The notes under the pieces are model-generated. The model was not told where the DNA came from. It did no database searches and saw nothing but the letters and a program-made list of their open reading frames with translations. Positions 1-64,000 of a stretch of DNA of 64,000 nucleotides are shown in pieces. The DNA is taken from NCBI GenBank assembly GCA_002457215.1, contig NTJZ01000008.1, positions 1 through 64,000 of the forward strand, written 5' to 3'. Source of the DNA: OM182 bacterium MED-G28 (GTDB lineage: Bacteria; Pseudomonadota; Gammaproteobacteria; Pseudomonadales; Pseudohongiellaceae). The position numbers and the translations under genes were made by a program. Each line of letters begins with the position of its first letter. The first letter of the stretch is position 1.

Positions 1-1006
1 CATTCATGCGCAGGTGACCATGAGGCTGGAAGCTATCGATACGTACTGGGTGATCGAAAGAGTGGAAACCTTGAGTCATCGCGTACCCGTTAGGAGGAAC
101 GATCAAATTGCCGTTCTCATAACCATCGAGTAATTGGTAAGCTCGCAGATCTTGACGGTAGGGGCTCTCTGCAACTTCGTACTCTTCTTCATGAAACCAG
201 ATACCCAGTTCAACCACGTTATCTTTAACTGCTTCACCTTGAGCTGTTGCGCCAACGCCGCCAGGGAACATGTGGATGTCCCAGTAAATGCGAGAGTCAG
301 CTGGCATTTCCCGGCAAACGCCTTCTGGCATTAGTTCGCCCCACTTACCCATAGCGTATTCAGTAAGCTGGCTGAAGCGTTCGTACTCACCGGTATCTGC
401 ATTGAAGGCATCTACTGAGGGGTTACTGTGGTGAACAACTGCACGAGCGTCACCGCGCGGCTTAACCTGCATTGCCTTGATGCAACGCTTTTGGGTCACA
501 CCAGTATCAACATAGTGCTTGTGCCACATATCGTTGCCGCCGGCAGGAATATCGATAGGAATTGACGCGACAACTAGATCGGGTTCACCAAGCTCTGGTT
601 CGAAGTTCCAGGAATCTAAATCCACAAGCGCTGCCGCTGGAGGAATAATATCCACTGGACCGAGAGGTGATCCGCTGTTTACCCACGAAACAATTGTATC
701 TATTTCTTCCTGAGCAAGACGCCAGTCACCTTTCAGATCCTGAATGCCAATACCATGATCATAGGCATAAGGAGGCATTTCACGAGAAGCCACCTTTAAA
801 GAGATTAATGGTGCCCAAGGGCGAACCTGATCAAAATTCTCAAATTGCATGGGACCGATACCGCCTTCGCGGTGACAAGTCACGCAATTTTCGTTGATGA
901 TCTGAGCAACATGCGTATTGTAGGTAATCTCTGCATCTTGCGCTAGAACAGCCGTGCTTAGCGTCACTGCACTAATCGTGAGTACTAATTTTTGCACTAA
1001 TTTCAT
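1..1006 (-). CDS. Exported c-type haem protein with copper-monooxygenase-like region (3' end outside window)
   Basis: Translated by hand from ATG at 1006 and open to the window edge, so at least 335 residues with the C-terminus missing. Residues 1-22 form a signal peptide ending in LAQ. A single haem c motif CVTCH lies at about 41-45. Further on are a paired-His motif VVHH (about 190-193) and, just before the edge, PHGHLR (about 325-330). Paired His followed by HxH is the ligand arrangement of the copper type II ascorbate-dependent monooxygenase fold (PHM-like), so a periplasmic copper redox enzyme or electron carrier is likely; the substrate is unknown. It resembles the proteins at 2418-4112 and 36400-37734. 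It lies downstream of the beta-rich partner gene at 1241-2179 on the same strand. The family call is confident; catalytic activity is inference. Confidence 0.8.
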   Translation of the reverse strand, partial: MKLVQKLVLTISAVTLSTAVLAQDAEITYNTHVAQIINENCVTCHREGGIGPMQFENFDQVRPWAPLISLKVASREMPPYAYDHGIGIQDLKGDWRLAQEEIDTIVSWVNSGSPLGPVDIIPPAAALVDLDSWNFEPELGEPDLVVASIPIDIPAGGNDMWHKHYVDTGVTQKRCIKAMQVKPRGDARAVVHHSNPSVDAFNADTGEYERFSQLTEYAMGKWGELMPEGVCREMPADSRIYWDIHMFPGGVGATAQGEAVKDNVVELGIWFHEEEYEVAESPYRQDLRAYQLLDGYENGNLIVPPNGYAMTQGFHSFDHPVRIDSFQPHGHLRMN

Positions 1007-1152
1007 GCTTTTTATCCTCAAATAGGAAGTTGTGGGCAATTAACCGTAAAATGTTATGTCTGGGAGCTCTAAAAGTCCACCAATTAAGGTGATTTCCATT
1101 CATTGTTTGTAACAAATTGAAACTCTTGGAAGCCCGACTTTTTTGAAGGATT

Positions 1153-1177
1153 CCGTGCTACTCACTAAGTAACACGG
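1153..1177. repeat. Inverted repeat between the first two genes
   Basis: CCGTG..TACT pairs with AGTA..CACGG around the 5-nt loop CACTA, with one mismatch. It has no T-tract on either side, so it is more likely an RNA-processing or regulatory hairpin than a terminator. It lies in the 234-nt gap between two same-strand genes. Confidence 0.3.
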
Positions 1178-1205
1178 GAGTATTGGATTTGTGCAGGAAA
1201 CGATT

Positions 1206-1228
1206 CGGCCGACCCTTAAGATCGGCCT
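1206..1228 (-). terminator. Possible weak terminator after the beta-rich exported protein gene
   Basis: On the minus strand, just past the stop of the gene at 1241-2179, AGGCCGA pairs with TCGGCCT-type sequence around a loop of about 9 nt. The following T-run is poor (a TCGTTTCC context), so termination is only possible. It could instead attenuate read-through into the haem protein gene downstream. Confidence 0.3.
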
Positions 1229-1240
1229 CAATAGCGTTTC

Positions 1241-2179
1241 TTACTCGACAGTTACGCGCTGATAAACGTTAGTCCAGCAACATTGATCGCCATCTGAGCT
1301 GTCTGGGCCTCGATGCACATCAACTTTGGTTGAGATGATATATTCTCCAGGTTCTGAAAAAGTTGCGTAGACTCTTCCTATTCCGCCAGGGCCATCGACT
1401 TGCATTTGGTTAGGCTGGGGTTCGCGGAAAAAGCGGAAACGGGGATCGTCGGCTTCGTAAGGATTAACTGGAACCTCAGTATCCGGGTGCCGAGTGAATT
1501 CAACATCACCGGGCCCTTGGTATTTAAAGAACCTTACACCTAGCGGAATTGCTTCTTCAAAGCGAGCATCATTGGGGTCGCGTTCTGCTGGATCGGTTAT
1601 ATTCACAGTCAGCTCAATTGGAATTCCCGACTGAGCAGGATTGCGCGGATAATCACCGATCTGGGCGTAAAGTCCAACTCGTTGAGCTCCATTTTCGCCA
1701 ATACCAACCAATGGCTGCATTCCGCCTTGCGGACGTGGCAAGATGAAGTCCAATTCATAGGCGGAAGACCCATGTCGACCAGGCACTTTTAAAGCCTCGT
1801 TATCGCCGGTTTTTATATACCACCAAATATCGAGTTCTCTTTCAGATTCAGATACCGTTACTGAAAAGGCACCTGTAGAACGGCCCGCTGGAAAATGCGT
1901 TGGTTGTATGCCGTCAAATTTAGCTGGCTCGATGTAGTTGCCTTCGCCCAAAGGGATATCCATGCTTTCATCATTTCGGTTAATAATCCCGAAAGAGTAG
2001 CTTGTGGTGCCGTCAGGGTTCGCAGTCCATCCTTCCATTACTGGAATAATTGGCAAACCGCCCGAAGGTGCCAGGCTCAGAAAACGGGCGTTGTCAGTGG
2101 ACTGCGCCTGGACAGTTAATGCTACAGAGGCAATAAGTCCAAGAACTGCCGCAGCGATATGTTTATTCGTAATTCGCAT
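1241..2179 (-). CDS. Exported beta-rich protein, partner of the haem/monooxygenase-like protein
   Basis: 312 aa from the ATG at 2179. This start follows GGAG with a 7-8 nt spacer; a TTG five codons upstream would put the Shine-Dalgarno inside the gene. A signal peptide (about 1-26) ends in VQAQ. The mature part is rich in predicted beta-strand with no known catalytic motif. It ends with a Cys pair (CCWTN) about 12 residues from the C-terminus. It is clearly homologous to the protein at 35527-36396: both share an IPLGEGN/VPLGQQN block, IEP..DG.QPTHF and the terminal CCWTN. Each copy sits beside a haem/monooxygenase-like gene, so a periplasmic partner or chaperone role is inferred. No named family is recognised. 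Confidence 0.8.
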   Translation of the reverse strand: MRITNKHIAAAVLGLIASVALTVQAQSTDNARFLSLAPSGGLPIIPVMEGWTANPDGTTSYSFGIINRNDESMDIPLGEGNYIEPAKFDGIQPTHFPAGRSTGAFSVTVSESERELDIWWYIKTGDNEALKVPGRHGSSAYELDFILPRPQGGMQPLVGIGENGAQRVGLYAQIGDYPRNPAQSGIPIELTVNITDPAERDPNDARFEEAIPLGVRFFKYQGPGDVEFTRHPDTEVPVNPYEADDPRFRFFREPQPNQMQVDGPGGIGRVYATFSEPGEYIISTKVDVHRGPDSSDGDQCCWTNVYQRVTVE

Positions 2180-2417
2180 CGGGTATTTCTCCAAATAAAT
2201 CGAGTTTGGTTTTATTATTTTCCATCGAACAACCTTTTTTTTGATATTTGCGATGGATTATTCTTTTAATGAGTTGAATCTTCTCGAGCAAGGGCGCTAG
2301 GATAACGGCCAATTCCGTTCGCGTCCAGTTGTGAGGCGATCCAAATAGTGATCATATGTCATTGTTTTTTGAAAATATTGTTACAAGTTTTTTCTTAAAA
2401 GTCGTCTTAGTGCATCT

Positions 2418-4112
2418 ATGAAACCATTTTACCTATTTTGCATTGTTGTTGTCGCCCTGGTTTGTTCCCAAGCAACGAACGCCGCCCTTGATCGGGTTGG
2501 CGATTTTGCATTGCTCGATAATGTTGGTGAATTTCATCAATTGAGTCGCTACCGTCATCGCCAAGCGATGGTGTTAATGGCATATGATGAAAGTTGCACC
2601 ACTATGCCTAGCTTGGTAGCTGACTTTAGTGAATTAGCATCTGAGTTCTCAGAGGCAGGCGTAGAATTTTTTTTGATCGATTCCCTAGATCTAGGTCGGC
2701 CTCGATTTGCAGCTGAAGGATTTGAGTTTCCTGTTTTGGAAGATGATGGTCAACTTGTTTCAGGCTCTCTTGGTATCCGTAATGCGGGCGATGTCTTGGT
2801 CTTAAACCCAGAGCGCTTATCTCTTTATTACCGTGGCTCGGTGTCAAACGAATTACAGCAAACACTTGCTAGGGTACTAGAGGATTCAGTGAGCGATACA
2901 GTGACGGGCCCCACTAATGGTTGTGAGATCAACTATTTGGTGAAAGACACTCATGCCCAATCGCCGCCAGATTACGTTAAAGACGTCGCTCCTATAATTA
3001 TTGAAAACTGCACCGAATGTCATAAGCAGGGTGGGGTCGGCCCCTTTGCCCTTGATAGCTACATCATGATGCTTGGTTGGTCGCCCATGATTCGTGAAGT
3101 ACTTTTGAACAAACGGATGCCGCCAACACAAGTCGATCCTTATATAGGACATTCAGAGAATGCGCGTTATTTAACTAAAAAAGAATTGCAGACAGTGATT
3201 CACTGGATCGATGCTGGAGCGCCTCAAGGAGCAGTAAATTCAGACCCCCTTGAAGCGTTAGGCGCATTGGTAGGAGGTGCAGAAAACGATGAATGGGTGC
3301 TAGGTGAGCCAGACTATATTGTCACTGGCCCACAAAATGACGTCCCACCTACGGGCGTTATGGACTATCTCTATGCCAATATTGAGTTGCCTTTTGCTGA
3401 AGATAAATGGGTGAAAGCGATTCAATACCGAGCGGGGGATGCTTCGGTATTGCATCATTTGATGACTTTTGTTACCGCGCCAGATGAAGATTTTTGGGGA
3501 GCAGAGAGGGATCAAACTTCCGTTACGCGTCGCTTCGTTGAAGGCTACTCTCCGGGTAATTTGAATGTCAGGGAATTTTCAGAGGGAACAGGTGTCTTTA
3601 TTCCTCAGGGGCATCGCTTGTCTATGCAATTCCACTACGTTACAAATGGCCAACGTACTACGGATGAAACTCTGTTGGGTTTGTATTTCAGTGATGAAGA
3701 ATATCTTCAGGAGCAGCTCGCACAAGCAGTTTCATCGCGCTTTGTTTTACCACCTAACGAGCCTAATCATGCAATGCATGCCGAACATGTTTTTGACGAA
3801 GATGTTGTGCTTACTGGCGTCCGAGCACGCATGAATTATCGCGGGAAAAAAATGAAATTTGCAGTTGAGGAAGCGGGAGGTGAACTGCGAGAGATATTCA
3901 GCGTGCCTGCTTATAACTATGGATGGCAGCCACACTATATTCTTAATCAAGCTGAAGTAATATCAGCAGGAACCAAAGTCCATGTGATTGGCGCTTTCGA
4001 CAATTCCGTATCGAACCCAACAAACCCAGACCCAGAAAAAGAAATTGGTTTTGGGCTCAATAGCTGGGACGAGATGTTTACTGGTTATTTTACTTTCTAC
4101 AGTGTTCCATAA
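2418..4112 (+). CDS. Redoxin-like / cytochrome c / monooxygenase-like fusion protein, exported
   Basis: 564 aa with a signal peptide (1-22). Residues about 25-160 look like a thioredoxin/peroxiredoxin fold with a lone Cys (YDESC, Cys60) where redoxins carry their active site. A haem c motif CTECH lies at 198-202. Residues about 290-564 match the copper-monooxygenase-like region of the other two copies, with HH at 346-347 and QFHY at about 404-407. The downstream HxHxRG site of the relatives (PHMHMRG in the 36400 protein) reads ARMNYRG here, so both His of one putative copper site are replaced. The protein probably keeps haem and redoxin functions but may lack monooxygenase activity. It is divergent from 1241-2179 and 17 nt upstream of the next gene. 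Domain calls are confident; loss of activity is inference. Confidence 0.8.
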   Translation: MKPFYLFCIVVVALVCSQATNAALDRVGDFALLDNVGEFHQLSRYRHRQAMVLMAYDESCTTMPSLVADFSELASEFSEAGVEFFLIDSLDLGRPRFAAEGFEFPVLEDDGQLVSGSLGIRNAGDVLVLNPERLSLYYRGSVSNELQQTLARVLEDSVSDTVTGPTNGCEINYLVKDTHAQSPPDYVKDVAPIIIENCTECHKQGGVGPFALDSYIMMLGWSPMIREVLLNKRMPPTQVDPYIGHSENARYLTKKELQTVIHWIDAGAPQGAVNSDPLEALGALVGGAENDEWVLGEPDYIVTGPQNDVPPTGVMDYLYANIELPFAEDKWVKAIQYRAGDASVLHHLMTFVTAPDEDFWGAERDQTSVTRRFVEGYSPGNLNVREFSEGTGVFIPQGHRLSMQFHYVTNGQRTTDETLLGLYFSDEEYLQEQLAQAVSSRFVLPPNEPNHAMHAEHVFDEDVVLTGVRARMNYRGKKMKFAVEEAGGELREIFSVPAYNYGWQPHYILNQAEVISAGTKVHVIGAFDNSVSNPTNPDPEKEIGFGLNSWDEMFTGYFTFYSVP

Positions 4113-4129
4113 CCAACTGTAAGATTCCT

Positions 4130-5173
4130 ATGATTAAAGAATTCGACCTAATCCGAGCTCAAGCTCGTTTGCATCATGCGTACCTGCTTGGTCTTCAATT
4201 GATGGTGAGTGTGAACAAAGAGCCTTCTCTAATTGAAAAATGGATGTTTCGATTATTTCGCCGGCAACACGAAGAGAAATTTCTCTCCAGTTTCGAAAAA
4301 CTCGGCCTCAATGAGTTGCCTGATGCAGTGGCTTGTGCCCAATACCATGTTTTATCCAATAGCTTGGGTGGAGTGGGTGTCGAGTACATGGCGGAAACCA
4401 AGCAAAAGGCTTGGGTAAGATTTCGCTATCCGCGCTGGATGTACTATGGCCCTGCAATCTGTGGTTTGCCAAAAGAAGTAGGGCATGGCTTTCTCAAAGG
4501 CTGGTATGCCCATAACGGAGTTTCATTGCAAAATCCAAATTTAGGGTTCGTTTGTGTCTCAGAAGACATGACTGGTGAATTTGGCTTTTGTGGTTATTTT
4601 CAAGAATATGACCGTGAGCTATCCGAAGGGGAGAGGTTGTGTTTTGCGAAAGATGAAGTGCCGCCCCAATTTGTGCAGGCTGACCAACCAATGGCTCCAG
4701 ATGCCAAGTGGAATGAAGAGCGTAAGGTAAAAGCCAATAGAAATTATTCAGTTGAGTTTGTCCGGAATGCGCTAATCGCACTGGCGGATGTTGTTGGCAA
4801 AGATGAAGCCCAAAAACTTGGTAGTCGCGCAGCCAAACTTATCGGCTTACAATATTTTCAGGAAACCAGAGCGATGATTGGCACAGAAGATGGTGATCTT
4901 CAATCAGCGGCTCAATACCTGTGCCTTATGTTTCGAGGCATGGGGGACGACGTCGAAATTGCATCTACCCAAGATTCCCATAAGATTCAGTTGATCCATT
5001 CTGGTTTGCGTATCGTGCGCGACTTAGAGGACGCGAATCGAGATATTGTGCTTAATTGTTGGCGGCAACTCTGGTTTGGGGCACTGTCCTCCTATCGCGA
5101 AATTAAGTACCTTAGGTTGGAACGGCAAACGAACGAACTTCACTGGACTATTTCACAAATCGCTAACCATTAG
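4130..5173 (+). CDS. Cytoplasmic protein of unknown function (347 aa)
   Basis: No signal peptide or membrane segment. The sequence is rich in aromatic residues and Cys (YYGPAICGLP, GFCGYF), with a mainly helical C-terminal third. A distant relation to L-2-amino-thiazoline-4-carboxylate-hydrolase-like proteins crossed my mind but I cannot support it from motifs. It follows the redoxin-cytochrome fusion by 17 nt and is followed by a small membrane-protein gene after 3 nt, so the three probably form one transcript. The start ATG 4130 has only a weak upstream purine stretch. Coding is well supported by length and frame; function is unknown. Confidence 0.75.
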   Translation: MIKEFDLIRAQARLHHAYLLGLQLMVSVNKEPSLIEKWMFRLFRRQHEEKFLSSFEKLGLNELPDAVACAQYHVLSNSLGGVGVEYMAETKQKAWVRFRYPRWMYYGPAICGLPKEVGHGFLKGWYAHNGVSLQNPNLGFVCVSEDMTGEFGFCGYFQEYDRELSEGERLCFAKDEVPPQFVQADQPMAPDAKWNEERKVKANRNYSVEFVRNALIALADVVGKDEAQKLGSRAAKLIGLQYFQETRAMIGTEDGDLQSAAQYLCLMFRGMGDDVEIASTQDSHKIQLIHSGLRIVRDLEDANRDIVLNCWRQLWFGALSSYREIKYLRLERQTNELHWTISQIANH

Positions 5174-5176
5174 CCA

Positions 5177-5368
5177 ATGGCAAGAGAAAAGCTTTCCTTG
5201 AGTAAAAGAGTCCACAACGCAATGGACATGTATTGGTGCCGGAGCTTAGATTTTTTTGCTTTCGGTATTTGGTTTTTCGTTAGTATCCTTTGGGGACTTA
5301 GTTGGACATTGTCTGTTATGCTTCGCGCGGCTAGCGGCTATGCACTTCATCTGCCAGCTAATTCCTAA
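5177..5368 (+). CDS. Small membrane protein (63 aa), unknown
   Basis: Begins 3 nt after the stop of the 347-aa gene, suggesting translational coupling. One long hydrophobic stretch rich in Trp and Phe (about residues 24-50) predicts one membrane helix or a tight hairpin, preceded by a basic N-terminus (MAREKLSLSKR), so the N-terminus is probably cytoplasmic. No family is recognised. A chance ORF of this length is possible, but the spacing and membrane pattern favour a real gene. Confidence 0.5.
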   Translation: MAREKLSLSKRVHNAMDMYWCRSLDFFAFGIWFFVSILWGLSWTLSVMLRAASGYALHLPANS

Positions 5369-5384
5369 AATCTATCTGTTGCAA

Positions 5385-5401
5385 ACTTAGCGCCGCTAAG
5401 T
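5385..5401. promoter_or_regulatory. Palindromic operator-like site upstream of the MFS gene
   Basis: A perfect dyad of 8+1+8 nt: ACTTAGCG, a central C, then CGCTAAGT. It ends 36 nt before the ATG of the MFS transporter at 5438. The one-base centre is poor for an RNA hairpin loop but typical of a dimeric repressor site. One such dyad is expected by chance in a sequence of this size, so position is the main argument. Confidence 0.4.
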
Positions 5402-5437
5402 ACAAGAGAATGCGACGAATCAGAAAAATTATTAATT

Positions 5438-6694
5438 ATGTCCACCAAAGAAACAGGTCAAATATATTACGGCTGGAAGATCGTCGCAGCCATATTTGTT
5501 TTGCTAACATTTACTAGTGGGTTAAGTTTTTATAATCATGCAATTTATCTTAATGCTTTAGCTACACAACCAGCGTTCGACGTGCGCACCGCATCCATGG
5601 CAGTTTCTATCTTTTTCCTAACTGGCGGCGTAGTGGGATTATTTGTCGCCAAGTGGGTGCAGGATTATGATCCAAGAATTTGTATAAGCGCTGGCGCAAT
5701 AATTTCATTCCTATCTTTAACTGCATTGGCGCATGTTTCCGCTGTTTGGCAATTGTTTGTTGTTTATGGTTTTTTTGGTGCTGGATTCTCAGCATCCTCA
5801 CTAATTCCGGCAACGACTCTGGTAACACGCTGGTTTAGACGAAAAAGGGCTATGGCACTTTCTGTAGCATCTACAGGACTATCTTTGGGTGGTGTCGTTC
5901 TTACGCCCCTGTCAATTTTGATGGTGGAATCTTTAGGTTTTGAGACTGCTGCTCCTTGGATTGGCTCAATGTTTTTGGTTGGCGTAATACCCGTGGCTTG
6001 GATTTATTTGCGAGAGAGTCCCGAATCTATGGGGTTGCATATAGATGGCATTACTCCAGAGATCGAAGATGAAATTGTGGTAGCTGGCACTTCTTCAACT
6101 GAAGAAGACGGAGTTAGTTTTAAGGAAGCAAGAAGCAGACGATTTTTTTGGGGCGTAAGTTTAGCTTATATTTTTTTGATGGCGGCCCAAGTCGGGGGAA
6201 TCGCACATCAGTACGGATTAGCAAGAGAACAGCTTTCGGAGGCAGAAACAGCTATTGCCGTCGCCATCCTCCCAATTTTTAGCATTATCGGGCGTTTAAT
6301 TGGTGGCTGGATAGTTGATCAAATGTCTATTCGGAAATTTGCCATCTCAATGATGGTGATGCAGGCTCTATCTCTCAGCGTGTTATCAAGTGGTTATAGT
6401 GTATTTACCTTGTGCTTGGGATTGGCTGCGTTCGGCGCCACTGTTGGAAACTTGCTCATGCTGCAGCCGCTGCTAATTGCTGAGGCATTCGGTTTAAAGG
6501 ATTATGCCCGGATATTCTCTGTTAGTAATTTAATGTCCTCGTGGGGCACGGCGATGGGTCCTGCGGCCCTGGGTTTCGCTTTTGTTGCGAGTGATAACTT
6601 GTATCAGCTACCTTATTCTTTCGCGGCCGGCGCAGGCATAATTGGATTAGCGCTGTTTCTTTTTGGAGGTAAACTATTCCAGTCTCACAGTTAA
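5438..6694 (+). CDS. MFS transporter, monocarboxylate/oxalate-formate-type
   Basis: 418 aa with about 12 hydrophobic segments and a central cytoplasmic loop around residues 195-230 (charged, EIEDEIV). The N-terminal YYGWKIV motif and the arrangement of helices fit the OFA/MCT-like branch of the major facilitator superfamily, which often moves organic acids. The TRWFRRKRAMALS stretch at about 129-141 is the usual cytoplasmic loop signature of that branch. The substrate cannot be read from sequence. It converges on the kynureninase gene with a 59-nt gap. A palindrome just upstream may regulate it. Confidence 0.85.
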   Translation: MSTKETGQIYYGWKIVAAIFVLLTFTSGLSFYNHAIYLNALATQPAFDVRTASMAVSIFFLTGGVVGLFVAKWVQDYDPRICISAGAIISFLSLTALAHVSAVWQLFVVYGFFGAGFSASSLIPATTLVTRWFRRKRAMALSVASTGLSLGGVVLTPLSILMVESLGFETAAPWIGSMFLVGVIPVAWIYLRESPESMGLHIDGITPEIEDEIVVAGTSSTEEDGVSFKEARSRRFFWGVSLAYIFLMAAQVGGIAHQYGLAREQLSEAETAIAVAILPIFSIIGRLIGGWIVDQMSIRKFAISMMVMQALSLSVLSSGYSVFTLCLGLAAFGATVGNLLMLQPLLIAEAFGLKDYARIFSVSNLMSSWGTAMGPAALGFAFVASDNLYQLPYSFAAGAGIIGLALFLFGGKLFQSHS

Positions 6695-6753
6695 GCTCTA
6701 TTTGTTATTTCTGGTAATATCTATAAAACGGAAGATCGCATGCATCGAAGTGC

Positions 6754-7989
6754 TCAGGTTACTTTGAGTTTTTTGTTATACTCTGGCAACAGATACCGTT
6801 CCTCTGCCATTACTTCCTGCAAAGCCTCTACTGCTAGCCATATATCCTCATAGCGCAGGGTAAGTGGTGAAAATCCGAACCTAAGCAAATCAGGGCTTCG
6901 AAAATCTGCTATGACTTGTTTTGCGGCCAATGCTTGACAGATACCGAAACTATTTTGGTGAGCGAATGCGAGTTGGCTCCCTCGGATTTTTGCAGAAATT
7001 GGGGAGCACAACTGTAATTGGCGCAGAGTACCTGTTTCGCTCAAAAGAGACATGAATAATTCAGTGAGCTGGATTGATTTTTCCCGTAACTGGTGAATGT
7101 CGACTTTTTCGTAAACCGTTAAAGCAGCATCTAAGACACTCATAGAAAGTATTGGTGGAGTCCCTGATAAGAACTTACTAATTCCATTACAGGGGGTATA
7201 ATTCAATAAAAATTCAAACGGCGCCTTATGTCCCATCCAACCACTTAGAGGCTGAACGCAATTCTCTTGCTGATTATGAGCAACATAAAGAAACGCTGGA
7301 GCGCCAGGCCCGCCATTCAAATATTTATAAGTACACCCAACAGCAAAATCAACATTCCATTTGTCCATTTCAAGCGGGAGAACTCCAACACTATGGGATA
7401 GATCCCAAATTACCGGGGTGCCGTTGGCATGCGCTTGTGAGGTGAGCTCTTCAATGTCAAAGATTTCGCCAGTCCGATAATCTGTTTGCGTAAGCAACAG
7501 CACTCCAGGTTTTTGTTTAAGTGCGGAATTCAGTTCGTGATTCTCAACTAGCTGCAGCCGGCATCGGTTTTCCCCCAGTAACCTTTGAATGCCTTCGGCA
7601 ACGTATAGATCGGTGGGGAAATTGTTTGTTGTAGATAAGATCGTTGTCCGCTCAGGATTTCCTGCTAGAGCACAGGTGATTAGTTTGAATAGGTTAATTG
7701 ATACTGAATCGCAACAAATAGTTTGATTTGAAGAAGCTCCTAATAAGGGCCCAATTTTTTCTCCGACTTTTATCGGTAAGTTTATCCAGTCATGTAAATT
7801 CCAGCTGGAAATTAAATCGTTACCCCACTGCTGCTCAATCACCTCCAATGCTCTTTTTTTCGCGACTAAAGTTAAAGGTCCTAAGGAGTTTCCATCCAAA
7901 TAAATTTTATTAACGGGAATGGAGAAAGCCTTTCGGACTTCGGCGAATGGGTCTGCACTATCTAATTCCTTAATGACTTCTAGTCTCAT
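6754..7989 (-). CDS. kynU: Kynureninase
   Basis: 411 aa, normal family length, PLP fold type I. It cleaves L-kynurenine to anthranilate and L-alanine (3-hydroxykynurenine to 3-hydroxyanthranilate) in tryptophan degradation. Recognised by the N-terminal LDGNSLGPL, the PLP-contacting WDLSHSVG at about 195-202, the Schiff-base Lys222 in CTYKYLNGGPG, and PLSGWMGH at about 247-254. The start ATG overlaps the stop of the upstream hydrolase gene by 4 nt, indicating coupled translation. The upstream gene may supply the N-formylkynurenine hydrolysis step; no tryptophan 2,3-dioxygenase lies in the window. Confidence 0.93.
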   Translation of the reverse strand: MRLEVIKELDSADPFAEVRKAFSIPVNKIYLDGNSLGPLTLVAKKRALEVIEQQWGNDLISSWNLHDWINLPIKVGEKIGPLLGASSNQTICCDSVSINLFKLITCALAGNPERTTILSTTNNFPTDLYVAEGIQRLLGENRCRLQLVENHELNSALKQKPGVLLLTQTDYRTGEIFDIEELTSQAHANGTPVIWDLSHSVGVLPLEMDKWNVDFAVGCTYKYLNGGPGAPAFLYVAHNQQENCVQPLSGWMGHKAPFEFLLNYTPCNGISKFLSGTPPILSMSVLDAALTVYEKVDIHQLREKSIQLTELFMSLLSETGTLRQLQLCSPISAKIRGSQLAFAHQNSFGICQALAAKQVIADFRSPDLLRFGFSPLTLRYEDIWLAVEALQEVMAEERYLLPEYNKKLKVT

Positions 7990-8855
7990 CTATCCAACAT
8001 TTCCTCAATGGAAATTATCAAACGATCGAACGCTAAACTTCCAGGATGGATCCAATCGAAATGATTAACGCCTTCTACCAGTTCTGTCCGAGCACCCGTG
8101 AGTCTCGCTTGTTCTGCTGGCACTATAGCATCTAGGGTGCCTTGTAAGATCAGAGTGTTTCGGTGGGGAGTTTTTTCGGCAGGGTTAGCTTGGCTATAGG
8201 CTAAAGGGTTTTGGCTATAGGCTGAGCCCATAAATTGCTCAGTTACAGATTGGCAGGAGTTTGTGCCTTGGCTGTAGCTTATAATATTTGTGATTGGTGC
8301 AATTCCGATGACGCCTTTTGCTTCTGGTGTTTCTCCTCCTGCCAATAATGCTAGATGCCCTCCAGCTGAATGGCCGATGAGAATATAATTAGATGTATCA
8401 ACGGAATCGGCCCTAAGCGAAGAAGCAAAGGCAATTCCTGCTTTTATGTCTTCGAACGTTCCTGGCCAACCACCTCCGGTATCTCCACTACGTCGATACT
8501 CAAGTGACCAAACCGCGTATCCCGATTGTGCTAGAGCCGTGAGAAATGCATAAGTGTGAGACATATCAAAGCTGTTTAACCAGCAGCCGCCATGAATAAA
8601 AATAAGCAGAGGATAAGGATCGTCACCGGCAGTAGGTAGATAAATATCGCCGTATTGGAGAGCTTCAGATCCATATTGGATTTGTTGGTCTGCTTGGCGA
8701 AATTCTAATGTCTGAACTTGCTCAAAACTTACGTTGTTGCTGGGCGATGGGTAATCGATGAAATTGTCTGCAGCAAAGAGTGGATTATTAAAGATTAAAA
8801 CCAAAAAGGTTAAACCTAAGAAAGCTAAAAACTCATTAAAGCTTGTTCTATTCAT
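7986..8855 (-). CDS. Exported alpha/beta hydrolase, kynurenine-formamidase-like
   Basis: 289 aa from ATG 8855, which overlaps the thioesterase stop as ATGA; an ATG six codons earlier lies inside that gene and is less likely. The alpha/beta-hydrolase signatures are the oxyanion HGGCW at about 88-92, the nucleophile elbow GHSAGG (Ser163), a strand-end Asp in GTLDAIVP and a final His in GVNHFDWIHPGS. The HGGCW type is shared with esterase/kynurenine-formamidase (BD-FAE-like) enzymes, and the 4-nt overlap with kynU supports that role. Oddly, residues 1-29 look like a signal peptide ending in LFAA, whereas formamidases are cytosolic. Either the enzyme is exported or it is a different esterase. Confidence 0.75.
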   Translation of the reverse strand: MNRTSFNEFLAFLGLTFLVLIFNNPLFAADNFIDYPSPSNNVSFEQVQTLEFRQADQQIQYGSEALQYGDIYLPTAGDDPYPLLIFIHGGCWLNSFDMSHTYAFLTALAQSGYAVWSLEYRRSGDTGGGWPGTFEDIKAGIAFASSLRADSVDTSNYILIGHSAGGHLALLAGGETPEAKGVIGIAPITNIISYSQGTNSCQSVTEQFMGSAYSQNPLAYSQANPAEKTPHRNTLILQGTLDAIVPAEQARLTGARTELVEGVNHFDWIHPGSLAFDRLIISIEEMLDR

Positions 8856-9262
8856 AGCGATAGTTCCAGCCATTTCTGTGGCATGCGAGTCACATTTCCT
8901 TCACTGTCTGTCCATATATGCTTGGTAAACCCAGAAACTAGTCTTTCACCTGTACCGGGGTTTAATACATCGTAGGCAAATGTCACGCTGCGGCTGCGAT
9001 TTTCTTCAATTTTTGTTTGAATTTTAACTTTATCACCGTAGCGAAAACTACCGATATAGCGTACACCCACCTCTGTGACTGGAAATCGAAATCCCTCTTT
9101 CTCGATGGATGAGAAGTCAAAACCGTGGTCGCGCATGTATTGACTTCGGCCCTCTTCGAAATAGATGAGGTAAGTCGCATGGTGAACTACGCCCATAGCA
9201 TCAGTTTCGGCATAGCGGACATGAAATTCTGTTTCTAATATTTTCTGTCTATTTTTGGTCAT
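8852..9262 (-). CDS. Acyl-CoA thioesterase, 4-hydroxybenzoyl-CoA thioesterase (YbgC/FadM) family
   Basis: 136 aa, typical single hot-dog domain. The catalytic region is RYAETDAMGVVHHATYL with Asp21, as in the 4HBT family. Cytoplasmic, no leader. First gene of a three-gene operon with the alpha/beta hydrolase and kynureninase, each joined by 4-nt overlaps. It may hydrolyse an aromatic or short acyl-CoA formed downstream of anthranilate, but the family has broad specificity and this is inference. The start has an unusual repeat: ATGACCAAA occurs twice in a row, and the first copy hits a stop. Confidence 0.85.
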   Translation of the reverse strand: MTKNRQKILETEFHVRYAETDAMGVVHHATYLIYFEEGRSQYMRDHGFDFSSIEKEGFRFPVTEVGVRYIGSFRYGDKVKIQTKIEENRSRSVTFAYDVLNPGTGERLVSGFTKHIWTDSEGNVTRMPQKWLELSL

Positions 9263-9283
9263 TTGGTCATTCTAGCTGTAATG

Positions 9284-9328
9284 CTGGAAATTCCAGTAGT
9301 ATTAATATTTCATACCTGCTTGAGCAGG
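9284..9328. promoter_or_regulatory. Two dyads in the divergent region before the thioesterase operon
   Basis: CTGGAAATTCCAG (6+1+6, 9284-9296) and CCTGCT-TG-AGCAGG (9315-9328) lie within 70 nt upstream of the thioesterase start and about 150 nt upstream of the divergent gene at 9480. Their placement suits regulator binding for the kynureninase operon. They are short enough to arise by chance. Confidence 0.3.
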
Positions 9329-9479
9329 AACACAAGAATACAACTGCATATTGAACTAAGGCGCTCAGTTTTACGTATGAAACGTGAGTGCTAGAGAAAA
9401 CTTTTGACTGATAAGATGATCATGCCCGCTCGGTCTTAATAAAGTATGGAGGGCCTGATACCAATACGAAAAAGTAAAG

Positions 9480-10853
9480 ATGCGTTATTTAACCTCTACA
9501 GTTTTCTTCAGCCTCTGTCTGGTGTCCCACGCCTTTGCTCAGTTGAACGAGCTTGCGCGTATTACTGAAGTCCAAAATGAGTTGGACAAAACTCAGGAGT
9601 CGTTGTTGGAGCTTACTTCCGAGTACGGGCGGCTCGACCGTCGATTATTAGAACCCTTAGATCAATACAGCGTTAGTCTCATAGAAAATGAGCGTTTCTC
9701 CGATGCAGATAGGGTATTGGATCAAGCTATTCAAATTGTTCGCGTGAGCGAAGGGCTCTACTCTCCTGGGCAATTCTCACTGATCCTGCGAAGTATTAAA
9801 AATAAGGTGAATCAGCAGGATTGGGAAGATGCGAAGGAGCTTATGCAGCACTTTAGCTGGCTTCTTGGTCGCGGCGAAAACCAAGTAAACGAAGAGCTAG
9901 TAGCAGCTTTGCTCGATTTGATTGACATTCATTTACTGGGTGTCGTAGATGACTTGAAATTTAATCAGAGTTTTCACTTCAAACAAGCCGAGCGGTTAAC
10001 GAACTTAGTTAATAGAGTTGCTCGTTACAGTTACGCAGAAGGAGACAGTCGCGTTAATGCGATTATGTATAAGAAAGTTATACAAATGTATCTTCAATCT
10101 ATTGCAGTGGAAGCCGGGGGTCAGACTGGAATATCACTGCGCAGTTTTTCGTCTGACGGTTATGCTTTATCTCGAAGTAATGCACAAACTTCGTTGTACT
10201 TCGCTGGGTTAAGAGCTTTAAGCAGTATTCGAGAATTTTATCTTCAAAGAGAAGAACCTAATTTGGAGGGGGCAGGTATGGCTTTTATGTATAGGGGGGA
10301 TTGGGAGGTCTTCTTTGATAATAATCGAGAAGCTCAACGCGCCTACGCAAGGGGTCATGAATTATTGCTGAGGTCAGGGCAGACTCAGGAAGCGATTAAT
10401 GATTTTACGAGTCAGCCAAAAATGCTCCCGCTAATGGAATTTTATGATTCTTTGGATTCTGCTGCGGGGTCATCAAATAATTCTTTGAATAATGATGGCC
10501 GTGACACAAACGTCAGTAATTTTACCTTTAAGCAATGGTCTTCTAATTTCCCCAGAGCTAGCGCACCAATTCAGGATGAGCTGAGAGAGGTTGAAAGACA
10601 AGATGGTGAGTACGCTCTCTTCTCATTTAATTTGGCCGGATTGGATAGGGCAAGTGGTTGGTACCGTGGGCGCTATAGCCGCAACATTAGCTCACCTCGA
10701 GACCTAGAACTAATTAGTCAGCGGAGTTCCGCGGGGGTAGATTGGCTTGAATTAACTGAATCAGTAAAAGATTTCCACTATCGTCCTAAATTTATAAATG
10801 GCGAGCCTCAGGCTGTAAGCGCTACCCTTGTCTTTCAGTTATCAGATTACTAG
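9480..10853 (+). CDS. Exported TPR-like protein with TonB-C-like tail, unknown
   Basis: 457 aa. Signal peptide 1-20 (ends HAFA). Residues about 22-50 are predicted coiled coil. Residues about 55-330 are helical with repeat-like pairs (RFSDADRVLDQAIQIV, DWEDAKELMQHF; later DNNREAQRAYARGHELL), resembling tetratricopeptide repeats. The last 90 residues are beta-rich and end with YRPKFINGEPQAVSATLVF, which resembles the C-terminal domain of TonB-like proteins (RYxPxFxNGxPV). A periplasmic scaffold is inferred. It stands alone, divergent from the kynureninase operon, with no partner gene on its strand within 200 nt. Confidence 0.75.
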   Translation: MRYLTSTVFFSLCLVSHAFAQLNELARITEVQNELDKTQESLLELTSEYGRLDRRLLEPLDQYSVSLIENERFSDADRVLDQAIQIVRVSEGLYSPGQFSLILRSIKNKVNQQDWEDAKELMQHFSWLLGRGENQVNEELVAALLDLIDIHLLGVVDDLKFNQSFHFKQAERLTNLVNRVARYSYAEGDSRVNAIMYKKVIQMYLQSIAVEAGGQTGISLRSFSSDGYALSRSNAQTSLYFAGLRALSSIREFYLQREEPNLEGAGMAFMYRGDWEVFFDNNREAQRAYARGHELLLRSGQTQEAINDFTSQPKMLPLMEFYDSLDSAAGSSNNSLNNDGRDTNVSNFTFKQWSSNFPRASAPIQDELREVERQDGEYALFSFNLAGLDRASGWYRGRYSRNISSPRDLELISQRSSAGVDWLELTESVKDFHYRPKFINGEPQAVSATLVFQLSDY

Positions 10854-10955
10854 ATCGCTCCAAATAAAAAGTCACTCTTCCCAAATTTAGTGGCACCACA
10901 ATTGATGGAAAGTTTTAACAAAATTTTGCTAAGACCTCAATTTGTAGCAGTTCAA

Positions 10956-10986
10956 TTGACAGGGTAAGACTATATTCAGATTTAAT
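10956..10986 (+). promoter_or_regulatory. Possible sigma-70 promoter for the amidohydrolase gene
   Basis: A consensus TTGACA at 10956-10961 is followed by an AT-rich stretch containing TTTAAT at 10981-10986; the 19-nt spacer is longer than ideal. It lies about 100 nt upstream of the ATG at 11083 in an otherwise empty 229-nt gap. Confidence 0.35.
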
Positions 10987-11082
10987 AACCCCTATCTAAT
11001 TAGAGCATAATTTATGGATTGCACCTGTCTGGAATTCCCTGCACACTTAAAATAGACCTTTTCAACCAGGCAGGAAATTACT

Positions 11083-12825
11083 ATGGCCAGCCACTCATCA
11101 ATGAATATAGAAAAACTCAAGCTCGTAGTTTTGGTGCCGCTTTTTGCTCTTGCTGGATGCTCACCGCAGGTGGAGCTAAGTCAAGAGGCTCCGTCAAGTG
11201 CTGATTTGATTTTTATCGGCGACAATATAATTACTATGGATGACAACGTCGCTTCCGCTGTTGCAGTGATTGGAGATCGTATTAGTGCAGTAGGCAGTAG
11301 GGAAGAGATTTTGGCCATGCGGGGCGAAACGACACAGTTCGTTGATTTAGGCGCTCGGGCGTTGTTACCAGGGTTCATAGATGCCCATGGGCATTTTGGT
11401 GGAGTAGCAACCTATTCTGCGTTATTGGACTTGTCTTCGCCGCCGGTCGGAGCCATGGAAAACATAGACGACATAGTCGCTGCAATCCGTAACTGGATTG
11501 AAGTCAACAATGTTCCAGCCGGCGATCTGGTTTATGGTGTTGGCTATGATGATTCTTTGTTGGTCGAACTCCGACATCCTAATCGGGATGATTTGGATCG
11601 TGCGTCGACTACTCACCCCATTGTCATTCGACATGTTTCGGGCCATTTGTCATCGGCAAACTCTTTAGCGCTTGCAAACTACAATATCGGTGTTAATACC
11701 GAAAACCCTGCAGGAGGTATTGTCCGACGAAGATTAGGAACTAACGAGCCCGATGGCGTGATGGAAGAAACTGCGATGGGATTGTTACCTGGCACTGGAG
11801 TCCTGGTTGATGAAGAGCTAGGTTGGCGTCTACGTCGAGAAGCGGCAGATATTTACGCTAGTTTCGGAATTACCACTATTCAGGAAAGTAATGTGAGCAC
11901 TAGTTATGTTGAAGCATTGAAACAACAAGCTTTGGAAGAACCTTTCGCAGTGGACATTGTCACTTACATTATGGGGAACCCTTTATCGGATGAAGAGCTG
12001 GAACTGGTTAGCCATGATTCTGACTACTCAGGAGGAGTTAAAATTGGTGGTGTCAAATTTACGCTTGATGGAAGTCCACAGGGACGAACAGCATGGATGT
12101 CGCAACCTTATAACGCAGGCCCCCCTGGGGTAGACGCTGATTATGTCGCCTATCCTAGTTATGACCCGGACGCTTATCGACAGCGGGTTGATCGATTGCT
12201 AGAGCGGGGAGTCCCAGTGCTTGCTCATGCTAATGGAGATGAAGCTATTGAGCTGATGATAGATGGCATCGAAGAATCTTTAAGCGGAGAAGAAATGCCT
12301 GATCACCGTTCGGTCATTATCCACGCACAACTCATTAGAGAAGATCAGCTAGATCGAGTAAAACAATTAGGGATAGTCCCCTCTTATTATGCAGCCCACC
12401 CTTTTTTCTGGGGAGATTGGCATCGACTAAGTTTTGGTGATGACCGTGCAAGTTTTATTAGCCCAGTTAAGGCGACTATCGAAAGAGATATCCCATTTAC
12501 GGTGCACAATGATTCGCCCATCGTTCCGCCAGATATCATGCGTTTGGTCTCTATTACCGTGAATCGTCTTACTAGAAGCGGGTATGTGCTAGGACCGGAC
12601 CAGCGAGCTTCAGTGTTGGAGGCGCTATATTCAGTCACTCAAGGTGCCGCATATCAGTACTTTGAAGAAGATGAAAAAGGTAGCATTACTGTTGGTAAGC
12701 GTGCTGATTTCGTTGTCTTGGAAAGTAATCCTCTCACCATTGACCCTTTGCAGTTGGAGAATGTTGGAGTTGTCGAAACCTTCGCGCGAGGAAAATCAGT
12801 TTATAGGCAAGTGGGACTTAACTAA
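11083..12825 (+). CDS. Lipoprotein amidohydrolase, YtcJ-like (amidohydrolase family 3)
   Basis: 580 aa. The leader ends in a lipobox LAGC (Cys26), so it should be anchored in the periplasmic membrane. The metal-dependent hydrolase barrel is marked by IDAHGHFGG at about 103-111, a later VLAHANGDEA, HAQLI and a terminal GKRADFVVLESNP, the usual order in the YtcJ-like family (PF07969). Natural substrates of this branch are largely unknown amides or ureides. The start ATG 11083 is preceded by AGGAAATT. It is followed by a beta-hydroxyacid dehydrogenase 19 nt downstream, probably in one operon. A second family member lies at 56936-58579, with a cleavable signal peptide instead of a lipobox. Confidence 0.88.
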   Translation: MASHSSMNIEKLKLVVLVPLFALAGCSPQVELSQEAPSSADLIFIGDNIITMDDNVASAVAVIGDRISAVGSREEILAMRGETTQFVDLGARALLPGFIDAHGHFGGVATYSALLDLSSPPVGAMENIDDIVAAIRNWIEVNNVPAGDLVYGVGYDDSLLVELRHPNRDDLDRASTTHPIVIRHVSGHLSSANSLALANYNIGVNTENPAGGIVRRRLGTNEPDGVMEETAMGLLPGTGVLVDEELGWRLRREAADIYASFGITTIQESNVSTSYVEALKQQALEEPFAVDIVTYIMGNPLSDEELELVSHDSDYSGGVKIGGVKFTLDGSPQGRTAWMSQPYNAGPPGVDADYVAYPSYDPDAYRQRVDRLLERGVPVLAHANGDEAIELMIDGIEESLSGEEMPDHRSVIIHAQLIREDQLDRVKQLGIVPSYYAAHPFFWGDWHRLSFGDDRASFISPVKATIERDIPFTVHNDSPIVPPDIMRLVSITVNRLTRSGYVLGPDQRASVLEALYSVTQGAAYQYFEEDEKGSITVGKRADFVVLESNPLTIDPLQLENVGVVETFARGKSVYRQVGLN

Positions 12826-12844
12826 AACAATAACGGAGCAAGAA

Positions 12845-13711
12845 ATGAAGGTCGCGTTTATAGGTTTAGGTGTTATGGGATATCCCATGGCAGGGCATGT
12901 GAAAAATTCCGGCATGGAAGTATGTGTTTACAACCGTACAACGGAAAAAGCGCAGCGGTGGGTTGAAGAATATGAAGGACACATGGCGCTTTCTCCTGCG
13001 AAAGCGGCAGCAGATTGTGATGTGGTTTTAGTTTGTGTTGGTAATGACGATGATGTACGCCAAGTTACTACAAGTGAGGATGGCGTACTAAATAGCATGC
13101 GAGAAGGTTCGATCTTGGTTGACCATACAACTGCCTCTGCTGCTCTGGCGAGAGAGCTCTATCAAAAGGCTGGTAAGCAGGGTGTGCAATTTATGGATGC
13201 GCCAGTTTCAGGTGGCCAAGCTGGCGCAGAGAATGGTGCGCTGACAGTAATGATCGGTGGTGATCAAGTAACCTATGACTCTGCGAAGCCAGTTATTGAC
13301 AGCTACTCTAAATTTAACAAACTTCTTGGAGCGGCAGGCAATGGGCAGTTGGCAAAGGCTGCAAATCAAATTTGTATCGCAGGAGTGGTGGAAGGATTAG
13401 CCGAAGCACTTAATTTCGCCATGAAAGCTGGGCTAAACGGAGAAGACTTAATTGAAACCATTTCTAAAGGGGCGGCAGGGTCTTGGCAAATGGAAAATCG
13501 TTATCAAACTATGCTGAGTGATGAGTATGAATTCGGATTTGCGGTGGACTGGATGCGCAAGGATTTAGGGATCGCATTAGAGGAAGCCAAAAGGAATGGG
13601 GTTGACATGCCCCTTGTTAACATGGTCGATGGATTCTATGAGGAAGTCCAAGCTAGTGGGGGGGGTCGCTGGGACACTTCCAGTCTGCTTGCACGTTACA
13701 CGAAAAATTAG
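12845..13711 (+). CDS. NAD(P)-dependent beta-hydroxyacid dehydrogenase (3-hydroxyisobutyrate dehydrogenase / tartronate semialdehyde reductase family)
   Basis: 288 aa starting at ATG 12845, led by GGAG; the frame is open 67 codons further upstream but that part overlaps the previous gene out of frame. Rossmann motif FIGLGVMGYPMAG at 6-18, with Arg31 after beta-2 suggesting NADP preference. Substrate-binding DAPVSGGQAGAENG is at 118-131 and the catalytic Lys171 is in NGQLAKAANQ. It interconverts a 3-hydroxy acid and its semialdehyde; 2-hydroxy-3-oxopropionate (glyoxylate pathway) or 3-hydroxyisobutyrate are both possible. Near the 3' end is a run of eight G bases (13658-13665), a slippage-prone site that would change only the last 15 or so residues. 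Confidence 0.88.
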   Translation: MKVAFIGLGVMGYPMAGHVKNSGMEVCVYNRTTEKAQRWVEEYEGHMALSPAKAAADCDVVLVCVGNDDDVRQVTTSEDGVLNSMREGSILVDHTTASAALARELYQKAGKQGVQFMDAPVSGGQAGAENGALTVMIGGDQVTYDSAKPVIDSYSKFNKLLGAAGNGQLAKAANQICIAGVVEGLAEALNFAMKAGLNGEDLIETISKGAAGSWQMENRYQTMLSDEYEFGFAVDWMRKDLGIALEEAKRNGVDMPLVNMVDGFYEEVQASGGGRWDTSSLLARYTKN

Positions 13712-13908
13712 GTTAACTTCAAAAAAGTCGTTCTTAACTAGTGTGGGGTTATCCCAAATATTCTTTTTTGTTGCGAAAGCAAATCGGCGGGACAAAATTC
13801 TAGCTTATCGATTGTTATCTTGGCCGCAATTCCCTGCGTTTCTATTGATTATTCTGCCCTAACCATCTACCTTACGAGGTCAGCTCGGACAACAGACGGG
13901 GAAGGCCG

Positions 13909-14955
13909 ATGAAACTAAAAAAACTTCATTTAATTTATGCGCTTACAGCGTTTAGCAGTCTTGTTACAGCGCAGTCAAATAATGACTACGAAGTGCCACG
14001 TACTGAATGGGGACAACCTGATTTACAAGGCGTTTGGAACTTTTCTTCCGATGTGCCTATGCAGCGCCCATTAAGCTATGGCACCCAAGCATTTTTATCT
14101 CAGGAAGAAATTCAGGAACGTCGTGATGCCATTATGGCTCAGCGCACAGCTGCGGACGAAGCTGCTGCCCGGCTGAATATTGATCCTGATGCACCTGAGG
14201 AATCAAGCAACCCAGGTGGATATAATGATTTCTGGTTTGAAACCGCGGGTTTGGGGGATGTTGTTAGAACTTCCCATATTGTTTACCCTGAAAACGGTCG
14301 GCAACCTGATTATGTGGAAGGTGCTAACCTCCAGTTTGGTGGATTAGGGCCTGACGTTCCTGGTGATAGACCAGTGCGTTATGTGGTCGGTGGCATCGAT
14401 AAAGGCGGGCCAGAAGATAGAGGTCTGTCAGAGCGTTGCATTGTTGGGTTTAATTCTGGGCCTCCATTTGTTCCTAGTCTCTATAACAACAACATGCAAA
14501 TCATCCAGAATAAAGACACTGCTGTGATCCTGACGGAAATGATTCACGACGCACGAATCGTCCCTATGGTTGATAAGCCTGTGCTTACTGATGACATTCG
14601 CTTATGGTCTGGTGATTCCCGAGGGTACTGGGATGATGAAGTGCTTGTCGTTGAGACCAGAAATTTCAATGGTTTTCGGCAAACATTTGGTGCTGCTGGC
14701 GATAACTATAATGCGGTGTTAACCGAGAAATTTACTCGCGTTGCTTATGATCAGGTCGACTATGAATTCACAATCGACGATCCATCGACTTTCACTGACA
14801 AGATTACTGCGGTAGTTCCTATGATTAAAATGGCCGGACAAGTCTATGAATATGCCTGTCATGAAGGAAATTACGGCATGATCAATACACTGCGCGGGGC
14901 GCGGGTAGAGGAAAGGCTGGCAGCTGAAGGTGTTGATGTTGGCGAACGTGACTAA
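13909..14955 (+). CDS. Exported PDLxGxW-family protein, copy 1 (unknown function)
   Basis: 348 aa. Signal peptide 1-22 (VTAQ). The mature N-terminus reads WGQPDLQGVWNFSSDVPMQRP, followed by a helical charged stretch. Conserved blocks follow: DRPVRYVVGGIDKGGPEDRG, ERCIVGFNSGPP, YNNNMQI, HDARIVP, SGDSRGYWDDEVLVVETRNF and finally EYACHEGNYGM. Four copies occur in this window (13909, 15065, 20761, 34476). Gly, Pro and Asp content suggests a beta-propeller or beta-sandwich; two conserved Cys (RC.V and YACH) could form a disulphide. No characterised function is known to me. Start ATG 13909 follows GGGGAAGG. Confidence 0.8.
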   Translation: MKLKKLHLIYALTAFSSLVTAQSNNDYEVPRTEWGQPDLQGVWNFSSDVPMQRPLSYGTQAFLSQEEIQERRDAIMAQRTAADEAAARLNIDPDAPEESSNPGGYNDFWFETAGLGDVVRTSHIVYPENGRQPDYVEGANLQFGGLGPDVPGDRPVRYVVGGIDKGGPEDRGLSERCIVGFNSGPPFVPSLYNNNMQIIQNKDTAVILTEMIHDARIVPMVDKPVLTDDIRLWSGDSRGYWDDEVLVVETRNFNGFRQTFGAAGDNYNAVLTEKFTRVAYDQVDYEFTIDDPSTFTDKITAVVPMIKMAGQVYEYACHEGNYGMINTLRGARVEERLAAEGVDVGERD

Positions 14956-15064
14956 AGAAGCAGCTGCCGATTGTCTCTTGCCGCTTCGTAGTCAGAACAT
15001 AATCTAACAATAAAAAATTATTAGATTTCAAGCTCACCCAAAGATATAGAAGTAAGGTTTATCA

Positions 15065-15889
15065 ATGAAAATCAAAGTACAGAAATTCTTAACGATCATT
15101 TGTTTGTTTTTACTTGCAGGAACTGTAAACGCCCAGGTAATGGATGAATTTCCGCGAACTCCTGACGGCAAGCCTGACCTTAGCGGTATATGGCAAGCAA
15201 TGACAAACGCCCATTATGATATTGAGCCTCATGCTGCAGCTTATGGGCCTTACCCACGTGAAATGGGTGCATTGTCCGCTAAGCCCGCGAGCCTCGGCAT
15301 CGTTGACGGCGGCCGCATTCCATATAATGAGCAAGCTCGACGGCAGCGAGATGCTAACCTCCAGGACGCGATCACAAAAGACCCATTAGCAAAGTGCTTT
15401 ATGCCAGGCATTCCTCGAGCAAATTATCTGCCTTTTCCTTTTCAGATAGTTCAATCCAGTGCAGTTGTATTAATTGCTTATGAGTTTGCTGAATCAAATC
15501 GCATTGTTTATGTGGATCAGCCGGAAATCATTTCGCAGGTAGATTCTTGGATGGGCCACTCTAATGCAACATGGGAAGGCGATACTTTAGTGGTTAGTGT
15601 TTCAGGCCAAATGCCAGATACCTGGTTTGACAGAGCGGGGAACCATCATAGCTACCAAATGATTGTCGAAGAAAGGTGGACTCCGGCAGGGCCTAATCAC
15701 ATTAATTACACAGCAACGATTACAGATCCAAATACGTTTACAGACCCTTGGAGTGTAAGCTTTCCTCTCTATCGCCACGTTGAAGAGAACATGCAATTGC
15801 TTGAATTCAAATGCGTAGAATTTGCGGAAGAGTATATGTACGGTGAATTCCGCAAAGAAGGAACACCGATAGGTAATCCTCCGCAATAA
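15065..15889 (+). CDS. Exported PDLxGxW-family protein, copy 2 (short form)
   Basis: 274 aa, the shortest and most diverged copy. Signal peptide 1-24 (VNAQ). Mature start FPRTPDGKPDLSGIWQ, then KCFMPGIPRANYLPFPFQIVQ in place of the RC.V block, DSWMGHSNATWEGDTLVVSVSG, and a terminal FKCVEFAEEYMYGE instead of EYACHEGNY. It follows copy 1 by 109 nt on the same strand and ends before a strong bidirectional terminator, so copies 1 and 2 probably share a transcript. Function unknown; the diverged end suggests a different partner or ligand from copies 1, 3 and 4. Confidence 0.8.
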   Translation: MKIKVQKFLTIICLFLLAGTVNAQVMDEFPRTPDGKPDLSGIWQAMTNAHYDIEPHAAAYGPYPREMGALSAKPASLGIVDGGRIPYNEQARRQRDANLQDAITKDPLAKCFMPGIPRANYLPFPFQIVQSSAVVLIAYEFAESNRIVYVDQPEIISQVDSWMGHSNATWEGDTLVVSVSGQMPDTWFDRAGNHHSYQMIVEERWTPAGPNHINYTATITDPNTFTDPWSVSFPLYRHVEENMQLLEFKCVEFAEEYMYGEFRKEGTPIGNPPQ

Positions 15890-15952
15890 GCTTTAGTTAA
15901 AAAGGATTAACCATGCTTCATTCGGAATGAGCAGGGTTAAATCAGTATGGTT

Positions 15953-15983
15953 AAAAACCCGACCCTTTGTGATCGGGTTTTTT
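15953..15983. terminator. Bidirectional intrinsic terminator between converging genes
   Basis: A 10-bp stem AAAAACCCGA / TCGGGTTTTT around a 10-nt loop, with T-runs leaving both sides. It separates the PDLxGxW copy 2 gene (plus strand) from the nitroreductase gene (minus strand). Confidence 0.85.
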
Positions 15984-16079
15984 ATTGCCTTTGAATAACT
16001 TATTGATATGGTCAAAAATTTCGGGAGCATTCGCCGCGTCTTAATTATTAAGGCAAAGCAATATTTTTACTGAAACTAA

Positions 16080-16757
16080 TTAGTTCTCATGAAAGCTTGT
16101 AAATTGCTCTAATGATTTGCGACTAATAGCAGGTACTTTTGCGTCATTTTCAGGGTATCCCACCACCAGCACCATTAATGGCTTCTCGGTGTCAGGGCGA
16201 TCTAATATTTTGTTTAGAAACTTCATCGGTGCTGGCGTATGAGTTAGAGTTGCTAGACCTGCATTATGTAAGGCGGCGACCAATAACCCCGTCGCAATAC
16301 CAACTGATTCAGCTACGTAATAATTCTTTGTCTTGTTTCCTTCGTTATTTAATTCAAATTTCTGACTAAAAATGGCAATGAGATAAGGCGCTCTCTCTAA
16401 AAAGGGTTTGTTAGCATCGGTTCCTAATGGGGCAAGCGCATCTAACCAATCTTGAGGTGCTCGTGATTGGTAAAATTCTCTTTCCTCTTCTTCCGCGCCT
16501 TCACGAATTTTTTTCTTCTTTTCTGGGTTGGTTATTACGGCAAAATGCCAGGGCTGCCGATTAGCTCCGCTTGGAGCCGAATTGGCAGCGAGTAAACATT
16601 GTTCGATTATGTCTCGAGGGACTGATTTATTGGAAAAATCTCGAACTGTACGTCGTTTTTGTAATAGCTCATTAAAAGATTTTGCCCTGGGTCTCATCTC
16701 ATTTTCTTCTATAAATGTGAAGTCTAGAGGAATTTCTTTAAAATTTTTTCCGTCCAT
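16080..16757 (-). CDS. Nitroreductase-family FMN protein
   Basis: 225 aa. The FMN-binding opening [13 protein letters not shown] (about 34-46) and [13 protein letters not shown] (about 63-75) are nitroreductase-family signatures. The second, together with the N-terminal extension, is closer to the iodotyrosine-deiodinase-like branch than to NfsB. C-terminal [13 protein letters not shown] is also typical. A cytoplasmic FMN-dependent reductase or dehalogenase is expected; the substrate is open. A palindrome of 8+1+8 nt lies 36 nt upstream of the start. The M19 dipeptidase gene lies 62 nt upstream on the same strand. Confidence 0.85.
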
Positions 16758-16792
16758 AGTTATCTATCACATTTGATTAGTGGTCCAATTTC

Positions 16793-16809
16793 AGCTGATT
16801 GAATCAGCT
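16793..16809. promoter_or_regulatory. Palindromic operator-like site upstream of the nitroreductase gene
   Basis: A perfect dyad AGCTGATT-G-AATCAGCT between the dipeptidase stop (16820) and the nitroreductase start (16757). No T-run follows, so a terminator is unlikely. Its size and distance to the start match the dyad before the MFS gene at 5385, though the sequence differs. Confidence 0.35.
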
Positions 16810-16819
16810 CAGAGAGTGT

Positions 16820-18148
16820 TTATTCTTCTGCTTGAATTGCTGTGGCAAAATTCTGCACTTCATCTAAAACGCGCAGTAGATTTCCGCTCCAGAGTTGATC
16901 AATTTGTTCTTCAGTATAACCACGGCGGACTAATTCAAGAGTGACATTAAAGCTCTCTGATGCATCATTCCAACCTTCAATGCCACCACCGCCGTCAAAA
17001 TCAGAGCTAATGCCAACATGTTCGAGCCCAATAAGCGCTACGATATAATCAATGTGATCGATAAAATCTGATACCGTAGCTTCCGGAGCTTGTGCGTTAA
17101 CTTCCGTCCTTAATCTTGGCGACAATTGAGAATTGAGTTCGGCATACGCTTCGTCATAGCTAGCTCGATCAGAGGCGGATAATCTTTCTACCGCTGAAGA
17201 GGTTAAAATTTCAAAACCTAGAGATTCTGCAATGTCAGCCTCTAGTCGATTTCTTCCTTCGGCAAGAAATGCTCTGCGAGCTTCGCTGACATAACTACTG
17301 AAAGCAGTTGTTTGTACCACTCCACCATTTTCTTGAACCGCCAATAGCATTTCATCATCAAGGTTCCGAGTATGATTAGTAACGGCACGAGCGGAAGAGT
17401 GTGATGCTATTACTGGAGCCCTGCTTAGCTCGATGGTTTGCATTATGGAATCTTTAGATGGGTGGGATATATCTATCATTATGCCGAGTCGATTCATTTC
17501 AGCAATGGCCTCCCTGCCTATGTCGCTGAGGCCATCATGCATATAATCATTATCTGCTTCACCCGTATGTGAATCGGAGAACTGACTATGGCCATTATGG
17601 GCTAAAGACATGTAACGTCCCCCGCGCTGGTAAAACTCCTCTATTCGAGATAAATCGAGGCCAACAGAGTATGCATTCTCGATGCCGATCATGGCGACTT
17701 TTTTCCCTGTAGCATGAATGCGTTGAACATCGGCAGAGCTGTATGCGATTTCAATCTGATCTGGCGCGATCTCTTCCGCTAGCCGGTGAATTGCGTCAAA
17801 TTTGTCAATGGCATTAGCGTAAGCAGCGTCATAACCTTCATTGTCTAAAGTGCCTTGTCCTGTGTAAACAATGAACCAGGCAACATCAAGACCACCAGCT
17901 TCCATTTTCGGAAGGTTAACTTGAGTATCTAAGTCTTGAGTGTAGTTGCGAGTCGCAGTGAAATTAGTAGTATTAATATCAGCATGAGTATCTAAAGTAA
18001 TAACTCGTTCATGGATTCCTCGGGCTCGAGCAATCAGTTCTGCATCAGTTTCCGGGGCAGGAGTTAAGTTACTGCTATCACTACACGCCATAAGAAAAAA
18101 GAACAATATGCTGATAATTAATAACTGTTGATTTAAATAGTGCTTCAT
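16820..18148 (-). CDS. Membrane dipeptidase, peptidase family M19, lipoprotein
   Basis: 442 aa with lipobox LMAC (Cys22). The renal-dipeptidase signature begins with LDTHADIN (zinc His-Asp pair), continues with GIENAYSVG, SLAHNGHSQFSD, MIDISHPS and IASHSSARAV, and ends with the HVGISSDFDGGGGI block. M19 enzymes hydrolyse dipeptides, some of them D-containing or dehydro, with two zinc ions. Anchored in the periplasm, it could act on dipeptides produced by the gamma-glutamyltransferase encoded divergently at 18524. The pairing of these two peptide enzymes around one intergenic region suggests shared nutrition control; that is inference. Confidence 0.92.
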   Translation of the reverse strand: MKHYLNQQLLIISILFFFLMACSDSSNLTPAPETDAELIARARGIHERVITLDTHADINTTNFTATRNYTQDLDTQVNLPKMEAGGLDVAWFIVYTGQGTLDNEGYDAAYANAIDKFDAIHRLAEEIAPDQIEIAYSSADVQRIHATGKKVAMIGIENAYSVGLDLSRIEEFYQRGGRYMSLAHNGHSQFSDSHTGEADNDYMHDGLSDIGREAIAEMNRLGIMIDISHPSKDSIMQTIELSRAPVIASHSSARAVTNHTRNLDDEMLLAVQENGGVVQTTAFSSYVSEARRAFLAEGRNRLEADIAESLGFEILTSSAVERLSASDRASYDEAYAELNSQLSPRLRTEVNAQAPEATVSDFIDHIDYIVALIGLEHVGISSDFDGGGGIEGWNDASESFNVTLELVRRGYTEEQIDQLWSGNLLRVLDEVQNFATAIQAEE

Positions 18149-18523
18149 GCGATTCGACTCTGAAAATAGAAATCAAGAGGGTTCATAAATTTATCTGGTT
18201 TTAAAATTACTATGATGGTGGGCCACTAATCCTTATTAACGTTAGCATTTCGCTTATGAGAATAATAGCATTGGCAGTACTCATCTAGATATTTACTGGT
18301 CAGACTTTCGAAACGTACTATAAACTCGGCCTTTTTCCCAAAAAGCACCGAAAAATAAGCAGAATAGTTTTACAATAGTGGTTTTCATGATTTGCTATCA
18401 GAGTAGCCCCTGGACTACTATTCACCGACTTAATGTCGCCTAAAAATCGCAGTTTACGACAGTGGTGAGCGCAGGAAGAAAATATCGTCACCACCAATCC
18501 TTATTTATGCAGTGAGTAATAAA
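18149..18523. other. Divergent intergenic region, 375 nt, no gene seen
   Basis: AT-rich region between the dipeptidase and gamma-glutamyltransferase starts. I found no ORF with a Shine-Dalgarno and no RNA gene. It must hold both promoters; one candidate is listed separately. Confidence 0.6.
18369..18398 (+). promoter_or_regulatory. Candidate promoter for the gamma-glutamyltransferase gene
   Basis: TTTACA at 18369-18374 and TGCTAT at 18393-18398 with an 18-nt spacer, about 125 nt upstream of the ATG. Both hexamers differ from consensus by one or two bases, so this is a weak prediction. Confidence 0.3.
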
Positions 18524-20254
18524 ATGAGTCGTCGCAGAACCCTTAGTATCTTTTCTTTCAATTTGCCAAAAGCGTTGGTTTTTATGCTCAGCGTGCTTTT
18601 GATTTCGATTTCATTTTCGGAAGGAGGTCGAACGCCAGTTCGTGCCAAAAATGGCATGGTTTCCAGTGCCTCTAAATTAGCTACGGAAGTTGGAGTAGAA
18701 ACACTAAAGCAGGGTGGCAACGCAGTTGATGCTGCCGTGGCCACTGCTTTCGCTTTAGCGGTGACTTGGCCTTCTGCTGGAAATATTGGAGGTGGTGGGT
18801 TTTTGGTTTATCACGGTGACAACGGCCATGCGACATCCTTTGATTTTCGGGAAAAAGCACCCATTGCTGCAACTGAAGAGATGTATCTTGGGGTAGATGG
18901 AAGAGTCGTTAATAACTCCAATCATATCGGCATACTTGCCATTGGCGTGCCGGGCACAGTTGCTGGGCTTTTTAAAGCTCATCAAGAACTCGGCTCACTG
19001 CCCTGGGCAGATTTAGTGGCACCGGCTGTGGCATTAGCCCGAGAAGGGATTCCGATAAATTACTCCCTTGAAACGGGCTTTGCTCGTAGCGCAAATCGGT
19101 TTAGACAGTATCCTTCTTCGGCGAAGAAATTTTTTAAGACAGACGGTTCCTTTTATGAGCTGGGTGAAATTTGGATACAACCAGACCTTGCTAATACCCT
19201 TGACCTAATTCAGAACAATGGTAAAGACGGATTCTATAAAGGTGAAAACGCAAGGAGGCTGGCGGATTTTATGGCCGCAAATGGGGGTTTGATTACCGAA
19301 GAAGATTTGGCGAGTTATGAGGCGATTGAGCGGGAGCCAATTCGCGGAAATTATCGTGGCTATGAAATTATTAGCATGCCGCCCCCGAGTTCTGGTGGCG
19401 TAGCATTGGTTGAAATGTTAAATATTTTAGAAGGCTATGATCTGGCAGCCTTGGGTCACAACTCCGCTGATTATTTACATGTTCTTACAGAGGCTATGCG
19501 CCGAGCGTATGCTGACCGTGCAGAGCATTTGGGCGATCCAGATTTTAATGAATCGATGCCATTATCAAAGCTTATGAATAAAGATTATGCAGCTACTTTG
19601 CGTGCGTCTATAGATATGAATGAGAAATCAGATAGTTCACCGGCTGAATTTGCGCAAGCCTACGAAAGTGAAGAAACAACACATTTTTCTGTGGTTGATA
19701 AAAACGGCAATATGGTAAGCATGACGTATACCTTGGAATTTGGATATGGCTCTGCGATTGTTGCTGAGGGCGGCGGCTATTTGCTAAATAACGAGTTAGG
19801 TGATTTTAATGCAGTGCCTGGTCTCACAGACAACAGAGGAAATATCGGTACAACGCCAAATCTGGTTGCGCCAGAAAAAAGACCTCTTTCTTCAATGACC
19901 CCTACCATTGTTGCGCAAAACGGGAAACCTGTGTTTGCTACGGGTAGCCCTGGAGGAAAAACCATCATCAATACAACCATGCAAACAATTCTCAATATTA
20001 TCGATCATGGTTTTAATATTGCAGAGGCGATTGAAGCTGGCCGCATTCATCATCAATGGTTGCCAGATTTCACTAGTATAGAATCTAATACGATTTCGGT
20101 GGACACCTTGCGGCTCTATGAAGCGAAAGGACATCAGACTCGTGAGCGCGGATCTCAAGGCGCAGCTATGGGTGTTTACTATGACCGCGACACTGGCTTG
20201 TTTGAAGGTGCTGCTGATTCCCGTCGTGGAGACGGAGGCGCGGTTGGATACTAA
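18524..20254 (+). CDS. ggt: Gamma-glutamyltranspeptidase
   Basis: 576 aa, normal family length, signal peptide within 1-33. Early motif GGNAVDAAVATAFALAV and GNIGGGGF mark the large subunit. The autocleavage nucleophile is Thr385 in EETTHFSVVDKNG, so maturation should give subunits of about 42 and 21 kDa. The acceptor lid and GSPGGKTIINT block follow. Periplasmic hydrolysis or transfer of gamma-glutamyl groups from glutathione and related peptides. The ATG at 18524 is preferred to a GTG four codons upstream; neither has a clear Shine-Dalgarno. Followed by a lipocalin-like gene after 24 nt. Confidence 0.93.
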   Translation: MSRRRTLSIFSFNLPKALVFMLSVLLISISFSEGGRTPVRAKNGMVSSASKLATEVGVETLKQGGNAVDAAVATAFALAVTWPSAGNIGGGGFLVYHGDNGHATSFDFREKAPIAATEEMYLGVDGRVVNNSNHIGILAIGVPGTVAGLFKAHQELGSLPWADLVAPAVALAREGIPINYSLETGFARSANRFRQYPSSAKKFFKTDGSFYELGEIWIQPDLANTLDLIQNNGKDGFYKGENARRLADFMAANGGLITEEDLASYEAIEREPIRGNYRGYEIISMPPPSSGGVALVEMLNILEGYDLAALGHNSADYLHVLTEAMRRAYADRAEHLGDPDFNESMPLSKLMNKDYAATLRASIDMNEKSDSSPAEFAQAYESEETTHFSVVDKNGNMVSMTYTLEFGYGSAIVAEGGGYLLNNELGDFNAVPGLTDNRGNIGTTPNLVAPEKRPLSSMTPTIVAQNGKPVFATGSPGGKTIINTTMQTILNIIDHGFNIAEAIEAGRIHHQWLPDFTSIESNTISVDTLRLYEAKGHQTRERGSQGAAMGVYYDRDTGLFEGAADSRRGDGGAVGY

Positions 20255-20278
20255 TATTTCATTAAAGTGGAGCTAAAA

Positions 20279-20758
20279 ATGAAAACAAGAATGCTTTGCT
20301 TTTCAATCAGTCTTTCATTACTTTGCCTGACATCATCGGTGCTGGCTGCTAACGATACCGATTCTATCAGGCAAAAATTTATTGGCGATTTTGAATTAGT
20401 AAGCTATGTCGCATTTGCTGACGATGGCAGCGGAAGAGACATGAATTACATTGGTCGGCTAAGTTACGATAAGTTTGACAATATGGCCGGCTTAGGGATG
20501 CCGAAAGATTTACCTGATCGTGCTGCGAATACCGATGAGAGAACTATCGGCGGTTTTGCCTATTGGGGCGGGGTTTCCTGGGATGTCGAACAGGGAACTG
20601 TTACTCATCACGTCGAAGGTTCACCTATGGTCCCAGAATGGGTTGGTGGCGATAACATTCGCTATTATGAATTTATTACGGATGATCTGTTGTCTTTGAC
20701 GGTAAAAAATAATCAGGGAAGAATAACTGGAACGCTGACCTGGCGCAGGCTTAAATAG
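20279..20758 (+). CDS. Exported lipocalin-like protein
   Basis: 159 aa from ATG 20279, placed 6 nt after GGAG; a GTG four codons earlier would contain that ribosome site. Signal peptide about 1-23 (VLAA). GDFELVSYVAFADDGSGRD, IGRLSYDKFDNMAGLGMP and a C-terminal GRITGTLTWRRL strand pattern fit the small lipocalin-like domain family (Lipocalin_5 type). Ligand unknown. Probably co-transcribed with ggt; converges on the next gene with only 2 nt between stops. Confidence 0.75.
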   Translation: MKTRMLCFSISLSLLCLTSSVLAANDTDSIRQKFIGDFELVSYVAFADDGSGRDMNYIGRLSYDKFDNMAGLGMPKDLPDRAANTDERTIGGFAYWGGVSWDVEQGTVTHHVEGSPMVPEWVGGDNIRYYEFITDDLLSLTVKNNQGRITGTLTWRRLK

Positions 20759-20760
20759 CT

Positions 20761-21783
20761 TTAAAACTCGCGCTCTTCAGCTCGTGCGCCTTTCAAAATA
20801 TTGGCAATAGCGTAGTTGCCTGCGTGACACGCATATTCGTATAAATTCGAATCTGTCTTTGTCATTGGCATTATTCCCACAATTTTATCAGTGAAGGTTG
20901 CTAAATCCTCTATTGTCCATTCATAACTCATCGAGGTTGAACTGGTTGGCATAAAACGCTCTATCAGGATTCTTTTCGCCGCGTTTCCATAACCCCGATC
21001 GCGTAAACTTAAGCTACCTACTTTTTCAGTGAAGTTGCGCGTCTCAACAACTAAGACTGAGCCATCGAAATAGCCACGGGAATCACCAGACCATTGGCTA
21101 ATATTTTTATCTACATGCTCGCCACCTTGCAGTGGCACGATGCGGGCATCAAAGCCCATTTCCGCTAAAATGACGACGTGGTCGCGGTTCTGAAAAATCT
21201 GAATATTATTGTTGTAAGGTCCGCTATAAAGGGGAGGGCCGGAATTAAAAACCATGCAGCGCTCAGAAAGGCCCCGATCTTCAGGCCCATTACGAGCAAT
21301 GCCCCCATGGGTATATCTCACTGGGCGCTCACCTGGAATTTCTCGCACACCATTTTGGTCACTATGCTGAATTTTGATGTTGTCCTGCAATGTTGGTATG
21401 CGGCCATTAGGCGGGTAGATTATCACTGAGGTTCGGTTGTTCTCGGCTAAGCCTTCTCGTTCCATCCAAAAATAATTTACTGAGGCTACTGAGGTAGAAT
21501 TCATCGACTCAAGGGCTTGCTGTGCAATTTCAGTTTCTCTTTGGTCTCTATTGATTGCTGAATTTATTCGATTTTGCGCGGCAGTTTCTAGTTCTTCTTG
21601 AGAATAAAATTCTCTATCGCCTAGCCCCTCTGGTCTCTCAAAAGGTGCATAAGTAGAAAAATTCCACACCCCCTGCAGATCAGGGTGGCCAAACTCTGTG
21701 AGGCTGGGCTCATAATCCTGCGCATAAATTGGAATTGAGAAAAAACCCGACAAGCAACAACTTACTACTAAACTACTACGCAT
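20761..21783 (-). CDS. Exported PDLxGxW-family protein, copy 3
   Basis: 340 aa. Signal peptide about 1-21 (IYAQ). Mature start FGHPDLQGVWNFSTYAPFERP, very close to copy 1. Shared blocks: GERPVRYTHGGIARNGPEDRG, ERCMVFNSGPP, YNNNIQIFQN, FDARIVP, SGDSRGYFDGSVLVVETRNF and EYACHAGNYA. It follows the metallo-beta-lactamase-fold gene by 12 nt, so the two are translated from one message. That neighbour gives the first hint of a link to exported hydrolase chemistry; function unknown. Confidence 0.8.
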   Translation of the reverse strand: MRSSLVVSCCLSGFFSIPIYAQDYEPSLTEFGHPDLQGVWNFSTYAPFERPEGLGDREFYSQEELETAAQNRINSAINRDQRETEIAQQALESMNSTSVASVNYFWMEREGLAENNRTSVIIYPPNGRIPTLQDNIKIQHSDQNGVREIPGERPVRYTHGGIARNGPEDRGLSERCMVFNSGPPLYSGPYNNNIQIFQNRDHVVILAEMGFDARIVPLQGGEHVDKNISQWSGDSRGYFDGSVLVVETRNFTEKVGSLSLRDRGYGNAAKRILIERFMPTSSTSMSYEWTIEDLATFTDKIVGIMPMTKTDSNLYEYACHAGNYAIANILKGARAEEREF

Positions 21784-21795
21784 AGTGCAGACTAC

Positions 21796-23412
21796 TTAAT
21801 TAATAATTTGAATAAAATCTTTCCAAGGTGTGGGCCGGCCGTGAATTGGTACAATCGTTTCAACGTCTATGCCGAGTCGCTGCACGTGATTATACAGTGT
21901 TCGGTTTGCTGCTGTCGCTTCACTAGGCAATATCGAATTCGGTGCGTCGAGTAGGTCAGCTTCGATTAAGATTTTTTGTTCTGGTAGATAGGCGACCAGC
22001 ATGCCTTCAACATGGCCCAAGGGGTGCACATAAGACATTTGCATGATGCGTTCTCCATCCGTCAGCACATAATTCTCTCTAACGACTTCATATTGGTAGC
22101 CCTCCGCCAGTTCGGTTGGTGGCCATAGACTTACCATGTCAGGGTCAAGGGTTCTTTGGGAATAATTTAGTACGTCTTTGGTATAAAAATCATAATTTTT
22201 CCAATGCGTAATAATGGTTGCACCGATGTGCATATAAGTACGTAACCCTCCTATGTGGTCATGATGTTGATGTGTATTGATCAAAAATCGAATAGGTTTA
22301 TTGGGAATGTGTTCAACGATTGCATCAATAACTGCAAGATTGCGTTTTTCATGTAGTGGGGCTTCTACCACAGCAATGTAATCTTCAAATTCCACAACAA
22401 CACTGTTATGGGAGCCTCCTCCATATAAGTAAATACCGTCACCGAGTGTTTCGACTTCCACAATTTCCGCAAAACTGGTATTTCGAACACTCATTGGGAC
22501 CGAAACATCACCCGGGCATTGATTCGCGACGATGTCTGCTTGTCGTCCGCCGAACGCATTGTGGCCAGCGTTGATACTTTGTGCTTGATAGTTATCATCC
22601 CATCCAGTGTGGTGGTGCCAGTTCGTAGGAAAGCGAATGCCGTCCCCAATATCAATATAATCAGCATTGGCAAATTCATGCTCATAGTTGGTATCTCCGA
22701 TAACCGGATCGGGAACCCAGGTGTGAATTCGTTGTAACAGGTTTTGAGAATTGATCGTGGCATCAACTCGAAACCTGTTCATGAGAGTAATAGACACAAT
22801 AGTCATTTTCTCAGGATTTACAGTTGCACCATCGCGGCCCATTTCACCTAGTTCCCAGCGCCAGCTCGCACGTGGATTAGCCCCAGGAAGACGTGCTGCC
22901 TTCAGAAACCCATGAGGTGTTAACCACATATCGAGCTGCCAGCGCTCCGCATCGACCGAGCTCACGGCAATAGGATCGGCATTCTGTCCATCCTGATGCC
23001 AGGCGAATTCACCATTAAGACTAAATATTTGACGCTCCTGTTGTTGCAGAGGAGTTCCTCCGTACCAACCCAGACCGTATTTCCAGGACGCGGGATTATT
23101 CCCTGGGTCGCGATCAAAAGTTTCGATCATACGCACGTTGTCCCAGTCAATTACTCGAGAATAGTTTCGAAGGGGTTCGCCTCTAGGCCAATCCACTTCG
23201 TAACCATTAAGGCGTTGCTGTCCCACCATTCCTGAATAAGCGGTTCCAGCTATTGAAATGCAGGAGAGCCTGTCTTCACCAATTGCAGCAGAAGCAGCTG
23301 CAAGTATAGGCGCTGGGTCGATATACCCAGGTTCAAATTCCTGAGCAACCAATGTAGTTGGGAGGAGTAAAGAGAGCAATGTTAACCGAGCTTGGAAATA
23401 ATTCGGTGCCAC
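21796..23412 (-). CDS. Exported metallo-beta-lactamase-fold hydrolase with N-terminal extension
   Basis: 538 aa from a GTG placed 4 nt after GGAGG. Signal peptide 1-23 (LVAQ). Residues about 30-300 are a beta-rich domain without known motif. The C-terminal half is a metallo-beta-lactamase fold with the zinc motif HQHHDH at 381-386, a third-ligand region HPLGHVEG, EADLLDAP and a final VPIHGRP. A periplasmic binuclear zinc hydrolase of unknown substrate. The first gene of a two-gene unit with PDLxGxW copy 3. Confidence 0.82.
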   Translation of the reverse strand: MAPNYFQARLTLLSLLLPTTLVAQEFEPGYIDPAPILAAASAAIGEDRLSCISIAGTAYSGMVGQQRLNGYEVDWPRGEPLRNYSRVIDWDNVRMIETFDRDPGNNPASWKYGLGWYGGTPLQQQERQIFSLNGEFAWHQDGQNADPIAVSSVDAERWQLDMWLTPHGFLKAARLPGANPRASWRWELGEMGRDGATVNPEKMTIVSITLMNRFRVDATINSQNLLQRIHTWVPDPVIGDTNYEHEFANADYIDIGDGIRFPTNWHHHTGWDDNYQAQSINAGHNAFGGRQADIVANQCPGDVSVPMSVRNTSFAEIVEVETLGDGIYLYGGGSHNSVVVEFEDYIAVVEAPLHEKRNLAVIDAIVEHIPNKPIRFLINTHQHHDHIGGLRTYMHIGATIITHWKNYDFYTKDVLNYSQRTLDPDMVSLWPPTELAEGYQYEVVRENYVLTDGERIMQMSYVHPLGHVEGMLVAYLPEQKILIEADLLDAPNSILPSEATAANRTLYNHVQRLGIDVETIVPIHGRPTPWKDFIQIIN

Positions 23413-23545
23413 GGGACCTCCTTCGGCTTATAGTTGTTTTATTGTAGTTTTTAGGATGCGGCTTTGAGCTAAGATTAGAGTAATTGAGCTGTAACGCTAA
23501 TTCAATGTCCATCTGGTCCTAATTGGGTCTGGTGATAACTGACGA

Positions 23546-23589
23546 GAAGATAGATCCTTCAGCCAGAATTATCTTCGGTCAAATCTGGC
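23546..23589 (+). other. Interlocked inverted repeats upstream of the 2-hydroxyacid dehydrogenase gene
   Basis: GAAGATA (23546-52) pairs with TATCTTC (23570-76), and GCCAGA (23562-67) pairs with TCTGGC (23584-89). The arms alternate, so RNA would fold either as one of two exclusive hairpins or as a pseudoknot, about 65 nt before the start codon. Arms of 6-7 nt can occur by chance. Confidence 0.25.
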
Positions 23590-23652
23590 TAATTAATATG
23601 GTATAAATTCACGAACAGCCTAATATCAATGAATGTCCTTTAGAAAAGCGCG

Positions 23653-26544
23653 ATGATTAAAAAGAACACAAACAGTGACCTGGAGCGCCGGCTGCGTCGA
23701 GAACTTCGAGGCGACGTACTCTTTGATGATTTCAGCCGAGGTCGCTACAGCACTGATGCCTCAATATATCAATTGATGCCGATTGGAGTGGTCGTTCCAA
23801 AGAGTGACGATGATGTAGAGGCAGCGATTAAAATAGCTAAAGAAGAAGGCATACCAGTCCTGCCGAGAGGCAGTGGAACATCACAAAATGGTCAGGCTAT
23901 TGGTGAAGCCTTATTGCTGGACACAACGCGACATCTGAACACAGTTGTTGACTTCGACAAAGAAAACCGAACCGCCTGTGTTCAGCCGGGTCTGGTGCTT
24001 GATCAACTAAACAGATTCTTGAAACCCCATGGGCTTTTCTATCCCGTTGATGTGTCTACTGCAAATCGCGCAACACTAGGGGGAATGACTGGCAATAACA
24101 GTTGTGGGGCTCGCTCAATACGTTATGGAAATATGGTCCATAACGTTAGATCTGTTGAAGCACTTCTTGCGGATGGTAGCCGGGCCCATTTTAAAAAGCT
24201 AAATGATGATCCAAACAATGGCAATGTCAGCGCTATCTTACTCAAGCAATTACTCACGCTAGGTGAACGTGAAGCAGAAGAGATCGTCGCACGCTTTCCA
24301 GACTTGTTAAGGCGAGTGGGTGGCTACAATATCGACGAGCTGATAAAAGATAAGCCAAATCTGGGCAGTCTTTTGGTCGGCTCGGAGGGCACATTAGGTT
24401 TCTTCCAACGTATTCACTTAAATTTACAGCCCTTGCCATCTGAGAAGGTTCTGGGCATTTGTCATTTTCCAACTTTCTATGAAGCGATGGAAAGCACGCA
24501 GCATATCGTTAAGCTCGATCCAGCTGCTGTTGAACTGGTGGATCGCACGATGATCGATCTGGCGCGAGCGATTCCCATATTTGCGCCTACTGTTAATCGC
24601 TTTGTCGAGGGTGAGCCCGATGCTTTGTTGCTGGTTGAGTTTGCTGGTGAAGACAAAAACGAGCAATTGGCAGATTTACAGAAGTTGGTCGAATTGATGG
24701 GAGATCTTGGTTTTCCAAATTCTGTGGTAGAAGCAACGGACAACGAATTTCAAAATGCTGTTTGGGAAGTTCGCAAGCAAGGACTCAATATTATGATGTC
24801 AATGAAGGGAGATGGGAAACCGGTTTCCTTTATTGAAGATTGCGCTGTTGATTTACGCGATCTTGCGGAATACACGCGTCGTTTGGCTGAAATATTCGAA
24901 AAAAATGGGACAACTGGCACATTTTATGCTCATGCCTCTGTTGGAACTCTGCATGTGCGCCCAGTGCTCAATATGAAAGAAGAGTCCGGTGCTGTAAAGA
25001 TGCGCGCGATAGTCGAAGAGTGTCTGGAGATGGTGCGAGAGTACAAAGGATCTCATTCGGGTGAGCATGGTGATGGAATCTCTCGATCAGAATTTCATGA
25101 ACCAATGTTTGGCAGGCGCATGGTGCAAAATTTTGAAGAAGTGAAGCAGGCTTTCGATCCGGGCAATTTGTTCAATCCTGGCAAAATTGTAAATCCGCAT
25201 AAAATGGACGATCGGGAGATTATGCGCTTCGCACCGGGCTATGAGCCAATTAAGCTGGAAACTAAACTAGATTGGTCGGAGTGGGGTGGAATAAACCGAG
25301 CCCTAGAAATGTGTAACAATAATGGGGCTTGTCGCAAGTCTCACGTAGGGACGATGTGTCCATCCTATCGTGTAACCAAAGATGAACAACACCTAACTCG
25401 AGGGCGCGCTAACTCATTACGTCTGGCAATAACTGGGCAGTTGGGTCCAGATGCATTTAGCTCAGAAGCCATGTACGAAACCATGGATCTCTGTGTCGGC
25501 TGCAAGGGTTGCAAACGGGAATGCCCGACGGGTATTGATATGGCGCGAATGAAGGTAGAGTTTCTCGATCAATATCATCAGCGCCATGGAACAAAAATGC
25601 GGGAAAAGCTATTTGCTTACCTTCCTCGCTATGCTCCGAAAATCAAATCCTTGCATTTTCTACTAAATCTTCGGGATCAGATCCCCGGGTTAGCCAAAAT
25701 CTCAGAATGGGTGTTCGGCCTTAGTAGTAAAAGGCAGCTGCCCAAATGGCGCAGAGATCATTTTCAATACTCTACGGAAGACCGGATAGGCGCGGATAAT
25801 AAAAAGGAAGTTGTGCTGTTGGTAGATACTTTCAACGGCTGCTTTGAAACTGAAAACGCCAGCGCAGCTTTAGCCGTACTCAATGCTGCTGGATATCATG
25901 TGCATTGCCCGCGCCCTCTTGATGGAGGCAGACCACTTTGTTGCGGTCGAACTTTTATTAGCAACGGCCTAATAGACGAAGCGAAGATAGAAGTATGCAG
26001 AACTATGGAAGCCCTTAAGCCTTTTGTTGAAAGAGGTGTACCAATAGTGGGTTTAGAACCTTCTTGCTTATTGACACTAAGGGATGAATATTTAGTGCTG
26101 TTCCCGGGGGAAGCAAGTAAAAGTCTCGCAGACAATAGTTTCATGCTGGAAGAGTTTCTGGCGGCAGAGCATGACGCGGACCAGCTCAAATTAAATTTAC
26201 AAGCTCTGCCAACCAAGCAAGCGTTATTGCATGGGCATTGCCATCAAAAGGCTTTTGCAGCACTCTCCCCGGTGCAAAAAATATTGGGCCTGATTCCTGG
26301 GCTCGAAGTAAAGGCAATCGATTCCAGCTGTTGTGGAATGGCTGGTTCTTTTGGCTATGAAAAAGAACACTATGAGACCTCGATGGCCATGGGCTCGCTA
26401 AGCTTGTTTCCTTCGATCGAAGCATCGCAAGATAATGTTCTAATTGTTGCGGACGGGACTAGCTGCAGAGGACAGATTGAACATGGGACAGGGCGCCAAG
26501 CGCTGCACGTAGCGCGAGTATTGCAAATGGCCTTGCCCTCTTGA
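23653..26544 (+). CDS. FAD-binding / 4Fe-4S fused D-2-hydroxyacid dehydrogenase (YdiJ-like)
   Basis: 963 aa, a GlcD-GlcF-type fusion. Residues about 40-210 carry the FAD-binding PCMH fold (LPRGSGTSQNGQAIG, GGMTGNNSCGARSIRYG), then the FAD-oxidase C-domain ending near FNPGKIVNPH. Two 4Fe-4S clusters follow: C554 NNNGACRKSHVGTMCP and CVGCKGCKRECP from C614. The C-terminal third holds two CCG (heterodisulphide-reductase-like) motifs, CCGRTF and SCCGMAGSFGYEKEHYE (about 893). Related enzymes oxidise D-lactate or D-2-hydroxyglutarate and pass electrons to quinone. No leader, so cytoplasmic side of the membrane. Monocistronic as far as can be seen. Confidence 0.9.
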   Translation: MIKKNTNSDLERRLRRELRGDVLFDDFSRGRYSTDASIYQLMPIGVVVPKSDDDVEAAIKIAKEEGIPVLPRGSGTSQNGQAIGEALLLDTTRHLNTVVDFDKENRTACVQPGLVLDQLNRFLKPHGLFYPVDVSTANRATLGGMTGNNSCGARSIRYGNMVHNVRSVEALLADGSRAHFKKLNDDPNNGNVSAILLKQLLTLGEREAEEIVARFPDLLRRVGGYNIDELIKDKPNLGSLLVGSEGTLGFFQRIHLNLQPLPSEKVLGICHFPTFYEAMESTQHIVKLDPAAVELVDRTMIDLARAIPIFAPTVNRFVEGEPDALLLVEFAGEDKNEQLADLQKLVELMGDLGFPNSVVEATDNEFQNAVWEVRKQGLNIMMSMKGDGKPVSFIEDCAVDLRDLAEYTRRLAEIFEKNGTTGTFYAHASVGTLHVRPVLNMKEESGAVKMRAIVEECLEMVREYKGSHSGEHGDGISRSEFHEPMFGRRMVQNFEEVKQAFDPGNLFNPGKIVNPHKMDDREIMRFAPGYEPIKLETKLDWSEWGGINRALEMCNNNGACRKSHVGTMCPSYRVTKDEQHLTRGRANSLRLAITGQLGPDAFSSEAMYETMDLCVGCKGCKRECPTGIDMARMKVEFLDQYHQRHGTKMREKLFAYLPRYAPKIKSLHFLLNLRDQIPGLAKISEWVFGLSSKRQLPKWRRDHFQYSTEDRIGADNKKEVVLLVDTFNGCFETENASAALAVLNAAGYHVHCPRPLDGGRPLCCGRTFISNGLIDEAKIEVCRTMEALKPFVERGVPIVGLEPSCLLTLRDEYLVLFPGEASKSLADNSFMLEEFLAAEHDADQLKLNLQALPTKQALLHGHCHQKAFAALSPVQKILGLIPGLEVKAIDSSCCGMAGSFGYEKEHYETSMAMGSLSLFPSIEASQDNVLIVADGTSCRGQIEHGTGRQALHVARVLQMALPS

Positions 26545-26738
26545 TAAGTGCCAACATTTTGAACCACTGCATTCGCGTCATATTTTAAGCCTGTTTGTTG
26601 TAAAAACTTACACTAGAAACAAATAGATAGCTTTTTCTGCTGCTTATTATTTCTTGCCAAAAATAGGTTCGAAAGGTATCTTTTGCTTCATAAAGATAAC
26701 TCCTCAATCCTTATTTTCAGGATCCCCGCGAGGTTAAG

Positions 26739-29366
26739 ATGCGAATGAAGCTTTTTACGAAGCATGTATCAAACCGAGTGATGCTGTACGCCTTGTTAGC
26801 GATTACCGGTCCCCTACCTTTGAGTGCTCAGGCTCAATCTGACGCTGAATTCTTTTCCCATGAAATTCGCCCAATCATGGAGCGTACATGTTGGAATTGT
26901 CATGGCGATGCAGTTAAAAGCTCAGGGCTTGACCTGAGTACCCGTGATGCAGCCCTCGAAGGTGGTAATAGAGGTCCAGCCATCGTTCCTGGAAATGCTG
27001 AAGCCAGTCGCCTATTTCGCCAGTTAGCTGGTTTGGAAGGGCCAACTATGCCTTTGGGTGTGCCACTAGCTGAAGATGAAGTCGAAAAATTTCGCCTCTG
27101 GATTAATAACGGTGCAGTTTGGGATGCGGGTCCAGCGACAACGGTGGTGGGCAATGATTTCTCTGCTTTTGCCACTGACGTACCGTCGTCAGCCCGCTCC
27201 TATTGGGCATTTCAATTACCTGAAAAACCAACACTGCCAGTAATAGATTCTTTTGATCATCCCATCGACCAGTTTCTTGAGAAGGAGCGACAGGAAGATG
27301 CAATAACCGCGGCTCCTCGAGCGGACAAACTTACGCTACTGCGACGTGCTTACCTTGATCTCACTGGATTACCGCCAACGCTGGACGAATCCGAAGCATT
27401 TTTGGCTGATACTGCGCCAGGTTCTTGGGAACGTGTAATCGATCAGTTGCTGGCGTCCTCTCACTATGGTGAACGCTGGGGGCGCCATTGGCTTGATGTG
27501 GCACGCTATGCAGATTCCGACGGCTATGAACAAGACGTAGACCGCGAGAATGCCTGGCGCTATCGAGATTATATTGTAAATGCTTTTAATTCTGACAAAC
27601 CCTACGACGAGTTTATTACAGAACAGGTTGCCGGTGATGAATTGGATGAGACTACCCATGAAAGCCGTATTGCTACTGGGTTTTTACGCGCCGGACCACG
27701 GGTTAATTTCCGTGAAAAAGATAACCCGGAACGGCGTTGGGATTACCTAGATGACGTAATAGCTACTTTAGGTCGCGGTGTATTAGGCATGACTATCCAG
27801 TGCGCGCGTTGTCATGATCACAAGTTTGACCCGATTTTGCAGAAAGACTACTACAGTATGGCTGCGTCGATTTTCGGCTATATTGAAACAGACTGGCCAA
27901 TGTTGCCTGACGATCAGGCGCAGGAGTATTTGACTCAGACTGCGGAATACGATGATCGAGTTTCCGTAATTCGCGAACAGATTCGTGAAATAGAGCAGCC
28001 TTATTTAACCGAATTGAAAATTGAACGCATTCGTAATGAATTTCCGGAAGATATTCTGGAAGCTGTATTAACTCCAGAAGACGAGCGTAGTGACGGGCAA
28101 AAGCTACTTTCCGCGCAGGTGTTAACGTTGGGAGTTCCCAGGGGTCAGGTTAACGCGTCAATGTCTGAAGAAGACAAGGCGCGCAGAGAAATTCTGCGCC
28201 AGCGTATTGAAGAAGTTGAAGCCCAACGTCCAGATGAACCGCCAATGATTGAAGTAGTTACGGACGGTGACTTCCGCTATACGCCTGATCGGGCAGGAGA
28301 TAATGTATTAGGCTGTCCTGAGTGTCGCATCAAGATGGATGTTCCTGGTAGTTTTATTCATGACGGCGAAGGCTCCTATGAGGTGCCACCTGCCCCCTTT
28401 TTAATTCGTGGAGACCCTTTTAGTGAAGGTCCCGAGATGCAGCCTGACTTTCTCACGGTAGCGAAATATGGAAATCCACCAACTGAGATTCCGCGCGCTA
28501 ATGGTCGGACATCAGGCAGGCGATTAGCCTTAGCACAGTGGATTACCTCCGAAGAAAACCCCCTGACTGCGCGGGTTTGGGTAAACCGCGTGTGGCATCA
28601 TCATTTTGGTCGTGGCATCGTTTCAAGCCTTGATAATTTTGGAGTAGTTGGTGAACGGCCAACCCATCCCGAACTATTAGATTGGTTGGCTGTGGAGTTC
28701 ATGGAGAATGGGTGGAGCACTAAAGAACTTCATCGTACGATTATGACATCAGAAGCCTATAAGATGAGTTCTGTTTTTGAGAATGAACAGAACAGTTTGG
28801 CAGATCTTGAAAATCATTTGCTTTGGAAGTACCGACCACAAAGACTTGAGGCTGAAGCGATTCGCGATGTAATGATGGCCTCTAGTGGCGGTATCGATTT
28901 GAGTGTGGGTGGCAAACCTGTCTTTCCCTACATTCCCCAGGAAATACTTGATACCGCTGTGCTTTTTGGTCGCTGGGATAATCAGGTAGATGGGCCTGAA
29001 GTTTGGCGCCGCAGCCTGTATGTTTATCGTCGACGTACTTTAAGCTTTCCGTTTTTTGAGACTTTTGATTTGCCAGATCAAAACCAAACGATCAATGCCC
29101 GAAATACCTCGACTGTTGCACCTCAAGCACTCACGTTGATGAATAACCCATTTGTACTGAATCAGGCGGAACTGTTTTCTGACAGGGTTTCGGAAAATGT
29201 GCCTTATGATATCGATCAGCAAGTCGAAATGGTTTACCGAACCGCTCTTACCCGGCCACCCACAGAAGAAGAGGCGGAGGTTGGCCGTCAACTGGTAGAA
29301 TTAGGGTCCTTGGATGATCTCACTCATGTTGTATTTAACCTGAGTGAATTTTTGTACAGGAGATAA
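26739..29366 (+). CDS. Planctomycete-type cytochrome c domain protein (PSCyt1/DUF1549/DUF1553)
   Basis: 875 aa with signal peptide (about 1-32). The cytochrome-like domain has CWNCH at 51-55, followed by the GLDLSTRDAALEGG pattern of PSCyt1. DUF1549 covers about 165-375 (HPIDQFLEKE..., LLRRAYLDLTGLPPT, YGERWGRHWLDVARYADS) and contains CARCHDHKFDPI at about 355. DUF1553 occupies the end (RRLALAQWIT, NRVWHHHFGRGIV, TLMNNPFVLNQAELFS). A helical linker with CPECR lies between. Always found with a DUF1501 partner, as here 6 nt downstream. Periplasmic; biochemical role undetermined in the family, probably redox or polysaccharide related. Confidence 0.88.
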   Translation: MRMKLFTKHVSNRVMLYALLAITGPLPLSAQAQSDAEFFSHEIRPIMERTCWNCHGDAVKSSGLDLSTRDAALEGGNRGPAIVPGNAEASRLFRQLAGLEGPTMPLGVPLAEDEVEKFRLWINNGAVWDAGPATTVVGNDFSAFATDVPSSARSYWAFQLPEKPTLPVIDSFDHPIDQFLEKERQEDAITAAPRADKLTLLRRAYLDLTGLPPTLDESEAFLADTAPGSWERVIDQLLASSHYGERWGRHWLDVARYADSDGYEQDVDRENAWRYRDYIVNAFNSDKPYDEFITEQVAGDELDETTHESRIATGFLRAGPRVNFREKDNPERRWDYLDDVIATLGRGVLGMTIQCARCHDHKFDPILQKDYYSMAASIFGYIETDWPMLPDDQAQEYLTQTAEYDDRVSVIREQIREIEQPYLTELKIERIRNEFPEDILEAVLTPEDERSDGQKLLSAQVLTLGVPRGQVNASMSEEDKARREILRQRIEEVEAQRPDEPPMIEVVTDGDFRYTPDRAGDNVLGCPECRIKMDVPGSFIHDGEGSYEVPPAPFLIRGDPFSEGPEMQPDFLTVAKYGNPPTEIPRANGRTSGRRLALAQWITSEENPLTARVWVNRVWHHHFGRGIVSSLDNFGVVGERPTHPELLDWLAVEFMENGWSTKELHRTIMTSEAYKMSSVFENEQNSLADLENHLLWKYRPQRLEAEAIRDVMMASSGGIDLSVGGKPVFPYIPQEILDTAVLFGRWDNQVDGPEVWRRSLYVYRRRTLSFPFFETFDLPDQNQTINARNTSTVAPQALTLMNNPFVLNQAELFSDRVSENVPYDIDQQVEMVYRTALTRPPTEEEAEVGRQLVELGSLDDLTHVVFNLSEFLYRR

Positions 29367-29372
29367 TGAAGC

Positions 29373-30845
29373 ATGACTGATAAACCTAAGAAAAAAATAT
29401 GGTCACGCCGAGATTTTCTCATGCAGTCCGGCGGCGGCATGGCTGGTTTGGCCCTCGCATCTCTGTTGAATGATGACAAAGCATTTGCCCAGGATGCTGC
29501 TTTGGGTAGTGATCAATGCAGTGCTGTTTTCCCTGGAGCGTTCGAGCCTAAACCACCCCATTTCAAGCCGCGAGCCAAGAGCGTAATTTCACTCTTCATG
29601 AGTGGGGGGCCCAGTCAGGTTGATACGTTTGATTACAAACCGGCACTCACGAAGTATGCGGGTGTTCCTCTTGAAGACTTAATAGGTGAAAAGTTTGCCG
29701 TAAGGCAGGGCATGCCAGGACCGCTTATGCCCAGCCCATTTGAGTTTAAGCAACATGGTGAAAGTGGTATGTGGGTATCGGAACTCTTCCCGCATCTTGC
29801 AAAGCAAGCCGATGACATAGCATTTATTAAATCCCTCTATGGACGTTCCAATGATCACATTCAGTCTACCTATGAAATGCAGACTGGCCAGATTCGAGTT
29901 GGATTTCCAAGTGTTGGCTGCTGGGTGACTTATGGCCTCGGGTCAGAGAGCTCAAGCTTGCCAGGGTTTGTTGTGATGAACGATTATCGCGGGGGACCTC
30001 TTGGTGGTCCGGCCGACTGGGGTTCCGGTTTCATGCCAGCGAGCTATCAGGGCACTCTGTTTCGTTCGTCAGGAGATCCGATTGTTGACCTGGAGGCACC
30101 GGGGACCTTGACCAATGAACAGCAAAGAGCACGCCTTGAAGTATTAGCGAAGCTTAATCAAATGGATATGGAAAAATATCCAGGCAACTCTGAATTGGCT
30201 GCTCGAATTTCGTCTTATGAGCTGGCTTACAGGATGCAAGGGTGCGCTCCAGAGGCAATCGATATTCGTTCGGAGTCTGATGCGACTAAAAAACTTTATG
30301 GCCTTGATGAATCGATTACTGAGCCATTCGGTAAGCAGTGCCTAATGGCGCGCCGACTGGTCGAAAGGGGAGTGCGCTTCGTTCAGTTGTTCATGGGTGG
30401 TGTTGGAGTTCAAAACACAGACACGTGGGATGCTCATTCCAACCTGGTCGAGAATCATACACTTCATGCGAAAGAATCAGATAAACCGATAGCGGGTTTG
30501 ATACTGGATCTTAAGGCCCGGGGTCTGCTTGATGACACGTTAATACTCTGGCATGGAGAATTTGGACGCATGCCAATATCCCAGCGGGGAATTGGCCGCG
30601 ATCACAATCCAGGCACACAGACGGCACTGATGATTGGCGCGGGAATTCAAGGTGGCCAACAGATAGGCGCTTCGGATGAGTGGGGTTATAAGGCGTTTGA
30701 CCAGCCGATTTCGGCGCACGATATGCATGCGACTATTCTGCATCTGCTAGGTTTAGATCATGAAAAGCTAACCTATCGTTACAGTGGGCGCGATTACCGT
30801 CTGTCAGATATTTCAGGCAAGCCGATTCCGCAAATTATCGCGTAA
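29373..30845 (+). CDS. DUF1501 protein with twin-arginine signal
   Basis: 490 aa. The N-terminus SRRDFLMQSGGGMAGLALASLL is a twin-arginine leader, so it is exported folded, presumably with a metal. The alkaline-phosphatase/sulfatase-like fold of DUF1501 is marked by SVISLFMSGGPSQVDTFDYKP, LWHGEFGRMP and GRDHNPG, near the end ISAHDMHATILHLLGLDH. Its Shine-Dalgarno AGGAGA overlaps the stop of the cytochrome gene, so the two are made together. Terminator 37 nt past the stop. Confidence 0.9.
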   Translation: MTDKPKKKIWSRRDFLMQSGGGMAGLALASLLNDDKAFAQDAALGSDQCSAVFPGAFEPKPPHFKPRAKSVISLFMSGGPSQVDTFDYKPALTKYAGVPLEDLIGEKFAVRQGMPGPLMPSPFEFKQHGESGMWVSELFPHLAKQADDIAFIKSLYGRSNDHIQSTYEMQTGQIRVGFPSVGCWVTYGLGSESSSLPGFVVMNDYRGGPLGGPADWGSGFMPASYQGTLFRSSGDPIVDLEAPGTLTNEQQRARLEVLAKLNQMDMEKYPGNSELAARISSYELAYRMQGCAPEAIDIRSESDATKKLYGLDESITEPFGKQCLMARRLVERGVRFVQLFMGGVGVQNTDTWDAHSNLVENHTLHAKESDKPIAGLILDLKARGLLDDTLILWHGEFGRMPISQRGIGRDHNPGTQTALMIGAGIQGGQQIGASDEWGYKAFDQPISAHDMHATILHLLGLDHEKLTYRYSGRDYRLSDISGKPIPQIIA

Positions 30846-30881
30846 ATAATTAATAACCATACGTGAGCATTCTTTAAGTAG

Positions 30882-30919
30882 GGGTAGAAGTTGGGGGCAA
30901 GCCCATCTCTACCCTTTTT
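30882..30919 (+). terminator. Intrinsic terminator after the DUF1549-DUF1501 operon
   Basis: GGGTAGA (30882-88) pairs with TCTACCC (30908-14), with an inner GGGC/GCCC pairing, followed by TTTTT. It ends the two-gene unit that begins at 26739. Confidence 0.85.
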
Positions 30920-30953
30920 CGTTTTCAGTTAGTAGACGCAACATAGGCTCAAT

Positions 30954-33071
30954 ATGCTAGGCAAAGTTTTTCTTAAAAATCCAGCAACGATGTCAATCGT
31001 CAAGCTCACTATTTTTTTAGCACTCTTTAATTCTTCAGATTCCCTGGGTCAGGAAAACGTTAGTTACTCTGAAGAACAATCGACAACTGGTCAGCAAATC
31101 TATGAGCAACGTTGTGCGTCTTGTCATGGTTTTAATCTGGAAGGATTCGAACTGGCGCCTAGTTTGAGTGGTAATTTTTTCGCTCGCCGGTGGGGAGCTG
31201 GCCCGGCAGATAATCTGGCCAGGAATGTGCAGCGGATGCCACCTAACGAGGCTGGACTTTCCGAAGGGCAGGTTGCCAGTGTTTTGGCCTATATCCTGAG
31301 CCGCAATGGAGTGGAGCCGGGAGTGAATCTGTTACCAACTAACCTTGAGCAGCTTGCCAGCCTAACAATTCCAGCTCAGCCGCTGGTCGATCAGCGTTTT
31401 ACTCCGCGGAGCCCCAGTTTTTCAACAAATGGTCCAGTTCTTCCTGTGAGTCGACTCGATGACCTGACTCCCGTTACAAACGACTTGCTTCTTGACCCGC
31501 CTGCCGATGACTGGCTAGTTTGGCGCCGCACGCATTCGAATCTGGGACATAGCCCTCTTACCGAAATTAACAAAGGCAACGTAGATGACTTGAGGCTCTC
31601 CTGGACCTGGTCACTCCCACCAGGGGCAAACATGATGACCCCAATCGTTCATGACGGTGTAATGTTCGCGCTAAGTTCGGGGGATGTCGTTCAGGCGATT
31701 GATGCAACTACCGGTGATTTACTATGGGCCTATCAGCATGAACTTGAAGGAGAAAATCCATCGGAGTCTAAAAAAGGAGTAGCCATCTGGGAAGATAAAA
31801 TCATTGTGGGTACCTCCGACGTTAAACTCATCGCACTTGAGGCCAAAACAGGAAGACTGGCCTGGGAGCATAAAATAGATACGAATGATGAACCTGACCA
31901 TCGTTTTAAGTCGGCTCCGATGATAGTTAACGACAAGGCAATATTCGGGCTGGTAGGACAGATGGCTGTGGCTGGTGGAAATTTTATCGTGGCCATCGAT
32001 CTGAATTCAGGAGAGGAGGCCTGGCGTTTCTATACAATCGCGCGCCCTGATGAGCTTTACGGAAATAGCTGGAATGGCTTAAGCCTTGAAGAGAGGACTG
32101 GCGGGTCAGTTTGGACACCAGGGAGTTATGACCCCGATACCAACCTGGTTTATTTTGGGCCTGCACCGACTTACGATACGGTAACAATGAGAGAATTTAG
32201 AAACGTGCCAGGTACAACATCTGATGCACTATACACTAATTCTACTATTGCTCTTAATGCTGATACCGGTGAACTGGCGTGGCACTTTCAGCATGTTAAA
32301 AATGATCTGCTTGATCTTGACTGGGCATTTGAGCGACAAATAATGGAACTGCCTGTCAATGGGGAAATGCGTAAGGCAGTAGTCACGGGAGGCAAGGCCG
32401 CAATCTTCGAGGCGATGGATGCGGTGACGGGTGAGTATCTGTTCTCGATTGACCTTGATATGCAGAATGTTTTTAGTGAGATCGACCCCCGCACTGGCGA
32501 CAAGACAATGTTTCCAGAGGCCGTGCTTCAGCCTGGCGAAGAAACTCCCGGTCTCGCTAAGAATGGCGTTTGTCCCGATGCGCTTGGTGCTCGAAACATG
32601 CAGAGCACCTCCTATAATCCAGATACTAAGATTCTCTATGTGCCAATGCAGGATACCTGTATAAATAATCTTACAAATCGGCGATGGCAAAAATATCCTA
32701 ATCCTGAGCAAGACGGCTTGTGGGGATTGGTTAAGGCGGTCAATCTAGAGACACGTGAGGTAGAGTGGACGACTAGACAGTTCGCGCCACCAGCGAGCGG
32801 TCACCTAACTACTGACACAGGTTTGCTCTTTAGGGGTACGATTGATCGCTTATTTCAGGCAGTCGACCAGGAAGATGGAGAGGTTCTCTGGCAACAGCGA
32901 CTAGACAATGCTCCAACTTCTTATCCAATTACCTACAGGGTAGACGGAAAGCAATACGTTGCGGTTGCTACAAATTCAGGTAGCTACTTCGCCAATGGCA
33001 TGGAGAGAACGACGGGTATTACAAATTCTCCAACTGGTGCATCGCTGTGGGTATTCAAATTGCAGGACTAA
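30954..33071 (+). CDS. PQQ-binding beta-propeller dehydrogenase with N-terminal cytochrome c
   Basis: 705 aa. A hydrophobic leader about 16-32 (GQE). One cytochrome c domain comes first (CASCH at 54-58, ligand Met in VQRMPPNEAG), then an eight-bladed propeller with DWLVWRRTHSNLGHSPLTEIN, W-motif repeats such as ALEAKTGRLAWEHK, and DLDWAFERQ. It should oxidise an alcohol or sugar in the periplasm and hand electrons to its own haem. In known quinohaemoprotein alcohol dehydrogenases the cytochrome is C-terminal; here it is N-terminal. A separate gene unit, converging on the cupin gene with 15 nt between stops. Confidence 0.88.
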   Translation: MLGKVFLKNPATMSIVKLTIFLALFNSSDSLGQENVSYSEEQSTTGQQIYEQRCASCHGFNLEGFELAPSLSGNFFARRWGAGPADNLARNVQRMPPNEAGLSEGQVASVLAYILSRNGVEPGVNLLPTNLEQLASLTIPAQPLVDQRFTPRSPSFSTNGPVLPVSRLDDLTPVTNDLLLDPPADDWLVWRRTHSNLGHSPLTEINKGNVDDLRLSWTWSLPPGANMMTPIVHDGVMFALSSGDVVQAIDATTGDLLWAYQHELEGENPSESKKGVAIWEDKIIVGTSDVKLIALEAKTGRLAWEHKIDTNDEPDHRFKSAPMIVNDKAIFGLVGQMAVAGGNFIVAIDLNSGEEAWRFYTIARPDELYGNSWNGLSLEERTGGSVWTPGSYDPDTNLVYFGPAPTYDTVTMREFRNVPGTTSDALYTNSTIALNADTGELAWHFQHVKNDLLDLDWAFERQIMELPVNGEMRKAVVTGGKAAIFEAMDAVTGEYLFSIDLDMQNVFSEIDPRTGDKTMFPEAVLQPGEETPGLAKNGVCPDALGARNMQSTSYNPDTKILYVPMQDTCINNLTNRRWQKYPNPEQDGLWGLVKAVNLETREVEWTTRQFAPPASGHLTTDTGLLFRGTIDRLFQAVDQEDGEVLWQQRLDNAPTSYPITYRVDGKQYVAVATNSGSYFANGMERTTGITNSPTGASLWVFKLQD

Positions 33072-33086
33072 ACAAAGGCCTAGAAA

Positions 33087-33590
33087 TTATTGATAGCGAA
33101 TTGGCGCAGTCGTAATGCGTACACGAGACTCCATATAGGTAATGGAGTCACCATCTATATTACTAAACCAGTGCGGCGTACCCGGCTGGAGAACAAGGAT
33201 GTCACCTTCTTTAACTTCTCTGGACAAGCCACCCTCGATACCATGGAGAGTTCTCATTAAATCATCACTAGTTTGTTCCGCAAGTGGTGTGATGAGAAGG
33301 CCACCAGTAACCAGTGTCCCGCTGCCTTCGAGGATACGATAAATTTCAACGCTGTGTGGATGCATTACCGAATACTGTGGGACTCCACTCATACGGCGCC
33401 GAACTGATATGCCAGGAGAAATCGTGACCGATACGCCAGCGGCCGAGGTCGAGTTCCGCGCGGCTTCATCTAGCTCAGCAATTATCTCGGGTCCCGGTTT
33501 AAATATTGCGGGAGGTGCGCCTGATTCTTGTGCGGAGCTCAGGAAACTGAGAAGGGCTATTACAAGCCCGGTGATAAGCTTTCCTTTCAT
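33087..33590 (-). CDS. Exported cupin protein
   Basis: 167 aa. Signal peptide about 1-20. The cupin barrel is recognised by HPHSVEIYRILEGSGTLVTGG (metal His and Glu of motif 1, about 77-97) and motif 2 GDILVLQPGTPHWFSNI (about 130-146). A small periplasmic metal-binding enzyme or sensor; substrate unknown. The last gene of the minus-strand operon from 37734; its AGGA ribosome site overlaps the stop of the preceding 45-aa gene. Confidence 0.82.
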   Translation of the reverse strand: MKGKLITGLVIALLSFLSSAQESGAPPAIFKPGPEIIAELDEAARNSTSAAGVSVTISPGISVRRRMSGVPQYSVMHPHSVEIYRILEGSGTLVTGGLLITPLAEQTSDDLMRTLHGIEGGLSREVKEGDILVLQPGTPHWFSNIDGDSITYMESRVRITTAPIRYQ

Positions 33591-33598
33591 TTGGAATC

Positions 33599-33736
33599 CT
33601 AGGCTCGAGCGTTAACCATAAGAAAGACGAGCATCCCTGTCTCGAGAGCATCAGAAAAACCGGGTATAAAAAGAATGCTCAGTACTGTCAATATGCCAAG
33701 CACTCCGCAAAGTTTAAGATATTTTCTATTGTCCAT
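33599..33736 (-). CDS. Small membrane protein, tandem copy B (45 aa)
   Basis: Read directly: ATG at 33736 preceded by CGGAG 6 nt away, stop TAG at 33599. One hydrophobic helix (about 9-25) after a basic N-terminus (DNRKYLK), then PGFSD, a second partly hydrophobic stretch and a terminal NARA. It aligns without gaps with the 45-aa copy A, 24 identical residues of 45, including TVLSILF, PG, SD and NAR. Such a match in two adjacent frames shows both are real coding sequences. No family is recognised; perhaps a membrane anchor or regulator for the exported enzymes of this operon. Both termini are conserved, so it is complete. Confidence 0.78.
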   Translation of the reverse strand: MDNRKYLKLCGVLGILTVLSILFIPGFSDALETGMLVFLMVNARA

Positions 33737-33738
33737 AG

Positions 33739-33876
33739 CTAGCTCCGGGCGTTAGTAACTAAGAATGTAAGCATTCTGGATTCTATAGTGTCAGAAAGTC
33801 CTGGCACAAAAAGAATACTTAAAACTGTCAAAACAGTGATTGATGCACAAAGCAGTACATAATTTTTAGCTGTCAC
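33739..33876 (-). CDS. Small membrane protein, tandem copy A (45 aa)
   Basis: Read directly: GTG at 33876 preceded by AGGAG with a 9-nt spacer; stop TAG at 33739. A single membrane helix about 7-25 (LTVLSILFVPG core), then a Ser/Asp turn and amphipathic tail ending NARS. It is 12 nt after the stop of the 182-aa gene and 2 nt before copy B. The two genes have the same length and a period of 140 nt, so they arose by tandem duplication; DNA identity is low enough that the duplication is old and protein sequence has been kept by selection. Function unknown. Confidence 0.78.
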   Translation of the reverse strand: MTAKNYVLLCASITVLTVLSILFVPGLSDTIESRMLTFLVTNARS

Positions 33877-33888
33877 TTTGTATTACTC

Positions 33889-34437
33889 CTAGTTGAGCTC
33901 TCGTGGAACAAGTTCAAATACCCAAGAGAGGCCCGCTTCAATACCAGCTCTTGTTGCCGCGATGGCTTCAGGTGATGCGGTAGGCGCTCCACCATATTTT
34001 GTAATGAGTTTTGCAGATACACCATTGAGCACATCACCTTCTGTGATTCGAACGAGCGTGCGTGGGTAACGAATATTATTTACACGTAGAACGCCCTCAT
34101 TATTGCCCTGATCTGCCTCAAAGGCCCATTCTTTCCAAAGCCTGCCTAGCATTGTGGTCATGTAACCCGAGATAATAAAAAGTCGATTCTCGCTCTCAAG
34201 CACATAGATAAGGCGAGATGCCATTGGGTTGTTTAGCTGAAGATCTACAGTTTCAATGTCATCTGTAAAGCTCCAGTCCGGTTCGGGGCCAGTATGCAAC
34301 TGGCCACTAGTCATTTCACCTCCAGGGAAGAGTATAGAAGGGCCATCCGCGTTACGATTTTCGAATCGCATCGTCGCCATCGCAAGTGCGGGGATTAATA
34401 TCAGGACCCCCAGGATTTGCAGTATTATTTTTTTCAT
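33889..34437 (-). CDS. Exported or membrane-anchored protein of unknown function (182 aa)
   Basis: The first 22 residues form a hydrophobic leader or anchor (LQILGVLILIPALAMA). The mature part starts GPSILFPGGEMTSG and contains PDWSFTDDIETVDLQL, a strand-rich core (RLIYVLESENRLFIISGYM) and RYPRTLVRITEGDVLNGV. I recognise no motif for catalysis or cofactor. It is the fourth gene of the minus-strand operon, 38 nt after PDLxGxW copy 4 and 12 nt before the first 45-aa gene. Close packing suggests it works with these neighbours. Confidence 0.75.
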   Translation of the reverse strand: MKKIILQILGVLILIPALAMATMRFENRNADGPSILFPGGEMTSGQLHTGPEPDWSFTDDIETVDLQLNNPMASRLIYVLESENRLFIISGYMTTMLGRLWKEWAFEADQGNNEGVLRVNNIRYPRTLVRITEGDVLNGVSAKLITKYGGAPTASPEAIAATRAGIEAGLSWVFELVPRELN

Positions 34438-34475
34438 ACTTTCACACCTTAATTATTAATCAGCTTTATTTTTTA

Positions 34476-35432
34476 TTAATTTTCTGGAGTATTTGTTTCC
34501 ATCTCTCGTGCTTCTTCTACTCGTGCACCACGCAAAATATAAGTCATGGCGTAATTGCCTTCATGACATGCATATTCGTATTGCCTGTAGTCAGGTAATC
34601 TGGGTAGAGGTCTGACAGCAGTCCAGGGTCGGGTGTAGACTGTTGGATCCTCGACTGTGAAGGAGTAGTCGATCATGTCTTCACCGACCCGTCTGAACCT
34701 TTCTACAGCTATGGTATTTTTTGAGGAAGGAAAACGGTGCCTCGTCTTTTCACTAAAATTTGCTGTACGAACAACAAGAGTATCGCCATCCCAATAACCT
34801 CGGGAATCCCCATTCCATTGGCGGATATTGCCATGAAGTTGCGGACGACCATCGATAGGAATGATCCTAACATCGTGAATCATTTCTACGTGGATCGCCA
34901 CAAAGTCTTCATTTTGTACTATGTGGTATGAATTGTTATAACCAGAAGAAACAGGGGGCACGCCGTGGTAGGTTATGCACCGATCCCAGTTTGTTCGATC
35001 CAGCCAAGAATCAGCAGGATGGTCGCGTAAATATGCTGCTTGTTCCCTTTGTTTTGCGATCGTTGTTTCAGAGACGGGTAAGCGTCCATCAGGTGGATCT
35101 ACAATAAGCGAGGTCCGCAGGTCCGCTGATATTTCTCCGCGATCAAACCACTGATAGTTATAGCTGCCGACATCCCCAGGGCGATCTGCTACGTCTTGTT
35201 GTGTGTTTTCGAATATCGTTGCAGCTTCTTCCGGGGTGTAGAATTCTTTTTCCCCTAGCCGGCCAGGTCGTTGGAGGGGAGTCAAACTCGCATAGGACCA
35301 CATACCGGAAATATCCGGATCACCCCAAGGAGTCTGCTTACTGTAATTATTGTCTGATTGAGCAATTAATGAAGTGCTGGCTAAAAGTAACCACACCACG
35401 GAGCCCAGTACTGCGACGAATTTGCTTTTCAT
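34476..35432 (-). CDS. Exported PDLxGxW-family protein, copy 4
   Basis: 318 aa. Signal peptide about 1-24 (LIAQ). Mature start WGDPDISGMWSYASLTPLQRP. Shared blocks with copies 1 and 3: DRCITYHGVPP, YNNSYHIVQN, HDVRIIP, NGDSRGYWDGDTLVVRTANF and EYACHEGNYAM near the end. It lacks the VRYxxGGI block of copies 1 and 3. Third gene of the operon that starts with a haem/monooxygenase-like protein, which is the strongest context link of this family to periplasmic redox enzymes. Function unknown. Confidence 0.8.
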   Translation of the reverse strand: MKSKFVAVLGSVVWLLLASTSLIAQSDNNYSKQTPWGDPDISGMWSYASLTPLQRPGRLGEKEFYTPEEAATIFENTQQDVADRPGDVGSYNYQWFDRGEISADLRTSLIVDPPDGRLPVSETTIAKQREQAAYLRDHPADSWLDRTNWDRCITYHGVPPVSSGYNNSYHIVQNEDFVAIHVEMIHDVRIIPIDGRPQLHGNIRQWNGDSRGYWDGDTLVVRTANFSEKTRHRFPSSKNTIAVERFRRVGEDMIDYSFTVEDPTVYTRPWTAVRPLPRLPDYRQYEYACHEGNYAMTYILRGARVEEAREMETNTPEN

Positions 35433-35526
35433 TAGTATTCTCCGTCACGCTGAAGTTGAACAAAGAATACCATAGTAAATAGTACGTTAAGAAGGCAGTT
35501 TATTATTAGGGTATGAACTTAAGAAG

Positions 35527-36396
35527 CTATTCATTAACTTCGACCCGCACATAAGCATTAGTCCAGCAACAGTGAAACTCAAAACCATAGGTTGGATCTC
35601 TTGGTCGCTCGGTATCATTAATTGCCTGGATGCGCAGCATATACTCGCCTGCCTGTTCGAATGTTGCTCTTGTTTCAATGATTCCTTCAGCACTGTCTAT
35701 GCGAGACTCAGCAGCACTGAATTCGACCGCATTAGTGCCCTGGTGTAATGTCCAATTAATCCAGGTCCCCGGCGCGGCGTGCCTAATTCGAGCAATGAGG
35801 TTTATTGGTTCGCCAACTTTCGCTTGCCATGGTCCTTCAAACAGACCTCGGCGGCCGCGAAAATTTGGGGGATTATCATTAATGCTGAGATAAGGAGCCG
35901 ATGTGTTTCGACCAGAAGTTTCTTCCTCGTCAAGAACATAGGAAGGAATCAAAGTGCCGGGAACAGATAACATCTTACCTTGGGTTTCTATGTTCCAAAT
36001 CACATCTGCCATGCCGAAGTCTTCCGGTACTGTAACGGAAAATGCGCACCAGTAGCGCCGAAATTCAGGCGTTAGTTCAGGGGTGGGACGTGTGTCGAAA
36101 TGAGTCGGTTGCAGACCATCGTAGACTTCGGGTTCGATAAAATTCTGTTGGCCCAGAGGCACATCGATTTGTTCTTCAGAATTCATATTGTAGTAACCAA
36201 AGCACATGGTCGACGTGCCATCTTCATTTGGAAACCAACCATCAAACAATGGAATTACGTGCTGGCCTTGCGAGCGCAAGGGCGCTTCACTCAGAGGGTT
36301 AAAGACATCGGCAGTTTGAGCAGACACAACTGAAATGCTGCTTACCAGAAAGGAAAACAGTACCGCCTGAATTCTCTTGCTTTTAACGACTACCAC
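35527..36396 (-). CDS. Exported beta-rich protein, partner of the haem/monooxygenase-like protein (copy 2)
   Basis: 289 aa. Starts with GTG 3 nt after the stop of the upstream gene; no clear Shine-Dalgarno, so translation is probably coupled. Signal peptide about 1-26 (VSAQ). Homologous to the protein at 1241-2179: VIPLFDGWFPNEDGT, VPLGQQNFIEPE, DGLQPTHF and the C-terminal HCCWTNAYVRVEV. The Cys pair near the end is conserved in both and may bind metal or form a disulphide. Second gene of the seven-gene operon. Confidence 0.8.
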   Translation of the reverse strand: MVVVKSKRIQAVLFSFLVSSISVVSAQTADVFNPLSEAPLRSQGQHVIPLFDGWFPNEDGTSTMCFGYYNMNSEEQIDVPLGQQNFIEPEVYDGLQPTHFDTRPTPELTPEFRRYWCAFSVTVPEDFGMADVIWNIETQGKMLSVPGTLIPSYVLDEEETSGRNTSAPYLSINDNPPNFRGRRGLFEGPWQAKVGEPINLIARIRHAAPGTWINWTLHQGTNAVEFSAAESRIDSAEGIIETRATFEQAGEYMLRIQAINDTERPRDPTYGFEFHCCWTNAYVRVEVNE

Positions 36397-36399
36397 TTA

Positions 36400-37734
36400 T
36401 TATTCGCCGCTAGCCGCAGTCAACCTGGCGTTGCGTTCAGCAGTTAAACGGTCGAATTGATCTTCAGAAAGGTAGGTAATGCCTAGCCAAAGATGAGACA
36501 TCTCATCGACACCACGTTGCCCAAACACAACCCATTGGCGTGGGTCTGGATTGTTCGGATTATCTGCTGTGTTATCCCAGGTTGACGTAATCATTAACAT
36601 TGTTCCTTGGGGCAACAAAGGTGCGGCATCTTCAGCGAATTCATAATTGATCTGCCAGGAATGATCATACTTATCTACTCTAGCTAACATCTTGCGGCTG
36701 CCATCAGGATAGATAGCTTGCAGAGATTGAGCCCGACCACGCATATGCATGTGGGGACGGAAGCTGGTTATAAGAGCTGGCTTTTCAAGTACGCGTACGC
36801 CTTGTAATGATTTTACTGAATCTGGCGGCAGCACAAGATCGTTTGCCCATAATCCTCCCGGGCCAGAATCAGCTGCAAAGAATTGCTCACCTCTGGTCTC
36901 AAATTCTGGCTTATAGCCTCTGGGGTAAAGCCATACAGCAGCTTCTGCTTGTTCATTAGGTACTATTTCGTTAATGGGGAAGTAGTGAAGATTCCAATTT
37001 ATGGATCCGCTAGGGTAAATCAGCATCCCCGTACCTTCGGGGAATTGATCCCCGCCTTTTCCAACCCCTTGCCTACCTACTGGGCCGGAAGCTCGATTCC
37101 CATTGTCATCGAAGGATCTTAATTGTGCGTGGCCATGATGTAGAACTTTGACACCAAGTGGATAAGATCCTTTCAGCTCAGTCGCTCTTACATAGCGTGG
37201 CTCGTCAATTACACCTTCGAAGGAGGTATTGCGCACCCACCACTGATCTTGCGCATTTGCAGTAACAGTGTAGGGCGGCGACTTAACTACGAAATCCGGC
37301 GCGCCTAGAGTGGAAGATAGTTGCCATTGTCCTGCATCAGGAAGGTTTGGTTGAGGTGGCGTCAGAGCAGGATCGCCTTGCGGTGCGCCATTCTGAGCCC
37401 AGGCAATTACTTTAGTAATTTGCTCAGCGTTAAGTGATACATCGTTCTTATAGGCCTGGATACCGACCGTTTGGTCTAAATGCCAAGGTGGCATTTCCCG
37501 ACGTTCCACTTTGTAGCTAATTAATGGTGCCCAAGGTCGAACTTCTTCATAGCTTAGGAGTGACATAGGCCCAATCCCATCAGGATTATGGCAGCTAGAG
37601 CATTTGTCAAACAGGATGGCGGCAATATCTTCTGAATAAGTTATAGCTCGTTCATTGGCGAGGACCACAGTGTTGGAAAGTGCCAGAAGAACCAGGCCGC
37701 TGAGAAGATTTTTTCCAGTAATTAAGTTTTTCAT
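36400..37734 (-). CDS. Exported c-type haem protein with copper-monooxygenase-like region
   Basis: 444 aa from ATG 37734; an in-frame start 12 codons earlier would give a non-leader N-terminus. Signal peptide about 1-26. Haem motif CSSCH at 45-49, then NPDGIGPMSLLSYEEVRPWAPLI and EMPPWH. The copper-monooxygenase-like part has VLHHGH and, near 325, PHMHMRG, so both putative copper sites are present; DEMSHLWLG near the end fits the Met-ligand region of PHM. Likely a periplasmic oxidase or oxygenase fed by its own haem; substrate unknown. First gene of the operon running down to 33087, divergent from the selenoprotein gene at 37981. Confidence 0.83.
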   Translation of the reverse strand: MKNLITGKNLLSGLVLLALSNTVVLANERAITYSEDIAAILFDKCSSCHNPDGIGPMSLLSYEEVRPWAPLISYKVERREMPPWHLDQTVGIQAYKNDVSLNAEQITKVIAWAQNGAPQGDPALTPPQPNLPDAGQWQLSSTLGAPDFVVKSPPYTVTANAQDQWWVRNTSFEGVIDEPRYVRATELKGSYPLGVKVLHHGHAQLRSFDDNGNRASGPVGRQGVGKGGDQFPEGTGMLIYPSGSINWNLHYFPINEIVPNEQAEAAVWLYPRGYKPEFETRGEQFFAADSGPGGLWANDLVLPPDSVKSLQGVRVLEKPALITSFRPHMHMRGRAQSLQAIYPDGSRKMLARVDKYDHSWQINYEFAEDAAPLLPQGTMLMITSTWDNTADNPNNPDPRQWVVFGQRGVDEMSHLWLGITYLSEDQFDRLTAERNARLTAASGE

Positions 37735-37980
37735 TACGATCTGCTCTCCGTGGAGTTGATGTGCAGGCAATTATTTCAAAACTACCGAATTTTAATCGAT
37801 TGAAATAGCTTATATCAGAAGCCTAGAATAGGTATGCAAAGCAGGAAAGTCCACCAAGAAAAGTTATTAATGCGTCGAGTCTACTGGGTCTAAAGCTAGA
37901 AAACAGTCATTCTTCAATCCACCTTCCTTTACTCTAAATACCTATACCAATCCCGAGATAACGTGATACGCTTTCCGTCG

Positions 37981-39114
37981 ATGAAAACAGTAGCGCAAAA
38001 AATCCTTCTAGCCCTTTCCCTAGTCTTTACCGCTAGCTTCAGTCTAGCGGCTGAACGTGAATCTATCGTGGTCGCTAACTTGGGTCCGCAGATCGGCGAG
38101 CAGGTGCCTAATTTCCAGCTTCCCGATCAGTTTGGGCAAATGCAGAACCTTGATTCCATAAAAGGTCCGAACGGAACGATGCTACTGTTCCATCGTTCGG
38201 CTGATTGGTGACCCTACTGTAAAGCGCAACTCGTGGAGTTGCAGGATCAGCTAGATGCGTTGCAGTCGCAGGGTATAGGAGTGGCTGCCATTAGTTATGA
38301 TTCCGTTGAAGTGCTTGCAGACTTTGCTGAGCGTCGCGGAATTACTTATCCGATCCTGGCTGATGATGATTCTGCTGTTATCACAGAATTTGGTATTTTG
38401 AATACGGTAGCTGCGGAAGGGATCGGTGAAAACGCTGATGATCCTGATGTGCAGGCGGACGTTGCAAAATATGTTTCTGCTTTTGGTGCAAATCAGATGA
38501 TAGTAGGCACACCGTATCCTGGTACTTTTATGCTTAATAGCAGTGGCGAAGTAACTTCTCGATTTTTTGAAGAGTTTTATCGGGAGCGCAACACGACCTC
38601 TAATATTATGCTGAAGGTAGGTGCGGGTCTTTCACCGATAGCTGCTGTAGAAGGTGAAACCGCTCATTTAAAGTTCACTGCTTATCCATCAAATTCAACC
38701 GTTACTGTTGGAACGCGCTTCTCTCTGGCGCTCGAAGTAGACCCTGGTCCCAATATGCATGTGTATGCGCCAGGGGCTGAAGAAAAGGGTTATCGAGTGA
38801 TCGGATTTAACCTTGAACCTTCTGAGTTGGCTAGATTTGAACCGGTTGAATTTCCAGACTCTGAAATTTATTACTTCGAGCCTCTTGATGAGCATGTGCC
38901 GGTTTACCAGCAACCGTTTACAATTCTGCAAGAAGTGGTCATGAGTGGAGATGCGGAGGCTGAGGGAATCATGGCAGAACTCGATGCACTGACCTTGACA
39001 GGAACTTTAGAATATCAAGCTTGCGATGATGCAATTTGTTTCTTGCCACAATCGATTCCTGTGTCGTTTACTCTCGACCTTGATAACCCCGACCGACAAC
39101 GCGCTAATCGTTAG
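37981..39114 (+). CDS. Selenoprotein: redoxin (UxxC) fused to DsbD-alpha-like domain, UGA read as selenocysteine
   Basis: 377 aa if UGA 38209-38211 is decoded. Signal peptide about 1-23. The redoxin domain starts IGEQVPNFQLPDQFG and reaches FHRSADW, then UGA, then PYCKAQLVELQ. The relatives of this redoxin family carry Cys here (DWCPYCK), so UGA sits exactly on the first active-site Cys, giving U77-P-Y-C80. The frame stays open for 301 codons after UGA and keeps the family pattern (VAAISYDS, YPILADDDS). A hairpin 14 nt past UGA fits a bacterial SECIS. Residues about 225-377 resemble the N-terminal DsbD domain, with CDDAIC at 348-353. A periplasmic thiol/selenol redox protein is expected. A GTG start six codons upstream (37963) is possible. 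A nonsense mutation or sequencing error is the alternative. Confidence 0.85.
38226..38242 (+). promoter_or_regulatory. SECIS-like hairpin downstream of the in-frame UGA
   Basis: GCAACTC (38226-32), loop GTG, GAGTTGC (38236-42): a perfect 7-bp stem. The loop begins with G-U, as SelB-binding bacterial SECIS loops do, and its G is the 22nd nt after the UGA, within the range described for bacterial selenoprotein genes. It lies within coding sequence (AQLVELQ). Confidence 0.75.
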
Positions 39115-39345
39115 TTCGTTTTCCTAAATATTTCTTAGCGTTACTTTTTTATCTTAGTTCATACTTTTTTTGCTGTGACTGTGCAAGGACTGGCGAGCTA
39201 TTTTCTGGTTCAAAGGGAATTTAAGTTAAAACTTACGAGTGAAACCAGTGCAACAGCAGCTGCTTGAGGGCCCAGTTACGGTTCCAATTTCCACTCATCT
39301 GATTGATACTTAATTGATAATGATTCCTTGCTTGGAGAGACGGTA

Positions 39346-40239
39346 GTGAATATTCGATTAGTAGGTCTTTCAATACTGTCAATTTTTATTATTGTGCCTT
39401 TGAGCAAGTTAGCTGCGCAGGAGCCGTTTAATCAGAACTTCTCACCTGATATAACAGCACCAGATGGATTCAGAAGTAATCGTACATCTTATTCTGCAAT
39501 CATGGACGTACTTGAGCCTCCGGTTACCGAAGTAACAGAAGAACAACTGCAGCGACTCAGGGATGTGCCACTGGAAGTCATTTTCGGTGCTATCGGTGAT
39601 TATCGCCTGAACTACGCCACTGGCTTTGAGAATACTCAACCAGGTAAGCGTCTGGTGGGTAGAGCCTTGACGATGCGCTTTCTTCCGCCCCGACCTGACC
39701 TAACAGAGGCTGCTCTCACTCTAGCCAAAGAAGGAAACTGGGATAGGCGCTACTATGCGAGGGCAGCTGAAGAGGCCAACCCTGGCGATGTCGTTGTAGC
39801 AGAACTGGGCGGTAGTGATGGCCATAATTTATTCGGTGATATGGGGGCAACGGGTATTCAAATGCGAGGCGCTGCCGGAGTCATTATCGATGGGGGCATG
39901 CGAGACTACACCGGTTTGCGTGATGAACGTTTCGAAGATTTTCCAGTATTTTATAAGTTTTCCGATCCTCACACGACTTCCTGGCTAGGAGTTGAATACA
40001 ACACACCAGTACGCATTGGAGGTGTTACGGTTCTTCCCGGGGACATTGTAGTTGGGGACACTGGCGGCGTTTTCTTTTTCCCGTCATCGTTAGTGGAAAG
40101 GGTCTTAGAATATGCGGACGAAACTGCAGCTAGAGAACAGTTTCAATTGCAGCTATTAGAGGACAAGGAGTACCGCTTTCGCGACATTTATCCCCTGTCC
40201 CCTGAGCTCCAAGCAGAATTTGAACAGCTCAGAAATTAG
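39346..40239 (+). CDS. Exported RraA-like protein (HMG/CHA aldolase fold)
   Basis: 297 aa from GTG 39346, which lies 7 nt after GGAGAG; a TTG six codons earlier would contain that site. Signal peptide about 1-25 (LAAQ). The RraA/demethylmenaquinone-methyltransferase-like fold is marked by GRALTMRFLPP, GDVVVAELGGSDGHNLFGDMGATGI, GAAGVIIDGGMRD and VLPGDIVVGDTGGVFFFP. The GGxxxxxxxGxxxxxxAxxxGxxGxxxDGxxRD pattern binds pyruvate-type ligands and Mg in class II aldolases of this fold. Export is unusual: family members are cytosolic. Converges on the M16 protease gene. Confidence 0.82.
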   Translation: MNIRLVGLSILSIFIIVPLSKLAAQEPFNQNFSPDITAPDGFRSNRTSYSAIMDVLEPPVTEVTEEQLQRLRDVPLEVIFGAIGDYRLNYATGFENTQPGKRLVGRALTMRFLPPRPDLTEAALTLAKEGNWDRRYYARAAEEANPGDVVVAELGGSDGHNLFGDMGATGIQMRGAAGVIIDGGMRDYTGLRDERFEDFPVFYKFSDPHTTSWLGVEYNTPVRIGGVTVLPGDIVVGDTGGVFFFPSSLVERVLEYADETAAREQFQLQLLEDKEYRFRDIYPLSPELQAEFEQLRN

Positions 40240-40248
40240 CGACTGTTA

Positions 40249-42990
40249 CTAGTCGCTAGCTGGGTTGCCATCCGCATCGAGTATTTCCACTTCAGCGATG
40301 CCTAATGCTTCGATTTCTGCTTCTACCTTGTTTCGATCGCCAACAATGAGCCAGACCATATTTTCTGGCAGAACTACTTCCCGCGCGGCCTCCGCAATAT
40401 CTTCAATATTCAAGGAGCGCACTCGATTCGCATAACGATCGAAATAATCGTCTTCATATCCAAAGCGGACAATTTCACGCAACGACCCTGACACTGCACT
40501 ATTAGTTTCCCAGCGCCCGGCCAGACGTAATGATTGAGAAGCTTGTGCTTTTTCTACTTCTTCTCGAGTTGGTGGGCTATCATCGATAAGCCCCCGCAAT
40601 TCATTGATTACTTCTTGCATAGAATCGGCGGTTCTATCCGTTTGTACCGGCGCTTGAACAAAGAAAGGTCTCTGGCTATTAGTTGGAATCAGTATGGTTC
40701 TAGAGCCATAAGACCATCCTTTATCTTCTCTCAGATTCATATTGATGCGAGAAGTAAAAGAACCACCTAAAATATTATTCATTGTCCCGATCGCAATTTC
40801 TGTTTCATCTCTTACCGATGGTGCCACGTGTCCCGCATAAATCACAGATTGCAGAGAATCAGGTCGGTCAATAATATAAATTTTTGAATTCTGCTGTTGC
40901 GCGACATCTGGAATATTTTTAAGAGGAACTTCTCCAGCCGACCAATTAACAAACTTCTCTTCGAGCATCGGTATTAATGTAGAGAGTGAAGTATCGCCGA
41001 CAACGATAAGCGTAGCATTATTTGGCCTAAACCAGGACCTCACAAAATCAACGAGGTCAGAGCGATCCAAGCCGTTAACCGATTCTAGTGTGCCTGTTCC
41101 AGTTAGACCTTGACCATAAGCATGATCTTCGCCATAGATTAACTTAGGAAATACCCGTTGCGCCATTTGAATTGGTGTTGTCTGTTCTCTTTGAATACGA
41201 GCGAGCTGTTCTTGTTTTAGTCGGTCCAATTCTGCTTGAGGGAAGGATGGGTTTAATATGACATCCGAAAATAATTCCAATGAGGGTTCAAGGTTCTCGG
41301 CTAGCGCGTTTAGCGAAACACTAGAAGTGTCCAAGTTAGATCCGGTGCTGAGTATGGCGCCTAACATTTCCAGTTCTGAACTTATCTCTAAGGAAGACTT
41401 TGTTGAGGTGCCTTCGTCCAGCATATTCATGGCAAGGGAAGCGGTTCCGGGAGAAGCCAATTGATCAGAAGCATAGCCGGCGTTCACCATTAACTGAAGG
41501 CTAACAGTGGGAATGGCGTTCCGTTCCGCGAGAACGATATTTAAGCCATTTGATAATTGCGCCCTTTGAATTCGAGGAAAGGAAACGTCCGGCGGAGTAT
41601 CAATCTCTGGCAAGCGCGAACGATCGACACCTGCACCGCTGGCAGCGTAGCTTGGGAAAGGCTCAACTTCGAGAACATAGACACCATCGGTGAGCCATTT
41701 ATTAGCAGCAATTCGGATGCTTTCTGCCGTTGCATTTTGTTGATGGTCTAGTGACTGACGATACATATCGGGACTGCCGCCATAAACCTCACTTCGCGCA
41801 AGGGCATCTGATTTCCCGCCAAAGCCACCAATGCGTTCTATTCCTCGTATAAATCTTGCACGCACTTGTGTTTGCACTCTGTCGAGTTCTTCCTGATCCG
41901 GACCTTGAGTTAATAAGCGCTGCATTTCTTCATCGACAGCAGCTTCTACAGATTCTAAATCATCTCCAGGGTTTGCTGTTGCCTGAATAATAAACATGCT
42001 GGCAATTTCGCCTGCTTGAATAAAGGCAGAAACGTCGGTAGCGATCCGGTCTTGATAAACCAAGCGATTATAGAGTCGCGAATTTTTGCCGTCAGCGAGA
42101 ATGTTGGAGAACAAATCCAATAAATTAGTCTCTTCTGACAATGAGTGGGGAATATTCCATACCTTGTAAAGTCGTGCCTGAGGGACTCGATCCTGCATGA
42201 TTTGGCGTTGCTCGCCAGTTCGCTTGGCAATCCATTCAGAATGCTTGGCAATTGGCGGGGAAGGTGGAATGTCGCCAAAATACTGCTCAGCTTTTGCCAG
42301 CGCTTCATCTGGTGTAATGTCGCCAGCGATAACCACTACCGCGTTGTTCGGTCCGTAGTAAGTTTGAAACCATTCCTGTACATCCTCTAGAGATGCTGCA
42401 TTAAGGTCATCCATTGAGCCGATGACCGAATGAGCATAGGGGTGTCCGTAGGGGTAAACCGCCTCAAGGATGGCAGTAAAAACTTTGCCATAGGGCTGAT
42501 TCTCACCTTGGCGTTTTTCGTTTTGTACAACACCACGTTGCTCGTCTAGTTTGCTCTGATCTACTGCTCCCAACAGATGGCCCATTCGATCCGATTCCAT
42601 CCATAAAACTTGGTCTAGGGCATTTTTGGGAACATTCTGAAAATAGTTGGTGCGATCTAAATTTGTTGTCCCATTCAAGTCGGTAGCACCAACGCGTTCT
42701 AATACCTGAAAATAATCGTCATTAAAGTTTTCAGAGCCATTGAACATAAGGTGTTCGAATAAATGTGCAAATCCAGATTGCCCACTTGGCTCATTTTTTG
42801 ATCCGACGTGATACCAGATATTTACAGAAACAATTGGAGCTTTGTGATCCTCGTGTACGATCAATGTAAGGCCATTGTCTAGAATGAATTTTTCATACGG
42901 GATTTCTGGCAAGTTATTGCCTTGGGTAAATGCAAGGCTAGTTATTCCAGCCGAAAAAAATAGAAGTATTGTCTTAGTTAGGTATTTCAT
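40249..42990 (-). CDS. M16 family zinc protease, two-module (pitrilysin/insulinase-like)
   Basis: 913 aa from ATG 42990 after AGGAG; an in-frame start seven codons earlier is less likely. Signal peptide about 1-23. The inverted zinc motif HxxEH (H76, E79, H80 in HLFEHLMFNGSENF) with downstream RGVVQNEKRQ supplies the third ligand. The second M16 module (from about 470, with LSNGLNIVLAERNAIPTVSLQLM) lacks the zinc motif, as usual. A periplasmic peptidase of oligopeptides, possibly bound to the outer membrane. Separated from the upstream beta-lactamase-family gene by a long hairpin, so expressed separately. Confidence 0.92.
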   Translation of the reverse strand: MKYLTKTILLFFSAGITSLAFTQGNNLPEIPYEKFILDNGLTLIVHEDHKAPIVSVNIWYHVGSKNEPSGQSGFAHLFEHLMFNGSENFNDDYFQVLERVGATDLNGTTNLDRTNYFQNVPKNALDQVLWMESDRMGHLLGAVDQSKLDEQRGVVQNEKRQGENQPYGKVFTAILEAVYPYGHPYAHSVIGSMDDLNAASLEDVQEWFQTYYGPNNAVVVIAGDITPDEALAKAEQYFGDIPPSPPIAKHSEWIAKRTGEQRQIMQDRVPQARLYKVWNIPHSLSEETNLLDLFSNILADGKNSRLYNRLVYQDRIATDVSAFIQAGEIASMFIIQATANPGDDLESVEAAVDEEMQRLLTQGPDQEELDRVQTQVRARFIRGIERIGGFGGKSDALARSEVYGGSPDMYRQSLDHQQNATAESIRIAANKWLTDGVYVLEVEPFPSYAASGAGVDRSRLPEIDTPPDVSFPRIQRAQLSNGLNIVLAERNAIPTVSLQLMVNAGYASDQLASPGTASLAMNMLDEGTSTKSSLEISSELEMLGAILSTGSNLDTSSVSLNALAENLEPSLELFSDVILNPSFPQAELDRLKQEQLARIQREQTTPIQMAQRVFPKLIYGEDHAYGQGLTGTGTLESVNGLDRSDLVDFVRSWFRPNNATLIVVGDTSLSTLIPMLEEKFVNWSAGEVPLKNIPDVAQQQNSKIYIIDRPDSLQSVIYAGHVAPSVRDETEIAIGTMNNILGGSFTSRINMNLREDKGWSYGSRTILIPTNSQRPFFVQAPVQTDRTADSMQEVINELRGLIDDSPPTREEVEKAQASQSLRLAGRWETNSAVSGSLREIVRFGYEDDYFDRYANRVRSLNIEDIAEAAREVVLPENMVWLIVGDRNKVEAEIEALGIAEVEILDADGNPASD

Positions 42991-43072
42991 TCTCGGCTCC
43001 TGAAACTGCATGAGAAGGGAAAATTGAGTAATAAGTGGTTTTAAGAACGTAGAATGCTTAAATACGAAATCA

Positions 43073-43112
43073 GATTTGATGATTCTAGGGAAATTCGCGG
43101 AATCATCAAATC
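43073..43112 (-). terminator. Long perfect hairpin after the beta-lactamase-family gene
   Basis: GATTTGATGATTC and GAATCATCAAATC pair over 13 bp with a 14-nt loop, 22 nt past the gene stop on the minus strand. No strong T-run follows, so it may be a factor-assisted terminator or RNA-protecting structure. Confidence 0.55.
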
Positions 43113-43133
43113 TAGATCAAGCCTATTGCCTAA

Positions 43134-44477
43134 TTAAATGCCATAGGGATCCATAATGGATTGGTAAACCAATCTTCTTGAAGTGGATCGAACATCAGGT
43201 ATTCCCTGGCCAAACTGCTGAATCATGCCAACAAAAACCAGATTTTCTACAGGGTCTATCCAAAACCAAGTTCCGGCCGCACCCCCCCAATAGTATTCGC
43301 CTTTGGAGTAACTCTCCGCTTCAACAGGGTCTTCTATTATGGCGAAATCCAGACCAAACACTGTGCCTGTCTCGCTAGACATTGCGCCAGTCATGCCCCG
43401 GGGTGTCTGATCCCGATGCATTAGGTCAATAGTTAATGGTGCAAGAATTCTTATTCCATCCAATTCTCCTCCATTTAATAACATTTGACTGAATCGCATG
43501 TAATCCATAGTAGAGGATACAAGACCGCCTCCCCCAGATTGAAAGTTAGGGTCCTCCAGAAAATTGGCACCTGGGAAGCCTTCGCCAGGTTCAAGCTCTC
43601 CCTCGCGGTTATAGCCATAAACCTGGGCAAAACGGGAGACTTTTTCCTCTGGCACGTAAAAGTCTGTATCCGTCATTTCTAGTGGATCAAATATTCGTTC
43701 TTGCAGAAAGTCACCAAATGGCTGGCCTGCTAACTTTTCAACCAAGTATCCTTGAACGTCGACTGCAACACTGTATTCCCAGCGGCTTCCGGGCTGATGT
43801 TTGAGTGGAATTTCGCCAAGTCTGCGAGTGAATTCTTCTAATGTAAAAGCATTGTTAAGTAAGTCAGCTTCCACATATTTTGTGTCTACCGGAGATTGTG
43901 CAAAAATTCCATAACTGAGCCCGCCGGTGTGACTCATTAGTTCGCGAATGGTCATCTTGTGATTCTGGGGTTCAGTGATGATATTCCCGCTATCATCAGT
44001 GCCAGCAAAAACTTGGAGATTTTCAAATTCTGGCAAATACTTTTCGACAGGATCAGCGAGGCGAAATTTGCCTTCTTCATAAAGAATCATCAAAGCTACA
44101 CCGGTGACCGGTTTGGTCATGGAATAAATTCGAAACAATGCATCATTTGTCATAGGTGCTTGAGCTTCTAAATCTCGATAACCTACTGACTCAAAATGCA
44201 CGATTTTGTTATCTCTTGCTGCCATTGTGACAACACCAGCTAATTTCCCTTCGTCCACAAATCCCTGCATGGCTTGAGTAACTCGATTCAAACGGGATGA
44301 ATCCATGCCCACCAATTCAGGTGCAACCAACGCCAAGGCTTGCTCGGACGATGAACTTGGCTGGTTATCAACCGTTGCAAGTTCGCTGTTTGGCGTACAA
44401 GTTGCTAAAACAAGAACACTCATTAGAGCAACGTAGCGAACGAGTTGACTAATATTATTTTCAAACATCTTAATCAC
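43134..44477 (-). CDS. Beta-lactamase-family serine hydrolase, lipoprotein
   Basis: 447 aa from GTG 44477, 8 nt after GGAG. Lipobox LATC (Cys27). Class C/esterase-type fold: catalytic SMTK at 119-122 in IYSMTKPVTG, YSVAVDVQGYLVEKLAG as the Tyr motif region, and a late GGAAGTWFWIDP in place of the KTG motif. Such proteins are mostly esterases or D-aminopeptidases rather than antibiotic resistance enzymes. Follows the PQQ dehydrogenase by 49 nt on the same strand and ends at a long hairpin. Confidence 0.88.
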   Translation of the reverse strand: MIKMFENNISQLVRYVALMSVLVLATCTPNSELATVDNQPSSSSEQALALVAPELVGMDSSRLNRVTQAMQGFVDEGKLAGVVTMAARDNKIVHFESVGYRDLEAQAPMTNDALFRIYSMTKPVTGVALMILYEEGKFRLADPVEKYLPEFENLQVFAGTDDSGNIITEPQNHKMTIRELMSHTGGLSYGIFAQSPVDTKYVEADLLNNAFTLEEFTRRLGEIPLKHQPGSRWEYSVAVDVQGYLVEKLAGQPFGDFLQERIFDPLEMTDTDFYVPEEKVSRFAQVYGYNREGELEPGEGFPGANFLEDPNFQSGGGGLVSSTMDYMRFSQMLLNGGELDGIRILAPLTIDLMHRDQTPRGMTGAMSSETGTVFGLDFAIIEDPVEAESYSKGEYYWGGAAGTWFWIDPVENLVFVGMIQQFGQGIPDVRSTSRRLVYQSIMDPYGI

Positions 44478-44526
44478 TTGGTTTTCTCCACTTCTTTACT
44501 TTTTGAGAGATATAAAAACATCTCTA

Positions 44527-46323
44527 TTAATCAGGCAATGCAAACACATAAAGATTAGTGCCGCGGCTCGGTCTTAACTCAGGTGTCAAATTAGGCTGTC
44601 CACCGCCAGTATTCACGGCAATGTATTGTTTTCCATCGACAGCAAAACTGATGGGATAACCACTTACTGATGATCCCAGGTTTATTTCCCAGAGAACTTC
44701 CCCGGATTCATGGTCAAAGGCACGAAATCTGCCATTGGCATCGCCGCCAAAAATTAGACCTCCGCCGGTTGCAACCAAAGACATGGTGCCTGCCCTCGTT
44801 TCATATAACCATTCAGTTCGACCTGTTTCAGCAGATACTGCTCGAACTGTACCCAAATTTTCAGTGCCGGGTGTGATTTGGTGGCGAGCTGCGAGCGAAT
44901 AGATGGCGAGTCCTCCTTGGCCACCTTCAGTTAGTGAGCGCGCAATATCACTCTCAAAATTGCCAGTCGCCAACATATTTGCGCAGGTATTTCGCAATGG
45001 ATAATACATAACATTTGTTATCGGACTATATGCGCCTGCTTCCCAATCTTTACCACCCAGCCAGGTTGGACAGACAAATACAATTTGCTCAGCTTCACGA
45101 AAGATTACTTCAGGATTTTCTGTGACCTCTCCCGTCGAGCCGTCGATATCAATGACTACATTTTGCTCGACAGTTGGAGTTGCCCACAAAAATTCACCAG
45201 TAGCTCGATCTAGTGTGTAAACAATCCCCGTTTTCCCTGGAATACCGGTAATGACTTTTCGGGTTTCGCCGATTTGCAAATTAGGATTAATCCAGGTGAC
45301 TTCATCAGGGTCGGGAGCGACGCGTGTTTCCACTAGAAGCCTTTCGAACGGATGATCTAAATCCCAATGATCATTCATATGTTGGTAGTACCAGCGTATT
45401 TCACCAGTCGCCACGTCCAGAGCAAGCGTCGAGTTGTGATACAAGTGCTTATTATCAGTACCGCCAAGATAAAATTTTGGTGCGGGTGATGTCACTGATG
45501 TGCCCAAGATAATCAATTCTAACTCTGGGTCATAACTTGGAACCATCCAAGAACCAACGTGATGACGAGATTCAAACGGAACATCTCCCCAGGTTTCGTC
45601 ACCGGGTTCTCCAGGAGCGGGAATAAGTCGGCGTCTCCAGGCTTCCTCGCCGGTACTCGCATTATGTGCAACTATCACGCAAGCGTTGGGGCCACCCCAA
45701 GGTCTGCAGCTTCTGCCAGAGATCGCGAGACCATCCGCAATAATGGGACCAGAACTATGCGTAGCGGAATTTACCTGGTAATCAAGAATTTCCGTTTCCC
45801 ATTCCAAATTTCCAGTCAGCGCATCGAGAGCGAAAATATAATTGTCATCTGAAGTATTAATAATCCTATCTTCATAGATGGCGAGGTTTCGATTATTGCG
45901 AGCATTGCCACCAACCATCTCGTAAAGGTCTTCCGGGATATCGCGACGATATTGCCAAATAAAGTCGCCGGTCTTGGCGTCAATGGCTTCGATGATATCG
46001 TTGGCTTGAGGTACAAATAAAATGCCGTTGTAAGCTAGAGGTGTTATTTCCCCAGTACCAGTGGCAAGATTTCGAGTCCAAACCAGTTGTAATTCGTCAA
46101 CATTTTCTCGACTCACTTGGTCTAGAGGGCTGTAGCCCCAGCTATCGAGGGTTCGACGCCACATCAGCCAGTCGCTATCAGCAGGATTCTGTAGCATTTC
46201 GTCTGTAACCGATGGGAATTCGCCAGCTTGAGAATAGCTTGCGATAGGCACGAGGAATAGCGTACTTAGCAACATCGATGTTAATAGCGAAGAAATTCTA
46301 GGCTCTAGGGTCAGCTTTTTCAT
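44527..46323 (-). CDS. PQQ-dependent alcohol-dehydrogenase-like quinoprotein
   Basis: 598 aa. Signal peptide about 1-32 (YSQA). Eight-bladed propeller with DSDWLMWRRTLDSWGYSPLDQV, repeated W-motifs (AIDAKTGDFIWQYR, ALDALTGNLEWETE, AFDHESGEVLWEINLG) and DHWDLDHPFERLL. No cytochrome domain, unlike the enzyme at 30954. Cys residues in SGRSCRPWGGPNAC are not the adjacent pair of methanol dehydrogenase, so substrate is open. Upstream neighbours are the DUF1552/DUF1592 pair 220 nt away, downstream a beta-lactamase-family lipoprotein. Confidence 0.88.
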   Translation of the reverse strand: MKKLTLEPRISSLLTSMLLSTLFLVPIASYSQAGEFPSVTDEMLQNPADSDWLMWRRTLDSWGYSPLDQVSRENVDELQLVWTRNLATGTGEITPLAYNGILFVPQANDIIEAIDAKTGDFIWQYRRDIPEDLYEMVGGNARNNRNLAIYEDRIINTSDDNYIFALDALTGNLEWETEILDYQVNSATHSSGPIIADGLAISGRSCRPWGGPNACVIVAHNASTGEEAWRRRLIPAPGEPGDETWGDVPFESRHHVGSWMVPSYDPELELIILGTSVTSPAPKFYLGGTDNKHLYHNSTLALDVATGEIRWYYQHMNDHWDLDHPFERLLVETRVAPDPDEVTWINPNLQIGETRKVITGIPGKTGIVYTLDRATGEFLWATPTVEQNVVIDIDGSTGEVTENPEVIFREAEQIVFVCPTWLGGKDWEAGAYSPITNVMYYPLRNTCANMLATGNFESDIARSLTEGGQGGLAIYSLAARHQITPGTENLGTVRAVSAETGRTEWLYETRAGTMSLVATGGGLIFGGDANGRFRAFDHESGEVLWEINLGSSVSGYPISFAVDGKQYIAVNTGGGQPNLTPELRPSRGTNLYVFALPD

Positions 46324-46456
46324 TATTGCGTTCCGAATTTACTCTGTTTTGATTACTCTAAGTGACTGTCCCAACCTAGCTTTATCTTTCTCCTACTGAC
46401 ACCTGTCTAGTTCATCTAAAGGCAGTCAACGCTTCCGGATTGTAAAATTTAGGCCT

Positions 46457-46472
46457 TCAACTTAAAAGTTGA
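46457..46472. repeat. Short dyad in the gap before the PQQ dehydrogenase
   Basis: TCAACTT-AA-AAGTTGA, 7-bp arms with a 2-nt centre, in the 221-nt gap upstream of the quinoprotein gene. A possible operator; chance is not excluded. Confidence 0.25.
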
Positions 46473-46498
46473 GAGGGGGCTGAATATTTTCAGTTATA

Positions 46499-46536
46499 AA
46501 ATTCGCTATGACTTCATGAGCAGCCATAGCGAATTT
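46499..46536 (-). terminator. Long perfect hairpin after the DUF1552 gene
   Basis: AAATTCGCTATG and CATAGCGAATTT pair over 12 bp with a 14-nt loop, 8 nt past the stop, with a short TTTTA tail on the minus strand. Likely terminator of the DUF1592-DUF1552 operon. Its size matches the hairpin at 43073-43112. Confidence 0.65.
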
Positions 46537-46544
46537 CAAATTCT

Positions 46545-47849
46545 CTAAATAGACAGGCGACCAGTTGAATCGCCCAAAGATTCGATCGGTGTGCCTAGCT
46601 TATCTAATAAACCGAGGTGCATGTTTGAAAGAGGGGTCGCTTCAGGGTATTGGAGGTGATATCCACCATGAGCAACATTTCCTGCTAACATGATTGGCAA
46701 TTCTCGAGAGTAGTGGGAATTACTGTCAGCCATTCCCGCTCCATAGACAATCATCGAAGAATCCAACAAGGAACCATTTGCATCTTCCGATGTGCGCAGA
46801 CGATCCAGAAATTCTGCAAAGAATGTCATGTGGTACTGGTTTATCTTTAGTAATTTTTCGAGCTTTACAGGATCGCGCTGGTGATGAGAGATTGGATGAT
46901 GGGCATCTGGCACACCAATTTCTGCATAAGTACGACCGGTAATTTCGCGACCCATCATAAAGGTTGCGACTCGAGTCATATCCGTTTCCCAGGCTAGAGC
47001 CATCATGTCGAACATGAGACGCGCGTGTTCAGCAAAAGTATCTGGAATACCTGCTGGTTGATCCACGACCGGAAGTTCACGATCACTTTGAGCTTCAGCC
47101 ATTTGGATTCGTCTCTCAACATCACGCACAGCTTCTAAATATTGGCCTAGCTTGGTCTGATCACTTGCCCCGAGTTGTCGCGAAAGATCCTGCGCGCGCT
47201 GAGTCACTGAATCAAGCAGGCTTGCATCTTTGCTGAGTCGAGCGCGTCTCACTTTTGGATCGGTGCTTCCTGTATCTCCAAACAAGCGTTCAAAAATTGC
47301 TCTTGGATTGTTTTCCATAGGCAGTGGCGTGGTCTCATTCGCCCAGGTAATGGTATTGGTATAAGCGCAGCTGAATCCTTCGTCGCATGATCCGGCAAAA
47401 TCCCGTCCATCAATGGCTAACTCAAGTGTGGATAACTGCGTTTCATTGCCAAGAAATCTTCCAGCAATTTGGTCCATGGAAATGCCTGCACGAAGATTTG
47501 AACCATTATCCCGCGTTGACGCAACACCAGTTAGAAAACGAGTAGAGGCGCGTGCATGTGGACCTTCCCCATCAACTCCATGAAGTCCGCTAATAATTTG
47601 CAGTTGTTCACGAAAAGGTTCCATTGGTTTGAGTATCGAAGGAAATTCAAACCCGTCCCCGACTGTTGAAGGAGTCCAATGATCCATTCTCATGCCATTA
47701 GGTACGTAAACAATGCCAAGGCGTTTTATAGGTTTCGGAGCAGTATTCGCCATTGCAGGGATCATGGCGTCTAGCATGGGTAATGCTAAAGCAGCACCGA
47801 AGCCGCGCAACATAGCGCGACGAGGAATAGCCTTTTTAGTGATGATCAT
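46545..47849 (-). CDS. DUF1552 protein with twin-arginine-like leader
   Basis: 434 aa. N-terminus IPRRAMLRGFGAALALPML is a twin-arginine-type signal. Conserved DUF1552 blocks include LGIVYVPNGMRMDHWTP, SGLHGVDGEGPHARASTRFLTG, STLELAIDGRDFAGSCDEGFSCAYTNTITW and HHPISHHQRDP. The start ATG overlaps the stop of the DUF1592 gene by 4 nt, so they are translated together. Exported, presumably metal-containing; biochemical role unknown in the family. Confidence 0.9.
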   Translation of the reverse strand: MIITKKAIPRRAMLRGFGAALALPMLDAMIPAMANTAPKPIKRLGIVYVPNGMRMDHWTPSTVGDGFEFPSILKPMEPFREQLQIISGLHGVDGEGPHARASTRFLTGVASTRDNGSNLRAGISMDQIAGRFLGNETQLSTLELAIDGRDFAGSCDEGFSCAYTNTITWANETTPLPMENNPRAIFERLFGDTGSTDPKVRRARLSKDASLLDSVTQRAQDLSRQLGASDQTKLGQYLEAVRDVERRIQMAEAQSDRELPVVDQPAGIPDTFAEHARLMFDMMALAWETDMTRVATFMMGREITGRTYAEIGVPDAHHPISHHQRDPVKLEKLLKINQYHMTFFAEFLDRLRTSEDANGSLLDSSMIVYGAGMADSNSHYSRELPIMLAGNVAHGGYHLQYPEATPLSNMHLGLLDKLGTPIESLGDSTGRLSI

Positions 47850-50308
47850 GATTCGGACCTCCGCGTTCGGAATGGGGCACTTTTTACTATGCCCATAATA
47901 ATAGATGACCAGCTGTAGTTATCCAATGCCGCAGACCGGGTGATCATGCGCACTGTTGGTTTATCAAAATATTCAGGTGGACGCCCGATGGCATAAGCGA
48001 ATAGTTTCTCAGTGACTGTTCCAGCGAATTCATCACTTCTGTCCAGAAGAATGTTGCGTAACCCATTTAAGCCATAAAACGCCGTGCCATTTGGTAGTTG
48101 GCCTGAGGCATCGATGGCTAGATTAGCTTCACCCGTATCTCGCCATCTGCCTACGGCATCAAAATTTTCTAATGCCAGGCCTAATGGATCCATGGGTAAG
48201 TGGCAGACAGCACAATTTGGATCTTCCCGATGTTGGATCATGCGGTCACGAATAGTAGCTGGCTGACCATCTGCCCCATTTTCAGGCAAGTCCGGTACGT
48301 CCGCTGGTGGAGGTGGAGGGGGGGTCCCAAGGATATTAGTTAGTACCCATTTGCCTCTTAATACTGGAGATGTTCTATTGGCATACGAAGTCGCTGTAAG
48401 CAAGCTGCCTTGTCCTAAAATACCGCCACGTTGTTGCGCAAGTTCACCCTCTAAATCTACTCTACGGAAATGGCTACCGTAGACACCCTCAATTCCATAG
48501 TGCTTAGCGAGGCGCTCATTAACATAGGTATAGCCAGCACCTAATAGATCCAGGACAGATCTATCATCTCTCAACAAGCTCTCAAAATATAATTCACTTT
48601 CTTGGCGGAAGGCGTTACGTAAATTTTCATCGAATTCGGGAAATTCGACAGCGTCGGGTACCAAGCTTCGAAGATTACGCAAGTATAGCCATTGGCTGGC
48701 AAAGTTCTTTACCAGTGCGCTGGAACGCGGATCGCCCAACATCCGCTGAGTTTGAGCTTCTAGGATATCTGGGTTTTGAAGCTCACCCCGTTCAGCAATG
48801 GAGAGCAGTTCTTCATCTGGGATACTGCTCCACAAAAAGAAAGACAGGCGGGAAGCTAACTCTAGATCGCTTAGTTCATAGTCGGTTGCGGGAGCAACAT
48901 TTAACGGGTCTTGTTCAACTCGAAAAAGAAAATCTGGGGAAATCAGAATTCGCTCGACGGCAAGCTGTATCCCTGCATCAAAACCTGATTGTCCATCGCC
49001 ACGACCTATACGGTAAAAATCCATCAAGGTATCAATATCAGTTTGTTGGAGAGGGCGACGGTAGGCGCGGTTGGCGAGGCCAGAAAGAATCTCAGTTGCA
49101 CAAACTTCTTCAGAACTTAGGTCATTGCTGGCGGGTGTGCAGACAAATATGGCACGGCGGCTAGGTGTGTCGCCAGGGCCCGCTGCATCGAAGGGGCCAG
49201 TAATTTGTGCTTGTTCTATGGCGGCATCGCCATCACGCATTTCATTAATGGCAGCCGCGAAAACAGATTGTGGGGGCTGTAAAACGCCTTCTGGTTCGGT
49301 AAACCTTCGTACAAAAGACAGACCAACAATATGGGGTCCAGGCTCGGCTTCGAAACGAAGCCTTAAGTTCGAATCCGCGAAGAGCATATACTCTTCCCAT
49401 TCTCGGTCTCCGAATTGGTTGCCGCCATAGCTTGCAGGGGCTTGCAATACATCTGGTTCTTGGCCGCCTATTGCAAAGCTTTGAATCAGTTTGCCATCTA
49501 AGCGTACTTCGATTTCATGTTGTGATCCCATGCCTCGAATATAGTTTACGTAGTTACGGTGCAGTCTTAAGGAAAGGTCATATTGACCCGCAACAGGGAA
49601 GTAATGATCCATGGCCACGCCACCGCGAGAGCCAAAGGGCAGATCATCACTCATACGATCATTCTGGTTTAGCAATATTGGCACTTCGTAGATTTGTGAT
49701 ACAGGCCCTAAAGGTTCTTCCCCGATAGCTAAACGTGCGGTTTTTCTTGCCGCAGACAAATAACGCTCCATTAGTGCGGGGGAAACCGTTAACACATCGG
49801 CCATATTGTCAAAGCCATAGGCGTCAATGTCATCGGCTGGCAGTAATTCTTCCACATCTACATTGATATTTAATAAATCACGTACTGAATTTGCATACTC
49901 GGCTCGATTAATTCGATGAAAAGTGTCAGTGCGCCCGGGGTTTGGAGCAGTGGCAGCTAGTTCGTCAATTTCTGACTCAAGCCAAGACACCAATTCGTTA
50001 TAAACCGCTTCAGAAGGTTTAGGCATTTCCATGGGGGGCATGCGGCGGTTTCTTAACTGTGAGAGTACTTTTTCTTGCAGAGCACCGTGATTCGAGACTT
50101 CTGATAAATCGAGGTTCTGGAACGAGACGTCGGCAGTGCTTAATGAGTCGTTATGACAAGCTAAGCAATACTGATTTATAGTGGTGTTGAGAAGCTCACC
50201 AGCAGATTGTGCGCCAGTGGTGCTCGACAGTAGTAACGGCGACACTACTGCAAGCAGTTGGATCAGTGCAGTTCTAGGCCATGGAAAACCGAGAATTCTA
50301 GGGCTCAT
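47846..50308 (-). CDS. Planctomycete-type cytochrome c protein (DUF1587/1595/1592/1588/1585)
   Basis: 820 aa. Signal peptide about 1-34 (TGAQ). Haem motif CLACHND at about 48-54, then RNRRMPPMEMP. DUF1587 has RINRAEYANSVRDLLNINVD; DUF1595 the NRAYRRPLQQTDIDTLM segment; DUF1592 has SRLSFFLWSSIPDEELL; DUF1588 has NRTSPVLRGKWVLTNILGTPPPPPP; DUF1585 is the end (AYAIGRPPEYFDKPTV). A second haem-like CAVCH lies at about 702. The combination is the second of the two planctomycete-type cytochrome systems in the window; the first is at 26739-30845. First gene of a two-gene operon, divergent from the ankyrin gene. Confidence 0.9.
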   Translation of the reverse strand: MSPRILGFPWPRTALIQLLAVVSPLLLSSTTGAQSAGELLNTTINQYCLACHNDSLSTADVSFQNLDLSEVSNHGALQEKVLSQLRNRRMPPMEMPKPSEAVYNELVSWLESEIDELAATAPNPGRTDTFHRINRAEYANSVRDLLNINVDVEELLPADDIDAYGFDNMADVLTVSPALMERYLSAARKTARLAIGEEPLGPVSQIYEVPILLNQNDRMSDDLPFGSRGGVAMDHYFPVAGQYDLSLRLHRNYVNYIRGMGSQHEIEVRLDGKLIQSFAIGGQEPDVLQAPASYGGNQFGDREWEEYMLFADSNLRLRFEAEPGPHIVGLSFVRRFTEPEGVLQPPQSVFAAAINEMRDGDAAIEQAQITGPFDAAGPGDTPSRRAIFVCTPASNDLSSEEVCATEILSGLANRAYRRPLQQTDIDTLMDFYRIGRGDGQSGFDAGIQLAVERILISPDFLFRVEQDPLNVAPATDYELSDLELASRLSFFLWSSIPDEELLSIAERGELQNPDILEAQTQRMLGDPRSSALVKNFASQWLYLRNLRSLVPDAVEFPEFDENLRNAFRQESELYFESLLRDDRSVLDLLGAGYTYVNERLAKHYGIEGVYGSHFRRVDLEGELAQQRGGILGQGSLLTATSYANRTSPVLRGKWVLTNILGTPPPPPPADVPDLPENGADGQPATIRDRMIQHREDPNCAVCHLPMDPLGLALENFDAVGRWRDTGEANLAIDASGQLPNGTAFYGLNGLRNILLDRSDEFAGTVTEKLFAYAIGRPPEYFDKPTVRMITRSAALDNYSWSSIIMGIVKSAPFRTRRSES

Positions 50309-50499
50309 TGTTGAAACCTTTAGCCGCCGTAATATTGCTGGCTCTAAGTTATTCTTTTAACTCGTTATTTAAGCATATGGCAACGAATTGCTTGGTCCCT
50401 AAGCATACCGCATTTTTCGAAACCGGTCCCCCACATATCAAGTTGCCACGGCTCTGCCAGGGTGTCAATTCTCCTTTGAATGCCGTAGCATTCGGTGTT

Positions 50500-51996
50500 G
50501 TGGATAAGAATAAAAACAGTCTCCTCAGTCCATTATTCGCCTTTGCAATAGCGATCACTTTAAGTGCGTTGCCTCTAGTCAGCGCAGCGCAAGGCCCCCA
50601 AGACCTTATAGCAGCTTCCCGAGCGGAAGACATAAGTCATGTGGAAAGCCTGCTAGCTTCAGGAGCCGATGTTGATCAAATGCAAGGCGATGGCAGTACT
50701 GCCTTGCATTGGGCTGCCCATCGTAACAACCAAGAATTGGCCCGGCTTCTAATTGGAGCTAAGGCGGATGTGAATTTAGCCAATGAATTAGGAGCAACAC
50801 CGCTCTGGCTAGCGGCGCTGAATGGCAGTGCGCCAATGGTAAAACAATTGCTTGATGCCAATGCTAATCCAAACCTATCTCTACAAATGGGCGAGACACC
50901 GCTAATGAGCGCTGCGCGCGCTGGAAGCTTAGAGAGCGTCTCATTGTTGCTTGAATCAGGCGCTGATATTGATCAAGCGGAAGAGGAACGAGGCCAGACA
51001 GCTTTGATGTGGGCGACGGCACAGAGTCATGCTGCTGTCGTAAAACTACTTATAGACAACGGTGCTAATTTAAACGCCCGGTCCAAAATCTGGTATCAAC
51101 TTGAGAATACTGCTGGGAATACAAATCCAAGTGGTAATTTTAATATGGCACATGGTGGTTCTTCTGCCCTAATGTTTGCTGCCCGAGTCGGGGATATCGA
51201 AACAACGAAAGTACTACTTGAAGGCGGTGCGAATGTTAACGATGTCGCAGCCTCCGGAGTTAGTGCTTTAGTTCAGGCCGCTCACAGCGGGCATGAGGAA
51301 CTCGCACTGTTTTTATTGGAACAGGGAGCAGACCCCAATGCGATTGAAGCGGGGTATACAGCCCTTCACGCTGCCGTGTTACGAAGCGAAGTCGACTTAG
51401 TAAAAGCATTACTTGATTCTGGAGCACGTTACGATACCGCAGTTGTCCATGGCTCGCCCGGTCGAAGATTCAGCGCAGACTATTCTATTCGCTCTCAGCT
51501 AATCGGACGAGATGCCTTCTGGATGGCAGCGAAATACGGCGAAGTTGAAATATTTAAAATACTTTTAGCGGAAGGCGCCGACCCTTTCTCCACTGATGGT
51601 GGGGGAGTTACGACACTTCAGGTTGCCATGGGTAATTCCGGCTCTTCACTGGATTGGCGCCGTGATCGTATCGGAAATGAAGCCTTGGATTTAGAAGACG
51701 AAGAACGCAGAACTCTTGAACTGGCGCGATTGCTTATCGATGCAGGTGTAGATGTGAATGCTAAGGACGATCGTGGACGCGCAGCTATTCATCATGCCGT
51801 ATTAAAAGATTTTCCTAAGGTAGTTGAGTATCTCGCCTTGCGTGGCGCTGATATTCACATGCCTAATGATCGGGGTTTAACGCCGTTCGCTTTAGCTGAT
51901 ACTGAGCAAGCTATGCCCGGCACCAATGGTTTACGTGGAACTCGGCCCGAAGTCGCCGAATTATTGCGCCGCCTTGGTGCTGATGCTTCAGAGTGA
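50500..51996 (+). CDS. Exported ankyrin-repeat protein
   Basis: 498 aa from GTG 50500, chosen because it gives a clean signal peptide (NKNSLLSPLFAFAIAITLSALP, cut after SAAQ). The frame is open upstream to a TTG at 50308, which would overlap the start of the divergent DUF1592 gene and add a leader-less tail. About ten ankyrin repeats follow, e.g. DGSTALHWAAHRNNQELARLL and RGRAAIHHAVLKD, interrupted by a 45-residue insert around 370-420. Ankyrin proteins bind partners; its position suggests a scaffold for exported redox enzymes, but that is inference. Confidence 0.8.
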   Translation: MDKNKNSLLSPLFAFAIAITLSALPLVSAAQGPQDLIAASRAEDISHVESLLASGADVDQMQGDGSTALHWAAHRNNQELARLLIGAKADVNLANELGATPLWLAALNGSAPMVKQLLDANANPNLSLQMGETPLMSAARAGSLESVSLLLESGADIDQAEEERGQTALMWATAQSHAAVVKLLIDNGANLNARSKIWYQLENTAGNTNPSGNFNMAHGGSSALMFAARVGDIETTKVLLEGGANVNDVAASGVSALVQAAHSGHEELALFLLEQGADPNAIEAGYTALHAAVLRSEVDLVKALLDSGARYDTAVVHGSPGRRFSADYSIRSQLIGRDAFWMAAKYGEVEIFKILLAEGADPFSTDGGGVTTLQVAMGNSGSSLDWRRDRIGNEALDLEDEERRTLELARLLIDAGVDVNAKDDRGRAAIHHAVLKDFPKVVEYLALRGADIHMPNDRGLTPFALADTEQAMPGTNGLRGTRPEVAELLRRLGADASE

Positions 51997-51999
51997 TCG

Positions 52000-53373
52000 T
52001 TAGATCAACCCAACAGACCACATCAAACATACTGTTAGGAATGAGACTATTCCTCCCACCAGAGTTGCACCCCCATAACTAAATACCGCATCCGGAACGC
52101 TGAGTTTGGAAAGCGAAGTGCAAACCCAAAAATAGCTACTGTTTACGTATTTAATGATTACAGAGCCGCTGGCACCCGCCAACATAGCCGCTTCAGGCGA
52201 GAGACTGAGGCTTCCTAGCATTGGCGCAACTAAGGAAGCTGCGGTAATCACTCCAACAGTCGTGGAGCCCGTAATCATGTTTCCAATAATGCCAATGACA
52301 AAGGGTAACAAGATTGTAGGTAATCCATAGTCAGTAAATAGCATTGCGATAAAATCAACTGCGGGGGTACCACGCAAAATTGCACTAAGAGATCCACCTA
52401 AGCCTGTAACTACTAAAATCATGGCTGAAGTTTTTAAAGCGGCCTCTACCCATGCATCTTTCGCTTTTTCTTTGTCATCGTCATTCTTGATATTTCGATA
52501 GGCCAACCAAACACCAATGGAAAGGGCAACTACCGGCCATCCTAGATAAAGAAAAACGGTACGCAAAATATGCCCTTCTGGAAGGATTAATGAAACGATA
52601 CTTTGAGCACCAATTAAAATGATAGGAATAACTATAGGTGTGTAAGAACTTAGCGTACTGGGCAATTCTGACGGGCCATCCTCATCTAGATCTTCGATGG
52701 ACACTCCGTCGAATTCATCGCTTGCCATGGTTTTTATGCGCGGACCTGCAACATAGACACCCCAAGCCCAGCAGGCAAGAGAACCAAACAAACAAGCAAT
52801 GCCACCAAAAATAATTGTGCGGCCAATATCAGCACCGACAATAGCAGCAGCTGCTAGAGGGCCTGGTGTAGGGGGTACGATGGCATGAGTAAGTTGCAAA
52901 GCGCCGACCAACCCGGTCGACATGACAGCAATGCCTACGTTCATTGTTTTTGAAGCAGAATGGACTAACGGGTTGAGAATCACATAAGCAACATCTGAAA
53001 AAATCGCTACACCAATGATGAAGCCGGTCAAAGTTAATGCCAGTGGCATACGGTGAGTCCCGACCAAATTCACCATGGATTTGGTTATTACTTGAATTGC
53101 ACCGGTGTGTTTCAGAGCCTCGGCAATAATTGACCCCAGAACGATAACCACGCCTATCGAGCCCAAGGTATTACCAAACCCGTTTTCGAATGCATCGATA
53201 AAATTGTTCTGTTGTACACCAGGTAAGATGCCAAAGATCATGATAGGAATGAGCAACGCAAAAAATACATGCCATTTCCATTTGGCGATTAGGAATAAGA
53301 GAAGAAAGATGACAACTGCGAATCCAGCGAGAGAAATAGCTGGGCTCGTACTAACGGCTGTGGAAGGATCCAT
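52000..53373 (-). CDS. GntP-family permease (gluconate/hydroxy-acid type)
   Basis: 457 aa, about 12 membrane segments. GLVGALQLTHAIVPPTPGPLAAA and GNMITGSTTVGVITAASLVAPML fit GntP permeases, H+ symporters of gluconate, D-serine or other hydroxy acids. A hydrophilic loop around 220-245 (SDEFDGVSIEDLDEDGP). Last gene of the four-gene operon from 58579, 30 nt after the aminotransferase gene. With a glyoxylate aminotransferase upstream, glycerate, hydroxypyruvate or D-serine are plausible cargoes. Confidence 0.87.
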   Translation of the reverse strand: MDPSTAVSTSPAISLAGFAVVIFLLLFLIAKWKWHVFFALLIPIMIFGILPGVQQNNFIDAFENGFGNTLGSIGVVIVLGSIIAEALKHTGAIQVITKSMVNLVGTHRMPLALTLTGFIIGVAIFSDVAYVILNPLVHSASKTMNVGIAVMSTGLVGALQLTHAIVPPTPGPLAAAAIVGADIGRTIIFGGIACLFGSLACWAWGVYVAGPRIKTMASDEFDGVSIEDLDEDGPSELPSTLSSYTPIVIPIILIGAQSIVSLILPEGHILRTVFLYLGWPVVALSIGVWLAYRNIKNDDDKEKAKDAWVEAALKTSAMILVVTGLGGSLSAILRGTPAVDFIAMLFTDYGLPTILLPFVIGIIGNMITGSTTVGVITAASLVAPMLGSLSLSPEAAMLAGASGSVIIKYVNSSYFWVCTSLSKLSVPDAVFSYGGATLVGGIVSFLTVCLMWSVGLI

Positions 53374-53403
53374 TACGATACTCTTTTGTTATTCTAATTT
53401 TAA

Positions 53404-54579
53404 TTACTCTTGGGCCAAGAATTCCAGTGCTGCGCTGACTCCACCTTTGTTGTGAGGTATGCCAGCAATGCCAAGGCCCATTTCAACACCGCTAAGTGTG
53501 CCTGCCAACATTAGCTCATTGAAATCTCCGAGATGACCAATACGAAATACTTTGCCTTTGATTTTGCCCAGCCCGGTACCGAGGGACATATCAAATCTGT
53601 CGAGAATTATCTTCCTCAGTACATCAGCATCGTGCCCGTCTGGCATAATCACCGCAGTGAGCGAATTGCTATATTCTTCTGGAACCACACAAAGGTTCTC
53701 TAAGCCCCAGGTTTCGACAGCCAGCCGAGTTGCCTCAGCCAATCGAGCATGGCGTGAGAATACTTTGTCCATACCTTCTGCATGCAAAAGGCGAAGTGCT
53801 TCTTTCAATCCATAGAGAAGGTTTGTGGCAGGAGTGTAGGGGAAAACTCCGTTAGCATTATTTTCTATCATGTCCTGCCAAGACCAATAAGCTACATTTG
53901 TGGTGGCAGATTTAGATTCTGCGAGGGCTTTTTCACTAATAGCATTAAATCCTAATCCTGGTGGAAGCATTAATCCTTTCTGAGAGCCACTCACGGTAAC
54001 ATCGACTTTCCAATCATCGTGTCGATATTCAACGCAAGCCAGCGATGAAATTGTATCGACTAAATAAAGTGCAGGATGATTGGCCGCATCAATAGCTTGT
54101 CGAATTTCTCCGATGCGGCTGGTGGCACCGGTGGAAGTCTCATTATGGACTACGCATACCGCTCTAATATTATGCGTTGTGTCTGCCTTGAGTTTTTCTT
54201 CAACAATTGTCGGATCAACGCCGTGACGCCAGTCCCCTTCAACCCATTCAACTTCTACACCAAGCTTCTCTGCCATGCTCTTCCACAATGTTGCGAACCA
54301 GCCAGTTTCAAATGCAAGCACTTTATCCCCGGGGGATAAAACGTTGACGAGGGCCGCTTCCCAGGCTCCAGTGCCAGATGAAGGGAATATGATTATGGGA
54401 GCTGCTGTATTGAAGACAGGTTTAAGTTGATCAAGAATGCCGAAGGTTAATTCAGGGAAATCTGGCCCGCGATGGTCCACTACAGCTTGAGACATTGCTC
54501 GTAAGACGCTATCCGGGACATTCGAAGGACCCGGAATTTGCAGGAAATGTCTACCAGCTCGCAATTTAGAGTCACTCAT
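53404..54579 (-). CDS. Serine/alanine-glyoxylate aminotransferase family protein (class V)
   Basis: 391 aa, PLP fold type I. N-terminal LQIPGPSNVPDSVLRAMSQ, SSGTGAWEAALVNVLSPGDKVL and FETGWFATLW, VVHNETSTG, VDTISSLACVEYRHD, and Lys201 in SGSQKGLMLPPGLGFNAIS. This is the signature of serine-glyoxylate aminotransferases, which convert glyoxylate and serine (or alanine) to glycine and hydroxypyruvate (or pyruvate). Substrate choice between serine and alanine cannot be read here. Cytoplasmic; neighbours are a GntP permease and a penicillin-acylase-like lipoprotein. Confidence 0.9.
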   Translation of the reverse strand: MSDSKLRAGRHFLQIPGPSNVPDSVLRAMSQAVVDHRGPDFPELTFGILDQLKPVFNTAAPIIIFPSSGTGAWEAALVNVLSPGDKVLAFETGWFATLWKSMAEKLGVEVEWVEGDWRHGVDPTIVEEKLKADTTHNIRAVCVVHNETSTGATSRIGEIRQAIDAANHPALYLVDTISSLACVEYRHDDWKVDVTVSGSQKGLMLPPGLGFNAISEKALAESKSATTNVAYWSWQDMIENNANGVFPYTPATNLLYGLKEALRLLHAEGMDKVFSRHARLAEATRLAVETWGLENLCVVPEEYSNSLTAVIMPDGHDADVLRKIILDRFDMSLGTGLGKIKGKVFRIGHLGDFNELMLAGTLSGVEMGLGIAGIPHNKGGVSAALEFLAQE

Positions 54580-54623
54580 GATTATTTCTTTTAGTTTTTC
54601 TTATTTAAAGTTGGCTTTGTCGA

Positions 54624-56894
54624 TTAGCCCCCGGGATTATATGCTCTCTCTACGTTTGCTTCGACATCTTCTCGGTAAAATAGTACATCCCTAAATTCGC
54701 CATTGGCATACATCTCTGCTTGGTCGCTAAAATGAGGAAGATTTGGATCACTTTGTAAACCACCCGCAGTAATTGCTTTGGCAGTCAAACGTTCTCCAAA
54801 TTCCACAACTGCGACGAAACTGTTTCCGCTGGTACCGTACATCCGGTTCGTTCCTGGATAAGCTCTAGCTCCGAAGGAGGCAAGGGATCCCCAGCGACCG
54901 GAGGCAAATCCAACGGGAATACTTGGCTCTTCATCATTGAAATCTTGAACTATGTCGCCATTCAGTCGCTGATACCTGTTTATCTCGCCCCAGGGGACAC
55001 GCCAATCGCCAAAGTCGTTGGTTAAATCTTCAGCTGCAGCTCGCAATGCAATTAATTGCTGTGCGAGGGTAGAGCGGTCGGCCATATATTCATAAATATT
55101 TGTATCAGATACAGCGGCTTCTTCTGCTACTGCTGCCATCAAGTTCTGTGCGTAATAAATTGCCAAGGAGGTTTCTACTGAATCTACGGACCAGTTGTAG
55201 TCCCAGGTTCGCAAAAGATCTATGTATTCTAATAATTCAGATTGAATCGAAACCTGATTCGTGGTGGCGGGGAAATTTTCGAGATTGTTGCTGTTTTCAG
55301 TATTAAGACCACTTATTTGATCTACCGCTGTAACTAGAAGTAAATCAGGAATTAAATCTTCAAACGCAGGTAGAAAAGGATCATAGGCAGCCTCGATTAG
55401 ACTATCGAGCGTAAAGTCAGTTTTGTTTTCCAAAACTTGGACTGCATGCACGCCGCGATAATTCTCTGGGTTATTCGCCATGTAAACAGGGTAATCAGAT
55501 ACCACCGGACTATCCGGACCGGACGCATTAAATGGGGTGTTGTTAGTGTTTTGTATCCAGCCTACATCAGGATTAAAAACAGTGATTATTTCATCAAGAC
55601 TATGTAAGCCTTGATAGTCAGTTGCAGGATTGCTGCCATCCAGTAGCTCATTCCAATTCAAACTTTGATCTCTTCTTGGAATGTAGTTGCCGTGCCAATA
55701 AGCGATATTGCCTTTGCTATCAGCATATACGGTATTGTTCGATGAATTTGTGCGTAACTCCATGGTTGCTGCGAACTCTTCATAGTTATTAGACTTTGTG
55801 CGTCCATAAGATTGGCTCAATGCCTTTATAGGTTCTTCCATGATGCTGAAGGCAACCCACTTATCATCTTCGCCTCTTACAATTGGGCCGTGGTGACTGC
55901 GGTAAGTCGTAAAATCTCGGGATAGCATTTCATCATCGCCTTTGTAAGAAATGGTAATAACTTTTTCTTCTAGCTTTTTCTCGCTATTACCGTGCACGTA
56001 ATAAACACCATCATCTCGTTGGACAATTGTCTCAAGATACTCATCTATCGCATCAGCGCGGGAAGAGGTATGCATCCAACCTGTATTTTCATTGAAGCCC
56101 TGGTAGATAAAAAACTGTCCCCAGGTAACCGCGCCATAGGCATTTAATCCTTCCCCGCTGATCATGTGTAGTTCTGATCTAAAGAAGAAAGACGTATGAG
56201 GGTTGATTAGGAACAAGGCGTTGCCATTGGCGGTGTTTTCAGGGGCAATAGAGAAACCATTGGATCCTCTTGGTTCATTGTCATTTGGATAGTTGATTTG
56301 TGCAAATTGATCACCGTCCCCATAGAAGTTTTGCAGCTCTAGAATATTTATGCGTTCGATATCACCGCCAATGCTGCCTTCGGTAAACGTGAGCGCCATC
56401 CATGGTTCGAATTTATTGATTACCCTAGGTTTAACTTCCGGATGTGTGTAAAGGTAGTAATTGAGACCGTCGGCATAGGCGTTCATTAATTCCTGCAGCC
56501 AGTCTGGGCTGGCATCATACATGGCTCGGATCTCTACTGGATCGATAAATAACTTCATACGGAGATCGCGGTATATCTGTCCAGCACCTTCGGCTTCCGC
56601 TAATCGACCCATGGAGTTGAGGTAGTTAGTTTCCACGCGATTAAAATCATCTTCGGCCTGAGCGTAGAGAGTGCCGAATACGGTGTCAGCATCGGTCTCT
56701 CCATAGATGTGTGCGATGCCCCAGCGATCGCGCAGGATTTCCACATTTGCTGCACGCTGCTCGAGATGAGAAATTTCCTCGGCGCTGAACTGCGATGAAG
56801 TTTGCGGAGCCGAAGTTAGTGGAGTTTCCGAACTATTTTCGGAACCACAAGACACTGCGGCAAAAGTTAAAAGTATTGCAAGGTAAGATCGCAT
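54624..56894 (-). CDS. Penicillin-acylase-family amidase (Ntn hydrolase, S45), lipoprotein
   Basis: 756 aa with a lipobox VSC (Cys16). Alpha-subunit EILRDRWGIAHIYGETDADTVFG at about 52-74. The autocatalytic nucleophile is Ser211 in PRGSNGFSIAPEN, predicting processing into about 20- and 60-kDa chains. Later NNTPFNASGPDS and GTSGNSFVAVVEFG near the end are typical. It cleaves acyl amides in the periplasm; family members include acyl-homoserine-lactone acylases, but specificity is not visible. Second gene of the operon, 41 nt after the amidohydrolase. Confidence 0.9.
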   Translation of the reverse strand: MRSYLAILLTFAAVSCGSENSSETPLTSAPQTSSQFSAEEISHLEQRAANVEILRDRWGIAHIYGETDADTVFGTLYAQAEDDFNRVETNYLNSMGRLAEAEGAGQIYRDLRMKLFIDPVEIRAMYDASPDWLQELMNAYADGLNYYLYTHPEVKPRVINKFEPWMALTFTEGSIGGDIERINILELQNFYGDGDQFAQINYPNDNEPRGSNGFSIAPENTANGNALFLINPHTSFFFRSELHMISGEGLNAYGAVTWGQFFIYQGFNENTGWMHTSSRADAIDEYLETIVQRDDGVYYVHGNSEKKLEEKVITISYKGDDEMLSRDFTTYRSHHGPIVRGEDDKWVAFSIMEEPIKALSQSYGRTKSNNYEEFAATMELRTNSSNNTVYADSKGNIAYWHGNYIPRRDQSLNWNELLDGSNPATDYQGLHSLDEIITVFNPDVGWIQNTNNTPFNASGPDSPVVSDYPVYMANNPENYRGVHAVQVLENKTDFTLDSLIEAAYDPFLPAFEDLIPDLLLVTAVDQISGLNTENSNNLENFPATTNQVSIQSELLEYIDLLRTWDYNWSVDSVETSLAIYYAQNLMAAVAEEAAVSDTNIYEYMADRSTLAQQLIALRAAAEDLTNDFGDWRVPWGEINRYQRLNGDIVQDFNDEEPSIPVGFASGRWGSLASFGARAYPGTNRMYGTSGNSFVAVVEFGERLTAKAITAGGLQSDPNLPHFSDQAEMYANGEFRDVLFYREDVEANVERAYNPGG

Positions 56895-56935
56895 AGTTTT
56901 ATAACAACCTCTTTATGGAAGACAGCAATAAGTAA

Positions 56936-58579
56936 TTAGTCCGTAACTTTTACACCGTTAACCCAAGTTTCCGTAGCTTGAACTTGCCAGAGTTCATTCT
57001 CTGGAATAGTAAACATGTCGCGGTCGAGAAAAATAAAATCCGCTTTCTTACCAGTTTCAAGAGTTCCTAGGATTTCCTCTTGGTGTCCGGCATAGGCCGC
57101 GTCGATAGTAAAGCTTGCAAATGCCTCCACCAGAGTCATTCGCTCTTCGGGATACCAGCCGCCGGGAGGCTCATTGTCTTGACCCTGTCGAGTTACCGAA
57201 GCGTGTAAGCCCCAGAACGGATTCGGTGATTCCACGGGGAAGTCAGAACCATTTGCAATTATGGCGCCTGTATCAAGAAGTTTACGCCAGGCATAGGCTC
57301 CTTGAATTCGGACTGATCCTATTCGATCTTCTGCCATATTCTTGTCACTGGTGGCGTGGGTAGCCTGCATTGATGGAATCACTCCCAATTCAGCAAAGCG
57401 CAGTATATCTTCGTAGCGAAGTATCTGGGCGTGCTCGATTCGATGACGCATTGCCTGAGTATCAGTTTCATTAATAAGACGTTCGTAGTTATCCATTACT
57501 TTTAAATTTGCGTTATCACCGATGGCATGTGTGGCAACTTGAAATCCTGCATTCATGGCAACTCGCATAAGAAACTCAAGGCGTTCGTCGTCATAGCGCA
57601 GCAAGCCGCGATTACCTGGTTCGTCCGAATAGTCATCTATCAGTGCAGCCCCTCGACTCCCTAATGCACCATCGCCTACAACTTTCACACTGCGAATAAC
57701 AAAGGTGTCGTCGTCGCTGCTAAAAAATCCTTCGCCGAGTCGATCCTGATAAAGTGGATCAGATGCGGACAGCATTGCATTTACTCGAATTGGCAAAGGC
57801 CCTTCATTCACTAACTCTTTAAAAGCAGCAACAGTTTGGCTGCCAATGCCTGCATCATGCACGCTGGTCATCCCGTATGTAGCTAAACTTTCCATTGCCG
57901 TTTGCAGTGCAAACTTCTGTTCTTCGAAAGTAGGATTGGGTATTTGCGCGCTTACGTAGCGCATTGCTGTGTCGATGAGAACACCGGTAGCGTCGCCATT
58001 TTCATCTCGAATGATTTGTCCACCAGTTGGATCTTCAGTGTTGCGATCTATGTTAGCGAGTTCCATTGCTGCAGAGTTTGCCCAACCCGCATGACCATCG
58101 ATGCGGGTTAGCCAGACCGGCTTGTCTTTTACTAAGGCGTCGATAGTAGCTGCTGATGGAAATTCATTACTGTCCCAAAGCACCTGATTCCAGCCGCGGC
58201 CTAGAATCCATTCCAACTCGGAATTTTCCTCAACAAAAGTCAAAACTCTCTGCGCTGCCTCTTCTTCTGAGCTTGCTCCAACTAAATCCACTCGCAGCAA
58301 ACTGAATCCATAACTACCAACATGACCATGAGCATCGATAAGCCCAGGTATCAGCGTCCTGCCGTTTCCGTTGATTACGTTGTCAATATTGCTCGGTAAC
58401 TCATCGTCGTTGGTATAGGTACGATCGACTTTGTCATTGGTAAATTGCAACGCAGAAAATTGAACAAGATCACGATCGCTGTTCAGTGTATAGCCGTTTA
58501 AATCAGTAATCAGCGTAGTGTCGGCAAAACTGGTTATGGCCAGACACAAAAGTGCGAGTGTCAGAGCAGACTTCTTCAT
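56936..58579 (-). CDS. Exported amidohydrolase, YtcJ-like
   Basis: 547 aa. Signal peptide about 1-19 (SFAD). Amidohydrolase-3 family: LIPGLIDAHGHVGSYG at about 78-92, FQVATHAIGDNAN, RHRIEHAQIL, NGSDFPVESPNP and GKKADFIFLDRDMF. Metal His pair HGH and later HAIGD are intact. Related to the lipoprotein at 11083-12825 but with a cleavable leader. First gene of the four-gene operon ending at 52000. The two amidohydrolases flanking other amide hydrolases suggest turnover of exported or environmental amides. Confidence 0.88.
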   Translation of the reverse strand: MKKSALTLALLCLAITSFADTTLITDLNGYTLNSDRDLVQFSALQFTNDKVDRTYTNDDELPSNIDNVINGNGRTLIPGLIDAHGHVGSYGFSLLRVDLVGASSEEEAAQRVLTFVEENSELEWILGRGWNQVLWDSNEFPSAATIDALVKDKPVWLTRIDGHAGWANSAAMELANIDRNTEDPTGGQIIRDENGDATGVLIDTAMRYVSAQIPNPTFEEQKFALQTAMESLATYGMTSVHDAGIGSQTVAAFKELVNEGPLPIRVNAMLSASDPLYQDRLGEGFFSSDDDTFVIRSVKVVGDGALGSRGAALIDDYSDEPGNRGLLRYDDERLEFLMRVAMNAGFQVATHAIGDNANLKVMDNYERLINETDTQAMRHRIEHAQILRYEDILRFAELGVIPSMQATHATSDKNMAEDRIGSVRIQGAYAWRKLLDTGAIIANGSDFPVESPNPFWGLHASVTRQGQDNEPPGGWYPEERMTLVEAFASFTIDAAYAGHQEEILGTLETGKKADFIFLDRDMFTIPENELWQVQATETWVNGVKVTD

Positions 58580-58765
58580 AGTTCAGAACTTCATGATGTT
58601 TAGGTTTGGCTTCGAGTCTAGCATAGAGGAATTAATTAATGGCTCCCGTCAAATTTTTCCCGCTTGTTTAATTGGGGCTATCGGCTCTAAATGAAGCTGA
58701 TTCTGCGAACCTCGCCACCATTGCATTGAGATTTTTAGCCAAGTAAACAGCTAGACGGAGGTGAC

Positions 58766-58846
58766 ATGTCAGTGACTTGTCTGCCAGCGCCGAGCATAAG
58801 AAGAGTTACTCTCGGTCAAAATAAGCAGCGGTCGCATTACTGGTGA
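58766..58846 (+). CDS. Possible 26-aa leader peptide upstream of the unknown exported protein
   Basis: ATG 58766 follows GGAGGTGAC, one of the strongest ribosome sites in the window. The peptide (MSVTCLPAPSIRRVTLGQNK and six more) has no membrane segment. The start lies within the perfect palindrome TGACATGTCA. It ends 31 nt before the next start codon. A chance ORF is possible; no repeat of codons typical of attenuation was seen. Confidence 0.3.
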   Translation: MSVTCLPAPSIRRVTLGQNKQRSHYW

Positions 58847-58877
58847 ATTATTAACCCAACTCTGAGGGAGTTTTCCG

Positions 58878-59594
58878 ATGGCACTAAAAAGTATTTTTAA
58901 ACTTGCTCTATTATCCCTGCTGCTAAATAGTAGCGGAGTTTTTGCGGCTGACAATACCCAAGTTAGCGAGCGGGTCAGCATTAGAGATATGCGCTATTGT
59001 GAAATTTTTGGGATATCTAGGACCAGCAATGGTTTACAGTCCGCAGCATTCAATTCTTTTCCTCTCAATGATTGTCCTCAGGACGAATGGGAAGCCATTG
59101 ACTTGGAGGGAGTCAGTTCTCAGTTAGGCGCTTCTTTAGCAACAAGAAATGGCCCTCGATACTGGACGATGGATTTTATCGTCAGCAACACCGAAACAAA
59201 GGGTCAGGAATTTTTTGGCACGCTAGAAATGCGCCATGGCGCTACTGTGCTGATTGCTGCATCGGCCCCTTCAGGCCCCTCAGGTCCATATTCCAGTAGA
59301 AGTGTCGAACGCGACACTGAATTTCATTTTTATAAGGGCACACCTGTCTTCGAACTTATCGACCCTGATGGTAAAATTTATGTCATGCAATCCTATAGTG
59401 TTCAGCATGTCACCGATCAATCCTTTGCTGATCTCGCTTCTTTGGATGAACGTATTTCGTTACCTAGTGGGTGGCAATTTCGAACTCGAACGCTGGTTGA
59501 AGATCTAGTCGTTGAAGATATCAATGGTATAGCGACCGTTACGCAGGATGATTTTAGAAACACCTATCAACTTACGACGCTTACCCTAGATTAA
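58878..59594 (+). CDS. Exported protein of unknown function (238 aa)
   Basis: Signal peptide about 1-23 (VFAA), ATG after GAGGGAG. The mature protein has two Cys (RYCEIFG and LNDCPQDEW) that could form a disulphide, then a beta-rich domain (GTLEMRHGATVLIAASAP, GPSGPYSSRSVERDTEFHF) and DGKIYVMQSYSVQHV. No known family is recognised. Alone on its strand, with a possible small leader ORF upstream and a 331-nt empty stretch after it. Confidence 0.72.
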   Translation: MALKSIFKLALLSLLLNSSGVFAADNTQVSERVSIRDMRYCEIFGISRTSNGLQSAAFNSFPLNDCPQDEWEAIDLEGVSSQLGASLATRNGPRYWTMDFIVSNTETKGQEFFGTLEMRHGATVLIAASAPSGPSGPYSSRSVERDTEFHFYKGTPVFELIDPDGKIYVMQSYSVQHVTDQSFADLASLDERISLPSGWQFRTRTLVEDLVVEDINGIATVTQDDFRNTYQLTTLTLD

Positions 59595-59925
59595 GAAGTG
59601 GAATTACTAGATGGTATTTCGTAGCTAGTGCCCCTAAGCTAAGGGAGTTGGTGCTCAGGGGGACGATTTCTAGAGTAGCTCTGACGATATCGGTTTTAGC
59701 CAACGTGCTGATCATCTGCCAAGATTCTGTTAGTGTATCTTTCAATGACGTGGCATCGACACTGCCCCTGGGCTAGATACGAATTTAAGAGAATTGAGAA
59801 AAGAAAAAGGATGATCGCAGGGAGACTTGTTGCATCTTACCGGATTAAACTTAAGGACCATTCATAAGCCTGAAACCTTTATGGTTAAAGTAGTGAGGCT
59901 CAGTCAATAATAACGGAGAAAACAA
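59595..59925. other. Intergenic stretch of 331 nt, no gene seen
   Basis: Lies between two same-strand genes. No ORF with a ribosome site, no clear terminator hairpin and no RNA gene were found. A ribosome site CGGAG sits just before the DUF3604 start. Confidence 0.6.
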
Positions 59926-61983
59926 ATGAACCTTCGAGCCTTATCTATATTCAGTGCCTTATTGCTCGCCGCCTGTGGCGGCGAAACTGAACCGGTTCAA
60001 CCAATTGATGTTGCTGACGCAGAGAATAGTGCAGCAGCAGAAGCTCCTAGCAACGATGCAGCAAGTGCTCCTAGTCCAGCAGCATCGTCTGGAATTCAGC
60101 AAAGCCTGCTAACAATTCCGAATGACATTTTCAGCGCACTCCCGGGAAAGAATGCCACGCGAACGGCGCTTTTTGGCGACCTGCATGTTCACACCACCTA
60201 TTCGTTCGATGCTTTTGCCTTTGGCACTTTGGCGACACCTTATGATGCCTATCGTTATGCTCTAGGCGATACTATCCAGCACCCGGCTGGTTTCGATATG
60301 ACATTACGCGTACCCCTGGATTTTTATGCGGTCACCGACCACGCCATGTATATGGGTGTGTCGCGTCAGACAGCGGACCCGAGTACTGAGATAGCCAGAA
60401 TTATGGAATTAGACTATATGGAGAATCTCAATGCGCCGGAAAATCTAATTCCTGGTCTCTCGCCGAACCGGACCAGGGCTTTCAGTTCTTTTCTCGGTGA
60501 TGCCGCACGTTTGATTGCCGATGGGACTCTTAGTCAAGACTTGGTACATGACATCACCCGCGATGCCTGGAAAGATACTGTTGCCGCCGCTGAGCAATAT
60601 AACAAACCAGGTGAGTTCACGACCTTTGTTGCTTATGAGTACACCACCTCGACGGCCGACCGCGGAAATTTGCATCGCAACGTTATCTTTCGCGACGCCG
60701 ATAAACTTCCCGCAGTGCCTTTCTCTCGAGTGCACAGTAGAAATCCAGAAGACTTATGGGATTGGATGGATGGCTTGCGTGATGAAGGAATTGAATCACT
60801 AGCTATTCCTCACAATTCGAACGGTTCCAACGGGCAAATGTTCAAGCTGGTGGATTGGGCGGGCAATCCGCTCGATGACACCTATTCATCGCAGCGCACT
60901 CGTAATGAACCGCTTATCGAAATCACACAAATTAAAGGCACATCGGAAACGCACCCCTTGTTATCAGATAATGATGAATGGGCCGATTTTGAAATTATGC
61001 CTTATCGCATCGCAACCACTTTGTATTCAGAACCGTCTGGCAGCTATGCGCGAGAAGCATTATTAAACGGCTTGTCGTTCGAAGACCAGGGAATGGAGAA
61101 TCCTTTTGAATTCGGTTTTGTGGGTGCTTCTGATACGCACATGGCTGCCATAGGCGATGACGAATCTGACTTCTATGGCAAGACTGGGCTGCGTGATGCC
61201 ACACCTCAACTGACTGGGGCAGTTCCATTGAGTGCTGAAGTGGGAGAGCGCAGACTTGAGAATACTCCGGATCAGGTTAGGGAATTTGATGGCGGTGTTT
61301 ACAATACTGGATCAGCCATTACTTGGGGCGCATCGGGGATTGCCGGCGTCTGGGCTGAAGACAATACCCGAGAGTCTATCTACAACGCGTTCCGACGTAA
61401 GGAAACTTTTGCTACCACCGGCACGCGCATCAAGGTTCGTTTTTTTGGTGGATATGACTTCACCGATGAAACGCTTGCAGCACCTGATATGCTCGAGACT
61501 GCGTACAGTGAAGGTGTGTCCATGGGTTCAGATTTGTTGCCCAACGGCGACCGGGCACCGCGCTTTATTGTCTGGGCTACTCAGGATGCATTAAGTGCGC
61601 CGCTACAAAGGCTGCAGATTATCAAAGGCTGGACCGTCGATGGTGAACCCCATGAACAAGTGTTTGATGTAGCGTGTTCAAATGGCCTTTCTGTCGATTC
61701 GCAGTCTCATCGTTGCGATGATAATGGTGCGCAGGTGAACCTTGCAGACTGCTCGATTTCAACTGACGTCGGAGCGGCTGAGTTAAAAACCGTATGGGTT
61801 GATCCTGACTTTGATCCTGCCGTCCGGGCATTCTATTACGCACGTGTGCTCGAGAACCCAACTTGCCGATGGTCAACCTGGGATGCGCTCAAGGAAGGTT
61901 ACGAACCGCGACCAGATTTTCCAACGACCATTCAAGAACGTGCCTATACCTCACCGATATGGTTTCGACCTAGCACGGGCTAA
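59926..61983 (+). CDS. DUF3604 protein, PHP-like metallohydrolase, lipoprotein
   Basis: 685 aa with lipobox LAAC (Cys17) and an Ala/Ser-rich linker to about 65. FGDLHVHTTYSFDAFAFG at about 84-101 and DFYAVTDHAMYMGV are the metal-binding opening of a PHP-like fold. AIPHNSNGSNG, FVGASDTHMAAIGDDE and RKETFATTGTRIKVRFFGG complete the DUF3604 pattern, found in exported proteins of many proteobacteria. Likely a periplasmic phosphoesterase or related hydrolase, unproven. A 2-nt gap to the PpiC-like gene indicates an operon. Confidence 0.88.
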   Translation: MNLRALSIFSALLLAACGGETEPVQPIDVADAENSAAAEAPSNDAASAPSPAASSGIQQSLLTIPNDIFSALPGKNATRTALFGDLHVHTTYSFDAFAFGTLATPYDAYRYALGDTIQHPAGFDMTLRVPLDFYAVTDHAMYMGVSRQTADPSTEIARIMELDYMENLNAPENLIPGLSPNRTRAFSSFLGDAARLIADGTLSQDLVHDITRDAWKDTVAAAEQYNKPGEFTTFVAYEYTTSTADRGNLHRNVIFRDADKLPAVPFSRVHSRNPEDLWDWMDGLRDEGIESLAIPHNSNGSNGQMFKLVDWAGNPLDDTYSSQRTRNEPLIEITQIKGTSETHPLLSDNDEWADFEIMPYRIATTLYSEPSGSYAREALLNGLSFEDQGMENPFEFGFVGASDTHMAAIGDDESDFYGKTGLRDATPQLTGAVPLSAEVGERRLENTPDQVREFDGGVYNTGSAITWGASGIAGVWAEDNTRESIYNAFRRKETFATTGTRIKVRFFGGYDFTDETLAAPDMLETAYSEGVSMGSDLLPNGDRAPRFIVWATQDALSAPLQRLQIIKGWTVDGEPHEQVFDVACSNGLSVDSQSHRCDDNGAQVNLADCSISTDVGAAELKTVWVDPDFDPAVRAFYYARVLENPTCRWSTWDALKEGYEPRPDFPTTIQERAYTSPIWFRPSTG

Positions 61984-61985
61984 TC

Positions 61986-62765
61986 ATGAAATTTATGAAG
62001 AGCCACGTGTTCTGGTTTGTGGTATTGGGTAGTTTAATTTTTGTCATCGACGAACAAACTTCCGATCCGCTCGATATTATAGTTGTGGATGCTGCGCTTG
62101 AGCGGCAAGTGGCGGCGCTCTGGGCTGCACAAATACAGCGTGAACCAACCGAGGCAGAGGTAGTGAGCCTCGTCGATGATTGGGTTACTGAAGAGATCTG
62201 GCGTCGGGAGTCCATGCGGCTCAATCTGGCAGAAGAAGATGAAATTATCCGCCGGCGGATGATTCAGAAGATGCAATTTATTACCGAGCAGGAAGCCGTA
62301 CTCGCGCCGACCGAAGAAGAACTCCAGGCCTATTACGAAGCGAATCACGAGAGATATGGAGTTCCATCTAGTGTTTCCTTCGAGCAACTCCAATTTCAGT
62401 CTCGCGAAGCGGCAACCGGCGCGCTTAGTGCAGGAGAATCGCTTGCCGACCTGGCGGAGTCTTCGATGCAGAGCCGGGTGAATGTCCGCCAATCACCACT
62501 GCAAGTTGCCAGTACATTTGGCCCTGAATTTACCCGGTCGCTCAATAGCTACGACGTGGCTTTGAATTGGCAAGGTCCCATAAAAAGCACTTTTGGTTGG
62601 CACCTGGTGAAGTTGCTTGAGATAAATTCCTCCTCTGTCGCGCCATTTGAGGATATTCGCGCGACTGTCCACGGCGACTACACCTATGAATCACGATTGC
62701 AGGCCCAAGCAGACTTCATCGAACAAGTGCGTTCGAACTATGACATCGTTCGCAAAGAAGAGTAA
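61986..62765 (+). CDS. PpiC-type peptidyl-prolyl isomerase, membrane-anchored
   Basis: 259 aa. A hydrophobic N-terminal segment (HVFWFVVLGSLIFVI, about 6-20) is likely an uncleaved anchor. A helical part (QREPTEAEVVSLVDDWVTEEIWRRE) is followed by the parvulin-like domain at about 115-245 (APTEEELQAYYEANHERYG, SVSFEQLQF, FTRSLNSYD, GWHLVKLLEI). It would assist folding of exported proteins in the periplasm. Starts 2 nt after the DUF3604 stop and is followed by a HupE-like gene after 12 nt. This trio is a recurring arrangement by my recollection, unverified. Confidence 0.83.
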   Translation: MKFMKSHVFWFVVLGSLIFVIDEQTSDPLDIIVVDAALERQVAALWAAQIQREPTEAEVVSLVDDWVTEEIWRRESMRLNLAEEDEIIRRRMIQKMQFITEQEAVLAPTEEELQAYYEANHERYGVPSSVSFEQLQFQSREAATGALSAGESLADLAESSMQSRVNVRQSPLQVASTFGPEFTRSLNSYDVALNWQGPIKSTFGWHLVKLLEINSSSVAPFEDIRATVHGDYTYESRLQAQADFIEQVRSNYDIVRKEE

Positions 62766-62777
62766 GAAGAAGGATAG

Positions 62778-63773
62778 ATGATCAGTAAGGGGTTCCTAAA
62801 GTCTAGCAGTTTGGTTGCTATTCTATGGCTACTTGCCTTGCAATGTTTCGCCCATGAGATGCGCCCGGCGTTTGCTCAGCTCGTTGAAACAGAAGAGGGT
62901 ATCTCAGCGACGCTGCGTCAACCTCTTGTTCGTGGGTTTCGTCCAGACTTAGCCTTGGATCTTGGAGGCTGTCGTTTAGGAGCTGAAATCATCAGCCAGC
63001 GTCAAGAAGGCACCTTGATTCAAAGCTGGCAAGAATACTGTGATCAAGCACTCTCGCAATCCACGCTCGCTATTCGAAACCTGTATCCAGGTGTTAGTGA
63101 GGTGCTAGTGAGCATCACGCATCTTGACGGCAGTGTGCAACGTTTTGTTGTTAGGCCTGACAACCCAGTTGTGAATTTAGGTGAAGCCGATTCTCCTCTA
63201 CTTCCAGCTTATCTCGAGTTGGGTATAGAGCACTTGCTGGCGGGACTCGACCACGTCTTGTTCGTCATTGCGTTAATGGTTTTGATTACAGATAGATGGC
63301 GACTAGTTGCAACTATTACTGCATTTACAATTGCTCATTCTATAACGTTGGCACTTTCTACCTTTGAACTACTGCAAATTTCTCAATCTGCGGTAGAAGC
63401 GCTGATCGCGCTGAGTCTGCTTTTCATGGCAGTTGAGATGTTGAGCAAAACCTCCTCGTTAACCGCCAACTATCCGTGGTTGATTTCTTTTGGCTTTGGG
63501 CTCATACACGGCCTAGGCTTCGCTGGCGTACTCCGTGAAGTAGGTTTGCCAGATGACGCTGCACTTTGGGCATTGTTGTTGTTTAACATTGGCTTGGAAA
63601 TAGGACAATTGATGGTAGTTGCTGCGTGCCTCTTCCTGGGTTTCCTAATTCGTTATTGGCGACGAAAAATAACTGTTGCACCAGACGTTAGTCTGAGCAA
63701 TTTGCTGCCTGCCTATTTCATTGGCCCAATCTCTGTTTGGTGGCTACTTCAGAGACTGCCTATTCTGAGTTAG
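62778..63773 (+). CDS. HupE/UreJ-family membrane protein
   Basis: 331 aa. Signal peptide about 1-26 (CFAH), then a periplasmic domain of about 120 residues starting HEMRPAFAQLVE. Membrane part from about 147: LELGIEHLLAGLDHVLFVIALMVL, FTIAHSITLALS, FGFGLIHGLGFAGVLREVG. The His/Asp residues in these helices are the HupE/UreJ metal-transport signature, suggesting nickel or another divalent metal. No hydrogenase or urease genes are in the window, so the metal may serve the exported metalloenzymes. Third gene of the DUF3604 operon. Confidence 0.88.
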   Translation: MISKGFLKSSSLVAILWLLALQCFAHEMRPAFAQLVETEEGISATLRQPLVRGFRPDLALDLGGCRLGAEIISQRQEGTLIQSWQEYCDQALSQSTLAIRNLYPGVSEVLVSITHLDGSVQRFVVRPDNPVVNLGEADSPLLPAYLELGIEHLLAGLDHVLFVIALMVLITDRWRLVATITAFTIAHSITLALSTFELLQISQSAVEALIALSLLFMAVEMLSKTSSLTANYPWLISFGFGLIHGLGFAGVLREVGLPDDAALWALLLFNIGLEIGQLMVVAACLFLGFLIRYWRRKITVAPDVSLSNLLPAYFIGPISVWWLLQRLPILS

Positions 63774-63918
63774 CAAAACTGGTGACAGGCACATTGCAAT
63801 GCAGGGAGGACTGACTCCAGATTTCGTGGATCAATCTGAATCGCCTGGGGTATTGTTCTGAAGCAAAGGCTTATTTATTATCCATTGGGATGCATTCTGC
63901 AGATACTAGGTATTCAAT

Positions 63919-64000
63919 ATGCAAAAACTAAATAATGGCTTCTTTTTCTGTGGGCTCTTTTTACTGGCTCAATCGGCGCTTGGTCAATCCGCGATGGATA
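63919..64000 (+). CDS. Start of an exported protein, cut by the window end
   Basis: ATG 63919 opens a frame to the window edge. The 27 visible residues form a signal peptide (CGLFLLAQSALGQ, then SAMD). The family cannot be told. It lies 145 nt after the HupE-like gene; that gap shows no other feature. Confidence 0.6.
   Translation, partial: MQKLNNGFFFCGLFLLAQSALGQSAMD

What the first reader, a model, noticed from the sequence alone, without database searches (positions are those of the whole stretch)
37981..39114. Strong candidate selenoprotein: redoxin with UxxC active site fused to a DsbD-alpha-like domain
Seen: one reading frame is interrupted by a single UGA (38209-38211) placed in FHRSADW-UGA-PYCKAQL. 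Related redoxins have Cys at this exact position. The second half has no ribosome site of its own, and its first in-frame GTG lies inside the predicted hairpin loop. A 7-bp hairpin with a GUG loop starts 14 nt after UGA. Known: bacterial Sec insertion needs UGA plus such a hairpin read by SelB. Inference: Sec77 is the attacking selenol, and CDDAIC in the DsbD-like domain may be its internal electron donor. Standard gene callers would split it into two false genes.
Basis: partly seen in the sequence, partly recalled or inferred. Interest (0 to 1): 0.92.

Follow-up and report, generated by a model that had tools for sequence, protein, structure and literature searches.

The report
Two-domain periplasmic selenoprotein redox enzyme
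A gene that looks broken by a stop codon most likely encodes an exported enzyme that uses the rare amino acid selenocysteine and carries a second domain like the one that hands electrons to such enzymes in other bacteria; relatives with the same stop codon occur in several bacterial phyla.

Summary
In detail: one frame (37981-39114) with a single UGA at codon 77 and, 14 nt later, a 7-bp GUG-loop hairpin. Selenocysteine is very strongly supported by comparison. In 59 coding sequences (own gene included) UGA sits in one column, Cys80 is invariant, and Cys348/Cys353 stand in the 58 that reach them. A genome scan allowing TGA, TGC or TGT stopped at 118 hits: 116 TGA, 2 TGC, mostly Acidobacteriota and Gammaproteobacteria. 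Both TGC genomes lack selB and tRNA-Sec; 16 of 18 tested TGA genomes have selB, 14 tRNA-Sec. Hairpin codons are nearly frozen, and one base pair covaries on a tree (about 7 of 8 independent changes together, none opposed). The hairpin meets the published bacterial SECIS criteria. The own draft has selA, selD and the start of selB, cut by a contig end; tRNA-Sec was not found, but the closest relative carries it about 17 kb beyond that break. The C-terminal domain is DsbD/ScsB-alpha-like by Pfam and predicted fold. UxxC Prx-like selenoproteins are known since at least 2005; I found no description of this fusion. Untested: Sec in the protein, and whether the alpha domain feeds the selenol.

The parts
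37981..39114 (+). Whole coding sequence, 377 aa, read through one UGA as selenocysteine
37981..38052 (+). Probable signal peptide (MKTVAQKILLALSLVFTASFSLAA), read by eye; AF2 confidence is low here
   Evidence: by eye, no signal-peptide program run
38092..38556 (+). AhpC/TSA-type (Prx-like, thioredoxin-fold) domain, residues 38-192
   Evidence: Pfam PF00578 E 1.2e-26; Foldseek to Prx, AhpE and ResA structures
38209..38211 (+). UGA read as Sec77 of the UxxC active site
38218..38220 (+). Cys80, presumed resolving cysteine of UxxC
   Evidence: invariant in 59 of 59 and 50 of 50
38226..38242 (+). bSECIS apical hairpin: 7 bp, GUG loop, 21 nt from UGA to loop
38635..39111 (+). DsbD/ScsB alpha-like domain, residues 219-377 (Pfam match 243-358)
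39022..39039 (+). C348-DDAI-C353, aligned with the two active-site Cys of E. coli nDsbD
   Evidence: 58 of 58, 50 of 50; weak alignment with 1l6p (E 0.34)

Best explanation
An intact gene for an exported two-domain selenoprotein. Steps supported here (by comparison, not biochemistry): UGA 77 is decoded as selenocysteine, directed by the hairpin just downstream; the first domain is a Prx-like thioredoxin fold with a UxxC active site and a proline at the usual cis-Pro position; the second is a DsbD/ScsB-alpha-like domain with a conserved CX4C pair. Steps inferred: the protein is secreted to the periplasm; the Sec77 selenolate attacks an oxidised substrate (disulfide, sulfenic acid or peroxide) and a Sec77-Cys80 selenenylsulfide forms; the tethered alpha domain (C348/C353), recharged by the genome's membrane DsbD/ScsB-type reductase, reduces it, as free nDsbD reduces the thioredoxin-fold proteins CcmG, DsbC and DsbG. 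I put about 0.97 on Sec, 0.9 on the alpha-domain identity and 0.55 on the intramolecular relay.
For: Low pN with high pS on both sides of the UGA in 7 of 9 pairs, the other two pairs being close. Near-frozen synonymous codons in and just before the hairpin: AAA 56/57, CTC 57/59, GTG 56/59, GAG 59/59. Codon pair CAA..TTG 40, CAG..CTG 14, CAG..TTG 5, CAA..CTG 0 of 59; in 82 distinct sequences of the broader scan 65 have all 7 pairs and 17 have 6, against 4.4% and 21% of synonymous shuffles (this set overlaps the 59); on a tree about 7 of 8 independent pairs go the same way, 0 opposed, median p 0.016. bSECIS criteria (PMC13188914, passages) are met. Sec machinery co-occurs, and both TGC genomes lack it. 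C-terminal fold: the only PDB matches under E 0.001 are ScsB-N, nDsbD and the nDsbD/cDsbD complex. One DsbD_TM protein found in the draft genome. nDsbD chemistry: PMC7347389, passages.
Against: No tRNA-Sec in the draft (the 8 best hits are other tRNAs) and selB is cut. The single-sequence fold is unremarkable. Of 18 TGA genomes tested, 2 lack both selB and tRNA-Sec (G526, G529) and 2 more lack the tRNA (G513, G528), so absence of the machinery is not confined to the TGC genomes. 1 of 59 and 10 of 116 hairpins miss the -7.5 kcal/mol limit when folded as 17 nt (1 of 59 and 6 of 116 as 27 nt). The Lys81 codon that is frozen in the genus is not frozen in the wider set (AAA 70, AAG 46 of 116), and Gln83 is no more biased than other Gln columns. 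No constant partner gene names the substrate. The profile match to nDsbD by sequence alone is weak (E 0.34). The distance between Sec77 and C348/C353 in the model could not be measured.
Confidence: 0.88

Rival explanations
1. Pseudogene or sequencing error: the UGA is a real nonsense mutation or a miscall.
For: A single draft genome with an in-frame stop; selC is not in the assembly.
Against: The same UGA in 58 further coding sequences and 116 of 118 pattern hits, and purifying selection downstream.
Confidence: 0.01
2. Two separate genes: the UGA is a true stop and the second half is translated from its own start.
For: A mechanical ORF list splits it, with a GTG start at 38233.
Against: That GTG is GTC or GTT in 3 of 59 and lies in the hairpin loop; the split falls inside one domain (Pfam 38-192); the invariant Cys80 lies between the UGA and the GTG, so neither product would hold it.
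Confidence: 0.02
3. UGA is read as another amino acid (Trp or Cys) or by unspecific readthrough.
For: No tRNA-Sec in the draft; two of the 18 TGA genomes tested also show neither selB nor tRNA-Sec.
Against: TGA ends 5 of 37 open frames of over 250 codons in the window; selA, selD and part of selB are present; the only two TGC cases seen lie in genomes without selB and tRNA-Sec; the downstream hairpin is maintained.
Confidence: 0.02
4. Selenoprotein, but the alpha-like domain is not the electron donor: it binds a substrate or a partner, or is itself the entry point for oxidised clients, and Sec77 is recycled by an outside reductase.
For: No measured contact between the two active sites; sequence similarity to nDsbD is weak outside the Cys region.
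Against: C348/C353 are as invariant as U77/C80, and the known partners of nDsbD are thioredoxin-fold proteins.
Confidence: 0.35

Closest known systems
Prx-like selenoproteins with UxxC (Sargasso Sea 'Prx-like protein'; GOS 'Prx-like 1', pfam00578; 'Prx-like thiol:disulfide oxidoreductase' in PMC13188914)
   Same: PF00578 domain, thioredoxin-like UxxC in place of the Prx TxxU
   Different: Those entries as I read them (passages and tables) name no DsbD-alpha extension; here 104 of 116 UGA hits carry one
GOS fusion selenoproteins (Prx-like 3/Unknown_3, Prx-like 2/Secretin_N-like; PMC2398784, passages, supplement not seen)
   Same: A Prx-like selenoprotein fused to another domain, with conserved Cys in Unknown_3
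   Different: Unknown_3 has three conserved Cys including CxxC; here there are two, as CX4C. The supplement was not readable, so identity cannot be wholly excluded
DsbD / ScsB (nDsbD, alpha domain)
   Same: Alpha-domain fold with a two-Cys active site; nDsbD hands electrons to CcmG, DsbC and DsbG
   Different: No DsbD_TM domain; alpha follows the redoxin; the redoxin is UxxC; CX4C instead of C103/C109 spacing
TsoB, rhodanese/DsbD fusion-like selenoprotein NF045694 (table row in PMC13188914)
   Same: A selenoprotein with a DsbD-like part
   Different: Rhodanese, two Sec, UxxxxU motif; not among the NCBIfam families matched by the 50 members at E 1e-5
NCBIfam NF040769 SelL-related redox protein, NF041054 WAxxUGC_long
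   Same: Weak similarity over the redoxin domain
   Different: 43.9 bits against a cut-off of 120, and 28.9 against 300

Membership tests
Bacterial selenoproteins (SelB/SECIS) | In-frame UGA at a column where homologues have Cys or Sec | tested here: met
Bacterial selenoproteins (SelB/SECIS) | SECIS model: 3-9 nt loop, 4-16 bp stem, G in the first two loop positions, 16-37 nt from UGA, MFE at or below -7.5 | tested here: met
   3 nt, 7 bp, GU, 21 nt, -7.7 (hairpin alone) or -12.6 (50 nt); criteria from PMC13188914 Fig 2 legend
Bacterial selenoproteins (SelB/SECIS) | selA and selD in the genome | tested here: met
Bacterial selenoproteins (SelB/SECIS) | selB and selC in the genome | tested here: inconclusive
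   selB cut after 155 codons by a contig end; selC not found; both present in closest relative G067
Bacterial selenoproteins (SelB/SECIS) | Selenocysteine in the protein | not testable with these tools
   needs mass spectrometry or 75Se labelling
Prx-like UxxC selenoproteins (PF00578) | PF00578 domain | tested here: met
   50 of 50 members
Prx-like UxxC selenoproteins (PF00578) | UxxC active site | tested here: met
   UPYC in 59 of 59; two CPYC variants among 118 pattern hits
Classical Sec-peroxiredoxin (TxxU) | Thr three residues before the Sec/Cys | tested here: not met
   Residue 74 is Ala in 49 of 50 and Val in 1
DsbD/ScsB | Alpha domain with two-Cys active site | tested here: met
   Pfam 47 of 50, fold; Cys alignment weak
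DsbD/ScsB | Membrane domain DsbD_TM | tested here: not met
   No PF02683 match in P0001 or among the families of the 50 members, E up to 0.001

The most novel reading that the evidence does not exclude
A widespread, previously unnamed family of extracytoplasmic selenoenzymes in which the Sec redoxin carries its own DsbD-alpha-type electron donor, wiring selenium catalysis directly to the periplasmic DsbD/ScsB reducing pathway; it occurs in several phyla, is multi-copy in some genomes, and can revert to Cys where Sec machinery is lost.
Probability: 0.5. Interest if true: 0.72.

Novelty: new variant of a known kind. Interest (0 to 1): 0.6.

Why it matters
Gene callers that read UGA as stop would split this family, so a group of exported selenoenzymes in Acidobacteriota and Gammaproteobacteria would be annotated as two fragments each. 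If the alpha domain is the donor, it would answer for one family how a periplasmic selenol is kept reduced, and it offers a compact model (two redox pairs on one chain) to test. The Cys/Sec exchange alongside loss of the Sec machinery is a natural experiment, so far with two cases only.

Tried and rejected
Rejected: sequencing error, pseudogene, split gene, other meaning of UGA (see rivals). The C17 match to selB (24 positions) lies just downstream of an EF-G gene at the contig end; from gene order I take it for the start of EF-Tu, without a further search. The 8 of 10 RF01852 matches of the own genome that became loci are ordinary tRNAs. A classical peroxiredoxin was rejected on the missing Thr. 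No constant partner: neighbour clustering over 139 loci shows synteny among Pseudohongiella genomes and some neighbours shared with Acidobacteriota at varying distance and orientation: a DUF1592-type protein (12 loci) and a DUF1552-type protein (11 loci), both also in the window at 46548-49993, and a protein with sulfatase-like look (9 loci, label by eye). The 50-locus cluster near offset -342 is mostly an antisense frame of the gene itself. Rfam gathering search of the window: 0 matches. Viral contigs: 0 matches. In 369 Gammaproteobacteria drawn evenly only the own genome matched at E 1e-40.

Full report
OBSERVATION. The frame 37981-39114 is open except for one UGA at codon 77. The hairpin 38226-38242 is a perfect 7-bp stem with loop GUG, 14 nt after UGA; 21 nt separate UGA from the loop. 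Folded alone it is not special (z -0.63, 50 of 200 shuffles as good), so the claim rests on comparison.

RELATIVES. A search of 146 genomes, the own included, with the read-through protein gave matches in 90 at E 1e-10. From 57 loci, the own gene among them, I extracted 59 coding sequences (30% to nearly 100% identity): UGA at the same column in 59 of 59, Cys80 in 59 of 59, and Cys348 and Cys353 in all 58 that reach that far. Twelve more distant, short redoxins were read at this column: 7 UGA, 5 Cys. By record title, the 95 rows used for a tree are 56 Acidobacteriota, 30 Pseudomonadota, 3 Chloroflexota, 2 Gemmatimonadota, one each of Thermomicrobiota, Dormiibacterota and Actinomycetota, and the window. 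In 369 Gammaproteobacteria genomes of 272 genera drawn evenly, only the own genome matched at E 1e-40, so the family is patchy there; identity between the window protein and a protein from a bin named Gemmatimonadetes (L110) is 71%. Transfer between phyla is likely, but bins can be mixed.

CODING AFTER THE UGA. In 9 pairs compared, pN is at most 0.21 on either side of the UGA; in the 7 more distant pairs pS is 0.59-1.00. None of the 59 frames has another stop before its end.

THE HAIRPIN AS SECIS. The review PMC13188914 (passages read) lists the bacterial model; loop length, stem length, G in the loop, spacing and energy all fit. Energy of the 17-nt hairpin alone meets -7.5 kcal/mol in 58 of 59 and 106 of 116 sequences. 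Synonymous codons there are nearly frozen in the 59: entropy 0.25 (Leu84), 0.34 (Val85), 0.00 (Glu86), and 0.13 at Lys81 just before the hairpin, while other conserved Leu and Val columns, Leu87 of the hairpin apart, have 1.87-2.59 bits; other Glu columns have 0.55-0.99, there is no other conserved Lys column, and Gln83 (0.91) is like other Gln columns. In the 116, GAG stands in 116 and CTC in 102, but Lys81 varies freely. The third base of Gln83 pairs with the first of Leu87: A-U 40, G-C 14, G-U 5, A-C 0 of 59, and 25, 52, 5, 0 of 82 distinct sequences from the scan. All 7 pairs stand in 65 of 82 and 6 in 17, against 4.4% and 21% after synonymous shuffling. On the protein tree (quick search) the two sites change together in about 7 of 8 independent pairs and never oppositely, median p 0.016.

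MACHINERY. selA (575 bits, C3:6209-7594) and selD (behind a Pyr_redox_2 domain, 757 aa) are present. selB starts at C3:465 and runs off the contig after 155 codons. tRNA-Sec was not found; 31 of 41 genomes of the genus have it (own included, a miss), and 34 of 58 genomes (own included, a miss) have selB over the cut-off. In G067, whose protein is 98% identical, selB (C50:97064-98980) and tRNA-Sec (C50:81085-81176) lie on one contig; C3:1-1870 aligns to it at 95.5%, and a 14-kb stretch of G067 that holds tRNA-Sec finds in the own draft only 35 pieces, the longest about 590 bases and many of them repeats, none over the tRNA. The draft is 89.98% complete. So selC most likely lies in the unassembled gap. 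Of 20 genomes picked by hand, 2 have TGC and 18 TGA: selB 0 of 2 and 16 of 18; tRNA-Sec 0 of 2 and 14 of 18. Two TGA genomes thus lack both; their completeness is not told. The TGC protein L113 nests inside a UGA clade with L126 and L130, so Cys there is derived; L134, the other TGC, was too short for the tree.

DOMAINS. Residues 38-192 match AhpC-TSA, 243-358 match DsbD_N; 50 and 47 of 50 members do. AF2 gave pLDDT 92.2, pTM 0.86 for the whole, 91.9 and 0.84 for the C-terminal domain alone. Foldseek: the N-terminal part is like BcpB/AhpE/ResA; for the C-terminal domain the only PDB matches at E 0.001 or better are ScsB-N (6c29), nDsbD (3pfu) and the nDsbD/cDsbD complex (1vrs). The alpha-domain profile places C348 and C353 on the two Cys of nDsbD 1l6p, although E is only 0.34. 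The active site is WUPYC with Ala, not Thr, three residues before Sec, and P180 at the usual cis-Pro place (the cis-Pro reading is recalled): a thioredoxin-like oxidoreductase rather than a classical peroxiredoxin.

MECHANISM. In E. coli, nDsbD takes electrons from cDsbD and gives them to CcmG, DsbC and DsbG, all thioredoxin folds (PMC7347389, passages). Here an nDsbD-like domain is tethered to a thioredoxin-fold selenoprotein, and the draft has one membrane DsbD/ScsB-type protein. The simplest inference is a relay: DsbD/ScsB, then C348/C353, then Sec77-Cys80, then an oxidised substrate in the periplasm. The signal peptide is read by eye. The substrate is unknown. Neighbours give a hint at most: DUF1592- and DUF1552-type proteins recur in 12 and 11 of 139 loci, in Pseudohongiella and Acidobacteriota alike, and lie in the window too, but at changing distance.

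KNOWN OR NEW. UxxC Prx-like selenoproteins were reported in the Sargasso Sea (PMC1088965, passages), in GOS (PMC2398784, passages) and in two reviews (PMC13188914, PMC9312934, passages). Fusions of such proteins with other domains are reported too. In the listings of searches (titles and starts of abstracts) and the passages read, I saw no fusion with a DsbD alpha domain; subscription papers and supplements were not seen. No NCBIfam model reaches its cut-off for the window protein. I therefore file it as a new variant of a known kind.

Noticed in passing
G000:C19:139998-140390 (L093 1325-1927, minus): A second UGA-containing redoxin of this genome, about 200 aa, DWUPFCKSQLVQL, without the alpha domain; similar short genes occur in other genomes of the genus.
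   Followed up: partly
L106 2999-5272 (+), G000:C4: selD lies behind a Pyr_redox_2 domain in one protein, like the Ndh-SelD fusions reported in the GOS paper.
   Followed up: yes
L089 and L082: Fusion genes next to a more distant UGA-containing paralogue (30-31% identity), tandem in L089 and opposite in L082.
   Followed up: no
L255 1-9300 (G067 C50, beside tRNA-Sec): Repeat-rich stretch: an 80-nt family, and pieces of about 40-120 nt, many 90-98% identical, on several own contigs; perhaps why the own assembly breaks inside selB.
   Followed up: partly
30954-37731: PQQ dehydrogenase with cytochrome c, a cupin protein and four genes without any Pfam match at E 0.001, syntenic in many of the Pseudohongiella loci compared.
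   Followed up: no
46548-49993, minus strand: DUF1552 and DUF1592/1588/1587/1585/1595 proteins whose relatives recur near this gene family in Acidobacteriota; the DUF1592-type one lies directly downstream in L203, L210, L221 and L147.
   Followed up: partly
L226 (G000:C2): The one DsbD_TM protein found has an extra Cys-bearing N-terminal region before the membrane part and looks ScsB-like (label by eye).
   Followed up: no
62034-62690, minus strand, TGA at 62495: The only other place in the window where a TGA has 60 open codons before and 100 after; the context does not look like a redox motif (by eye).
   Followed up: no
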